From NCBI GenBank assembly GCA_015654695.1, contig JAATGJ010000009.1:1-39424 (forward strand): DNA of 39,424 nt. Direction: 5' to 3'. The translations under genes were made by a program, and so were the position numbers. A model generated the notes under the pieces. That model was given only the letters and a program-made list of their open reading frames with translations. It made no database searches and was not told the origin of the DNA. Of this stretch, positions 1 to 39,424 are shown in pieces (positions within the stretch are counted from its first letter, which is position 1; the number at the start of each line of letters is the position of its first letter). Origin of the DNA: Chitinophagales bacterium (GTDB lineage: Bacteria > Bacteroidota > Bacteroidia > Chitinophagales > Chitinophagaceae).

Positions 1-1232
1 AAGCCGCCGCCATCCTGCGCTTCTGCATTCACATAATCATTGCCTGCACCACCGTTTCCATAATTGTTTTGCTGAAAATTTCCAGAGAGTTCATCAAAAC
101 CATAACCGTATGCGAAATCGTGCAGAAAGTTATTCCAGTAAAACAGGTTAGTCACAGATGCCTTTCGATAGGTAGAAGGAGCCTGGGCAAGGTCGAGCGG
201 ATAATCGAACACCAATGATGCACCACCATTGGGGCTGGAATTAATATCGGGTGAATTATTATTATTGGTATCTGTATAGGCATACACGTTGTTGCCACGG
301 GTGATGGTAAACTCAGCTCCCGCTACGCCATTCACATCATGCCAGCCAAAGGGGGAAGCCGCAGCATTGGCGGGATTTGTTATCAATTGCCTGGGGCCCT
401 CATAAGGATTTTCCATCGGTGGAGGGAATACACGGTAAGAGGCTCCGCCTATGAATTTTTGCTCATTCAATTTTTTCCAGTTCCAATTTTCTTCAGGTAA
501 TTGAATGTCGTTTTTGCCGGGGTGTGGCGTGCCGGCTTCATGTGAACATTTTTCTCCCGCTTCACCAAAACCACAATGCACTACCCAGTTTATTTTATCC
601 AGCATCTCCCCTGTTTGTGCATCTATACGTACACTCCACCAGTTCAACGCACTGATCTCATATATGCTCAAATCCCATGCAAGACGGAGACGTATGCCGG
701 AACTATCTTCCAGCGTTTGCCACATTAACTTAACGGGAATATCTTCCAGTGATAAATCACTTTTTCCAAAAACAACTGCCTGCTCAGGTCCTCCTTTTGT
801 TTCTTTAATAGCCAGCTTGCCCGAAAAAACATAACCTAGTTGCCGGGCAGCAGCCAACACCGCCTGTTCAGATGTAATAGCAGGAGTTGGATTGGCCGTT
901 TTCGATTGAGCTTGCGGTACAAACCGGCTGGTGAAGGTCAGTAATTGATTATTTTTCGTGACATGGGCGCCGAGTATAGCGTTATGTACCGGGATGCCGC
1001 CGATCTGCTGCTGGAAATAAACGTGAGTAACGCCACTTAGCTTACTATAGGTTTCTGAAGAAACTTTCATCTGGTCAATATCAGGAGCTCCCAGTCCGGC
1101 AGTAGCCACCCTGTTTTTCAAAAGCTCTTTGGCAATAGCTGCCTTTGAAGCGATTTGCGCATTCAGTTGAACGGTAGTAGTAACAAGTACAAAAAAAAGC
1201 ACGAAAATCTTTGGTAAAACTAGTTTTCTCAT
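1..1232 (-). CDS. Secreted M36 (fungalysin-type) metalloprotease, N-terminal part
   Basis: The 3' part of this gene lies beyond the left edge; about 410 codons are visible, reading leftward from an ATG whose complement is at 1230-1232. The protein starts MRKLVLPKIF and has a hydrophobic signal peptide ending near LNAQ (about residue 26). Residues 45-200 resemble the FTP/PepSY inhibitory propeptide region of thermolysin-like and fungalysin proteases. The end of the visible part carries the M36 hallmark NLFYWNNFLHDFAYGYGFDE followed by GNFQQNNYG and a DYVNAEAQDGGG segment. The zinc motif HExxH is expected just outside the window, so catalytic competence cannot be judged. In Bacteroidota such enzymes are usually exported by Sec and often carry a C-terminal type IX sorting domain, also not visible here. 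Role: extracellular protein degradation. Family call is strong; completeness is unknown. Confidence 0.85.
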   Translation of the reverse strand, partial: MRKLVLPKIFVLFFVLVTTTVQLNAQIASKAAIAKELLKNRVATAGLGAPDIDQMKVSSETYSKLSGVTHVYFQQQIGGIPVHNAILGAHVTKNNQLLTFTSRFVPQAQSKTANPTPAITSEQAVLAAARQLGYVFSGKLAIKETKGGPEQAVVFGKSDLSLEDIPVKLMWQTLEDSSGIRLRLAWDLSIYEISALNWWSVRIDAQTGEMLDKINWVVHCGFGEAGEKCSHEAGTPHPGKNDIQLPEENWNWKKLNEQKFIGGASYRVFPPPMENPYEGPRQLITNPANAAASPFGWHDVNGVAGAEFTITRGNNVYAYTDTNNNNSPDINSSPNGGASLVFDYPLDLAQAPSTYRKASVTNLFYWNNFLHDFAYGYGFDELSGNFQQNNYGNGGAGNDYVNAEAQDGGG

Positions 1233-1668
1233 AAAAAGGCAGTGTGTTGGTTTAAAAAAAATTCCAATTCTTATGTTTCAAAAAAATATCTATTCACCCG
1301 GAAGCATAGCTATAGCCCTGCTAATGGTAACATCAATCAACGAAATATGCCAGGTTTTGAAACTTTTGGTAGGTGACGGAAAGATCAGACAAGAATACTA
1401 AAGTTCTGGTTATTCGAACTTTTTCATGAGGATTTTTTCACCATTTATTTGTACTTATTCACCAATCATCAGGATAAACTATGCAGAAACGGGAATAATT
1501 TGTCATTTGTCAAATGCCCGGTTCCTTTTCATGTTTTTCTGCCAACGCTGCGGACAAAGCCATAAAATCTATAAGGAATAATTCAGTTTGATTTTTAAAA
1601 AGACCTCACAGGTTCAAAAAAATCTATGAGGCCTTTTTATACCATATAGAATAGGGAAGTAATACTGG
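1233..1668. other. Intergenic region between protease and NTF2-like gene
   Basis: 436 bp without a convincing gene. It holds the terminator at 1597-1638, an inverted repeat at 1400-1422 (arms AAAGTTC / GAACTTT, 9-nt loop) and a 13-bp palindrome at 1504-1516 (CATTTG T CAAATG) that could be a protein-binding site for the protease promoter. No clear TAnnTTTG element for the minus strand was found, so the protease promoter is not located. Confidence 0.4.
1597..1638 (-). terminator. Rho-independent terminator of the NTF2-like gene
   Basis: Arms AAAAAGACCTCA and TGAGGCCTTTTT form a 12-bp stem with one mismatch around an 18-nt loop. Read on the minus strand, the stem is followed by a run of T. It lies 31 bp after the stop of the gene at 1669-2151. 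Confidence 0.7.
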
Positions 1669-2151
1669 TTACTCCTTTACCATTTTTGAGAAATCCCCGT
1701 AAATACCTTCAGCTGTAATTTTACCATCCTTGTTGAATGTGTCGAATTGCACATAATCTATAATTACCTTTTCCCCGGTTTTCTTTGATTTGCCCGACCA
1801 CTGCCACCAGGATTGCACCACCTTAGCATCCTCGTCAACATAATGGAGGTAATCAGGATAACCAACCGTTTTTACTTTTACGCTGTCATAATAATCAAAA
1901 TCGGAGCGCCACATTTTAAAGGCCTCTGCTATCGGAATGGATTTAGGCAGGCCCGAAACCCAGAATTTGGCGCTGTCTGCATAATAGGTTTTGTTGGTAG
2001 CATCGTCTTTCGCCAGGTAAGCTTTTGTCGTATTGTTCACCACATCAATGTAAGGGTGCTTGATGTAGATAGTGCCGTTCTTTTCTTCCTTCTGGGAAAA
2101 AGCGGCCATCGCAAAAAGGAAAAAACCGGTTGATAAAATAATCTTTCTCAT
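1669..2151 (-). CDS. Secreted SnoaL/NTF2-like domain protein
   Basis: 160 residues. Residues 1-19 (MRKIILSTGFFLFAMAAFSQ) are a typical Sec signal peptide, so the mature protein is periplasmic or secreted. The mature part (residues 40-158) has the pattern of NTF2/SnoaL-fold proteins: an N-terminal helix region with AEAFKMWRSDF, then strands with SWWQWSGKSKKTGEKV and VQFDTFNKDGKITAEGIYGDF, the latter being the usual 'F.dgKI.e...y.d' end of such domains. No catalytic residue can be assigned; family members are diverse ligand-binding or small-enzyme folds. It is divergent from the hybrid regulator at 2403 across a shared 251-bp promoter region, so co-regulation is possible but unproven. It has its own terminator at 1597-1638. 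Confidence 0.65.
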   Translation of the reverse strand: MRKIILSTGFFLFAMAAFSQKEEKNGTIYIKHPYIDVVNNTTKAYLAKDDATNKTYYADSAKFWVSGLPKSIPIAEAFKMWRSDFDYYDSVKVKTVGYPDYLHYVDEDAKVVQSWWQWSGKSKKTGEKVIIDYVQFDTFNKDGKITAEGIYGDFSKMVKE

Positions 2152-2402
2152 GTGTTTAATTTTTAAAATTTACTTTCTTGCTGGTTAAAAAATGTTTTGA
2201 TACTGGCCCGGCAACACAATAAAGGTCTGCCCGGTCTTATTCATTTTGTGAACACATTTTCACTTTCTTTCCCTACATTTTCTTCAATCACCCGGACAAA
2301 TTGTGCAGCAACAGGATTTATTCGTCATTTTATAAAAACACTGCCGGTTTCCCGGCAATTGGTGGTAGCAAAAAAGAGATTTCCCTTTATATTTATACCT
2401 GC

Positions 2403-5400
2403 ATGTACAAGCCACTTCTGACCCTAAAAACAATAATAAGCCTCGCTGCCTTTGCCTGGCTGGGATCTCCTGCTTTGGCCCAGACCGCCAATGCGTTTGA
2501 AACCATATCTACCGCCCAGGGCCTTTCTCAAGGCATGATCTTCGACATATTGCAGGACCAGGAGGGTTTTATCTGGGTGGCCACAAAAAACGGGCTGAAC
2601 CGCTATGACGGTTACAGTTTTAAGGTTTATGTGAACGATCCATACAACCCAAACAGCATTAGCAGTAATACAGTTACAAAACTTTTTGAAGACTCCAGAG
2701 GCCATATTTGGGCAGGAACGGAAGATGCCGGCCTGAACATCTTTGATAAAAAAACCGGCAAATTTTATCGCCTTGCCAATAGAGTTTCAGATGTGTCATC
2801 ACTGTCAGGCAATTCAATTGGCGCAATAGAGGAATTGGCCGATGGAAGAATTTTAGTGGGGGCCAATGGCTTTGGCTTAAATATTATACAACTACCAGAC
2901 GATTTTTTTACGAAAGGCACAACACCCGTTATCACACGCCTTAGCCTTCCTGATAAAGCTTATGCCGTGAGACTGGGAAAAGACCCGGCAAACACCGTGT
3001 GGATTAGTGCAGACGAGGGAACAGTTTACAGCTTTCAGCCATCAACAAACGGTTTTACAAAGGAGGCTGGTGCCGAGTTTTTGGATAATGGCTATTGGTT
3101 AAACGACAGCACTGCGGGTATCAGCGGGAGAAGTTTCTTTTTATACCGTGGCAAAGATGCCATTCCCTTATTCGATACAAAGAAAAAATCTGTTGGCAAT
3201 CTTGTTCATCGGATAACAGCTACACCATGGAGTAAGCGTTCGGGTTCAGGATCATTAATGATGAATTTACAAGTGGCCTATTGGCACAACGGCACAACCG
3301 TCAGTTGGGGGATACCAATGCGGGAGACAGCACAGGTGCTGCTTCCTTGTATTATTGACAGGTCTGGAATGCTATGGACAGGCACAAGAGGTTATGGTTT
3401 GCGCAAATACAACATAGCAGCAAAAAGGTTTAAGCAGGATGCTACGGGGTTAAGCGTGCGATGGATAGTTCCTGCACAAAACGACCAGTTGTACCTGGGT
3501 AATTTTATTACACATTGGCAAACACTAAAACCAGTTTCAGATGAAAACGACGCCATATTAAAAATCTCTAAAAGCTTTCGTGTTGACAATATATTAGCAA
3601 CAAAAACCGGCGACTACTGGATTCAAAGCAATTTTGCGGGTTATCATACATATAGTCCTTCCACCAAAAAACTGGTAGCCTGGCCTACTATAAGCCATGG
3701 AGAAGTTGTGGGCGACCAGCAGCCGATGCTGGAAGATAGCAAAGGCTATATCTGGTTGCCGGGCATGAGTGGTATCATCACTCGTTTTCATACCGCCACA
3801 CAACGCATTGACCAGTTTACTATCAATACCAATGCTTCCAAACCCATGTTGCCACGGGCAGGCATCACTTCCATTTTTGAAGATGCGCAAGCCGTGTTTT
3901 GGGTGGGAACACAGGATGGATTTGTGAAAGTTGCATTCAATGCTGCCAATCATTCATCGCCGCAGTTGCAATGGTATTACAACAACAGCAATGACCGCAA
4001 TTCGCTTAACTATAGACATGTGTCGAGCTTTATTGACGACCCGGCAGAACCCAATAAATATATATGGATCAGCACCAAGGGTGGTGGCTTAAACAGGTTG
4101 GATAAAACCACCGGCAATTTTTTTCATCTCACCAGGAAAGATGGGTTGCCTGATGATGTAGTATACGGCTTGTTGCCAGACGATGAAGGCAATATCTGGG
4201 GCAGTACCAACAAAGGACTTTTTTGTTTGGCTTCGCCGAAGAAGAACGATGGCAAATGGGTTTTTAGAAATTTTACAAAAGCCGAAGGGTTGCAGGGAGA
4301 TGAATTTAACACGGGTGCATATGCAAAACTCTCCAATGGTAATTTGGCTTTTGGCGGTGTTAACGGCTTAAACATTTTTGACCCAAAAGAAATTCTGGCG
4401 CGGGATTTTGAACCCAATGTTTTTATCACCGACATACTCGTTAACAACCAGCCTGTTTTTCCGAATGACAAAAGCGGAGTACTAAAGAACACCATCGAGC
4501 AATCGAAAACTATTACGCTCTCTCACCTGCAGGATATTCTAACACTTGAATTTTCATCGCTTGATTTTACGGCACCTAATCAAAACAGGTATCGTTATCA
4601 ACTGGAAGGCGCCGATAAAGACTGGATAGAATCAGGCCCGCGCCGTACCGCAACTTATCTTCATTTACCTCCCGGGAAATATACATTCAAAGTACAGGGA
4701 AGCAACAGCCAGGGGATATGGAGCGATAAGATCGCTGGATTAAAGATGACAGTATTACCACCGTGGTGGCGTACCTGGTGGGCTTATGCGGTTTATATAC
4801 TGGTAATAATTTTAATCATCAGGGCATACTTTAAATTTTCTATCAACAGGGCCAAATTAAAATCGCAATTGTTTGTTGAACAAAACGAAGCCAAAAGAGC
4901 AAAAGAATTAGATACGTTAAAAACACAGCTCTATACAAACATCACCCATGAATTTCGTACGCCGCTTACGGTTATACTGGGCATGGCACAACAAATAGCC
5001 AGCAAGCCCGGCGAACATTTAAAAAGCGGAACAGAGATGATTATCCGCAACGGGCAAAGCCTGCTGAATCTTGTCAATGAAATGCTGGACCTTTCAAAAT
5101 TAGAAAGCGGTAAAATGTCGCTGCAGTTAGTAAAAGGTGATGTGATCAATTTTCTGCGCTACATTGTTGAGTCTTTCCATTCTTTAGCCGAAAGCCAGAA
5201 GAAACAATTCCATTTTCTTTCAGAGATGGACTCATTGAACATTGCTTATGATCCCGAAAAGATGCGGCAAATCGTTGGCAACTTATTGTCCAATGCTTTA
5301 AAGTTTACACCGGAAAAAGGAAACATATATATATCAATAAATGAAATCAGGCTGACCGGCGGAGAAGAACGGTCATTGCTTGTCATTAAAGTAAAAGATA

Positions 5401-6527
5401 CTGGCATGGGTATCCCTGAAGACCAGGTACAATATATTTTTGAAAGGTTCTACCAATCAGATAACAGTCATACAAGAAAAACAGAAGGAACTGGTATTGG
5501 TTTAGCATTAACCAAAGAGCTGGTGAAATTAATGGAGGGGGAAATTGCTGTAAAGAGCCCGCCAACCGGCGCTAATAAGGGAAGTGAATTTACCGTGACG
5601 CTGCCGTTTAAACGGCTGGTATTGGTGGAACCGGGAATTACATACCCTGATCCGGTAGCTATCGGATTAAAATCAATTCCTCAGCAAAAAACAAATGGAG
5701 TAACAGAAAATAAAAATGAGATCATTGATGAAAATAGTGGTAATGAAAAGCCATTGATCTTATTGGTAGAGGATAATGCTGATGTAGTGGCTTACACTGC
5801 ATCCTGTCTTCCTGATTATCGCCTCGCGGTTGGCAAAGATGGGTTGGAAGGATTGGAAATAGCTGCCGGCATTATCCCCGATCTCATCATTACAGATGTA
5901 ATGATGCCGCATATGGATGGATTTGAGCTATGCCAAAAACTGCGGAATGATGAACGCACCAGTCATATTCCCATCATCATGCTTACGGCCAAAGCGGATA
6001 TGGAAAGTAAAATGGAAGGTCTGCAACGTGGTGCCGATGTATATTTGGAAAAACCATTTAACCGGGAAGAGTTATTGATACGTGTAAAAAAATTACTGGA
6101 GTTACGGAAAAACCTGCAACAGTATTATCTTAAAAAAGCGGGGCTCACGGATAAACCTGTATCCACACCTGCGCCTGCTGATGAGCAGGCAGAAGATATA
6201 TTTGTCAAAAAAGTGAGAGAAGCCGTAGAAGCGAATTTGACCGATCCAGGTTTTACAGTGGAGCAATTATGTAAGTTCTTACTCATGAGCCATTCGCAGT
6301 TGCACCGTAAGTTAGAAGCCTTAACAGGATGCAGTCCGAATAAATTTATACGCATCGTCCGTCTCAACAAAGCAAAGGAGTTGTTGAAAGATCCGGGCAA
6401 CAGTATAGGCTCGATAGCCTTAGATTGCGGATACAACGATCCCGGATATTTCTCCCGGGTCTTCAAACAGGAAAATGGGGTGACTCCACAGGAATGGCGG
6501 GTAAAGTATAAGGAAGAATCTTTATAG
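2403..6527 (+). CDS. Hybrid two-component system regulator (propeller sensor, kinase, receiver, AraC HTH)
   Basis: 1374 residues from the ATG at 2403, chosen because it puts a clean signal peptide first (MYKPLLTLKT to about PALAQ, residue 26); the open frame extends 34 codons further upstream. Order of domains: two seven-bladed Reg_prop propellers (about residues 30-700; repeats such as DQEGFIWVATKNGLNRYDG and EDSRGHIWAGTEDAGLN), a Y_Y_Y domain (715-780), one membrane helix (788-812), a HisKA dimerisation helix with phosphoacceptor H849 in NITHEFRTPL, a HATPase domain (N964 in NLLSNALKF; G boxes DTGMGIP and GTGIGLAL), a receiver with phosphoacceptor D1165 in IITDVMMPHMDG, and an AraC-type HTH (1263-1374). 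This is the classic Bacteroidota HTCS, which senses a periplasmic ligand, often an oligosaccharide, and activates transcription of a nearby locus. No SusC/SusD pair or glycan operon lies in this window, so its target is unknown. Confidence 0.95.
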   Translation: MYKPLLTLKTIISLAAFAWLGSPALAQTANAFETISTAQGLSQGMIFDILQDQEGFIWVATKNGLNRYDGYSFKVYVNDPYNPNSISSNTVTKLFEDSRGHIWAGTEDAGLNIFDKKTGKFYRLANRVSDVSSLSGNSIGAIEELADGRILVGANGFGLNIIQLPDDFFTKGTTPVITRLSLPDKAYAVRLGKDPANTVWISADEGTVYSFQPSTNGFTKEAGAEFLDNGYWLNDSTAGISGRSFFLYRGKDAIPLFDTKKKSVGNLVHRITATPWSKRSGSGSLMMNLQVAYWHNGTTVSWGIPMRETAQVLLPCIIDRSGMLWTGTRGYGLRKYNIAAKRFKQDATGLSVRWIVPAQNDQLYLGNFITHWQTLKPVSDENDAILKISKSFRVDNILATKTGDYWIQSNFAGYHTYSPSTKKLVAWPTISHGEVVGDQQPMLEDSKGYIWLPGMSGIITRFHTATQRIDQFTINTNASKPMLPRAGITSIFEDAQAVFWVGTQDGFVKVAFNAANHSSPQLQWYYNNSNDRNSLNYRHVSSFIDDPAEPNKYIWISTKGGGLNRLDKTTGNFFHLTRKDGLPDDVVYGLLPDDEGNIWGSTNKGLFCLASPKKNDGKWVFRNFTKAEGLQGDEFNTGAYAKLSNGNLAFGGVNGLNIFDPKEILARDFEPNVFITDILVNNQPVFPNDKSGVLKNTIEQSKTITLSHLQDILTLEFSSLDFTAPNQNRYRYQLEGADKDWIESGPRRTATYLHLPPGKYTFKVQGSNSQGIWSDKIAGLKMTVLPPWWRTWWAYAVYILVIILIIRAYFKFSINRAKLKSQLFVEQNEAKRAKELDTLKTQLYTNITHEFRTPLTVILGMAQQIASKPGEHLKSGTEMIIRNGQSLLNLVNEMLDLSKLESGKMSLQLVKGDVINFLRYIVESFHSLAESQKKQFHFLSEMDSLNIAYDPEKMRQIVGNLLSNALKFTPEKGNIYISINEIRLTGGEERSLLVIKVKDTGMGIPEDQVQYIFERFYQSDNSHTRKTEGTGIGLALTKELVKLMEGEIAVKSPPTGANKGSEFTVTLPFKRLVLVEPGITYPDPVAIGLKSIPQQKTNGVTENKNEIIDENSGNEKPLILLVEDNADVVAYTASCLPDYRLAVGKDGLEGLEIAAGIIPDLIITDVMMPHMDGFELCQKLRNDERTSHIPIIMLTAKADMESKMEGLQRGADVYLEKPFNREELLIRVKKLLELRKNLQQYYLKKAGLTDKPVSTPAPADEQAEDIFVKKVREAVEANLTDPGFTVEQLCKFLLMSHSQLHRKLEALTGCSPNKFIRIVRLNKAKELLKDPGNSIGSIALDCGYNDPGYFSRVFKQENGVTPQEWRVKYKEESL

Positions 6528-6887
6528 TCTGCTGCGCCGCAAAGTCTCCTATACAATTGGTTTTAAACCAACATTCCTTATTCCCTGCACTGCCGATGTG
6601 AAAGGCAAAAAATAAAGTTCGCTATATCGTAGCTAAACTATTTTTTGGAATGAATATCATGCAACAGTGTTGAATCCAGTGACTGAGCATACTACGTAGA
6701 AAAATGAATTTTCCCTGCCAATTCGCCCGTTTTCTTTTTTTATAGCTGTTGAGATACCCGTGAGCAACTCCCACTCAAAGCTCACTCAAAGCCCACCATA
6801 ATGCGCCTTTTCTAAGTATGTGCCAGATTGTCTCAAAACAACATTAGGGATGGAAGATTATCTTCTTTTTTAAGGATGAATTACGAC
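6528..6887. other. Gene-free intergenic region
   Basis: 360 bp between the convergent HTCS and XRE genes, with no supported ORF. It contains a palindrome TTGGTTT TAAACCAA-like site at 6557-6571 shortly after the HTCS stop, and short imperfect repeats of the type ACTCAAAGC near 6770-6800. No good terminator with a T-tract was found for either gene. Confidence 0.35.
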
Positions 6888-7112
6888 TCAAAAGTTTAGC
6901 AGCTCTGGTATAGATACTTTTAAAGCATCAGCAAGTGCCAGTAGCATGGTAAGCGAGGGATTGGTTATTCCTTTTTCAATTCTATGTATCTGGCTAAAGT
7001 CCACATCCGCAATATCTGCAAGCTTTCGTAAACTTAATTTTCTTTCAAGTCTGAGTTCTTCCAGGTGCTTGCCGAATTTCTTCAAAATTTTCTCATCACG
7101 GGTGCTGTTCAT
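6888..7112 (-). CDS. XRE-family helix-turn-helix regulator
   Basis: 74 residues, essentially one HTH_3 (Cro/C1) domain: GKHLEELRLERKLSLRKLAD, then a recognition helix region VDFSQIHRIEKGITNPSL and the closing helix MLLALADALKVSIPELL. Length and layout match the stand-alone small XRE proteins common in Bacteroidota. It is divergent from the ECF sigma factor gene across about 150 bp, so it may repress its own promoter and possibly the sigma gene; that is inference from position only. No toxin partner is adjacent. Confidence 0.85.
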   Translation of the reverse strand: MNSTRDEKILKKFGKHLEELRLERKLSLRKLADIADVDFSQIHRIEKGITNPSLTMLLALADALKVSIPELLNF

Positions 7113-7154
7113 TGAGGAAAATTCAATGAATTCAGGAAAAATATTGTAGGGCTA

Positions 7155-7188
7155 TTTGCATACAAATAAAAACTCTTTACTATCTTAG
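7155..7188 (+). promoter_or_regulatory. Candidate promoter of the ECF sigma factor gene
   Basis: TTTG at 7155-7158 and TATCTTAG at 7181-7188 resemble the Bacteroidota -33 TTTG and -7 TAnnTTTG elements, with a 22-nt spacer that is slightly long. The -7 box deviates at one position. Confidence 0.4.
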
Positions 7189-7265
7189 TCTTTGTAAGTT
7201 TTCTTTCAAGTCATTCAGAAACTTTGCTTGTGCTTCACCAGGAACCTTATTCAGCAGTTGATTTC

Positions 7266-7787
7266 ATGCAATCCTTCCAGGCCGGAGAGGAAAAAGGCTT
7301 TGATTATTTCTTCAGGGCTTATCACAAACGCCTGTGTAATTTTGCTTGCCGTTATATCAAAGACACGGGTGTAGCGGAAGATATAGTCGTTGATTCCTTC
7401 GTAAAAGCCTGGCACAAGCGGGAGAAGTTTACACAAGAGGCCCATTTAAAAAACTACCTCTATCGTATCGTTTATTATGGCTGTCTTCGTTGGTTTGAGA
7501 GTCAGCAACTCCATGGCAGGCACAATCAGCAGGCCGCCCGTGAGACAGAGTCAGCCGAACAAAGCATCGTAGAGAATATCGTTCACGCAGAATTTATACA
7601 CCTGGTTTATCACACTTTGGAACACCTGCCTCCTGCCTGTCGTACAATCTTCAAAAAACTATTCGTCGAAGGAAAATCAATGAAAGAAACGGCAGAAGAA
7701 TTACAACTTGCCCGTAGTACAGTACAAACACAAAAAGACAGGGGCATTGATATATTAAGAAAGCTCTTGTTCCCTTCAGGTACTTAA
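7266..7787 (+). CDS. ECF-type RNA polymerase sigma factor
   Basis: 173 residues from the ATG at 7266; in-frame TTG (7224) and GTG (7230) codons upstream could add 12-14 residues, but family members usually start a few residues before the 'AGEEKGFDYFFRAYH' segment. Region 2 is visible as FDYFFRAYHKRLCNFA and AEDIVVDSFVKAWHKR; region 4 as LEHLPPACRTIFKKLFVEG, then the HTH MKETAEELQLARSTVQTQK. These features fit the large Bacteroidota ECF group that is often paired with FecR anti-sigma factors and SusCD operons. No anti-sigma gene follows, so its control must come from elsewhere or it acts constitutively. Divergent from the XRE gene. Confidence 0.88.
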   Translation: MQSFQAGEEKGFDYFFRAYHKRLCNFACRYIKDTGVAEDIVVDSFVKAWHKREKFTQEAHLKNYLYRIVYYGCLRWFESQQLHGRHNQQAARETESAEQSIVENIVHAEFIHLVYHTLEHLPPACRTIFKKLFVEGKSMKETAEELQLARSTVQTQKDRGIDILRKLLFPSGT

Positions 7788-7934
7788 CATTTCCCCTGTT
7801 TCCCCGGCGGTGCCTTTTTCCGGGTGAGGCTTCGGCCGCCAATAACAATTTTCCCTTAAAATACTGTTTCGCAGCCGTTTGATTTAATTCGGATATTTGT
7901 CACTCTTCATATAAAATAAAAGATACTTACAGAG

Positions 7935-9159
7935 ATGACAGATAAAAACTTTCCACTCACCGGCCGGGGATCTGTAGCCGTTCATGCCGGTCATAAACAA
8001 GACCCTAATTATGCTCACCTCGTTCCTATCTATGCCAGCAGCACCTTTGTATTTGATGAAGCCGAGCAGGGCATGCGGCGTTTTAGCGGGAAAGAAGATG
8101 GATATATTTATTCACGCTGGGGAAACCCCACTTTTACGGAAGCGGAAAATAAGATCGCCGCATTAGAGTCCTTCGGCATTGAAAAAAATGGTTCGCCATT
8201 GGAAGCGAAAGGCATCCTTCATGCTTCCGGTATGGCGGCTATTACAACACTACTTCTTTCCAATTTAAAAGCAGGTGATAAAATTCTTACGCATTACTCA
8301 TTATATGGTGGCACGGAAGAGATCATCACCAAAGTTTTACCCGCCTTAGGTATTACCGCTATCATTGCTGACCTGCGTGATTTGAATAAAGCTGAAGAAG
8401 CCATAAAAAATGATCCGGCTATTAAACTATTGTATATAGAAACGCCTGCTAATCCGACCATTCAATGTGTGGATATAGAAGAACTCGGCAAATTGGCAAA
8501 GCGATACGGGTTAATTACGGCCTGTGATAATACCTTTGCCACGCCGTACCTGCAGCAGCCTTTTCGTTCCGGTATTGATTTCATTGTTCATTCCACTACC
8601 AAATTCCTGAATGGGCATGGCACAGCGATCGGCGGCATCCTGTTGGGAACTGATATTGAATTCATGAAGACGAAGGCTTATACCATGGCCAAAACACTGG
8701 GGGGAAATGCGAACCCCTTTGATGCATTCTTACTCATCAATGGAATGAAAACACTCGAACTGAGAATGGACAGGCATTGTCATAACGCGATGGAAGTAGC
8801 GAATTATTTAACATCTCATACGGCAGTAGCCAACGTCAATTATACCGGGCTGCCCGGTCATCCTGATCATTCTATTGCAATGAAGCAAATGCGCCACCCC
8901 GGTGCTATGCTGAGTTTTGAATTAAAAGAAGGATTGCAGGGTGGTATTGATTTTATGAATAAACTAAAAAATGTGTGTACGTACTGTTTCCCTCGGTACT
9001 TGTGATACATTGCTCGCCCACCCGGCTTCCATGACACATTACAGCGTACCCAGGGAAGAAAAGATAAAATACGGCATCACCGATGGGTTGATACGAATGA
9101 ACGTGGGGATAGAAAATGTGGAGGATATTCTTGCTGACCTTAACCAGTCATTATTGTAA
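7935..9159 (+). pseudogene. Trans-sulfuration PLP enzyme (methionine gamma-lyase / homoserine sulfhydrylase type), frameshifted
   Basis: The reading frame from ATG 7935 codes for a Cys/Met-metabolism PLP enzyme up to about 8984, then runs into a stop at 9003-9005. The missing C-terminus continues in another frame from about 8985 to 9159 (TVSLGTCDTLLAHPASMTHY ... GLIRMNVGIENVEDILADL). The total span of 1225 nt is one more than a multiple of three. Family proteins usually read C-T-L-T-V-S-L-G here, so two missing bases near 8984-8986 are the likeliest lesion. Otherwise the gene looks healthy: substrate/PLP segments YSRWGNPT, SGMAAI, DNTFATPYLQ and the PLP lysine K223 in HSTTKFLNGHG. A repaired protein would be about 408 residues, normal length. 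It would cleave or form C-S bonds of methionine, cystathionine or O-acylhomoserine; which one cannot be told. Possible explanations are a sequencing or assembly error, or a recent mutation. Confidence 0.8.
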
Positions 9160-9161
9160 AT

Positions 9162-10271
9162 ATGAAGTGTATATATATCCCGATACTACTGATTTTATTT
9201 ATTTCCTGCGCCGATACCGTCACCGAAAATGAGTTAACAGCAAAATCAGGAACAACTATGTCAATCAATTCTGATTCTTTAATGAACCCGTTACTGGAAA
9301 TCGGCGGCTGTTATGTTTATGAAATAAAACAAGATACTATTGCGGGCCTCCTGCTTGCTGAAATTAGAAAAGAAGAAGATTCCATTTATTATTCTTTTCT
9401 ATTGAGTGGTAAATTTTTTGAAAAAACTCCATTGGTTGAAGAATACCGGCAAGCAGGCTTATCAGGATCAGAAATACCAGATTTTTCTTCTGGCAGTTTC
9501 CAAAAAGCATTTAACAAATACACTATTTCTGAAAAAAAATTAAAACCCCATCTTACTAAATTCAAAATTTTAGATAAAATCAATTTATCAAAAAAAAATC
9601 AGTCCGGAGGCGGCTCGTTTATTGACAATTTTGAAAAATTAACTAATGAGTTTACGAAATTAGCGTTACAAAATATTGAAACAGAAAAACAAATAAAACA
9701 AATGGGAATGCCAATAGCTAAATATGCTATAATTGAATGGCAATATCTTTTAGTAGCAAGCACTCCTGAAGAAATGGTAAAGCCTGAAGTAATCTGGATA
9801 TTATCACCCAAAACAGCCCACCCCAAAGCTGCTGTGATTATGATAGAAAAATGGTGGTGGAACCCAGCCGACGATCTTTCTCCTTTCGGAAATGATGACG
9901 GCGCCGATGCATTCTATATCTTCAAAGATTGGAGAGAGGGCAATAAAAATACTAAGTCCTCTCTTTTTATAAAGTATCTGCAAAAAAGATGGGGTATGTC
10001 ATTTTCTCATATTGAGAAAGATTCCGAAACTGATCTGCCGGAGATAGAGAAAGAAAATACATTTTATAGAAACATTGATAGGGCTATCATAGGTTTGGCA
10101 TTTGGCCAGTTCGTCTTAGAAGGCACGATTTCACCGGAATTAAAAAGTCTTGGCATAAAAGCTATTAAAAGGACAAAAACAGAGTTTGGGATGAACGGAA
10201 TGACTGAAGGAAACAAAAATGAATACAGAACACGACTTGATAGAATGGAGAGAATATTAATGGATCTGTAA
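9162..10271 (+). CDS. Uncharacterised lipoprotein
   Basis: 369 residues; I do not recognise the family. It begins MKCIYIPILLILFISCADT, a short lipoprotein signal with a lipobox-like FIS-C, so it is probably anchored in a membrane facing the periplasm. The rest is soluble and charged, with an acidic stretch near residues 240-255 (WWWNPADDLSPFGNDDGADAF) and a Lys-rich C-terminus. The start codon is 2 nt after the stop of the PLP enzyme, which suggests one transcript. The gene is visibly more A+T-rich than its neighbours, with many AAA/AAT codons, which may mean recent acquisition. No function is proposed. Confidence 0.7.
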   Translation: MKCIYIPILLILFISCADTVTENELTAKSGTTMSINSDSLMNPLLEIGGCYVYEIKQDTIAGLLLAEIRKEEDSIYYSFLLSGKFFEKTPLVEEYRQAGLSGSEIPDFSSGSFQKAFNKYTISEKKLKPHLTKFKILDKINLSKKNQSGGGSFIDNFEKLTNEFTKLALQNIETEKQIKQMGMPIAKYAIIEWQYLLVASTPEEMVKPEVIWILSPKTAHPKAAVIMIEKWWWNPADDLSPFGNDDGADAFYIFKDWREGNKNTKSSLFIKYLQKRWGMSFSHIEKDSETDLPEIEKENTFYRNIDRAIIGLAFGQFVLEGTISPELKSLGIKAIKRTKTEFGMNGMTEGNKNEYRTRLDRMERILMDL

Positions 10272-10384
10272 ACACACTATCAAGAAAAGTAAGATTATTT
10301 CAACACTACTTGATATCAAACTATAAATGAAGGGCAAAAAGTAACTCCCGAATTAACTATTTTTACCACCCAAAACAACTTCTC

Positions 10385-12211
10385 ATGAGAAAAATTCTGC
10401 TCCCCTTTTTCTTTTCAGTCTTTTGTGTTTCTAACGTATATACACAAACTAAAAATAGTAAATCATCCGATCCATTCGCCGGGTTGGACACTGCCTTCCA
10501 GCGTGTATTGAAAGACCGGAAAGCCGCCGGATTCGCTGTAGCAGTAGTCAGTAAAAACAAAGTAGTATATGCAAAAGGATTTGGGTACCGTGATTATGAA
10601 AAGAAATTACCGGTAACAACAACAACTTTATTTGCTATCGGCTCCTGTACCAAAGCCTTTACCTCTTCCCTGCTTGGATTACTGAACAAAGATGATAAAC
10701 TGGATTATGATAAACCGGCCCGCGATTATCTCCCCGAATTGCATTTCTTTAATGATGACCTCAACGACCATGTCACTATAAGGGATATGATGTGCCATCG
10801 TACCGGTTTGCCCCGTCATGATTATTCCTGGTATCTTTTCAAAAGTTCATCCAGGGATAGTTTACTGCAAAGAATAAAATACCAGGAACCCACCACCGCT
10901 TTAAGAGAAACATGGCAGTACAATAATTTCATGTTCCTGGCACAGGGGATGATCACAGAAAAAATAACCGGTAAAAGCTGGGAACAAAATGTAAAAGAAA
11001 AAATATTTACCCCACTGGGAATGACAGCATCCAACTTTTCTGTAAAGGATATGGGAAAAAGCAATGACGCATCCCTTGGGTATATTGTTCAAAAAGACAG
11101 CATCATTAAGAAAATAGATTACTATAACATTGATGCAATTGGGCCTGCCGGCAGCATCAACAGCAATGTGCTGGAAATGGCCAACTGGGTAACTGCATGG
11201 ATCAACGGGGGGAAATTCAATGGTAAAGAAATTTTACCCGCATCTTATGTTACGGAAGCGATGACTTCCCAAATGGTAGCAAGGCCGGGATTACCTGATA
11301 AAGAAACCCCCGATGCGCATTTTGGAACATACGGCTTTGCATGGTTCCTGTCATCGTATCGCGGACATTACCGCGTTGAGCATGGTGGTAATATAGACGG
11401 TTTTTCCGCCAGTACCAGTTTCTTTCCTTCGGATAGTATTGGCATCATTGTACTCTCCAATCAAAATGCTTCTGCTGTTACCGGCATTGTCCGCAACATC
11501 ATTGCAGACAGGTTGTTTGGACTGAGCCGGATAGACTGGAACGGAAGATCAAATACCGCTGAAGCCAAATCAAAAGCTTCAGCCAAAGAAGGCCAAAAAA
11601 ATAAAACCAGTAACAAAAAGGAAGGAACAAAACCATCTCATGGTTTAAAAGATTACGAAGGATTGTATAATCATCCGGGTTATGGGACAGTAGAAGTTGT
11701 TGTAAAAGATGATTCCTTAAAGATGCTCACACCAAACGGCGATGTATGGCTCAGGCATTATCATTATGATGTGTTTGAAACATTTGGCATTGACAAAGAA
11801 GAAGGTATTGACACTACCGGGGGAAGCCAGTTAAATATCCAGTTTCTTATGAGTCCTGCCGGTGAAATCAACATACTGTCAATGCCTTTGCAACCTGGAT
11901 TAGACGACCTCAGGTTTAAACGTACGCCAAAGCCCAAAGAAATAACAAAAACCGAACTGGAGAAATATGTGGGAGAATATGAGTTTTCGCCGGGCGCTTC
12001 AGCAAAGTTTTATATCAAAGGGGAAAAGACATTGTATGCATTTATCGAAGGCCAGCCTGAGTATGAACTGATCCCTACCGATAAAAATAAATTCAGTTTG
12101 AAAATTTTACCTGGCTATAGCGTTCAGTTTGATGAAAATGAAAAAGGAGAGATCGTATCAGCGAGTTTTATACAACCCAACGGAACATTCAAAGCCACCA
12201 AAAAGAAATAA
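10385..12211 (+). CDS. Secreted serine hydrolase, class C beta-lactamase family, with DUF3471-like C-terminus
   Basis: 608 residues with a signal peptide (MRKILLPFFFSVFCVSNVYTQ). Residues 35-380 form a beta-lactamase/transpeptidase-like domain: nucleophile motif S87-C-T-K90 in AIGSCTKAFTS, the YxN motif Y179-N-N, and the third motif H333-G-G in EHGGNIDGFSAS (HxG in place of KTG). A Lys/Ser-rich linker (about 395-420) leads to two beta-rich C-terminal segments (LKDYEGLYNHPGYGTVEV and YVGEYEFSPGASAKFYI) like DUF3471 or other lipocalin-like tails found in this family. Likely role: periplasmic esterase or D-aminopeptidase rather than antibiotic resistance. It is followed after 1 nt by a D-aminoacylase-like lipoprotein, so both are probably translated from one mRNA and may act on the same D-amino-acid or acylated substrates. 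Confidence 0.9.
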   Translation: MRKILLPFFFSVFCVSNVYTQTKNSKSSDPFAGLDTAFQRVLKDRKAAGFAVAVVSKNKVVYAKGFGYRDYEKKLPVTTTTLFAIGSCTKAFTSSLLGLLNKDDKLDYDKPARDYLPELHFFNDDLNDHVTIRDMMCHRTGLPRHDYSWYLFKSSSRDSLLQRIKYQEPTTALRETWQYNNFMFLAQGMITEKITGKSWEQNVKEKIFTPLGMTASNFSVKDMGKSNDASLGYIVQKDSIIKKIDYYNIDAIGPAGSINSNVLEMANWVTAWINGGKFNGKEILPASYVTEAMTSQMVARPGLPDKETPDAHFGTYGFAWFLSSYRGHYRVEHGGNIDGFSASTSFFPSDSIGIIVLSNQNASAVTGIVRNIIADRLFGLSRIDWNGRSNTAEAKSKASAKEGQKNKTSNKKEGTKPSHGLKDYEGLYNHPGYGTVEVVVKDDSLKMLTPNGDVWLRHYHYDVFETFGIDKEEGIDTTGGSQLNIQFLMSPAGEINILSMPLQPGLDDLRFKRTPKPKEITKTELEKYVGEYEFSPGASAKFYIKGEKTLYAFIEGQPEYELIPTDKNKFSLKILPGYSVQFDENEKGEIVSASFIQPNGTFKATKKK

Positions 12212-12212
12212 C

Positions 12213-13889
12213 ATGAGATCCATCGCTTTTTTCCTCCTCTGCCTTTTCATTATATCCTGCGGTGCAGAGAACGATGAATATGATACTATCATTCGTAACG
12301 GAATGATCTATGACGGTAATGGCGGAGAGGCCTACAAAGGAGATATTGGAATAAAAAATGATACCCTTGCTTTTATCGGCGATCTGTCAAAAGCATCAGC
12401 AAAAAATGAAGTGGATGCAAAAGGAAATGCAGTGGCTCCCGGTTTTATTAATATGCTTAGCTGGGCCACGGAATCATTGATACAGGATGGCCGTTCTCAA
12501 AGTGACATACGCCAGGGTGTAACACTGGAAGTAATGGGCGAAGGATGGAGTATGGGGCCACTGAATGAAACATTGAAAAAACAACAACAGGAATCGCAGG
12601 GAGATATCAAATACAAAATAGAATGGAACACATTAGGAGAGTATTTGCATTTCCTGGAAAAAAAGGGCATCAGTTGCAATGTGGCTTCTTTTATTGGCGC
12701 TACTACGGTGCGAATGAATGTGATCGGCGAAGATAACCGTGACCCCACTCCTGCAGAAATGGATAGTATGAAGCTTTTAGTGAAACAAGCTATGGAAGAA
12801 GGGGCCATGGGCGTTGGCACTTCACTGATCTATCCTCCTGCATTTTTTGCCAAAACAAATGAGCTGGTTGAATTGTGTAAAGAAGCGTCGAAATACGGCG
12901 GCTCTTATATCAGTCACATGAGAAGTGAAGGAAACAAATTGCACGAAGCCGTGGAAGAGCTGATCACTATTGCCAGGGAAGCCAATATCCATGCAGAGAT
13001 GTATCACCTGAAAGCAGCGGGTAAAGACAACTGGCCAAAGATGGACAGTGTGATACGAAGGATAGAAAGAGCGAGGGCGGAAGGACTGGATATAACAGCA
13101 GATATGTACACGTATATTGCCGGGGGTACTGGTCTTACTGCCACCATGCCGCCAACATTACAGGATGGTGGTTTTGGAAAATTGAGAGAAAGATTGCAGG
13201 ACCCGGCCATCCGCCGGCAAACTATCAAAGAGATGAATTCAAAAACAGATAAGTGGGAAAACTTCTTTTATGCAGTGGGCACTCCTGAGAATATATTGGT
13301 AGTAGGTTTCAAACAGGACAGCCTTAAAAAATATACCGGTAAATCATTGGCGGCAGTAGCGAAGCTTCGTGGCGCATCTCCTGAAGAAACAGCCATGGAC
13401 CTGGTTATACAGGATAGTACAAGAGTGGAGTGTATTTATTTCCTGATGGATGAGAACAATATAAAAAAGCAGGTAGCTATTCCATGGGTAAGTTTTGGAA
13501 GCGATGAAGGGTCTTATACCAGCGAAGGTGTTTTTCTGAAATCAAATGCGCACCCCCGTGCTTATGGAAACGTTGCCAGGGTGCTGGGCAAATATTCCCG
13601 CGATGAAAAATTAATACCATTACAGGAAGCTATCCGCAAACTATCCAATTTACCGGCAAAGAATTTAAAAATTCAAAACCGTGGTGAACTGAAAGTGGGT
13701 AACTATGCAGACATTGTTATTTTCGATCCTGCAAAAATTAAAGACAATGCCACGTTTGAAAAACCGCATCAATACGCTGAAGGTATGATTCATGTATTCG
13801 TTAATGGAGCACAAGTATTAAAAGATGGTGAGCATACCGGTGCAAAATCCGGAAGGTTTGTGAAAGGGCCGGGATACAGAGCCCCCTAA
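12213..13889 (+). CDS. N-acyl-D-amino-acid deacylase-like amidohydrolase lipoprotein
   Basis: 558 residues from ATG 12213 (the frame is open further upstream inside the previous gene). The start MRSIAFFLLCLFIISCGAE is a lipoprotein signal with lipobox IIS-C. The body is an amidohydrolase: N-terminal beta part with IIRNGMIYDGNGGEAYKGDI, TIM barrel, and C-terminal GELKVGNYADIVIFDP. D-aminoacylase landmarks are present at H235 (YISHMRSEG), H265 (MYHLKAAG) and D431 (FGSDEG). The usual metal motif PGFIDxHxH is replaced by PGFINMLSW, and the bridging-cysteine loop (GNCG) by GEGW, so the metal site must differ from the classical one. Expected reaction: removal of an N-acyl group from D-amino acids or an amide hydrolysis on a related substrate; the changed site makes this uncertain. 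Coupled to the serine hydrolase upstream. Confidence 0.85.
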   Translation: MRSIAFFLLCLFIISCGAENDEYDTIIRNGMIYDGNGGEAYKGDIGIKNDTLAFIGDLSKASAKNEVDAKGNAVAPGFINMLSWATESLIQDGRSQSDIRQGVTLEVMGEGWSMGPLNETLKKQQQESQGDIKYKIEWNTLGEYLHFLEKKGISCNVASFIGATTVRMNVIGEDNRDPTPAEMDSMKLLVKQAMEEGAMGVGTSLIYPPAFFAKTNELVELCKEASKYGGSYISHMRSEGNKLHEAVEELITIAREANIHAEMYHLKAAGKDNWPKMDSVIRRIERARAEGLDITADMYTYIAGGTGLTATMPPTLQDGGFGKLRERLQDPAIRRQTIKEMNSKTDKWENFFYAVGTPENILVVGFKQDSLKKYTGKSLAAVAKLRGASPEETAMDLVIQDSTRVECIYFLMDENNIKKQVAIPWVSFGSDEGSYTSEGVFLKSNAHPRAYGNVARVLGKYSRDEKLIPLQEAIRKLSNLPAKNLKIQNRGELKVGNYADIVIFDPAKIKDNATFEKPHQYAEGMIHVFVNGAQVLKDGEHTGAKSGRFVKGPGYRAP

Positions 13890-13891
13890 AT

Positions 13892-13909
13892 CTCCGCCGA
13901 CTGGCGGAG
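13892..13909. repeat. Short dispersed palindrome (copy 1)
   Basis: Perfect 7-bp arms CTCCGCC / GGCGGAG around GACT, directly after the amidohydrolase stop. Closely similar palindromes occur at 33436-33455 and 20764-20789. There is no T-tract, so it is not a standard terminator; it looks like a REP-type element. Confidence 0.6.
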
Positions 13910-13965
13910 GACTTGCGTATAGTCGTTATAATTTAATATGCCTGATCAAACAGTAGAATAAAAAA

Positions 13966-14415
13966 ATGAATATTAAAATTCGCAAGGCTGTTAAAGAAGA
14001 TTGTCCAAGATTGATGGAACTGATACAGGAGCTGGCTGTATATGAAAAAGCCCCCAACGAGGTAACAGTTACGATGGAGCATTTTGTGGAAAGTGGTTTT
14101 GGAAAAAACCCTGTTTGGTGGTCATTCGTAGCGGAAGTGGATGGAAGAGTTGAAGGCTTTGCGCTTTATTATGTCCGCTATTCTACCTGGAAAGGCCAGG
14201 CAATGTATTTAGAAGATATTATCGTAACAGAAGCAATGCGGGGTAAGAAACTCGGAAAACTTTTATTTGACCGGCTGATGGAAGAAGCGAAAGAAAAAAA
14301 CTGGACACGTATCCTCTGGCAGGTATTGGAATGGAATGAACCCGCTATTAATTTTTATAAAAAATACAATACTGGTTTTGACCCGGAGTGGATCAATTGC
14401 AGCTTGTATGTATAA
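13966..14415 (+). CDS. GNAT acetyltransferase, diamine/thialysine acetyltransferase-like
   Basis: 149 residues, one complete Acetyltransf_1 domain. Motif A, which binds acetyl-CoA, is YLEDIIVTEAMRGKKLGKLL; motif B region is LEWNEPAINFYKKYNTGFDP. The WW/YY-rich middle (NPVWWSFVAEVDG, ALYYVRYSTWKG) and the YLED motif are like the spermidine/spermine and thialysine N-acetyltransferase (SSAT) group. Likely cytosolic acetylation of a small amine; the exact substrate cannot be read from sequence. It stands between a palindrome and the convergent fabD gene, only 12 bp from it, with no shared terminator seen. Confidence 0.88.
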   Translation: MNIKIRKAVKEDCPRLMELIQELAVYEKAPNEVTVTMEHFVESGFGKNPVWWSFVAEVDGRVEGFALYYVRYSTWKGQAMYLEDIIVTEAMRGKKLGKLLFDRLMEEAKEKNWTRILWQVLEWNEPAINFYKKYNTGFDPEWINCSLYV

Positions 14416-14427
14416 AGGAGAAATAGC

Positions 14428-15318
14428 TTAACTGACTCCTTCTACCTGCATCGTCTTGTCAATCTTCAATACCAATCCCTGCAATACTTTTCCCGGCCCT
14501 ACTTCTGTAAACGTTGAAGCACCGTCTGCGATCATAGACTGTACGCTCTGTGTCCAGCGAACTGCGCCTGTTAACTGCGCTATAAGATTTTCTTTGATCT
14601 CTTCTTTATCCATGACGGCCTTTGCCGCTACATTCTGGTATACGGCGCAGGATGGCGTATGAAAATCGGTGGATTCAATAGCTGATTGCAATTCTTCCCT
14701 GGCCGGCTCCATCAATGGCGAATGAAAAGCGCCGCCTACCGGTAATACCAATGCTCTTTTGGCACCGGCCGCTTTCATTCTTTCACAGGCTATCTCTATT
14801 CCTTTTATCGAACCGCTTATTACCAACTGACCCGGGCAATTATAATTAGCGGGCACCACTATTTCTCCTGTTTCGTTCTCTACTTCTTTGCATATCGCTT
14901 CTACTTTCTCATCCGCCAATGCCAATACCGCCGCCATCGTTGATGGATTCAATTCGCAGGCCCTTTGCATAGCGCCTGCGCGAACAAAAACCAGCTTTAA
15001 TGCATCATCAAAACTAAGAGTACCATTAGCTACCAGTGCCGAGAACTCGCCAAGTGAATGACCCGCTACCATATCGGGTTTCGCGTTTTCAATACTTCTG
15101 TAGGCAATGATAGAATGTAAAAAGACGGCAGGCTGGGTGACATTGGTTTGTCGCAGGTCTTCCTCGCTTCCACCAAACATGATGTCTGAAATGCGAAAAC
15201 CAAGTACCTCATTCGCCTGTTCAAATAATTTTTTGGCGAATGCGCTGTTAGTATAGTGATCTTTCCCCATTCCAGGGAATTGAGAACCCTGGCCGGGAAA
15301 TATATATGCATGTTTCAT
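14428..15318 (-). CDS. fabD: Malonyl-CoA:ACP transacylase
   Basis: 296 residues, normal FabD length, complete. It transfers malonyl from CoA to acyl carrier protein to feed fatty acid synthesis in the cytosol. Landmarks: FPGQGSQFPGMG at the N-terminus (residues 7-18), nucleophile S88 in AGHSLGEFSAL, the malonate-binding arginine in FVRAGAMQ (about 113), and catalytic H199 in VGGAFHSPLMEPA. The usual fatty acid neighbours (fabH, acpP, fabF) are not adjacent here. It lies 80 bp downstream of folE on the same strand but is separated from it by a terminator, so it probably has its own promoter. Confidence 0.96.
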   Translation of the reverse strand: MKHAYIFPGQGSQFPGMGKDHYTNSAFAKKLFEQANEVLGFRISDIMFGGSEEDLRQTNVTQPAVFLHSIIAYRSIENAKPDMVAGHSLGEFSALVANGTLSFDDALKLVFVRAGAMQRACELNPSTMAAVLALADEKVEAICKEVENETGEIVVPANYNCPGQLVISGSIKGIEIACERMKAAGAKRALVLPVGGAFHSPLMEPAREELQSAIESTDFHTPSCAVYQNVAAKAVMDKEEIKENLIAQLTGAVRWTQSVQSMIADGASTFTEVGPGKVLQGLVLKIDKTMQVEGVS

Positions 15319-15333
15319 TGTTCAGTTCTTAGC

Positions 15334-15380
15334 AAAAACAAAAATGCCACAAAGGTTTTACCTAAAAAAATCTTTGTGGC
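15334..15380 (-). terminator. Rho-independent terminator of folE
   Basis: Perfect 9-bp arms GCCACAAAG (15346-15354) and CTTTGTGGC (15372-15380). On the minus strand the stem is followed by a T-rich run (complement of 15334-15344), 19 bp after the folE stop. Confidence 0.8.
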
Positions 15381-15398
15381 CATACTATGAAAATAGTT

Positions 15399-15998
15399 TT
15401 AATGACTCAGGTTGGTGGAAATAAGCTTGACAAACTCGCTCCGCGTAGCGCTTTTATGAAATTCTCCGTCAAAAGCAGATGTTGTCGTCACTGAATTTTG
15501 TTTTTGCACCCCCCGCATCATCATACATAAATGCTGCGCTTCGATCACCACGGCTACTCCCAGCGGGTTCAATGTCTCTTTAATAGCATCCATGATCTGT
15601 ACCGTTAACCTTTCCTGCACCTGCAATCTCCGTGCATATACATCTACTACCCTTGCTATCTTGCTTAAACCGGTGATCCAGCCATTGGGTATATATGCAA
15701 TATGGGCTTTGCCAAAGAAAGGAAGTATATGATGTTCGCACATACTGTAGAGCTCAATATCTTTAACTACGATCATTTCGCTCACAGGCTCATGAAACTT
15801 GGCTGAATTCAAAATAGCATGGGCATCCAATTGGTAACCCTGCGTGATATATTGCATTGCTTTTGCCAGGCGCTCGGGAGTTTTTTGCAAACCTTCCCGG
15901 TCAGGATCTTCGCCGATCAATCCTAATGCTTCACGATAGTTCTTTATTAATCCTGAAGTGGTCTTTTCATCAAATTCTTCTGTTTTCTTATACGCCAT
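15399..15998 (-). CDS. folE: GTP cyclohydrolase I
   Basis: 199 residues, complete type I enzyme. It converts GTP to 7,8-dihydroneopterin triphosphate, first step to folate, biopterin-type cofactors and queuosine. Zinc ligands are visible: C87 and H90 in [14 protein letters not shown], and C158 in [14 protein letters not shown]; substrate residues are in [22 protein letters not shown]. It is the most downstream gene of a minus-strand group with two 6-pyruvoyl-tetrahydropterin synthase paralogs (91 bp upstream), whose substrate it makes. That context supports a pterin branch beyond folate. Confidence 0.97.
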
Positions 15999-16089
15999 TA
16001 TTATCAGTTTGAAAATTTAAATTTCTGTTTAGCAGATAGTAACCTTTTTGACTCTTGCTAACCTGCTAATATGTACCGCAAAACCTTAT

Positions 16090-16506
16090 CTAATTTGCAG
16101 GATACTCTACAAAATTCCTCGGTGTTTCATATAGTCTTACCTGCAGGTCAAATTTCTTTTCAATGTGCGGCCTCAATAGTTTATAGATAACCACAACAAT
16201 ATTTTCGGCTGTTGGATTCAGATTTTTAAACTCTTTTGTATCCAGGTTCAGGTTCTTATGATCGAACCTTGAATGAATTTCTCTTTTCACTAAATCACCA
16301 AGAATTTTAAGATCCATTACATACCCGGTTTTTTTATCGGGCTTACCTGTCACTTTTACTTCCAGTTCATAATTATGCCCGTGGTAGTGCGGCAGTGCGC
16401 ATTTACCAAACACTTTTTCATTGGTAGAATCATCCCAGCCCGGGTTATACAACCGGTGGGCCGCATTAAAATGTTCCCTTCTGAATACTGCTACTTTTTT
16501 ACTCAT
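16090..16506 (-). CDS. 6-pyruvoyl-tetrahydropterin synthase / 6-carboxytetrahydropterin synthase paralog 1
   Basis: 138 residues, full length. Acts on dihydroneopterin triphosphate from FolE. Zinc ligands H17 (FNAAHRL), H42 and H44 (YHGHNYEL); catalytic Cys C36 in VFGKC, D82-H83 in RFDHKNLNL, and E127 in LYETPRNF. The Cys lies six residues before the HGH motif, as in animal PTPS, whereas E. coli QueD has it four residues before. Tandem with a second paralog 57 bp upstream and with folE downstream. It could serve queuosine, tetrahydrobiopterin-like or other pterin synthesis; sequence alone does not decide. Confidence 0.85.
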   Translation of the reverse strand: MSKKVAVFRREHFNAAHRLYNPGWDDSTNEKVFGKCALPHYHGHNYELEVKVTGKPDKKTGYVMDLKILGDLVKREIHSRFDHKNLNLDTKEFKNLNPTAENIVVVIYKLLRPHIEKKFDLQVRLYETPRNFVEYPAN

Positions 16507-16563
16507 GATGATAAAGGTTTGAGCTTCGGACTCACAGCTAATCGCCCATAGTTATTTCAATAA

Positions 16564-16977
16564 TCACACCTCTCCAAAATACTCCACGTATATCCTTGGC
16601 GTTTCATACAATTTAATTCCATGCAACTGAACACCCGCAGGTAAATGCTTTTTCAATTCATTCCAGATACCGATAGCCAGGTTTTCCGTACTGCACATCT
16701 TACCTTTCATAAAATCCACATCCATGTTCAGGTTCAGGTGATCCACTTTTTCTATCACATGTTCCCGTATCAGCAGGCTCAATTGCTTTACGTCAAATAC
16801 AAATCCAGTATCAGGACTTGGCTGCCCTTTGACAGTGACATATAATTCATAATTATGCCCATGCCAGTTCTCATTAGCGCATTTGCCAAATACCTGCTCA
16901 TTTTTCTCCGGAGTCCAGCCGGCGTTGTATAATTTATGAGCAGCATTAAAATGTTCAAGCCTTGTCAGATAGACCAT
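16564..16977 (-). CDS. 6-pyruvoyl-tetrahydropterin synthase paralog 2 (animal-PTPS-like)
   Basis: 137 residues from the ATG complement at 16975-16977, chosen because it aligns with the start of paralog 1 (MVYLTRLEHFNAAHKLYN); the frame stays open 24 codons further upstream. Zinc ligands H14, H39 and H41 (WHGHNYEL), catalytic C33 in VFGKCANEN, D79-H80 in KVDHLNLNMDV, E125 in LYETPRIYVEY. By memory of the family it is more like mammalian PTPS (GKCNNPNGHGHNY, DHKNLDMDV, STTEN) than QueD; here the last motif is CSTENLA, against NPTAEN in paralog 1. This difference suggests that the two copies make different pterins. Divergent from mqnB. Confidence 0.85.
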   Translation of the reverse strand: MVYLTRLEHFNAAHKLYNAGWTPEKNEQVFGKCANENWHGHNYELYVTVKGQPSPDTGFVFDVKQLSLLIREHVIEKVDHLNLNMDVDFMKGKMCSTENLAIGIWNELKKHLPAGVQLHGIKLYETPRIYVEYFGEV

Positions 16978-16994
16978 ATTCTTCAAATGTGGCG

Positions 16995-17002
16995 CAAAGT
17001 TA
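16995..17002 (-). promoter_or_regulatory. Candidate -7 box for the pterin synthase operon
   Basis: TAACTTTG on the minus strand matches TAnnTTTG exactly, 17 nt before the ATG at 16977. No good -33 box at the usual distance was seen. Confidence 0.35.
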
Positions 17003-17058
17003 TATTGTATCGGCCAATTAATACGGAATTGCGACATTTGCGCCGACAACCCCTGATC

Positions 17059-17703
17059 ATGAATTGTTTACTGACCGCCGCTACCACAAAAGAAATATCT
17101 CCCTTTCTTGATCACTATCGCAATAGTGACAAACAACAGGATATTGATATACTGATAACCGGTATCGGATTAACGGCTGCCACTTACGCCCTGGCAAAAC
17201 AGATCAATATTAAAAGACCCGGTATTATCGTTCAGGCCGGTATAGCAGGTTGCTTTAATAAAAACCTTTCCCTGGGATCAGTTGTTGTTGTGAAGCAGGA
17301 TACCATTGCCGACCTGGGTGTAGTAGAGAACAAACAATTGAATACAATGTTTGACCTGGAGCTGATTAAATTAAATCAGCCGCCATTTAAAAAAGGCTGG
17401 CTGGTGAATCCCCGTAAAGATCTTCTTCAGCTAACAACATGTAAAGCAGTGAAAGCAGTATCTGTCAACCATATAACAACATCAAAACAAATGATGGGTT
17501 TTTATGAAAGCAAATTTCAACCGGTTATTGAGTCAATGGAAGGCGCCGCCCTGCATTATGTATGCCTGGTGGAAAAAATCCCTTTTTTACAAATAAGGGG
17601 CATTTCCAATTATACAGGAGAAAGAAATAAAACGAAATGGAATTTTAAAGATTCAATTGCCAACCTGAACAGCGAACTTATTCATTTATTTAACAGGCTA
17701 TGA
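17059..17703 (+). CDS. mqnB: Futalosine hydrolase
   Basis: 214 residues from ATG 17059; the frame is open further upstream but that part overlaps the divergent gene. Nucleoside phosphorylase/MTAN fold: VQAGIAGCFNKNLSLGSVVVV (about 49-69), the substrate-binding glutamate in ESMEGAALHYVC, and RGISNYTGERN, where MTAN enzymes have an aspartate in place of the N, a change typical of MqnB. It splits futalosine to dehypoxanthine futalosine and hypoxanthine in the futalosine menaquinone pathway. mqnD follows 74 bp downstream on the same strand, which supports the call. mqnA and mqnC are not in the window. Confidence 0.9.
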   Translation: MNCLLTAATTKEISPFLDHYRNSDKQQDIDILITGIGLTAATYALAKQINIKRPGIIVQAGIAGCFNKNLSLGSVVVVKQDTIADLGVVENKQLNTMFDLELIKLNQPPFKKGWLVNPRKDLLQLTTCKAVKAVSVNHITTSKQMMGFYESKFQPVIESMEGAALHYVCLVEKIPFLQIRGISNYTGERNKTKWNFKDSIANLNSELIHLFNRL

Positions 17704-17777
17704 TTTTTGAACAGTAAGCTTCGGTCAGCCAATACATCAATAAACCACCCATAGCAAACTAACAACAACGAAAAATT

Positions 17778-18614
17778 ATGACCCTCATTCTCGGCTTTTC
17801 TCCCTGTCCTAATGATACTTTCATCTTTGATGCGCTGGTAAATAAAAAGATTGATACAGAAGGAATAGATTTTGACGTAGTACTCGAAGATGTGGAAACC
17901 CTCAATCAATGGACCCTGCAGGATAAACTGGATATAACCAAACTCAGTTTCCCTGCGTTGTTTCAGTCATTAGATAATTATGTATTACTGAATGCCGGCA
18001 GCGCTCTGGGAAAAGGGGTTGGGCCCCTGTTAATATCCAACAAGAAACAAGAAATGATGAATGGTGAAGTGAATCGTTCAATAATCGCATTACCCGGAAG
18101 GAATACAACGGCCAATCTTCTTTTCAGTTTTGCTTACCCGGAAGCATTGAATAAAAAATTTATGCTATTTTCTGTGATAGAAGATGCAGTTGTAAATGAG
18201 GAAACAGATCTCGGTGTTATCATTCATGAGAACCGGTTTACTTACCAGCAGAAAGGTTTGCATAAAGTGATGGATCTGGGTGAATACTGGGAAGAAAAAA
18301 TGAAAACGCCCATTCCGCTGGGTGGTATCGCTATCAGCCAGTCTGTAAAAAGATCCGTGGCATTGAAAGTAAATGAGCTGATCCGCAAAAGCCTGGAATA
18401 TTCTTTCGCCAATTACCCGGTCATTACCAATTATGTAAAACAACATTCACAAACCATGAGTGAAGAAGTGATGCGTCAGCATATTGATCTGTATGTAAAC
18501 AATTATTCGCTTGATCTTGGGAAAGAAGGAAAGAAAGCAATTGAAACCCTGTACCAGGTTTTTCTTGCTTCGAAAAACGAAACAACCACAGGTGAGGCTG
18601 TTCTATTTCTTTAA
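17778..18614 (+). CDS. mqnD: 1,4-dihydroxy-6-naphthoate synthase
   Basis: 278 residues, complete. Periplasmic-binding-protein-like fold used as an enzyme in the cytosol; it turns cyclic dehypoxanthine futalosine into 1,4-dihydroxy-6-naphthoate for menaquinone synthesis. Signature start LILGFSPCPNDTFIFDALV; the proposed catalytic histidine is H150 in GVIIHENRFTY; other conserved parts are ITKLSFPAL and PIPLGGIAIS. Directly follows mqnB. Its last 12 nt overlap the end of the convergent photolyase gene. Confidence 0.95.
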   Translation: MTLILGFSPCPNDTFIFDALVNKKIDTEGIDFDVVLEDVETLNQWTLQDKLDITKLSFPALFQSLDNYVLLNAGSALGKGVGPLLISNKKQEMMNGEVNRSIIALPGRNTTANLLFSFAYPEALNKKFMLFSVIEDAVVNEETDLGVIIHENRFTYQQKGLHKVMDLGEYWEEKMKTPIPLGGIAISQSVKRSVALKVNELIRKSLEYSFANYPVITNYVKQHSQTMSEEVMRQHIDLYVNNYSLDLGKEGKKAIETLYQVFLASKNETTTGEAVLFL

Positions 18615-19907
18615 TGCCTGGTTATACACTTCCAGGCAACGTTTTCTTGCCATCTCATGCTCAACAATGGGTGATGGGTAACCAAACTCTTCCAACTCCG
18701 GTACCCAATGGCGGATATATTTTAATTCGGGATCAAACCTTTTTGTTTGCAGGTAGGGGTTGAATATCCTGAAATAAGGCGCCGCATCACAACCGCTGCC
18801 TGCGGCCCATTGCCAGCCGCCATTGTTAGCAGCCAGGTCAAAATCCAAAAGCTTTTTGGCAAAATAAGCCTCACCCCATCGCCAGTCTATCAGTAAATGT
18901 TTGGTGAGAAAAGAAGCGACGACCATGCGTACACGATTGTGCATATAACCCGAACTGTTTAATTCCCTCATACCTGCATCCACGATCGGGTAACCCGTCA
19001 TGCCATTGCACCAGGCAGAAAATTCCTTTTCATTATTTCTCCATTTTATTTTGTCATACCCTGGTTTGAAAGCATGCCCAACAACTTTGGGAAAATGCCA
19101 GAGTATCATATGATAAAAATCCCTCCAGATGAGTTCATTCAGGAAAGCTTCATTTAAAGGGCTTGTTGTTCTCGCTAATTCGCGGATACTGATGGTTCCA
19201 AAACGGAGATGTATTCCCAGTTTAGAAGTACCCGCGATCCCGGGCAGGTCTCTTTGAGTGGTATAATTCCTGATAACCTCTTCTTTCCATTTCCGGGAAG
19301 GGAAAGCTTCACCCATTGCTTTGAACCCTATAGATTCCAGCGAAGGGATTTCTTTTGCCTGCTGTTTATAGAAATTTGAAAAATATTTTTTAACGGGGTA
19401 CGACCGGAAATAAAAATCATTTAACGCCGCTTTCCATCTGCGTGAATAGGAGGTAAAAACGGTATAGGGCTTAGTGTCCTCTTTTACTACCTCGCTTTTT
19501 TCAAAGATCACCTGGTCTTTATAAGTATGAAAAGAAATTCCGTTCGCCTCCAGCAGGTCAGCTATTTCTTTATCCCGTTGAATGGCATAAGGCTCATAAT
19601 CATGATTGGTAAAAACCTTTTCGATAATATACTCCTGTACTAATTGCCGGTAAACATCCTTAGGAAATCCATAACGAACATCCAGTGTTGATCCCATCTT
19701 TACCAGGGCTTGTTGCATATTCCGCAGGGCCTGGTGAATAAATTCTACTCTTCTGTCCTGCTTATCTTCCAGTTCATCGAGAATATTGCGGTCAAAAATA
19801 AAAACAGGTATGACGGATTTCCCTTCTTTCAATGCATGATAAAGCCCTGCATTATCTTCCAGGCGGAGGTCGCGACGGAACCAAAAAATATTTACAATGG
19901 GCTTCAT
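18603..19907 (-). CDS. phrB: Deoxyribodipyrimidine photolyase / cryptochrome family
   Basis: 434 residues, complete. N-terminal Rossmann-like antenna domain (NIFWFRRDLRLEDNAGLYHA, residues 6-24) and C-terminal FAD-binding helical domain with the family signature TGYPIVDAGMREL, HNRVRMVVASFLTKHLLIDW and DFDLAANNGGWQWAAGSG. This arrangement fits a class I CPD photolyase that repairs UV-made pyrimidine dimers with blue light; a 6-4 photolyase is less likely but not excluded. Its ATG overlaps the stop of the aminotransferase gene upstream by 4 nt, so the two are translationally coupled. Confidence 0.93.
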   Translation of the reverse strand: MKPIVNIFWFRRDLRLEDNAGLYHALKEGKSVIPVFIFDRNILDELEDKQDRRVEFIHQALRNMQQALVKMGSTLDVRYGFPKDVYRQLVQEYIIEKVFTNHDYEPYAIQRDKEIADLLEANGISFHTYKDQVIFEKSEVVKEDTKPYTVFTSYSRRWKAALNDFYFRSYPVKKYFSNFYKQQAKEIPSLESIGFKAMGEAFPSRKWKEEVIRNYTTQRDLPGIAGTSKLGIHLRFGTISIRELARTTSPLNEAFLNELIWRDFYHMILWHFPKVVGHAFKPGYDKIKWRNNEKEFSAWCNGMTGYPIVDAGMRELNSSGYMHNRVRMVVASFLTKHLLIDWRWGEAYFAKKLLDFDLAANNGGWQWAAGSGCDAAPYFRIFNPYLQTKRFDPELKYIRHWVPELEEFGYPSPIVEHEMARKRCLEVYNQALKK

Positions 19908-20743
19908 GAATAAAGGGGAGTAATATACTCCCTGTATATCTTCAGTGTTTGGGTATTGGTATAAGTTTTATCCCTGAAACTCTTTACCCATTTTATTCCG
20001 TACATCGCATTGGTCAAAAACACTTCGTCGAAAGTTTCCAGGTCATTCTTTGTAACAACACCTTCACGCAGCTCAAAGTTGGATAGTCGCAGCTTTTCTA
20101 TTAAATACCTCCGCGTAACACCGTTCACACAGCCTTCCGCCGGGGCAGGCGTAATGATCAGGTTATTTTTTACGAGGAAAATATTGGCGATAGTAGTGTC
20201 GGCGATATGACCTTTTACATTACTTACCAGGCAATCGTTCAGCTTATTGGCTTTTGCATATTGCGCCGCCATTACATAAAGAAGATAATTAGCAGATTTC
20301 AGGTGGGAAAAAAGATCACAGCTTTTTTGGGCATCAGGAAAAATATCAATGCTTAACCCATTTTCGTTGATCCGGTTGGCGGATTCATTGACGGGCCAGC
20401 ACTCTACCAGGTACTGCAGGCCTTTTACTTCATCGTAAAGTCCCCCATTGCCACGAAATACAGATAGTCTTACCCTCGCCAGGTCTCCGCATTTATTCTT
20501 TTTACACAGGGCTGTTATTTCCTGGCGCAGCTTTTTAGCAGTAAATAATGCCGGGATACGGAACTTCAACAGTTTTAACCCGCTGAATAATCTTTCGAAA
20601 TGGTATTTTTCCAGGATTATTTTTCCGTTGATCAGCTTCATGGTTTCAAACAAACCGTCGCCGTAACGATAACCCCGGTTATCTGCCATCAGTACTGGTT
20701 CATTAGCCGGAATTATTTTCCCGTTGATGCAAACACTGTTCAT
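19904..20743 (-). CDS. Class IV aminotransferase, 4-amino-4-deoxychorismate lyase-like
   Basis: 279 residues, complete. Fold-type IV PLP enzyme: start with DNRGYRYGDGLFETMKLING (residues 21-40), PLP lysine K149 in SHLKSANYLLYVMA, phosphate-binding and active-site loop DTTIANIFLV and EGCVNGVTRRYLIE. The family includes aminodeoxychorismate lyase (PabC, making p-aminobenzoate for folate), branched-chain and D-amino acid aminotransferases. Length and the EGCVNGVTR loop fit PabC-like proteins best, and folate-related folE is nearby, but no PabB/PabA is adjacent. Followed with a 4-nt overlap by the photolyase, perhaps because that enzyme family can use a folate antenna; this link is speculation. 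Confidence 0.82.
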   Translation of the reverse strand: MNSVCINGKIIPANEPVLMADNRGYRYGDGLFETMKLINGKIILEKYHFERLFSGLKLLKFRIPALFTAKKLRQEITALCKKNKCGDLARVRLSVFRGNGGLYDEVKGLQYLVECWPVNESANRINENGLSIDIFPDAQKSCDLFSHLKSANYLLYVMAAQYAKANKLNDCLVSNVKGHIADTTIANIFLVKNNLIITPAPAEGCVNGVTRRYLIEKLRLSNFELREGVVTKNDLETFDEVFLTNAMYGIKWVKSFRDKTYTNTQTLKIYREYITPLYS

Positions 20744-20763
20744 CCGATGAATATAAAGAAAAA

Positions 20764-20789
20764 TGCCACCCGCCGGTTGGCGGATGGCA
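20764..20789. repeat. Short dispersed palindrome (copy 2)
   Basis: Arms TGCCACCCGCC / GGCGGATGGCA (one mismatch) around GGTT, in the 267-bp gap between the aminotransferase start and response regulator 1. The core CCGCC-GGTT-GGCGGA is 14/15 identical to the core of the copy at 33436. Confidence 0.55.
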
Positions 20790-21010
20790 ATATATATATT
20801 AACGTGGTTAGTAGTGGTTACAACCCTTATAAGACACTTAGAAGATTACTCAATAATGGATAGAAAGATGAACAGACCCCCGATATTCATCCGGATGAAA
20901 AAGATCATCTTTCACCGGGCCTGGCATAGTCATAGTCATATCACTGACTAAGCAATAGTTATGTCCACCCTGCAGGCACCCGCTCATAACTCACAACCCT
21001 GAACTGACAC

Positions 21011-21685
21011 TCAATGCTGCTCTACTAATCCTGCTTTTACTGCATACATTACCAGGCCGGCCATTGATTTGGTACCTGTCTTTGTTTTCAGTTTATCGCG
21101 GATAGCTTCCACTGTACGCGGGCTGAGGTCAACGATGTCGGCAATTTCTTTGGTACTTTTTTCATCGCACATCAGCTTCAGGATGGTGATCTCTTTATCG
21201 GTGAGCTGAACATCTGCCGGCATATTCGATTCAACGGTACGTTTTGTACGCAGACCACTAAGCAATGCTTTATTAGTAAGGTCGTTGAAATAAAAATCCT
21301 GCTCATACACACCGCGGATAGCCTCATAGATCATTTCCGAACCTGACTCTTTAGTGAGGTAGGAATTAGCGCCAATCTCCATCATACGTGAGATAACGGA
21401 ATGATCATTGTGCATGGAAAGCATGATCACTTTTACATTTGGATAGAGTTTCTTGATCTCAGGTAATGTAGCCAGGCCGTCCATAATAGGCATCTGTATA
21501 TCCAGCAGCACAACATCGGGCTGGATATGGCGAAGGAGATTAAGCAACTGCATGCCATTTTCTGCTTCGGCTACCATTTGAATATCCTTACGGCTGGAAA
21601 GGGAGGTTTTAACTCCGGTACGGAACAATGTGTGATCATCCGCGATGGCTACTTTAATAACTGCGTTAGTTTCGTGATTTTTCAT
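21011..21685 (-). CDS. NarL/LuxR-type response regulator 1
   Basis: 224 residues. Receiver domain (11-130): acidic pocket D16-D17 in VAIADDHTLFRTG, phosphoacceptor D62 in VVLLDIQMPIMDG, and K near 112 in YLTKESG. C-terminal LuxR HTH (about 158-220): LTDKEITILKLMCDEKSTKE and VDLSPRTVEAIRDKL. It is clearly paralogous to the regulators at 23598 and 26786: all share the linker segment (Y-Y/F-F-N-x-x-x-N-x-x-L-L) and an AGLVMYAV-like end. No kinase is adjacent; the only kinase in the window is at 25832. Upstream and on the opposite strand lies sRNA-like element 1, in the same arrangement as for regulator 2. Confidence 0.95.
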   Translation of the reverse strand: MKNHETNAVIKVAIADDHTLFRTGVKTSLSSRKDIQMVAEAENGMQLLNLLRHIQPDVVLLDIQMPIMDGLATLPEIKKLYPNVKVIMLSMHNDHSVISRMMEIGANSYLTKESGSEMIYEAIRGVYEQDFYFNDLTNKALLSGLRTKRTVESNMPADVQLTDKEITILKLMCDEKSTKEIADIVDLSPRTVEAIRDKLKTKTGTKSMAGLVMYAVKAGLVEQH

Positions 21686-21919
21686 GGGGTTGATATTGGT
21701 ATTAAAAGGTGGATTAAGTATTTGTTACCGGGTGCAAATTGGATAATTCCTGCAACATATCCCATAGTAGAAGTACTTGATTTAGCTTTTGCGGAAAGTA
21801 CCGGTATTGTAATTAGGCCATCCTCTTTCAGATAAATAGAGGTTTTACTAGTGTATAATCAGGTGTTATTACTTAGTCCCCAGTAAATACCGAACAATTT
21901 AAATCGGGCAGTTATGCTC

Positions 21920-21950
21920 TTGTACACATAGCGATGTGGATATATTTTTG
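21920..21950 (+). promoter_or_regulatory. Promoter of sRNA-like element 1
   Basis: TTG at 21920-21922 and TATTTTTG at 21943-21950, with a 20-nt spacer, fit the Bacteroidota -33/-7 consensus. The same boxes and spacing occur at 24510-24540 before element 2, within an almost identical flank (TGCTCTTGTACACATAGC). Confidence 0.65.
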
Positions 21951-21956
21951 CTTCAG

Positions 21957-22090
21957 AAAGTTGATTGTTAAGCGATGATTCGTTTATCCTACTCATCCAA
22001 TGTCCAAACCGTCCAGAAATTTATTTCCAATTCCTTTGAAAAACCAAACGACACTCTCCGCATCCAATCAACTTTCTCTTTTTTCTTTTT
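21957..22090 (+). ncRNA. Structured small RNA candidate, copy 1
   Basis: About 134 nt from a predicted start 7 nt after the -7 box to a T-rich tail. The 5' end AAAGTTGATTG (21957-21967) pairs perfectly with the 3' end CAATCAACTTT (22065-22075), followed by a terminator-like T-rich run (22076-22090). Further pairs GCG/CGC and CGTTT/AAACG can extend the closing helix inward. Inside is a 43-nt A/C-rich core (22006-22048) that is about 35/43 identical with copy 2 by eye; the remaining interior differs. No open reading frame of note. I cannot match it to a known RNA family; a 6S-like RNA is one alternative. It points away from response regulator 1, whose start lies 271 bp away. Confidence 0.6.
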
Positions 22091-22224
22091 CCCTAGTAAC
22101 CGTTTTTAATTCCCTTGATCGTATGAAGAGCTGAAAACCGAACTGACCGGCCCGTGATTAACCGTTAAGCCTTGTTCCTGTGAAATATATCCTGTAAAAA
22201 TCTTTTTTCTCATAACAGTAACGT

Positions 22225-22251
22225 ACCCCTGCCCAATGGAGGGGTTTTTTT
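22225..22251 (+). terminator. Isolated plus-strand terminator
   Basis: Stem ACCCCT / AGGGGT around a 9-nt loop, followed by seven T. No coding gene precedes it on this strand for over 500 bp, so it may end a transcript from the sRNA promoter at 21943 or an unseen small RNA. Confidence 0.65.
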
Positions 22252-22497
22252 GTTCGGTCAACACCGAAGAACATGCAGCTTGTGACATACAAAGACCGGG
22301 TGGGGTCGAAGGATGTGACAGGCTGCGTTGTTTATCATGAGTGGTTTATTCCGTTCCTGTAAAAAAAAATTATATTTTATTTCCGTAGTGTAAAGCTCAA
22401 AAAGTTTCTTAAATTTAATACGTTGTTCATGCGGAAGTAATATGCCGTGCATAATTTTCCCCTGAAAACAGTATCCCTAACTATTGAAAGACTGTAT

Positions 22498-22725
22498 ATG
22501 ATTGCTGCCAAAAAAAGAATCCCTACCTCGCCGCTTAAGATTGCGTTAAGTAAAAGTGATATGCCCGCCAAAGCAACTATGCTTTACTCTCTAAAGCAGG
22601 AAGAAAAAAAGATTTTACCCATTTTAGATCAGCCTCTAAGTGAACCGGAAGTCCCTTTTGATCAGTGGATCATGCCTGTTCAGCCAGAGGGGTATATTAA
22701 AGGAAGGAAGAATGATTTTTTATGA
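22498..22725 (+). CDS. Possible small hypothetical protein
   Basis: 75 residues from ATG 22498 (a GTG 51 nt upstream is in frame). The product is basic at the N-terminus (IAAKKRIPTSPLKIALSKSD) and ends with LSEPEVPFDQWIMPVQPEGY and KGRKNDFL. No signal peptide, membrane segment or known domain. It is the longest plausible frame in this stretch and no other gene overlaps it, but coding status is uncertain. Confidence 0.35.
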   Translation: MIAAKKRIPTSPLKIALSKSDMPAKATMLYSLKQEEKKILPILDQPLSEPEVPFDQWIMPVQPEGYIKGRKNDFL

Positions 22726-22771
22726 GGGCTGTTTTCTAACTCATGCTGAATAGTAGTTTATCAAAGTTAGG

Positions 22772-23518
22772 TTACTCCTCCTTCTCAGCGACTATATAAG
22801 CCCTTGGCTCACCGATAGTAAATTTTTTTCTTCCGGGAATACTATATATCTCTTTTAAAATAAACCCGGCTTTATTCAGCATGGCTTCCATCTCGGCAAC
22901 AGAAAATATATAGTCAACGGCTTTCTTTTTTTCCATAGTTCCATCAGGTGAAAGGATGGTAGAATCAAATTCGATCCGGGTAGGATGAAAAAGATATTTG
23001 CTGTCAGTGAGAAATTTCAAATCACCCACCTCAGTCCACGCTTTTGCCACGAAATTTTTAATAGCGATCTCCGCCAGCGACCAGGTATTGATCAGCAAAT
23101 GCCCCCCGGACTTCAGGTGAGAGTAGATATTTGTCAAAAGACGATGTGCGTCTTCAGCAGTAAAAAAATTCAGGCTATTGCCCATGCACAGCGCCAGGTC
23201 ATACTCATCATCCGGGTTGTACCTGGTCACATCTTCTTTAACAGCTTTTATTGGAAGATTTTCTTTGGCTGCAATTTTTTTAATTTCAGCAATGTAATCA
23301 TCCAGGTTGTCAACCGCCGTTACAGCAATGCCTTTTTGCGCCAACGTTATGGCATGGCGTCCATATCCACACATAATATCCAATACTTTGCTTCCGGCAT
23401 GCAGTTTAAAGTATTCCAGCATGAAATCAACTTCCTTCACCGTCAGTTCAGCCGGAATGATTGACCGCCATATATCTTTATAATGACCATCAAAATAGCT
23501 GTCATTGATGTTACTCAT
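22772..23518 (-). CDS. Class I SAM-dependent methyltransferase
   Basis: 248 residues. Rossmann methyltransferase: motif I VLDIMCGYGRHAI (45-57), motif II VTAVDN, motif III/IV region EYDLALCMGNSLNFF, and a SGGHLLINTW strand. Substrate unknown; the type (Methyltransf_25/11) includes small-molecule and quinone methylases. It follows response regulator 2 on the same strand after a 79-bp gap that holds a hairpin (23566-23589), so co-transcription is possible but not certain. Confidence 0.9.
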   Translation of the reverse strand: MSNINDSYFDGHYKDIWRSIIPAELTVKEVDFMLEYFKLHAGSKVLDIMCGYGRHAITLAQKGIAVTAVDNLDDYIAEIKKIAAKENLPIKAVKEDVTRYNPDDEYDLALCMGNSLNFFTAEDAHRLLTNIYSHLKSGGHLLINTWSLAEIAIKNFVAKAWTEVGDLKFLTDSKYLFHPTRIEFDSTILSPDGTMEKKKAVDYIFSVAEMEAMLNKAGFILKEIYSIPGRKKFTIGEPRAYIVAEKEE

Positions 23519-23565
23519 GTATGTGTTTTAAAAAAGAAGTATGTAAGCACTTTAGAATCTTCGAA

Positions 23566-23589
23566 AACCTTCCGCCTCGCGGAGAGGTT
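23566..23589. repeat. Palindrome between regulator 2 and the methyltransferase
   Basis: Arms AACCT-T-CCGC / GCGG-AG-AGGTT around CTC. It resembles the TCCGCC palindromes elsewhere in the window only in its centre, so membership in that family is uncertain. No clear T-tract in the minus direction. Confidence 0.4.
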
Positions 23590-23597
23590 TGGTGGCT

Positions 23598-24260
23598 TTA
23601 TTCCAGCAGCTTATTCCTCATCGCATACATCACCAGTCCTGCAATGGTCTTGGCGCCTACTTTTTGCTTCATATTCTGGCGTATGGTCTCAATAGTGCGG
23701 GGACTCAGAAATACTTCTTTGGATATTTCCTCTGTTGTTTTGTCCTCAGCTATCAGTTTTAATATGCGTATTTCTTTTTCAGAAAGCTTTACCGGGTTAG
23801 GATAAAACTGGCGGACTGTTTTTTTATGCTGTAATTTCAATAATACCGCTTTATTCACCAGTTCATTGAAGTAGAAATCATCGTTCATGCAGGTAAGGAT
23901 GGCCTGGTAGATCTCTTCAGGGTCCGTGGTTTTGGTAAGGTAGGCATTAGCCCCCATCTCCATCATCTTCGTGATCATTTCCTGGTCATCATACATTGTA
24001 AGCACTATTATCTTCAATGCCTCATACTCCTTGCGTATAATGCTAATGGCGTTGATCCCATCTATTTCCGGCATACGGATATCCATCAATATCACATCGG
24101 GTAGTTTCAGCTTCAGCTTATGCATCAGGTCCTTGCCGTCTTCGGCCTCCCAGAGTATTTTCAGGTACTCCTTATCCCGCAGGGCCATACGGATACCATC
24201 CCTGAATATTTTATGGTCATCGGCAATCGCTACTTTAATCAGCTGGGTGTTCGCATTCAT
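23598..24260 (-). CDS. NarL/LuxR-type response regulator 2
   Basis: 220 residues. Receiver: D14-D15 in VAIADDHKIFRDG, phosphoacceptor D60 in VILMDIRMPEIDG, K near 110 in AYLTKTTD. LuxR HTH: LSEKEIRILKLIAEDKTTEE and VFLSPRTIETIRQNMK. Paralogous to the regulators at 21011 and 26786. Its upstream region carries sRNA-like element 2 on the opposite strand, 285 bp away, mirroring regulator 1. No adjacent kinase on this strand; the kinase at 25832 might phosphorylate it. A methyltransferase gene follows downstream. Confidence 0.95.
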   Translation of the reverse strand: MNANTQLIKVAIADDHKIFRDGIRMALRDKEYLKILWEAEDGKDLMHKLKLKLPDVILMDIRMPEIDGINAISIIRKEYEALKIIVLTMYDDQEMITKMMEMGANAYLTKTTDPEEIYQAILTCMNDDFYFNELVNKAVLLKLQHKKTVRQFYPNPVKLSEKEIRILKLIAEDKTTEEISKEVFLSPRTIETIRQNMKQKVGAKTIAGLVMYAMRNKLLE

Positions 24261-24509
24261 GAATTGGCATGTTGGGGTTTACGGGCATTTAAATATTGAT
24301 TCGTTAGTAAACAGGGAAACGTGATTGTACGTGGCCAAAAGTAGTTTTTTTTCGCGTTTCTTCTTACGTCTTTCATTCAAGTTGAGATAATTAATCAATA
24401 ATAATGACTATATAATGCTGTGTGGTCAGCGGTTATTTTACGATCAACTATTGAAAAGACACTTCCTTCACCGTAAAAACCATCCATAAAATACCGCGCA
24501 TTACTGCTC

Positions 24510-24540
24510 TTGTACACATAGCCCAGCGGGTATATTTTTG
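24510..24540 (+). promoter_or_regulatory. Promoter of sRNA-like element 2
   Basis: TTG at 24510-24512 and TATTTTTG at 24533-24540, 20-nt spacer, identical in boxes and spacing to the promoter of element 1. Confidence 0.65.
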
Positions 24541-24544
24541 GTTC

Positions 24545-24687
24545 AAGTTGATTGGCGGGGATTAGCACTTAAATATCCGATATCCTGAATCTCTCGTCGC
24601 AGACGAGGGAAAAACCGTCCAAAATCTGATTTCCAAATCCATTGAAGACCAAAGCAAAGTCCGGTGTCAATCAACTTCTTTTTTTAT
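24545..24687 (+). ncRNA. Structured small RNA candidate, copy 2
   Basis: About 143 nt. 5' AAGTTGATTG (24545-24554) pairs with 3' CAATCAACTT (24668-24677), followed by a T-rich tail to about 24687. The conserved A/C-rich core is at 24612-24653. Just before the core is an internal hairpin absent from copy 1: arms CTCGTC / GACGAG around GCA (24593-24607). Conservation of promoter, closing stem, core and T-tail with a variable interior is what two functional RNA copies would show. Family unknown to me. It points away from regulator 2 and towards the 7-TM/kinase genes. Confidence 0.6.
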
Positions 24688-24844
24688 ATAAACCCGTTAA
24701 AGATAGCTATCCAGTCGTATCCTTTCTTTCCACACCTGTTAACAACTCTCAATTTTCGTGATTTTTCGGAGTTGATCTGCTATATTAATACTAGTAAAAC
24801 TACGAATATTACTTAGAAAAAATACCTATTTTTTTGTCGTATGT

Positions 24845-24866
24845 TTTCAGGTATAATTACCTGAAA
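24845..24866. promoter_or_regulatory. Perfect palindrome, possible operator
   Basis: Arms TTTCAGGTA / TACCTGAAA with a TAAT spacer, 18 of 22 bp paired without mismatch. No T-tract follows on either strand, so a binding site for a dimeric regulator is likelier than a terminator. It sits upstream of the peptide-like ORF and the 7-TM gene. Confidence 0.45.
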
Positions 24867-24995
24867 TCCTTTACTGTACTGCCTTTCACCTGATTATATA
24901 AAATACTACTCTAAAACATCCTGTAGAATTAGCCCCCGCTATAGGCAATTTTTACGCTACAAATCGATTTGATTAGGCTCAAAAAAGTTACTGTT

Positions 24996-25064
24996 ATGAA
25001 AAAAAATGTAGCAAGACAAGGAAGTCCGATTGATGATACCTCAATTTTTATTTGGGTAGATTGA
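24996..25064 (+). CDS. Possible 22-residue peptide gene
   Basis: ATG to TGA, 22 codons. The product begins MKKNVARQGS, continues PIDDT and ends SIFIWVD: a basic start, then acidic and hydrophobic residues. It lies 62 bp upstream of the 7-TM membrane protein gene and after the palindrome at 24960-24971, on the same strand. No Shine-Dalgarno is visible, which is normal in this phylum. Such a short frame can occur by chance; its location next to a membrane sensor, kinase and regulator is the only reason to consider a signalling peptide. Confidence 0.3.
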   Translation: MKKNVARQGSPIDDTSIFIWVD

Positions 25065-25105
25065 TCTATTCCTGTTAAGTACTTTTAATTTGTTAAAAGC
25101 TTTTC

Positions 25106-25128
25106 TATATTTGGAGCAAATTCCAAAT
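25106..25128 (+). promoter_or_regulatory. Promoter -7 box and overlapping inverted repeat of the 7-TM gene
   Basis: TATATTTG at 25106-25113 matches TAnnTTTG. The start codon is only 13 nt further, so the mRNA would have a very short leader. An inverted repeat (ATTTGGA 25109-25115 / TCCAAAT 25122-25128) covers box and start codon and could be an operator. No standard -33 box at the right distance. Confidence 0.45.
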
Positions 25129-25810
25129 GTCAGAAAAGCTTTTTTTACATTTATTGAACTTCTCTTTTCTTGTTCCACTTATTTTTTTGGTCGCCAACTT
25201 TAAAAAAATAAGAGTCTCTCCTATACTAATAGTGGTTACTTCCTATCTAATTCTTTTTTTTCTACTAAATTTTTTTTTCAAAGAAATCAGACATTTCACA
25301 GGTAAAAAACTCTACTACTTTATTTATACACTTTTTGAATATTTGACATTTACGTACCTGCTTTCTTATAACATTAGCAATAAAAAATTTCGCTGGTTAG
25401 TAATTACCCTATCGGCAGCATTCATCTTATTTATGATAGTATTTTACATAAAAGCACCAATAGGAAGGATAGATTCTATACCCGTTGGAATAGAAACGAT
25501 AATCATATTGATTTATATATTCTATTTTTTTTACGATCACTTCAGGCAATTAAGCAGCAAATATATTTATGAGTACACTTCCTTTTGGTTTGTAATGGGA
25601 ATACTGGTTTACCTTGGAGGTACTTTTTTCTTTAATATCCTGGCAAACAGCTTAGATCAGGAGCACTATGATAAATATTTTTACCTTTCTTACTTAGGAG
25701 ATATAATAAAAAATCTTTTATTTACTGTAGCCATAATTCAACATGCACGAACTTCTCACAGTAATGAAAAATTAAAAAATACCAACTTGCCTTATTTAGA
25801 TATAACTTAA
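25127..25810 (+). CDS. Seven-transmembrane membrane protein, putative sensor partner
   Basis: 227 residues, almost all hydrophobic; I do not recognise a named family. Seven likely membrane helices at about residues 8-24, 31-50, 62-80, 88-108, 120-140, 152-172 and 185-203, with short loops and a polar C-terminal tail. Very A+T-rich, T-rich codons, partly because of the hydrophobic content. The histidine kinase starts 21 bp after its stop, and that kinase has only one membrane helix and no sensor domain. Inference: the 7-TM protein provides the input part of a split sensor, comparable in layout to fused 7TM-kinase proteins. No direct evidence for a ligand. Confidence 0.75.
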   Translation: MSEKLFLHLLNFSFLVPLIFLVANFKKIRVSPILIVVTSYLILFFLLNFFFKEIRHFTGKKLYYFIYTLFEYLTFTYLLSYNISNKKFRWLVITLSAAFILFMIVFYIKAPIGRIDSIPVGIETIIILIYIFYFFYDHFRQLSSKYIYEYTSFWFVMGILVYLGGTFFFNILANSLDQEHYDKYFYLSYLGDIIKNLLFTVAIIQHARTSHSNEKLKNTNLPYLDIT

Positions 25811-25831
25811 AAAAAGCCTCCCAAAACTACC

Positions 25832-26656
25832 ATGTTTTTCCTTCAAGCCACCACCCCCGGAGTATCCTTTGTGCTGTTTATCGGTACAATCGGTATGCTC
25901 GTTCTTACGGTCGGGCTGGTGCTGTTTATCATTTTTCACCAGCGCAGGGTGTCCCGCTACCAGCAAACCCTGCAAAGGATGGAGCAGGAACAACAAAAAA
26001 TATTGCTTACCGCCTCTATCAAACTACAGGAAGAAGAACGCCAGCGACTGGCCGCCGACCTGCACGATGATGCGGGCCCATTATTGGCTACTGCCCGCCT
26101 TTACCTGAATGAGAACTTAGTGAACCAGGATAAGGCCACCCAGTTACAATCCATTTTCCAGGCAAGGCAGATCATAGACGATACCATTCAACTGGTACGT
26201 AATATCAGCCATAGCCTGATGCCGCCTACGCTGAAAAACTTTGGCCTTGAATCTGCCATCAACGACTTATTTCAAAAGATCAGCGGCTCCGGCAGCATGA
26301 ACGCCAGCAGCCGTTTTCATGAATATAAAGACAGGCTGAAACCGGAAAAAGAATTGGTGGTCTTTCGTATCGTACAGGAACTGGTAAATAATATCCTTAA
26401 ACACAGCAGTTCCAGCTTTATCCACCTGACACAAAATGTGCATGGCGATAAATTTTATCTTCGCATCCATCATGATGGCCGGGGAATAGTACAGGCTGAT
26501 TTTGACAAACTGAATAAAAGTAATATTGGCCTGGGCCTAAAAAATATAAGCAGCCGTTTGCGGGTAGTGCAGGGCAACATTGTTTTTGAAAAGGATATTT
26601 CCCAGACTTATTATAAAGTCACTATTGAGTTGCCGAAAGATGAGCCATACGAGTAG
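25832..26656 (+). CDS. Membrane histidine kinase (HisKA_3 / NarX-like)
   Basis: 274 residues. One membrane helix at about 13-35 (LFIGTIGMLVLTVGLVLFII), a basic juxtamembrane part, then a HisKA_3 dimerisation domain with phosphoacceptor H78 in RQRLAADLHDDAGPLL, and a HATPase domain: N box QELVNNILKHSSSS, G1 region HHDGRGI and G2 GLGLKNISSRLRVV. No periplasmic sensor domain. Kinases of this type phosphorylate NarL/LuxR regulators; such a regulator starts 130 bp downstream, and two more paralogs lie at 21011 and 23598. Probably input comes from the 7-TM protein encoded just upstream. Confidence 0.95.
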   Translation: MFFLQATTPGVSFVLFIGTIGMLVLTVGLVLFIIFHQRRVSRYQQTLQRMEQEQQKILLTASIKLQEEERQRLAADLHDDAGPLLATARLYLNENLVNQDKATQLQSIFQARQIIDDTIQLVRNISHSLMPPTLKNFGLESAINDLFQKISGSGSMNASSRFHEYKDRLKPEKELVVFRIVQELVNNILKHSSSSFIHLTQNVHGDKFYLRIHHDGRGIVQADFDKLNKSNIGLGLKNISSRLRVVQGNIVFEKDISQTYYKVTIELPKDEPYE

Positions 26657-26739
26657 CGGAAAGTTGACGGGTTAATAAGTTGATTAATTGATCCGCCAGG
26701 GAAATACCCTTATTGATGAAACTGAAGCGTCTCTGGCTT

Positions 26740-26768
26740 TTTGAACCTTCTTAAAACCATTATCTTTG
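26740..26768 (+). promoter_or_regulatory. Candidate promoter of response regulator 3
   Basis: TTTG at 26740-26743 and a perfect TAnnTTTG box TATCTTTG at 26761-26768; 17-nt spacer, slightly short. The start codon follows 18 nt after the box. It suggests that the regulator can be made separately from the kinase. Confidence 0.5.
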
Positions 26769-26785
26769 AGCGTTATCTGATAACT

Positions 26786-27436
26786 ATGGGAATAATAAAA
26801 GTCGCTATTGCCGACGATCATAAAATATTTCGCAAAGGAGTGATCCTTTCCCTGCGGCCATTTACCAATTTAAAATTTGTACAGGAAGCGGAAAATGGTG
26901 ATGAACTTCTTAATGGACTGGCCCAGTCAGAACCGGATGTCATATTGATGGACCTGCGGATGCCTGGCAAAGACGGTATAGAAGCTACCAAGATCGTCAG
27001 TAAACAATACCCCAATATCAAAGTACTGGTATTAAGTATGTACGAAGATGAACGCTTTGTCTATCACCTGATGGAAAATGGCGCCAACGGTTATTTATTA
27101 AAGAACGCCGAGCCGCAGGAAATACGCAGGGCGATCATGGAAGTATTTGAAAAAGGATACTACCTGAACAATTTTGTCAACCGGATATTGCTGAAAAAAT
27201 CCCATTCACGCCAGAAAGTAGTTCCTTCCCTCAACAGCGAGATCACCTTAAGCGATAAAGAAAAAGATGTGCTCCGTTTTATCTGCATGGAGTTCACAGC
27301 GCAGGAAATAGCCCAGAAGATGGAGATCAGCCCCCGCACAGTAGAAGCCATAAAAGACAGGCTGATGGAGCGTTTTGGCAGTAAGAATACGGCAGGACTG
27401 GTATTCTTTGCGGTGAAGAATAACCTGATAGATTAG
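26786..27436 (+). CDS. NarL/LuxR-type response regulator 3
   Basis: 216 residues from ATG 26786, chosen because it matches the paralogs (MGIIKVAIADDHKIFRKG); a longer frame to 26741 needs a TTG and would cover the promoter. Receiver: D10-D11, phosphoacceptor D56 in VILMDLRMPGKDG, K near 106 in YLLKNAEP. LuxR HTH: LSDKEKDVLRFICMEFTAQE and MEISPRTVEAIKDRL. It is the likely direct partner of the kinase at 25832. Ends 10 bp from the convergent recJ. Paralogous to regulators 1 and 2, but without an sRNA-like element upstream. Confidence 0.95.
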   Translation: MGIIKVAIADDHKIFRKGVILSLRPFTNLKFVQEAENGDELLNGLAQSEPDVILMDLRMPGKDGIEATKIVSKQYPNIKVLVLSMYEDERFVYHLMENGANGYLLKNAEPQEIRRAIMEVFEKGYYLNNFVNRILLKKSHSRQKVVPSLNSEITLSDKEKDVLRFICMEFTAQEIAQKMEISPRTVEAIKDRLMERFGSKNTAGLVFFAVKNNLID

Positions 27437-27446
27437 GTCTGCCACG

Positions 27447-29147
27447 TTATTTACCTGACAGCCGGATATCAATCACCCTTAACTGTAGTGTTTTTTCTCC
27501 GTTCCATTCATTCTCATCAATTTTGAAAACAATATCAACCGGTTTTTTCATTTGTAGTAATGAAAATTTTTCTGCCATGCCGAAACCAATACCTGTGATG
27601 GTTACGTTATCCTGGCGTACTGAAAAACGCACATGTTGTTCTTTTACAATTTTAGAATAACCGGTATCCATTACGCCGCGGGTAATAAATACCGGGCGGA
27701 GGTTCTCCGGTCCGAACGGCTCCATCTGGCACATGATATTGTAGAAAGGCCATTTAATATCCTTTAATGAAATTTCCGCATCTATTATTATTCCAGGTAT
27801 CAGTAACTCAGGATCAATAGTAGCCGCAACAACTTCTTCAAATTTTTTACGAAAAGCATCCACCTGTTCCAGTTCTAACGTCATGCCAGCCGCTGCGAAA
27901 TGACCTCCATATCCAAGTAAATGCTCACGACAGGCATAAATCGCTTCATATAAATTAAAACCAGGAACACTTCTGGCACTCCCGGCTGCATACTCTCCTG
28001 ATTGTGTCAGTACAATAGTAGGACGATAATAGTGCTCAATCAACCGTGATGCGACTATACCCACCACACCTTTGTGCCAGTGAGGTTTGAACACTAAAGT
28101 TGAACAGCGATCTTTCCAGTCTTCATGTTCACTTATCAGTGCAAGCGCTTCCCCGGTGATATTGCTGTCCGCTTCTTTTCTGTCAGTATTATCGCTATGC
28201 AGCATTTCTGCGTAATGCAAAGCCTCATCGTATGTTTCAGCAACAAACATCTGCACCGCTTTTCTTGCATCATCCATTCTTCCTGCAGCGTTCACCCTCG
28301 GCGCTATCATGAAAACAAGATTACTGATATGCAATTCCTGTGTCAGGCTGCTGAGCTTCATCAGGGCTTTGATACCTTTATTCGGATCTGTATTGGCTTT
28401 TTTTAATCCATGATAAGCGAGTACCCTGTTCTCGCCCGTCATAGGAACAATGTCGGCGGCAATAGCAGTAGCCACGAGGTCAAGAAATTCAAAAACAGCA
28501 GCATCATCTAAATTGAATTGCGGCGCTAACGCTGTAATTAATTTAATACCTACTCCGCAACCACATAATTCTTTGTAGGGATAATTACAATCTTTTTGTT
28601 TGGGATTAAGAATAGCAACTGCCGGGGGCAATACCTCTTCAGGTAAATGGTGGTCGCAAACAATAAAATCTATTCCTATGTCTTTTGCATAAGCGATCAG
28701 GTCAACTGATTTGATACCACAGTCAAGTGAAATAATTAATGTAAAGCCATTTTCTTTGGCAAAATCAATCCCGGCTTTACTCACACCATATCCTTCCCGG
28801 TAACGGTGCGGAATATAAAAATCGAGAGCGGAATGCACTTTTTTTAAAAATTGATACATGCAGGCGATAGACGTGGTTCCGTCCACATCGTAATCTCCGA
28901 ACACAAGAATTTTTTCATGGCTGTTGACAGCCACCAATATTCTTTCTACAGCCTTATCCATGTCCTTCATCAGCCAGGGATCGTGGAGTGCTGTCAATTG
29001 AGGACGGAAAAAATCTTTAGCCGCATCAAATGTTTCAATACCCCGCTGTACCAGGATTTTGCAAATAACAGGATGTATGTTGAGCGCCTCCCGCAGGGAT
29101 GCAACTTTATTCTCATCAGCCTGTAGTATGTTCCACCTTTTTTGCAT
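27447..29147 (-). CDS. recJ: Single-stranded-DNA-specific exonuclease RecJ
   Basis: 566 residues from the ATG complement at 29145-29147 (the frame stays open 6 codons upstream). 5'-3' ssDNA exonuclease of recombination and mismatch repair, cytosolic. DHH phosphoesterase core: metal-binding D85, D87 and D89 in VFGDYDVDGTTS, LDCGIKS, and the DHH motif D165-H166-H167 in VCDHHLPE; DHHA1 domain with GYGGHFAAAGMTLE; OB-fold C-terminus with EPFGPENLRPVF. Length is normal. It is 38 bp downstream of the polyprenyl synthase on the same strand. Confidence 0.97.
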   Translation of the reverse strand: MQKRWNILQADENKVASLREALNIHPVICKILVQRGIETFDAAKDFFRPQLTALHDPWLMKDMDKAVERILVAVNSHEKILVFGDYDVDGTTSIACMYQFLKKVHSALDFYIPHRYREGYGVSKAGIDFAKENGFTLIISLDCGIKSVDLIAYAKDIGIDFIVCDHHLPEEVLPPAVAILNPKQKDCNYPYKELCGCGVGIKLITALAPQFNLDDAAVFEFLDLVATAIAADIVPMTGENRVLAYHGLKKANTDPNKGIKALMKLSSLTQELHISNLVFMIAPRVNAAGRMDDARKAVQMFVAETYDEALHYAEMLHSDNTDRKEADSNITGEALALISEHEDWKDRCSTLVFKPHWHKGVVGIVASRLIEHYYRPTIVLTQSGEYAAGSARSVPGFNLYEAIYACREHLLGYGGHFAAAGMTLELEQVDAFRKKFEEVVAATIDPELLIPGIIIDAEISLKDIKWPFYNIMCQMEPFGPENLRPVFITRGVMDTGYSKIVKEQHVRFSVRQDNVTITGIGFGMAEKFSLLQMKKPVDIVFKIDENEWNGEKTLQLRVIDIRLSGK

Positions 29148-29185
29148 AATAGTCCGTGAAATCAATCTAAAATCCTGGTCAGCGA

Positions 29186-30148
29186 TCAGTATTTACGGTC
29201 TGTAACATACAGCACAAGGTCTTCCAGCCCTTTTCTTACCGGGCTTTCAGGAAATTCATGAAGTATAGACAGCGCTTCGTTTTTATAGGCATTCATTTTC
29301 CCGATAGCATAGTCTATACCGCCTGTTTCTTCTACTTTATTAATCACCCATTTTACTTTTTGCTTATCATTATTGTTATTCTTAACGATGTTAATGATCT
29401 GTTTCCGGGTGGCTTTATCCGTATTATTCAAGGTATAGATAAGTGGTAAAGTCAGTTTTTTTTCTTTAATATCATTACCCGTTGGTTTTCCTACATTTTC
29501 GCTGGCATAATCAAACAGGTCATCTTTTACCTGGAATGCCATACCTGTTTTTTCCCCGAATGATCTCATTTTTTCAGCAATGCTGTCATCATGGCTCGTG
29601 GACCAAGCTCCGGCTGAGCACGCAGAGGCAAGCAATGACGCAGTTTTATTCCGGATAATTTCGAAATAAATATCCTCTTTCAGATTCAATGAACGGGCTT
29701 TTTCTATCTGTAATAATTCTCCTTCGCTCATTTTTCTTACAGCATCAGAAAGAATATGAAGAACTTTATGATCATTATTATCCAGTGATAACAGCAATCC
29801 TTTAGCTAACAGATAATCCCCAATAAGTACTGATACTTTGTTTTTCCAGAGTGCATACGTGGAAAAAAATCCCCGTCTTTCCATTGAATCATCCACCACG
29901 TCATCATGTACGAGAGTAGCCGTATGTAATAATTCAACCAGCGAAGCAGCTCTGTAAGCTGACTCATTTATCTGGCCGCATAATTTAGCAGAAAGCAGTA
30001 CGAACATGGGTCGCAGTTGTTTTCCTTTGCGCTTTACGATGTAACGCATGATGCGATCAAGCAGTGGCGTATGGCTGCGAACTGCCTCTTTGAATCTTGT
30101 TTCAAAAATTTTTAATTCATCTTTTATCAGGTGGACCGGTAATTGCAT
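29186..30148 (-). CDS. Polyprenyl diphosphate synthase (all-trans, long chain)
   Basis: 320 residues from the ATG complement at 30146-30148; upstream in-frame codons belong to the intergenic region. Makes the isoprenoid side chain of quinones by head-to-tail addition of IPP. First Asp-rich motif D82-D83-V-V-D86 in LVHDDVVDDSMERRG, second D209-D210-L-F-D213 in FQVKDDLFDYAS, and KGKQLRPMFVLL for substrate binding. Small/aliphatic residues before the first motif fit a long product such as hepta- or octaprenyl, in line with menaquinone use (mqnB, mqnD in this window). Transcribed towards recJ; divergent from the OmpA-like gene. Confidence 0.93.
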   Translation of the reverse strand: MQLPVHLIKDELKIFETRFKEAVRSHTPLLDRIMRYIVKRKGKQLRPMFVLLSAKLCGQINESAYRAASLVELLHTATLVHDDVVDDSMERRGFFSTYALWKNKVSVLIGDYLLAKGLLLSLDNNDHKVLHILSDAVRKMSEGELLQIEKARSLNLKEDIYFEIIRNKTASLLASACSAGAWSTSHDDSIAEKMRSFGEKTGMAFQVKDDLFDYASENVGKPTGNDIKEKKLTLPLIYTLNNTDKATRKQIINIVKNNNNDKQKVKWVINKVEETGGIDYAIGKMNAYKNEALSILHEFPESPVRKGLEDLVLYVTDRKY

Positions 30149-30269
30149 GTTAAAGTTTGGCAATTTACGGTGCAAAAAAATAATGGCGCAAAAAACCAGC
30201 AAACCGGGTTTTTGGTTAACCAACTAATTGAAATTAAATTAGAAGTGAATGAAATATTTTTCACAAAAA

Positions 30270-30300
30270 TTTGGTAATTAAGGAGTAAGTTATATTTTTG
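30270..30300 (+). promoter_or_regulatory. Strong promoter of the OmpA-like gene
   Basis: TTTG at 30270-30273, 19-nt spacer, TATTTTTG at 30293-30300: a full match to the Bacteroidota vegetative promoter consensus, about 40 nt of leader before ATG 30347. Fits high expression of an abundant outer-membrane protein. Confidence 0.75.
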
Positions 30301-30346
30301 CGAATTATTAAGACACTGTTTTATCGTAAAATCTTAATCCTTAGTT

Positions 30347-32056
30347 ATGACAAGCAAAAAGTACATTCTCTTGACAGGCATTTTCTGTCTGTTGTTTTCT
30401 TCAGCATTATTTTCTCAGACTCAGAAACGGTCCTACGAGGATTCTTCAGTGATACCCGCTAAAAGAATGCCCCAGCACGCTGAGTTTTTAAACGGCGCTA
30501 ATAACTTTCCTGCAAAACCACGTAACCAATGGGAAGTTGGTATCAAAGGCGGTATGTTCAGGGTGAGTGGCGACGTAGCGTCACAGTTCTCTCCTGGATT
30601 TGGCCTTCATGTAAGAAAAGCATTTGGTTATATTTTTTCTCTGCGTCTTGAGTACATGTATGGTATTGGCAAAGGCCTTGACTGGACATCTAACCAGAAT
30701 TACGGCAAAAACACAGCCTTACAGGGCACTACTGCTGCTACCAGGTATTCAGCGCCTTATCGAAATACCGGGGGACAAATTATCTCAACGCTTGCTGCAA
30801 TAGGCGGCAATCCTCTGGCTCCGCATGAATCTGTTTATTATAACTACAAAACAAATGTTCAGGATCTTTCCCTGGAAGGTGTATTTACATTAAATAATAT
30901 CCGCTTCCATAAATCGAAGACAGGAATTAGTGTCTATGCTTTTGGAGGTTTTGGGGCAACGGTGTATGACACAAAAGTAAATGCGCTGAATGGAAGCACT
31001 AAATATTCATATACTGGTATTACTGGTAATGTATATAAAGACAGAAAAGATACACGGAAAGCCCTTAAGGACCTGCTGGATGATTCATACGAAACACCTG
31101 CGGAAAACCAGGGTGACCGTCGTCCAAAATTATTTGGCAATACGTTGAAACCCTCCGGTACTGTTGGTGCCGGTGTTGCTTTCAAACTTAGCAACCGTGT
31201 GAACCTTGCTCTGGAAGACCGTATAACTATCATCAAAGATGATTTGCTGGATGGTCAGCGCTGGCAGGAACATGCATGGGGCGATGCTGTACTGAGCCGT
31301 GACTATGATTCATATAACTTTTTAAGTGTAGGTCTTAATATCAATCTTGGTGCAAAATCTGTTGAACCTCTCTGGTGGTTAAACCCACTCGATTATGCTT
31401 ATTCAGAGATTCGCAACCCGAAGCTGATGAAACTGCCAAAACCAGTATTGCCTGATGCTGATGGCGATGGTGTTACTGACCAGTTTGACCTGGAGCAAAC
31501 TCCGGCAGGTGTACCAGTTGACACACATGGTGTAAGCCGCGATACAGACGGTGATGGTGTTCCTGATGCAAAAGATAAAGAATTGGTTACTCCAACTATT
31601 TGTCAACCTGTTGATGCAGATGGTGTTGGTAAATGCCCATGCCCTGATGCAAGCTGTTTTGAACCGTATATGAATAAAAAAGGTGATGATGGCTGTGCTG
31701 AAAAGCTTGGTGCATTACCCAGCGTTTCTTTCAAATCAAGTTCTAATGCGCTTACTGATGATGCCAAAGCAGTACTGGCTACTGTAGCCGCTAAATTGCG
31801 CAATGCTCCTGAATGTAAAGTGGTGGTTATCGGCTACTGCGCATCAGATAAGAAACAACAGCAATTAAGCTGGGATCATGTAAATAAGGTGATCACTCAC
31901 CTGGTAGAAAAAGAAGGTTTAAGCGCTGACCGCTTTATCTTCAACTATGGCCAGGACGGTGGTGATTGCAATACAGTTGACATTCGTGGCGCCGGTGAAG
32001 GTGAAGATGGACCTAATACAGTGGCTCCACCACACCCGAATCTTCGTAAGAAATAA
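30347..32056 (+). CDS. OmpA-family outer-membrane protein with calcium-binding-type (TSP3) repeats
   Basis: 569 residues. Signal peptide 1-24 (ending ALFSQ). Residues 60-340 are a likely outer-membrane beta-barrel (alternating pattern, e.g. QWEVGIKGGMFRVSGDVASQ and FGLHVRKAFGYIFSLRLEYM). About 370-412 are Asp-rich TSP3 repeats (DADGDGVTDQFDLEQTPAGV, DTDGDGVPDAKDKE). A Cys-rich segment (about 425-450: GKCPCPDASC) precedes an OmpA-like peptidoglycan-binding domain (about 460-545: NALTDDAKAVLATVAAKL, WDHVNKVITHLVEKEGLSADRF). Links outer membrane and cell wall. Own strong promoter and own terminator, so probably monocistronic and highly expressed. Confidence 0.9.
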   Translation: MTSKKYILLTGIFCLLFSSALFSQTQKRSYEDSSVIPAKRMPQHAEFLNGANNFPAKPRNQWEVGIKGGMFRVSGDVASQFSPGFGLHVRKAFGYIFSLRLEYMYGIGKGLDWTSNQNYGKNTALQGTTAATRYSAPYRNTGGQIISTLAAIGGNPLAPHESVYYNYKTNVQDLSLEGVFTLNNIRFHKSKTGISVYAFGGFGATVYDTKVNALNGSTKYSYTGITGNVYKDRKDTRKALKDLLDDSYETPAENQGDRRPKLFGNTLKPSGTVGAGVAFKLSNRVNLALEDRITIIKDDLLDGQRWQEHAWGDAVLSRDYDSYNFLSVGLNINLGAKSVEPLWWLNPLDYAYSEIRNPKLMKLPKPVLPDADGDGVTDQFDLEQTPAGVPVDTHGVSRDTDGDGVPDAKDKELVTPTICQPVDADGVGKCPCPDASCFEPYMNKKGDDGCAEKLGALPSVSFKSSSNALTDDAKAVLATVAAKLRNAPECKVVVIGYCASDKKQQQLSWDHVNKVITHLVEKEGLSADRFIFNYGQDGGDCNTVDIRGAGEGEDGPNTVAPPHPNLRKK

Positions 32057-32093
32057 ATTTAGTAGACGATTACTTTTTGCTGATAGATCAAGA

Positions 32094-32120
32094 CCCTCCC
32101 CATCCGGGGAGGGTTTTTTT
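32094..32120 (+). terminator. Rho-independent terminator of the OmpA-like gene
   Basis: Perfect 8-bp stem CCCTCCCC / GGGGAGGG, loop ATCC, then seven T. 37 bp after the stop codon. Confidence 0.92.
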
Positions 32121-32279
32121 CGCAAATACTGGAATTTAAAAGAATTTCCCGTGTAGGGGCCTCTTAGAATTCGTGAAATCCCCGGCAATCCTCTAACATT
32201 AGGCTATACCTATTATCAAAACCTTAACTGCCTGATTTTGGCGGCTTATAATTTTTAAGCAAGATTTGCCCGTATCTAT

Positions 32280-32287
32280 TAACTTTG
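32280..32287 (+). promoter_or_regulatory. Candidate -7 box for bamD-rpoZ
   Basis: TAACTTTG matches TAnnTTTG; the ATG of bamD follows after 9 nt, which would give an almost leaderless mRNA. -33 box not clear. Confidence 0.35.
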
Positions 32288-32296
32288 CCCTCCTTT

Positions 32297-33112
32297 ATGC
32301 GTTTTATACCAGTCCTGATAGCCGTCATTTTTCTCAGCAGTTGCAGCAAGGGTATCACCAAGATCCTCAAGAACCCGGATCCTGAATACAAGCTGCGCAT
32401 AGCTGAACAGTATTTTGTAAAAAAGAAATATAACAAAGCCCAGGCGATCTACGAAGATGTGATGCCTTACTATAAGACCCGGGCTGAGTTTGAAGATATT
32501 TATTATAAATATGCCTATTGCGCCTGGTACCAGGCCGATTATATGAATGCAGAGAACCTTTTCAAAAGCTTTTTGGAAATATTCCCCAATAGTTCAAAAT
32601 CGGAAGAAGTGGATTATATGCGGGCTTATTCCTTTTTTAAACAGTCGCCGAAGCCTGAACTGGACCAAACGAATACGATCAAAGCTATGGGCATGATGCA
32701 AACCTTTATCAATACGCATCCCGGATCTGCAAAAAACAAAGAGGCTTCGGATATAATTGATATTTGCCGTACAAAACTGGAGATCAAAGATTTTAAAAGC
32801 GCGCAATTATATTATGATATGGGGCAGTTTCGTGCGGCAGGGGTAGCATACGCTGCACTCCTCAATTCATATCCTGAATCAATGAAGGGAGATGAGTATA
32901 AACTGATGATCATAAAAGCTTATTACCGCTATGCGGAGTTAAGTATCGAAGAAAAGAAACCGGAAAGGTTTGAACATGTTATTGATGAATGCCATGATTT
33001 TACAGACCGTTTCCCTGAAAGTAAACTGCGCAAAGAAGCAGAAAGTTACCTGAATCTATCACAAACACAAATAAAAAATCTATCTAATGAGCAAGTTAAG
33101 ACGCCAGCTTAG
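32297..33112 (+). CDS. bamD: Outer-membrane assembly lipoprotein BamD
   Basis: 271 residues from ATG 32297 (a TTG 12 nt upstream is in frame). Lipoprotein signal MRFIPVLIAVIFLSSCSKG with lipobox LSS-C. Then tetratricopeptide repeats: KLRIAEQYFVKKKYNKAQAI, YKYAYCAWYQADYMNAENLF, FLEIFPNSSKSEE and AQLYYDMGQFRAAGVAYAAL. Part of the BAM complex that inserts beta-barrel proteins into the outer membrane, acting from the periplasmic face. The next gene (omega) starts inside its last 26 nt, so the two are translated from one mRNA. The order bamD-rpoZ-coaBC-DUF4835 is conserved in the phylum by my knowledge. Confidence 0.93.
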   Translation: MRFIPVLIAVIFLSSCSKGITKILKNPDPEYKLRIAEQYFVKKKYNKAQAIYEDVMPYYKTRAEFEDIYYKYAYCAWYQADYMNAENLFKSFLEIFPNSSKSEEVDYMRAYSFFKQSPKPELDQTNTIKAMGMMQTFINTHPGSAKNKEASDIIDICRTKLEIKDFKSAQLYYDMGQFRAAGVAYAALLNSYPESMKGDEYKLMIIKAYYRYAELSIEEKKPERFEHVIDECHDFTDRFPESKLRKEAESYLNLSQTQIKNLSNEQVKTPA

Positions 33113-33428
33113 CGCGGGTATTACCAATAATGTCGAGACAAAAAGCCTGGATGATATCAAACATAAGACAGGCAATATCTATGAATCTATTGCTATTATT
33201 GGCAAAAGGGCTAACCAGATCAATATCTCTTTGAAAGAAGAGCTGCATAACAAACTGGATGAATTTGCCAGCCATACAGACAGCCTGGAAGAGATCCATG
33301 AAAATAAAGAGCAGATAGAGATATCCCGTGCTTATGAGAGAATGCCGAATCCGGCTTTACTCGCTACGCAGGAGTTCATGGAAGATAAAGTGTATTTCCG
33401 CAAAGGAGAAGATGAGTTATTCAGCTAA
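33087..33428 (+). CDS. rpoZ: RNA polymerase omega subunit (Rpb6-like)
   Basis: 113 residues, the length of Bacteroidota omega proteins. Recognisable omega core: TGNIYESIAIIGKRANQINI (residues 28-47), then SLKEELHNKLDEFAS; E and K/R-rich helix and the tail NPALLATQEFMEDKV. It helps assemble RNA polymerase by binding beta-prime. ATG at 33087 lies 26 nt inside bamD in another frame, so expression depends on the bamD transcript. Confidence 0.88.
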   Translation: MSKLRRQLSAGITNNVETKSLDDIKHKTGNIYESIAIIGKRANQINISLKEELHNKLDEFASHTDSLEEIHENKEQIEISRAYERMPNPALLATQEFMEDKVYFRKGEDELFS

Positions 33429-33435
33429 AAACCCG

Positions 33436-33455
33436 TCTCCGCCAGTTGGCGGAGA
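33436..33455. repeat. Short dispersed palindrome (copy 3)
   Basis: Perfect 8-bp arms TCTCCGCC / GGCGGAGA around AGTT, 8 bp after the rpoZ stop. Including flank (…GGCGGAGRACT) it matches the copy at 13892 closely. No T-tract follows. Confidence 0.6.
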
Positions 33456-33538
33456 ACTCAGTTTTGAAGGTGTTGAATATTTCGAAAATTCTGATATCAA
33501 AGATTTTCCAGCATCAGACTAAGTTAATTAACCATATT

Positions 33539-33573
33539 AGCGGCCCGTTAATCAACGAGCCGCTTTTTATTTT
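33539..33573 (+). terminator. Terminator between rpoZ and coaBC
   Basis: Stem AGCGGC-C-CGTT / AACG-A-GCCGCT with a 4-nt loop and one internal mismatch, followed by a T-rich run. It separates bamD-rpoZ from coaBC. Confidence 0.8.
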
Positions 33574-33579
33574 TAAATG

Positions 33580-33587
33580 TATTTTTG
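33580..33587 (+). promoter_or_regulatory. Candidate -7 box of coaBC
   Basis: TATTTTTG, exact TAnnTTTG, directly after the terminator. The ATG follows after 7 nt, so transcription would start at or next to the start codon. -33 region overlaps the terminator stem. Confidence 0.4.
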
Positions 33588-33594
33588 ATACCTG

Positions 33595-34791
33595 ATGTTA
33601 CAAGGCAAAAAAATATTATTGGGTATTACCGGCAGTATAGCCGCTTACAAATCTATTTTTCTTGTCCGCTTATTGGTAAAGTCCGGTGCTGAGGTAAAAG
33701 TGATCATGACCCCTTCTTCCAAAGATTTTGTTTCTTCTCTTACACTTTCTACGCTTAGTCACCATCCTGTTTTAATTGATCTCTTTGATGAGCAGAGCTG
33801 GTCCAATCACGTAGAGCTGGGCCGCTGGGCGGATATCATGGTGATAGCGCCGCTTAGCTGCAATACGCTGGCGAAAATGGCGAATGGTCAATGTGATAAT
33901 CTTTTACTGGCAGTTTATCTCTCCGCTACCTGCCCCGTGGTGGTAGCTCCCGCAATGGATGAGGATATGTGGCATCATACTGCAACAAAGGCGAACCTGA
34001 AAAAGCTGGAATCATACGGTAATAAGATAATACCTGTGGGAAAAGGAGAACTGGCCAGCGGACTGTATGGCGATGGCCGCATGGCGGAACCAGAACAGAT
34101 CATTGAATATATTACAGTCAATTTTTTTTTGACCTCCCGGTTAGCAAATAAAAAAGCAATCGTTACGGCCGGCCCCACATACGAAGCCATAGATCCAGTT
34201 CGTTTTATTGGCAATCATTCTTCCGGCAAAATGGGAATAGCTATTGCAAAAGAATTATATCGCCGTGGGGCTGAAGTTACGCTGATCATGGGACCGGCCA
34301 GTACAGAATTTTCTGCTAATGGAATTAACCTTGTGCGTGTTACTTCCGCAGATGATATGTATAATGCTTGTTTGGGTTTATTTGAAAAAGCAGATCTGGC
34401 TGTCATGTCGGCAGCCGTTGCTGATTATACACCCGTAACTAGGGCGGACCAAAAGATCAAAAAGAAAGAAGATCATTTTAACCTGGAACTAACGAAAACA
34501 AAAGATATTTTGAAAAGCCTTGGTGAAAAGAAAAAACAGGGGCAGGTATTGGTGGGTTTTGCCCTTGAGACAAGCAATGAGAAGGAACACGCATTGGATA
34601 AACTGGCGAAAAAGAATGCGGATATGATCGTTTTAAATTCGCTGAATGATAAAGGCGCCGGTTTTGGACATGACACTAACAAAGTCACGATATTCAGCCG
34701 GGAAGGCGAAGAGATAAAATTTGATACAAAGACAAAAGACGAAGTGGCGAAAGATATTGTTGACACAATAATCAGGTTACACTATGCTTAA
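33595..34791 (+). CDS. coaBC: Bifunctional phosphopantothenoylcysteine decarboxylase / phosphopantothenate-cysteine ligase
   Basis: 398 residues, full length. Two steps of coenzyme A synthesis. N-terminal CoaC flavoprotein (1-175): GITGSIAAYKS, catalytic H72 in SNHVELGRWAD, APAMDEDMW where many bacteria have PAMNxxMW (the N/D change is common in this phylum as far as I know) and the substrate lid GELASGLYGDGRM. C-terminal CoaB (185-398): VTAGPTYEAIDPVRFIGNHS, SSGKMGIAIA, AAVADYTP and LVGFALETS. Its end overlaps the DUF4835 gene by 8 nt, so both are co-translated. Confidence 0.97.
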   Translation: MLQGKKILLGITGSIAAYKSIFLVRLLVKSGAEVKVIMTPSSKDFVSSLTLSTLSHHPVLIDLFDEQSWSNHVELGRWADIMVIAPLSCNTLAKMANGQCDNLLLAVYLSATCPVVVAPAMDEDMWHHTATKANLKKLESYGNKIIPVGKGELASGLYGDGRMAEPEQIIEYITVNFFLTSRLANKKAIVTAGPTYEAIDPVRFIGNHSSGKMGIAIAKELYRRGAEVTLIMGPASTEFSANGINLVRVTSADDMYNACLGLFEKADLAVMSAAVADYTPVTRADQKIKKKEDHFNLELTKTKDILKSLGEKKKQGQVLVGFALETSNEKEHALDKLAKKNADMIVLNSLNDKGAGFGHDTNKVTIFSREGEEIKFDTKTKDEVAKDIVDTIIRLHYA

Positions 34792-35701
34792 AAAAAGTTT
34801 ATTCATTTTTTTATTTTCTGTTATAATAACAACAGTGCATGCCCAGGAGATACAGGCCCGGCTGACTGTTATAACCAGTAAGATCAGCACCCAGGTAAAT
34901 AAGAACATATTCCAGACCCTGCAGACTGCCCTGACAAATTTTATCAATAACCGTAAGTGGACGAGCGATGCTTTCCAGGCCAATGAGAAAATTCAGTGTA
35001 ACTTCTTATTGAACATAGACCAGGAGCTGGGCAATAATGTTTACCGGGCGAAACTTACCATACAGGCGGCACGCCCGGTGCATAGCAGCACGTATGATTC
35101 CCCCATCATCAATTTTATGGATGATGATGTGGTATTTCGTTACCAGGAGTTCCAGGCCATTGAGTTTAATGAGAACAGGATACAGGGTACGGATCCTGTA
35201 GCATCAAATCTTACAGCCGTTCTTGCTTATTATATCAACATTATTCTCGGATTTGATTACGGCTCATTTTCCTTACGTGGTGGCGATAATTATTTTCAAA
35301 AAGCATGGAACATAGTAAACAATGCGCCCGAAGCCAGGGATGTTACCGGCTGGAAATCGTTTGAAAGTCTCCGCAACCGTTATTGGCTGGCTGAAAATCT
35401 TAATAACAACAGGTTTGCATTGGTACATGATGCGCTCTATTCTTATTACCGCTCCGGCATGGATCTTTTTTATGAAAATGAAGATGAGGGCAGGAATGGT
35501 ATCGTCAACTGCCTTAATTTTTTAAATACACTGAATGCTGAAAACCCGAATTCAATGATCATGCAATTCTTTTTCCAGGGCAAGAGTTCAGAACTGGTAA
35601 AGGTTTTTAGCAAAGCTAACCCGGAAGTTAAAAACCGGGCCAGGGATATATTGACAAAACTGGATATTACCAATAGCGCTGTGTATAAAGAGCTCAAATG
35701 A
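34784..35701 (+). CDS. DUF4835 family secreted protein (PorD-like)
   Basis: 305 residues. Signal peptide MLKKSLFIFLFSVIITTVHA. Family landmarks: QEIQARLTVITSKI, FINNRKWTSDAFQANEKIQC, DDDVVFRYQEFQAIEFNENR and LAYYINIILGFDYGSFSLRG. It is nearly always next to coaBC in Bacteroidota. The family is described in some annotations as type IX secretion-related (PorD), which I recall but cannot verify here. Periplasmic or outer-membrane associated. Start overlaps coaBC by 8 nt; stop overlaps the next ATG (ATGA). Confidence 0.88.
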   Translation: MLKKSLFIFLFSVIITTVHAQEIQARLTVITSKISTQVNKNIFQTLQTALTNFINNRKWTSDAFQANEKIQCNFLLNIDQELGNNVYRAKLTIQAARPVHSSTYDSPIINFMDDDVVFRYQEFQAIEFNENRIQGTDPVASNLTAVLAYYINIILGFDYGSFSLRGGDNYFQKAWNIVNNAPEARDVTGWKSFESLRNRYWLAENLNNNRFALVHDALYSYYRSGMDLFYENEDEGRNGIVNCLNFLNTLNAENPNSMIMQFFFQGKSSELVKVFSKANPEVKNRARDILTKLDITNSAVYKELK

Positions 35702-36126
35702 GAAAGCTACTCACACTTTTCTTTATTTCACTATTTATCCTATCCTGTTCGGATAAGAAAAAAATTCCGAAAGGTATTTTAACCCAGCCCAAAATGCAGG
35801 CCGTATTATGGGATATGATCAGCACCGGGGAATTCCTGACTGCGTACGTATTGAATAAAGATTCTATAGATAAAATGACTGAAAGTTCAAAGCTATATGG
35901 GCAGACATTGCAGTTTCATCATATTACCAGGGAAGAGTTTGATAAAAGCTATCTCTATTACCGGCAGCACCCCGCGTTAATGAAAATAATCCTTGATTCA
36001 CTGAGTAAAAAACAGGTGACGCCCATTGAGATACCAGGGCCGCAAATGGATACGATAAAGAAAAACAACATCCTCAGACCCCAGGATACTTTGAGAAAAA
36101 GATTATTGAAACGGTCAGTGCTTTAG
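35698..36126 (+). CDS. DUF4296 family lipoprotein
   Basis: 142 residues. Lipoprotein signal MRKLLTLFFISLFILSCSDK with lipobox ILS-C. Family core: GILTQPKMQAVLWDMISTGE, then KLYGQTLQFHHITREEFDKS and YLYYRQHPALMKIILDSL. Function unknown. The ATG overlaps the stop of DUF4835 by 4 nt, so these are coupled; the two families occur together in Chitinophagaceae and relatives. Last gene of the coaBC operon, followed by 69 bp before scoA. Confidence 0.87.
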   Translation: MRKLLTLFFISLFILSCSDKKKIPKGILTQPKMQAVLWDMISTGEFLTAYVLNKDSIDKMTESSKLYGQTLQFHHITREEFDKSYLYYRQHPALMKIILDSLSKKQVTPIEIPGPQMDTIKKNNILRPQDTLRKRLLKRSVL

Positions 36127-36151
36127 ATGTAATAACAGCCGCACACTTTCT

Positions 36152-36179
36152 TTTGATAACAACAACTTCCCTAATTTTA
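36152..36179 (+). promoter_or_regulatory. Weak candidate promoter of scoAB
   Basis: TTTG 36152-36155 and TAATTTTA 36172-36179; spacer 16 nt and last base of the -7 box deviates. ATG of scoA 17 nt further. Confidence 0.3.
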
Positions 36180-36195
36180 GCCTTTAATTTTTTCT

Positions 36196-36894
36196 ATGAA
36201 TAAAGTAGTTGCTGGTGCTGATGAAGCTATCCGGGATATCAACGATGGCGCTGTATTAATGCTTGGCGGGTTTGGTCTCTGTGGTATTCCTGAAAATTGT
36301 ATTGCATCGCTGGTGAAAAAGGGAGTGAAGAATCTTACCTGCATATCCAATAATGCAGGCGTTGATGATTTTGGTATAGGATTGATGCTGCAAAATAAGC
36401 AGGTAAAAAAAATGATATCTTCTTATGTGGGCGAAAACGCGGAATTTGAAAGACAGCTTTTAAGTGGTGAACTGGAAGTAGAACTGATACCACAGGGAAC
36501 ACTGGCTACAAGATGTATGGCGGCGGGTTATGGTATGCCGGCTATATATACACCTGCAGGCGCAGGAACTGAAGTAGCAATTGGAAAGGAGACAAGAAAT
36601 TTTAATGGTAAAGATTATTTGCTGGAATATGCATTTGATGCAGACTTTGCCATTGTAAAAGCCTGGAAAGGAGATACAGATGGAAATCTTGTATTTAAAG
36701 AAACGGCGCGGAACTTCAACCCCCTGATGGCGATGGCAGGAAAAATAACCATTGCGGAAGTGGAAGAATTAGTGCCTGCAGGTGAGCTTGATCCGAATCT
36801 TATTCATACACCGGGCATTTATGTTCACAGGATTTTTCAGGGAGTGAATTATGAAAAAAGGATCGAACAAAGAACCATAAGAAAGAAATTATAA
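36196..36894 (+). CDS. scoA: 3-oxoacid CoA-transferase subunit A
   Basis: 232 residues. Alpha subunit of succinyl-CoA:3-ketoacid CoA-transferase (SCOT family I): glycine-rich [71 protein letters not shown] and [11 protein letters not shown]. It forms a heterotetramer with the B subunit encoded 12 bp downstream and transfers CoA between succinate and acetoacetate in ketone-body or branched-chain amino-acid breakdown. Confidence 0.96.
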
Positions 36895-36906
36895 AATATC
36901 CGTAGT

Positions 36907-37569
36907 ATGGCATTGACGAAAGAACAAATAGCGCAAAGGATAGCAAAGGAGTTGAAAGATGGTTTTTATGTGAACCTTGGAATTGGCATCCCCACACTGG
37001 TAGCTAATTATATACCGAAAGGGATCAATGTCGTTTTGCAAAGCGAAAATGGTTTATTGGGCATGGGGCCATTTCCATTCGAAGGAGAAGAAGACCCTGA
37101 TCTTATCAATGCGGGTAAACAAACGATCACTACTGTGCCGGGTTCCGCCTTTTTTGATTCAGCTATGAGTTTTGGTATGATAAGGGCCGGCAAAGTTGAC
37201 CTCACAGTTTTGGGAGCTATGGAAGTAAGTGAACAGGGAGATATAGCCAACTGGAAGATTCCCGGCAAGATGGTAAAAGGAATGGGTGGTGCCATGGATC
37301 TTGTAGCCAGCGCCAAAAATATTATTGTAGCCATGATGCATACTAATCCAAAAGGCGAATCAAAGCTTTTACCGGGATGTATGTTACCGTTAACCGGCGT
37401 GAACTGTGTAAAAAAAGTTGTATCTGATCTGGCAGTACTGGATATAACTCCGCAGGGGTTTAAACTATTAGAAAGGGCACCAGGAATAAGCGTAGAGGAA
37501 ATAAGGTCAAAAACAGCGGGCAGGCTGCTTGTAGAAGGTGAAATACCCGAAATGAAGTTTGAGGTCTGA
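36907..37569 (+). CDS. scoB: 3-oxoacid CoA-transferase subunit B
   Basis: 220 residues. Beta subunit with the catalytic glutamate E47 in VVLQSENGLLGMGP, which forms the covalent CoA thioester; also NLGIGIPTLVANY, GSAFFDSAMSFGMIRAG and GGAMDLVASAKNIIV. Starts 12 bp after scoA; same operon. No clear terminator was found after it in the next 265 bp. Confidence 0.96.
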   Translation: MALTKEQIAQRIAKELKDGFYVNLGIGIPTLVANYIPKGINVVLQSENGLLGMGPFPFEGEEDPDLINAGKQTITTVPGSAFFDSAMSFGMIRAGKVDLTVLGAMEVSEQGDIANWKIPGKMVKGMGGAMDLVASAKNIIVAMMHTNPKGESKLLPGCMLPLTGVNCVKKVVSDLAVLDITPQGFKLLERAPGISVEEIRSKTAGRLLVEGEIPEMKFEV

Positions 37570-37735
37570 AGCCGAACATCATATATGTCGTTTTGAACAC
37601 TAAGTATTACTCTGAACGGTTGTTAGGCCTGGTTCGGAATAAGTTTGCAAATGCTGATGCCTAAGCCTTTGGCAGCCATGAAAACCTAGTTCCTAAAAAA
37701 CCTCTTTTTACCTCGGGTGTCTCGCTGTTTATCCC

Positions 37736-37806
37736 TATCTTCGCCGCCCCAAATCTGTTTTTCGGCAGATTCGTCCCGATTTGTCTGGATGTCCATTGGG
37801 ATAAAC
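37736..37806 (+). promoter_or_regulatory. rpsF promoter box and structured leader, possible S6:S18 autoregulatory site
   Basis: TATCTTCG (37736-37743) is a near-match to the -7 consensus and would give a leader of about 85 nt. The leader holds a stem AATCTG / CAGATT (about 37752-37771) and a second imperfect hairpin built on TCCC (37774-37777) / GGGA (37798-37801) with inner TGG / CCA and a CCGAT bulge. Many bacteria carry an S6:S18-binding leader before rpsF; whether this is one needs a covariance-model search. Confidence 0.35.
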
Positions 37807-37834
37807 GAATTTTTAAAAGTAAAAACACATCTAC

Positions 37835-38191
37835 ATGAACAATTATGAATTGATGGTGATTTTTACCCCGGTTCTGAGCGATGAAGAGTTCAAGTCAGAA
37901 CAGAAAAAATTTGCTACCCTCGTTAAAGATAGCGGTGGTTCTATTGTAGCAGAAAATGCATGGGGATTAAAATCACTGGCGTACCCGATCCAGAAAAAGA
38001 CAACCGGTCTTTACTGGGTACTGGAATACACGGCGCCATCCGACTTCAATGAGAAGCTGAAGATTCAGCTTCTGCGTGACGAGGCTGTCCTCCGTCACCT
38101 TTGTACCAAACTCGATAAATACGCCGTCGAGTACAATGCCAGGAAGAAAAGTGGTGTAAAAACAGGAACCGAAAAAATAGTGGAGGCTTAA
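37835..38191 (+). CDS. rpsF: 30S ribosomal protein bS6
   Basis: 118 residues. S6 fold: NNYELMVIFTPVLSDEEFKS, AENAWGLKSLAYPIQKKTTG with the typical W-G-x-(K/R)-x-L-A-Y-x-I signature, and LLRDEAVLRHLCTKLDKYA. Binds the 16S platform as a pair with bS18, encoded 3 bp downstream. First gene of the rpsF-rpsR-rplI operon. Confidence 0.97.
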   Translation: MNNYELMVIFTPVLSDEEFKSEQKKFATLVKDSGGSIVAENAWGLKSLAYPIQKKTTGLYWVLEYTAPSDFNEKLKIQLLRDEAVLRHLCTKLDKYAVEYNARKKSGVKTGTEKIVEA

Positions 38192-38194
38192 GCA

Positions 38195-38458
38195 ATGGCA
38201 AAAAATGAAATCAAATACCTGACGGCTATCAAAAGCGACAAAAGGGTAAAGAAGTTCTGCCGGTTCAAAAAATACCGCATCCGCTACATTGATTATAAAG
38301 ATGTAGAGTTCCTGAAAAAATTTCTGAATGAGCAGGGTAAGTTATTACCCCGCCGCCTTAGCGGAAACAGCCTGAAATACCAGCGCAAAGTTTCTGATGC
38401 GGTGAAAAAAGCCAGGCAGATGTGTTTATTGCCTTACGTAACAGATTTATTGAAATAG
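38195..38458 (+). CDS. rpsR: 30S ribosomal protein bS18
   Basis: 87 residues, normal length. Signature [40 protein letters not shown] and [14 protein letters not shown]-terminal CFCRF-like zinc residues are mostly absent, leaving [10 protein letters not shown], a zinc-less type. Its stop codon lies inside a 14-nt tandem repeat. Confidence 0.97.
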
Positions 38459-38480
38459 CCATGAGCAAATAGCCATGAGT
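38453..38480 (+). repeat. 14-nt tandem duplication at the rpsR stop codon
   Basis: AAATAGCCATGAGC and AAATAGCCATGAGT stand head to tail; the first contains the rpsR stop TAG. It lengthens the rpsR-rplI gap to 76 bp. The following stretch has further short repeats (AGCTCAAA at two places). Confidence 0.75.
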
Positions 38481-38534
38481 TGCGAGTATTGCTCGACGCT
38501 CATAGCTCAAAGCCTAAAGCTCAAAATAAAAATC

Positions 38535-38981
38535 ATGGAAGTAATATTAATACAGGACGTTGATAATATCGGCGCCAAGAACGAAGTGGTAAAAGTAAAG
38601 AACGGCTATGCCCGTAACTTTTTATTACCCCGCCAGCTCGCTGTAGAAAGCAGCCCCAGCAACCGGAAGCAACTGGAAGAAAGAATGAAACAGGTGAAGA
38701 AGAAAGAAGATAAAATGCTGGCTGAGATCAATAGCGTAATAGCTAAACTAAAGGAAGCCCCGCTTAAACTCGGCGCTAAAACAGGCACCAGTGGCAAGAT
38801 TTTCGGTAGTGTCACTTCATTGCAGATCAGCCGCGCTATCCGCGAGCAGAAAGGTTATGAAATTGACCGCAGAAGGATCAGTATCGCTGAAGAAGTAAAA
38901 GAAATTGGCACCTATAAAGCGACTATTGAATTTGGCAACGGCCAGTCTGCCGAAGTTGAATTTGAAGTAGCAGGTGAATAA
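38535..38981 (+). CDS. rplI: 50S ribosomal protein bL9
   Basis: 148 residues from ATG 38535, which gives the usual start MEVILIQDVDNIGAKNEVV; an open frame 20 codons longer covers only intergenic repeats. N-terminal 23S-binding domain with VKVKNGYARNFLLPRQLAVE, long charged helix (about 45-75) and C-terminal domain with GSVTSLQISRAIREQKG and GTYKATIEFGNGQSAEVEF. Last gene of the operon, followed by a terminator. Confidence 0.97.
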   Translation: MEVILIQDVDNIGAKNEVVKVKNGYARNFLLPRQLAVESSPSNRKQLEERMKQVKKKEDKMLAEINSVIAKLKEAPLKLGAKTGTSGKIFGSVTSLQISRAIREQKGYEIDRRRISIAEEVKEIGTYKATIEFGNGQSAEVEFEVAGE

Positions 38982-39000
38982 GATCAAAACTAACCTTATT

Positions 39001-39029
39001 AAAGCCCTTCACTCCCGAAGGGCTTTTTG
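39001..39029 (+). terminator. Rho-independent terminator of the rpsF operon
   Basis: Perfect 10-bp stem AAAGCCCTTC / GAAGGGCTTT, 6-nt loop, then T-rich run. 19 bp after the rplI stop. Confidence 0.92.
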
Positions 39030-39204
39030 TTTTGACAAAAATCAATGAAAATCAAGGATCTGGGCAGGTTATGCACTTTTGTCTCACAGATTTGCCTAAA
39101 AATCAATTTTTTAATTTGGTAATATGTCAAAAAAAAATCCGTTATTTTGTACTGTTTTGGTGTTCTCTACAGTTTCACAAGTCCTGAACGTTCTTATCCT
39201 TTCG

Positions 39205-39281
39205 GTAAATGTTCATCGGTTACTGTTTACTGTCGGCACTTATTTAGTTTTTTAAAATTTATCAGTAAAATGAACATTTAC
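39205..39281 (+). promoter_or_regulatory. 5' leader segment complementary to the start region of the RRM gene
   Basis: GTAAATGTTCAT (39205-39216) is the exact reverse complement of ATGAACATTTAC (39270-39281), which contains the start codon and the next three codons. Pairing 12 of 12 bases with a 53-nt loop would hide the start codon. The loop has a short repeat (TTACTG / TTTACTG). Confidence 0.6.
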
Positions 39282-39424
39282 GTAGGAAACCTCAGTTGGA
39301 ACCTGAAAGACCAGGACCTGTCCAACCTTTTCGCCTCTTACGGCGAAGTAACATCTGCCAAGATCGTTACAGACAAATTCACTCAACGCAGCAAAGGCTT
39401 CGGCTTTGTTGAAATGGCTGACGA
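39270..39424 (+). CDS. RRM-type RNA-binding protein, N-terminal part
   Basis: The gene runs off the right edge; 51 full codons are visible. Single RNA-recognition motif: RNP2 IYVGNL (residues 3-8), NLFASYGEVTSAKIVTDKF and RNP1 KGFGFVEM (43-50). Bacterial proteins of this kind (about 80-140 residues, Gly- or basic-rich tail) bind single-stranded RNA and are often cold- or stress-induced, as in cyanobacterial Rbp proteins. The long leader with a start-codon-pairing segment suggests control at translation, possibly by the protein itself or by temperature. Confidence 0.93.
   Translation, partial: MNIYVGNLSWNLKDQDLSNLFASYGEVTSAKIVTDKFTQRSKGFGFVEMAD

Follow-up and report, generated by a model that had tools for sequence, protein, structure and literature searches.

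A multicopy small RNA family in Chitinophagaceae with one member that may repress a pheromone-like peptide gene

What does the DNA free of protein genes in front of a LuxR-type response regulator gene of a Chitinophagales bacterium encode? The window analyzed here is a 39,424-nt stretch of contig JAATGJ010000009.1. A first-pass annotation of its sequence had proposed an undescribed small RNA gene, here called RNA1, upstream of the regulator gene RR1, and a diverged second copy, RNA2. We consider it fairly probable that RNA1 belongs to a multicopy small RNA family under two-component control and that this member represses a pheromone-like peptide. The features of the locus are collected in Table 1.

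To our knowledge, neither peptide-based cell-to-cell signalling nor a Csr/Rsm-like RNA switch has been described in Bacteroidota, and we found no paper describing such a system by title and abstract start in the open-licence literature. If the reading is true, a single locus would hold a signal peptide, its likely receptor, a kinase, and a silencing RNA, each of which is testable. The conserved motif of the RNA family could be used to capture a new RNA-binding protein, and the seed described below points to short genes that are easily overlooked by gene callers.

Table 1. Features of the RNA1 locus and the neighboring peptide locus (positions in the window)
Feature	Position	Strand	Basis
RR1, LuxR-type response regulator, divergent from RNA1	21011..21685	-	Response_reg and GerE domains
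Upstream element ATTACTTAGTCCCCAGTAAA, a form of the inverted repeat TTTAC-N10-GTAAA	21868..21887	+	sequence checked
RNA1 promoter: TTG, 20 nt, TATTTTTG	21920..21950	+	conserved over 86 RNA genes
RNA1, probable whole transcript, ~296 nt	21956..22251	+	ends inferred from sequence
RNA1 5' domain with P1, P2, and open loop	21957..22075	+	folding, helix comparison
Closing stem P1	21957-21967 with 22065-22075	+	11/11 pairs
Inner helix P2	21980-21985 with 22046-22051	+	folding, helix comparison
Open loop words TCCAATGTCC and ACCGTCCAGAAA	21996-22005 and 22008-22019	+	folding, sequence
Antisense seed TCATAACAGTAAC	22210..22222	+	13 nt, exact reverse complement of 24987-24999
Probable rho-independent terminator of RNA1	22225..22251	+	by inspection; absent from terminator-scan list
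RR2, LuxR-type response regulator, divergent from RNA2	23598..24260	-	domain search, synteny
RNA2 (copy 2) 5' domain	24543..24679	+	covariance-model match, E = 6.1e-13
Target site GTTACTGTTATGA, spanning the short-ORF start codon	24987..24999	+	sequence
22-aa ORF MKKNVARQGSPIDDTSIFIWVD, candidate pheromone-like peptide, unlisted	24996..25064	+	variable homologs in same slot
MEM, membrane protein with at least 5 hydrophobic segments, possible receptor	25127..25810	+	23-49% identity across loci
HK, histidine kinase (HisKA_3, HATPase_c) with one hydrophobic segment	25832..26656	+	domain search
RR3, LuxR-type response regulator	26741..27436	+	domain search

Extent and structure of RNA1

The first-pass annotation had described a full promoter, an exactly pairing 3' end, and a T-rich tail, and all of these are in the sequence. 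We found TTG at 21920-21922 and, after 20 nt, TATTTTTG at 21943-21950. The arms AAAGTTGATTG and CAATCAACTTT pair at 11 of 11 positions to form the closing stem P1, and a T/C-rich tail follows the second arm. The annotation knew no family with this core, and Rfam 15 gave 0 matches at gathering score in the window. Nothing credible appeared between 21800 and 24800 at E values up to 10, and the loci of six relatives also gave 0 matches at gathering score. Together with many homologs, compensatory changes in the inner helix P2, and a strongly conserved promoter, this supports the proposal that the RNA1 locus is an undescribed small RNA gene.

The proposed bounds of the transcript stood in part. 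The sequence of the predicted start, AAAGTTGATTG, is present, but the coordinates given for the gene cover the 5' half only. The covariance-model match (21956-22076) corresponds to this 5' domain. Reading relatives side by side, we found that the sequence is conserved beyond the stem as CCGTTTTTAA and then ATTAACC..., and in many relatives TTTCATAACAGTAACG lies immediately 5' of a GC-rich hairpin and a T run. The window has ACCCCT (22225-22230), which can pair with AGGGGT (22240-22245), and seven T at 22245-22251. Because relatives conserve the hairpin and T run there, RNA1 probably ends at ~22251 rather than at ~22090. The stem and T-rich tail are disfavored as the gene end, since conserved sequence runs on to the better terminator. 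With its 9-nt loop, this hairpin exceeds the loop limit of the terminator scan (8) and is absent from the scan's list.

Two other ways of reading the core were rejected. The sense-strand ORF that begins at the ATG of TCCAATGTCC has in-frame stops in relatives such as those at L009 and L018, as judged by eye. An RNA on the minus strand would be GGA-rich and thus CsrB-like, but the promoter and the terminator both point to the plus strand.

We found that copy 1 folds with a z score of -3.92 (0/200 shuffles as good) and copy 2 with a z score of -2.15 (5/200 shuffles as good). The opposite strands fold too (z = -4.11 for copy 1 and -1.16 for copy 2), and folding alone therefore does not indicate the strand. 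Over the entire 302-nt stretch, stability is unremarkable (z = -0.56); in the folding model, clear structure is limited to the RNA1 5' domain.

Of the 51 collected RNAs, 46 have a closing stem in which each of the 10 tested positions pairs. The collecting pattern demanded the promoter box and the 5' stem arm, and the 3' end was picked for best pairing, so the constancy of the 5' arm is partly by construction. Among 24 RNA1 sequences, 94.7% of the cells of P1 and P2 are paired, compared with a mean of 91.3% after shuffling, and the helices show 8 two-sided changes versus a shuffled mean of 1.9, a number to be read beside two slid controls that reach 9 and 10 two-sided cells, no fewer than the helices themselves. 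The covariation score is 0.158 versus 0.115 for shuffled sequences and at most 0.076 for slid versions. Compensatory changes are seen in P2, which folds and sequences give as TCGTTT/AAACGA, TCGTCT/AGACGA, TGCC/GGCA, TCGC/GCGA, TCACC/GGTGA, and CTTGTT/AACAAG. The loop is mostly open and holds the commonest words of the family, ACCGTCC (76/86 RNA genes) and ATCCAAT (70/86).

An RNA family beside response regulator genes

The second copy proposed by the first-pass annotation is real. It has diverged and keeps the promoter (TTG at 24510-24512, TATTTTTG at 24533-24540), the stem arms (24545-24554 and 24668-24677), and the CCGTCCA / TTTCCAA core. In all, the covariance model gives five matches in this genome, copy 2 among them. 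A third true copy, RNA3, lies elsewhere in the genome (G000:C181:5129-5278, minus strand; loci L004 and L152). RNA3 is longer than the other copies and carries four ACCGTCC and four CCAANTCC words in ~500 nt. A search of its neighborhood with the window's proteins revealed no response regulator. Weak BLAST matches on C165, C140, and C61 of the same genome were rejected as copies; they have neither stem arm and are not among the five model matches. C165 carries two TGAAAAACCA words, and C61 carries two TATTTTTG words.

We built a covariance model from 46 of the 51 collected RNAs and found homologs (E <= 0.001) in 66 of 195 genomes from the family; these cover 36 of 101 genera, and many of the best matches are training sequences. 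Genomes hold up to 9 matches, the number reached in G051. Two RNA genes stand in tandem within 2 kb at L153, L156, and L167 (G051, G045, and G131). Genomes drawn from across the order gave matches (E <= 1e-4) in 21 of 248, all of them Chitinophagaceae, the host's family; for a draw from across the class the figure was 3 of 295, again all in the host's family. Filters are stricter in large searches, with loss of weak matches. BLAST with a 186-nt region matched 6 of 7 genomes of the genus, the window's own included. In the five relatives, identity was 86-91% across nearly the entire query, and the seventh genome, which gave no match, is 64% complete. The same query matched 56 of 195 family genomes at E <= 0.01, the weakest perhaps by chance. 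Carriers include Terrimonas and Puia, which belong to Chitinophagaceae, as well as Flavihumibacter, Niastella, Flavitalea, Longitalea, Paraflavitalea, and Pseudoflavitalea.

The RNA is often found beside RR1. Of 80 named RR1-type loci, 69 entered the RNA search, which gave 49 matches spread over 37 loci; one match is weak and on the reverse strand. Of the 69 loci, 33 have an RNA whose start is 236-314 nt upstream of RR1, and 4 have one beside RR2 only. The model search detected no RNA in 32 of the 69, some of which are incomplete; loci of Segetibacter, Ferruginibacter, Flaviaesturariibacter, and Chitinophaga are among these.

Upstream of the RNA genes, a promoter block is conserved over ~85 nt in 86 genes that were collected with the promoter box in the pattern. 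In 64 of the 86, with at most 2 substitutions, the repeat TTTAC-N10-GTAAA stands at a fixed site, 83 nt 5' of the end of the -7 box, and a LuxR-type response regulator presumably binds it. In model searches with RR1 and RR2, GacA-type models come second, and with RR3 third, all below the cut-off. Between the promoter boxes of many RNA genes there is also an imperfect inverted repeat, TGTCCACA..TGTGGATA (21924-21942 in the window), whose strict form is present in 15 of the 86.

PMC2375449 describes several Rsm RNAs with repeated unpaired motifs, a palindromic upstream element, and LuxR-type regulators. To that extent, the GacA-controlled RsmX/Y/Z RNAs and CsrB are like our family in their multiple RNAs, repeated motifs, upstream palindrome, and LuxR-type regulators. 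The differences are that the conserved loop words of our family are TCC-rich, not GGA, and that RNA1 bears an antisense seed. We found CsrA in 0 of 39 relatives, with a control that was detected in 3 of 14 genomes. Because CsrA is absent in 39/39 and the words are TCC-rich, the family, judged from sequence, is not a member of the Csr/Rsm RNAs.

The RNAs could nevertheless be chiefly sponges that titrate an RNA-binding protein with repeated single-stranded motifs, as CsrB or RsmX/Y/Z do. A GacA-like regulator would then switch on several RNAs, and the 3' seed of RNA1 would be a lineage-specific addition. The copy number, the common upstream repeat, the two conserved loop words, their repetition in RNA3, and the sub-threshold rank of the GacA-type models all favor this, but CsrA is absent from the 39 relatives, the binding protein is putative, and the loop words could equally be seeds for mRNAs. 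We regard a sponge as possible, if doubtful, and it is compatible with the reading that we prefer, in which RNA1 represses a peptide gene.

Complementarity between RNA1 and the start of a peptide gene

Between RNA2 and the MEM-HK-RR3 genes lies the 22-aa ORF that RNA1 would repress. Within the genus the peptides differ widely except at their ends (..SIFIWVD, ..SIFVWED, ..GIFVWGE, ..SIFIWED, and ..GVFIWVD), with HK 95-96% identical. Compared across loci with the window's proteins, MEM shows 23-49% identity and HK 70-96%. A variable peptide and receptor beside a conserved kinase is a pattern familiar from peptide pheromones and their receptors. Because the peptide and MEM are variable beside a conserved HK, we infer that the three resemble a pheromone, its receptor, and its kinase. 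Searches of Pfam and NCBIfam with the peptides and MEM returned nothing useful.

In a sister group the same slot holds larger precursors of ~120-140 aa, with a conserved body (..LAQPGCVGI..YNA..KTLVYVG..) and a variable, often Trp-rich tail (L115, L117, L157, L159, L160, L161, L166, and L173-L179). The two that we tested had no Pfam or NCBIfam match above the cut-off. Shortly 5' of the peptide start in the window is the palindrome CAAATCGATTTG (24960-24971), and relatives have other palindromes at the same place (AAATCTGATTT, GAATCGATTC, and GAATATTC, found by eye). This suggests a binding site or a hairpin.

The RNA1 seed sits directly before the terminator, outside the bounds first proposed for the gene, and by sequence complementarity can pair with positions -9 to +4 of the peptide mRNA. 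We found no such seed in the RNA2 5' domain. The pattern GTTACTGTTATGAAA occurs at 34 places in the 195 family genomes, and its reversed control occurs at 6. We classed 15 of the 34 as RNA1, 15 as short-ORF starts in the peptide slot, and 4 as others (L054, L056, L062, and L065). In the window's own genome, 8 places match TTTCATAACAGTAACG with at most 2 mismatches, below the control's 12; RNA1 and the peptide start are the only places with at most 1.

The longest Watson-Crick match between RNA1 and the peptide start of the same genome is 13-19 nt in 18 genomes and only 13 nt in the window's own species. In 16 of the 18, it was reached by 0 of 2,000 shuffles; 1 shuffle reached it in G000 and 2 did in G108. 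These tests were made after the motif had been seen. We then tried a prediction on G174, which has the seed and no exact target match. Its MEM-HK locus was found via the kinase, and the slot holds MNKGNGRKVFTIEGDTIFSWED with a matching start. The named loci with a seed and a readable slot (L191, L196, L238, and L254) all have the target motif.

Overall, all genomes that carry the seed and have a readable slot (23/23) also have a variable short ORF that starts with the matching motif; several of these genomes share a genus. The detector used for the later of these genomes allowed one mismatch to the motif, so later target detection was not fully blind. The motif was present in 0 of 16 seed-less genomes with a readable slot, G065 being nearest with CTTACGCTGTTATG. 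Both counts cover genomes with a readable slot and an identified RNA1; unreadable slots (G004, G100, G147, G044, and named loci without MEM) and genomes without an identified RNA1 (G054, G157, G034, G091, and G125) are omitted. As far as sequence can tell, complementarity to the translation start is conserved. The folding model predicts that the seed of the window's RNA1 is mostly paired, with a mean unpaired probability of 0.35 versus 0.53 for the whole RNA; over 21 RNA1 sequences the seed mean ranges from 0.30 to 0.87.

Some genomes pair differently. G027 lacks the usual seed, and 16 nt just after its RNA1 stem match positions -17 to -2 of the slot ORF. This is the longest match on either strand of its 19.9-kb locus and is of low complexity. 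G045 has a larger precursor in the slot, and 20 of 22 positions pair, one of them G-U (0/200 shuffles); this is the best pairing in its 9-kb locus by a small margin (35.5 to 34.0). In G108 the flanks have changed, and a 23-nt run that includes G-U pairs is retained. In G009, 11 of 12 positions next to the terminator pair, and 56 of 200 shuffles were as good. G009 and 12 further seed-less genomes gave no convincing pairing, and the antisense role would therefore be confined to part of the family. A pairing by the core motif in G198 (0/200 shuffles) was rejected, as other places in its locus match better. Of nine RNA2 pairings tested with the slot, only that of G157 stood out (1/200 shuffles, equal to the shuffle maximum).

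In type I toxin-antitoxin systems such as TisB/IstR-1, an RNA is complementary to the start region of a short ORF. By analogy, the 22-aa ORF might encode a toxic peptide that RNA1, as an antitoxin, counteracts by pairing across the start codon. The ORFs in G027 and G123, whose assignment is uncertain, are short and hydrophobic, as this would require. Most of the peptides, however, are by inspection charged with only a short hydrophobic end; they are highly variable, and the neighboring kinase is not. The gene neighborhood with its two-component system is also fixed, and the sister group has the larger precursors in this slot. A toxin-antitoxin pair is thus improbable.

The complementarity might instead be a by-product of a shared DNA site, GTTACTGTTATGA being bound by a protein in opposite orientations at the two places. 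Opposite orientation would yield the same complementarity, but every target has the motif across its start codon, RNA1 has it immediately 5' of the terminator, and the family genomes show no further conserved place for it. Moreover, the G027 match uses a different part of RNA1, and G108 retains its pairing through G-U. We consider such a site quite improbable.

RNA1 as a possible brake on a peptide signal

We return to the reading that RNA1 represses the peptide gene. RNA1 would be a regulatory RNA of ~296 nt, one member of a multicopy family, which a LuxR-type regulator probably switches on via TTTAC-N10-GTAAA. Its 3' end would pair over the peptide start and block the start of translation. 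Because the pairing lies at the start of a peptide that, with its putative receptor and kinase, is pheromone-like, RNA1 may act as a brake, or negative feedback, on the peptide signal. The open loop common to the family (TCCAAT, CCGTCCA, and TCC..GAAA) would have another partner, most likely an RNA-binding protein.

A wider version joins this reading to the sponge. The output of the pheromone system would be 1-9 paralogous RNAs that titrate a putative RNA-binding protein via their TCC-rich words, a Gac/Rsm-like switch free of CsrA, and that in many genera also silence the pheromone gene over its start codon. We offer this version tentatively, as a plausible one that could well be wrong. A 6S-like RNA that binds RNA polymerase is very improbable: the long closing stem around a large open region would suit it, but there are 0 Rfam matches, the open region holds conserved words and lacks a terminal stem, and the genome has five matches. 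A 6S-Flavo search of the genome was empty and says little, because its controls were empty too.

Among the small RNAs of Bacteroidota, PMC11697453 describes FopS and GibS of Bacteroides thetaiotaomicron, a multicopy family that pairs near start codons; FopS has a single-stranded 5' seed and a terminator and acts on susC-like mRNAs. On that description, FopS is nearest in kind to our family, with which FopS and GibS share multiple copies in Bacteroidota and pairing, predicted in the case of RNA1, near start codons. Structure and target differ, RNA1 opening with a closing stem and having a 3' seed and a candidate peptide target.

Outside this phylum, RNAIII and the Qrr RNAs are regulatory RNAs tied to two-component or peptide signalling. 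RNA1 differs from these in that it faces the gene of the putative signal peptide itself; the sequence relation was compared via Rfam only. The ComX-ComP-ComA system has a short variable peptide with a Trp near its end, a membrane receptor, a HisKA_3 kinase, and a LuxR-type regulator. The window's locus likewise has a short variable peptide with a Trp near the end, a membrane protein, a HisKA_3 kinase, and a LuxR-type regulator, and differs in that the candidate receptor and the kinase are separate proteins.

The order of these genes is kept across relatives as RR1/RNA1 and RR2/RNA2/peptide/MEM/HK/RR3. In several relatives, a further kinase and a further LuxR-type regulator, more distantly related and 25-35% identical to HK and RR3, stand as a pair between RR1 and RR2 (L082, 13180-14600; L088, 10926-12300; and L103, 9617-11200).
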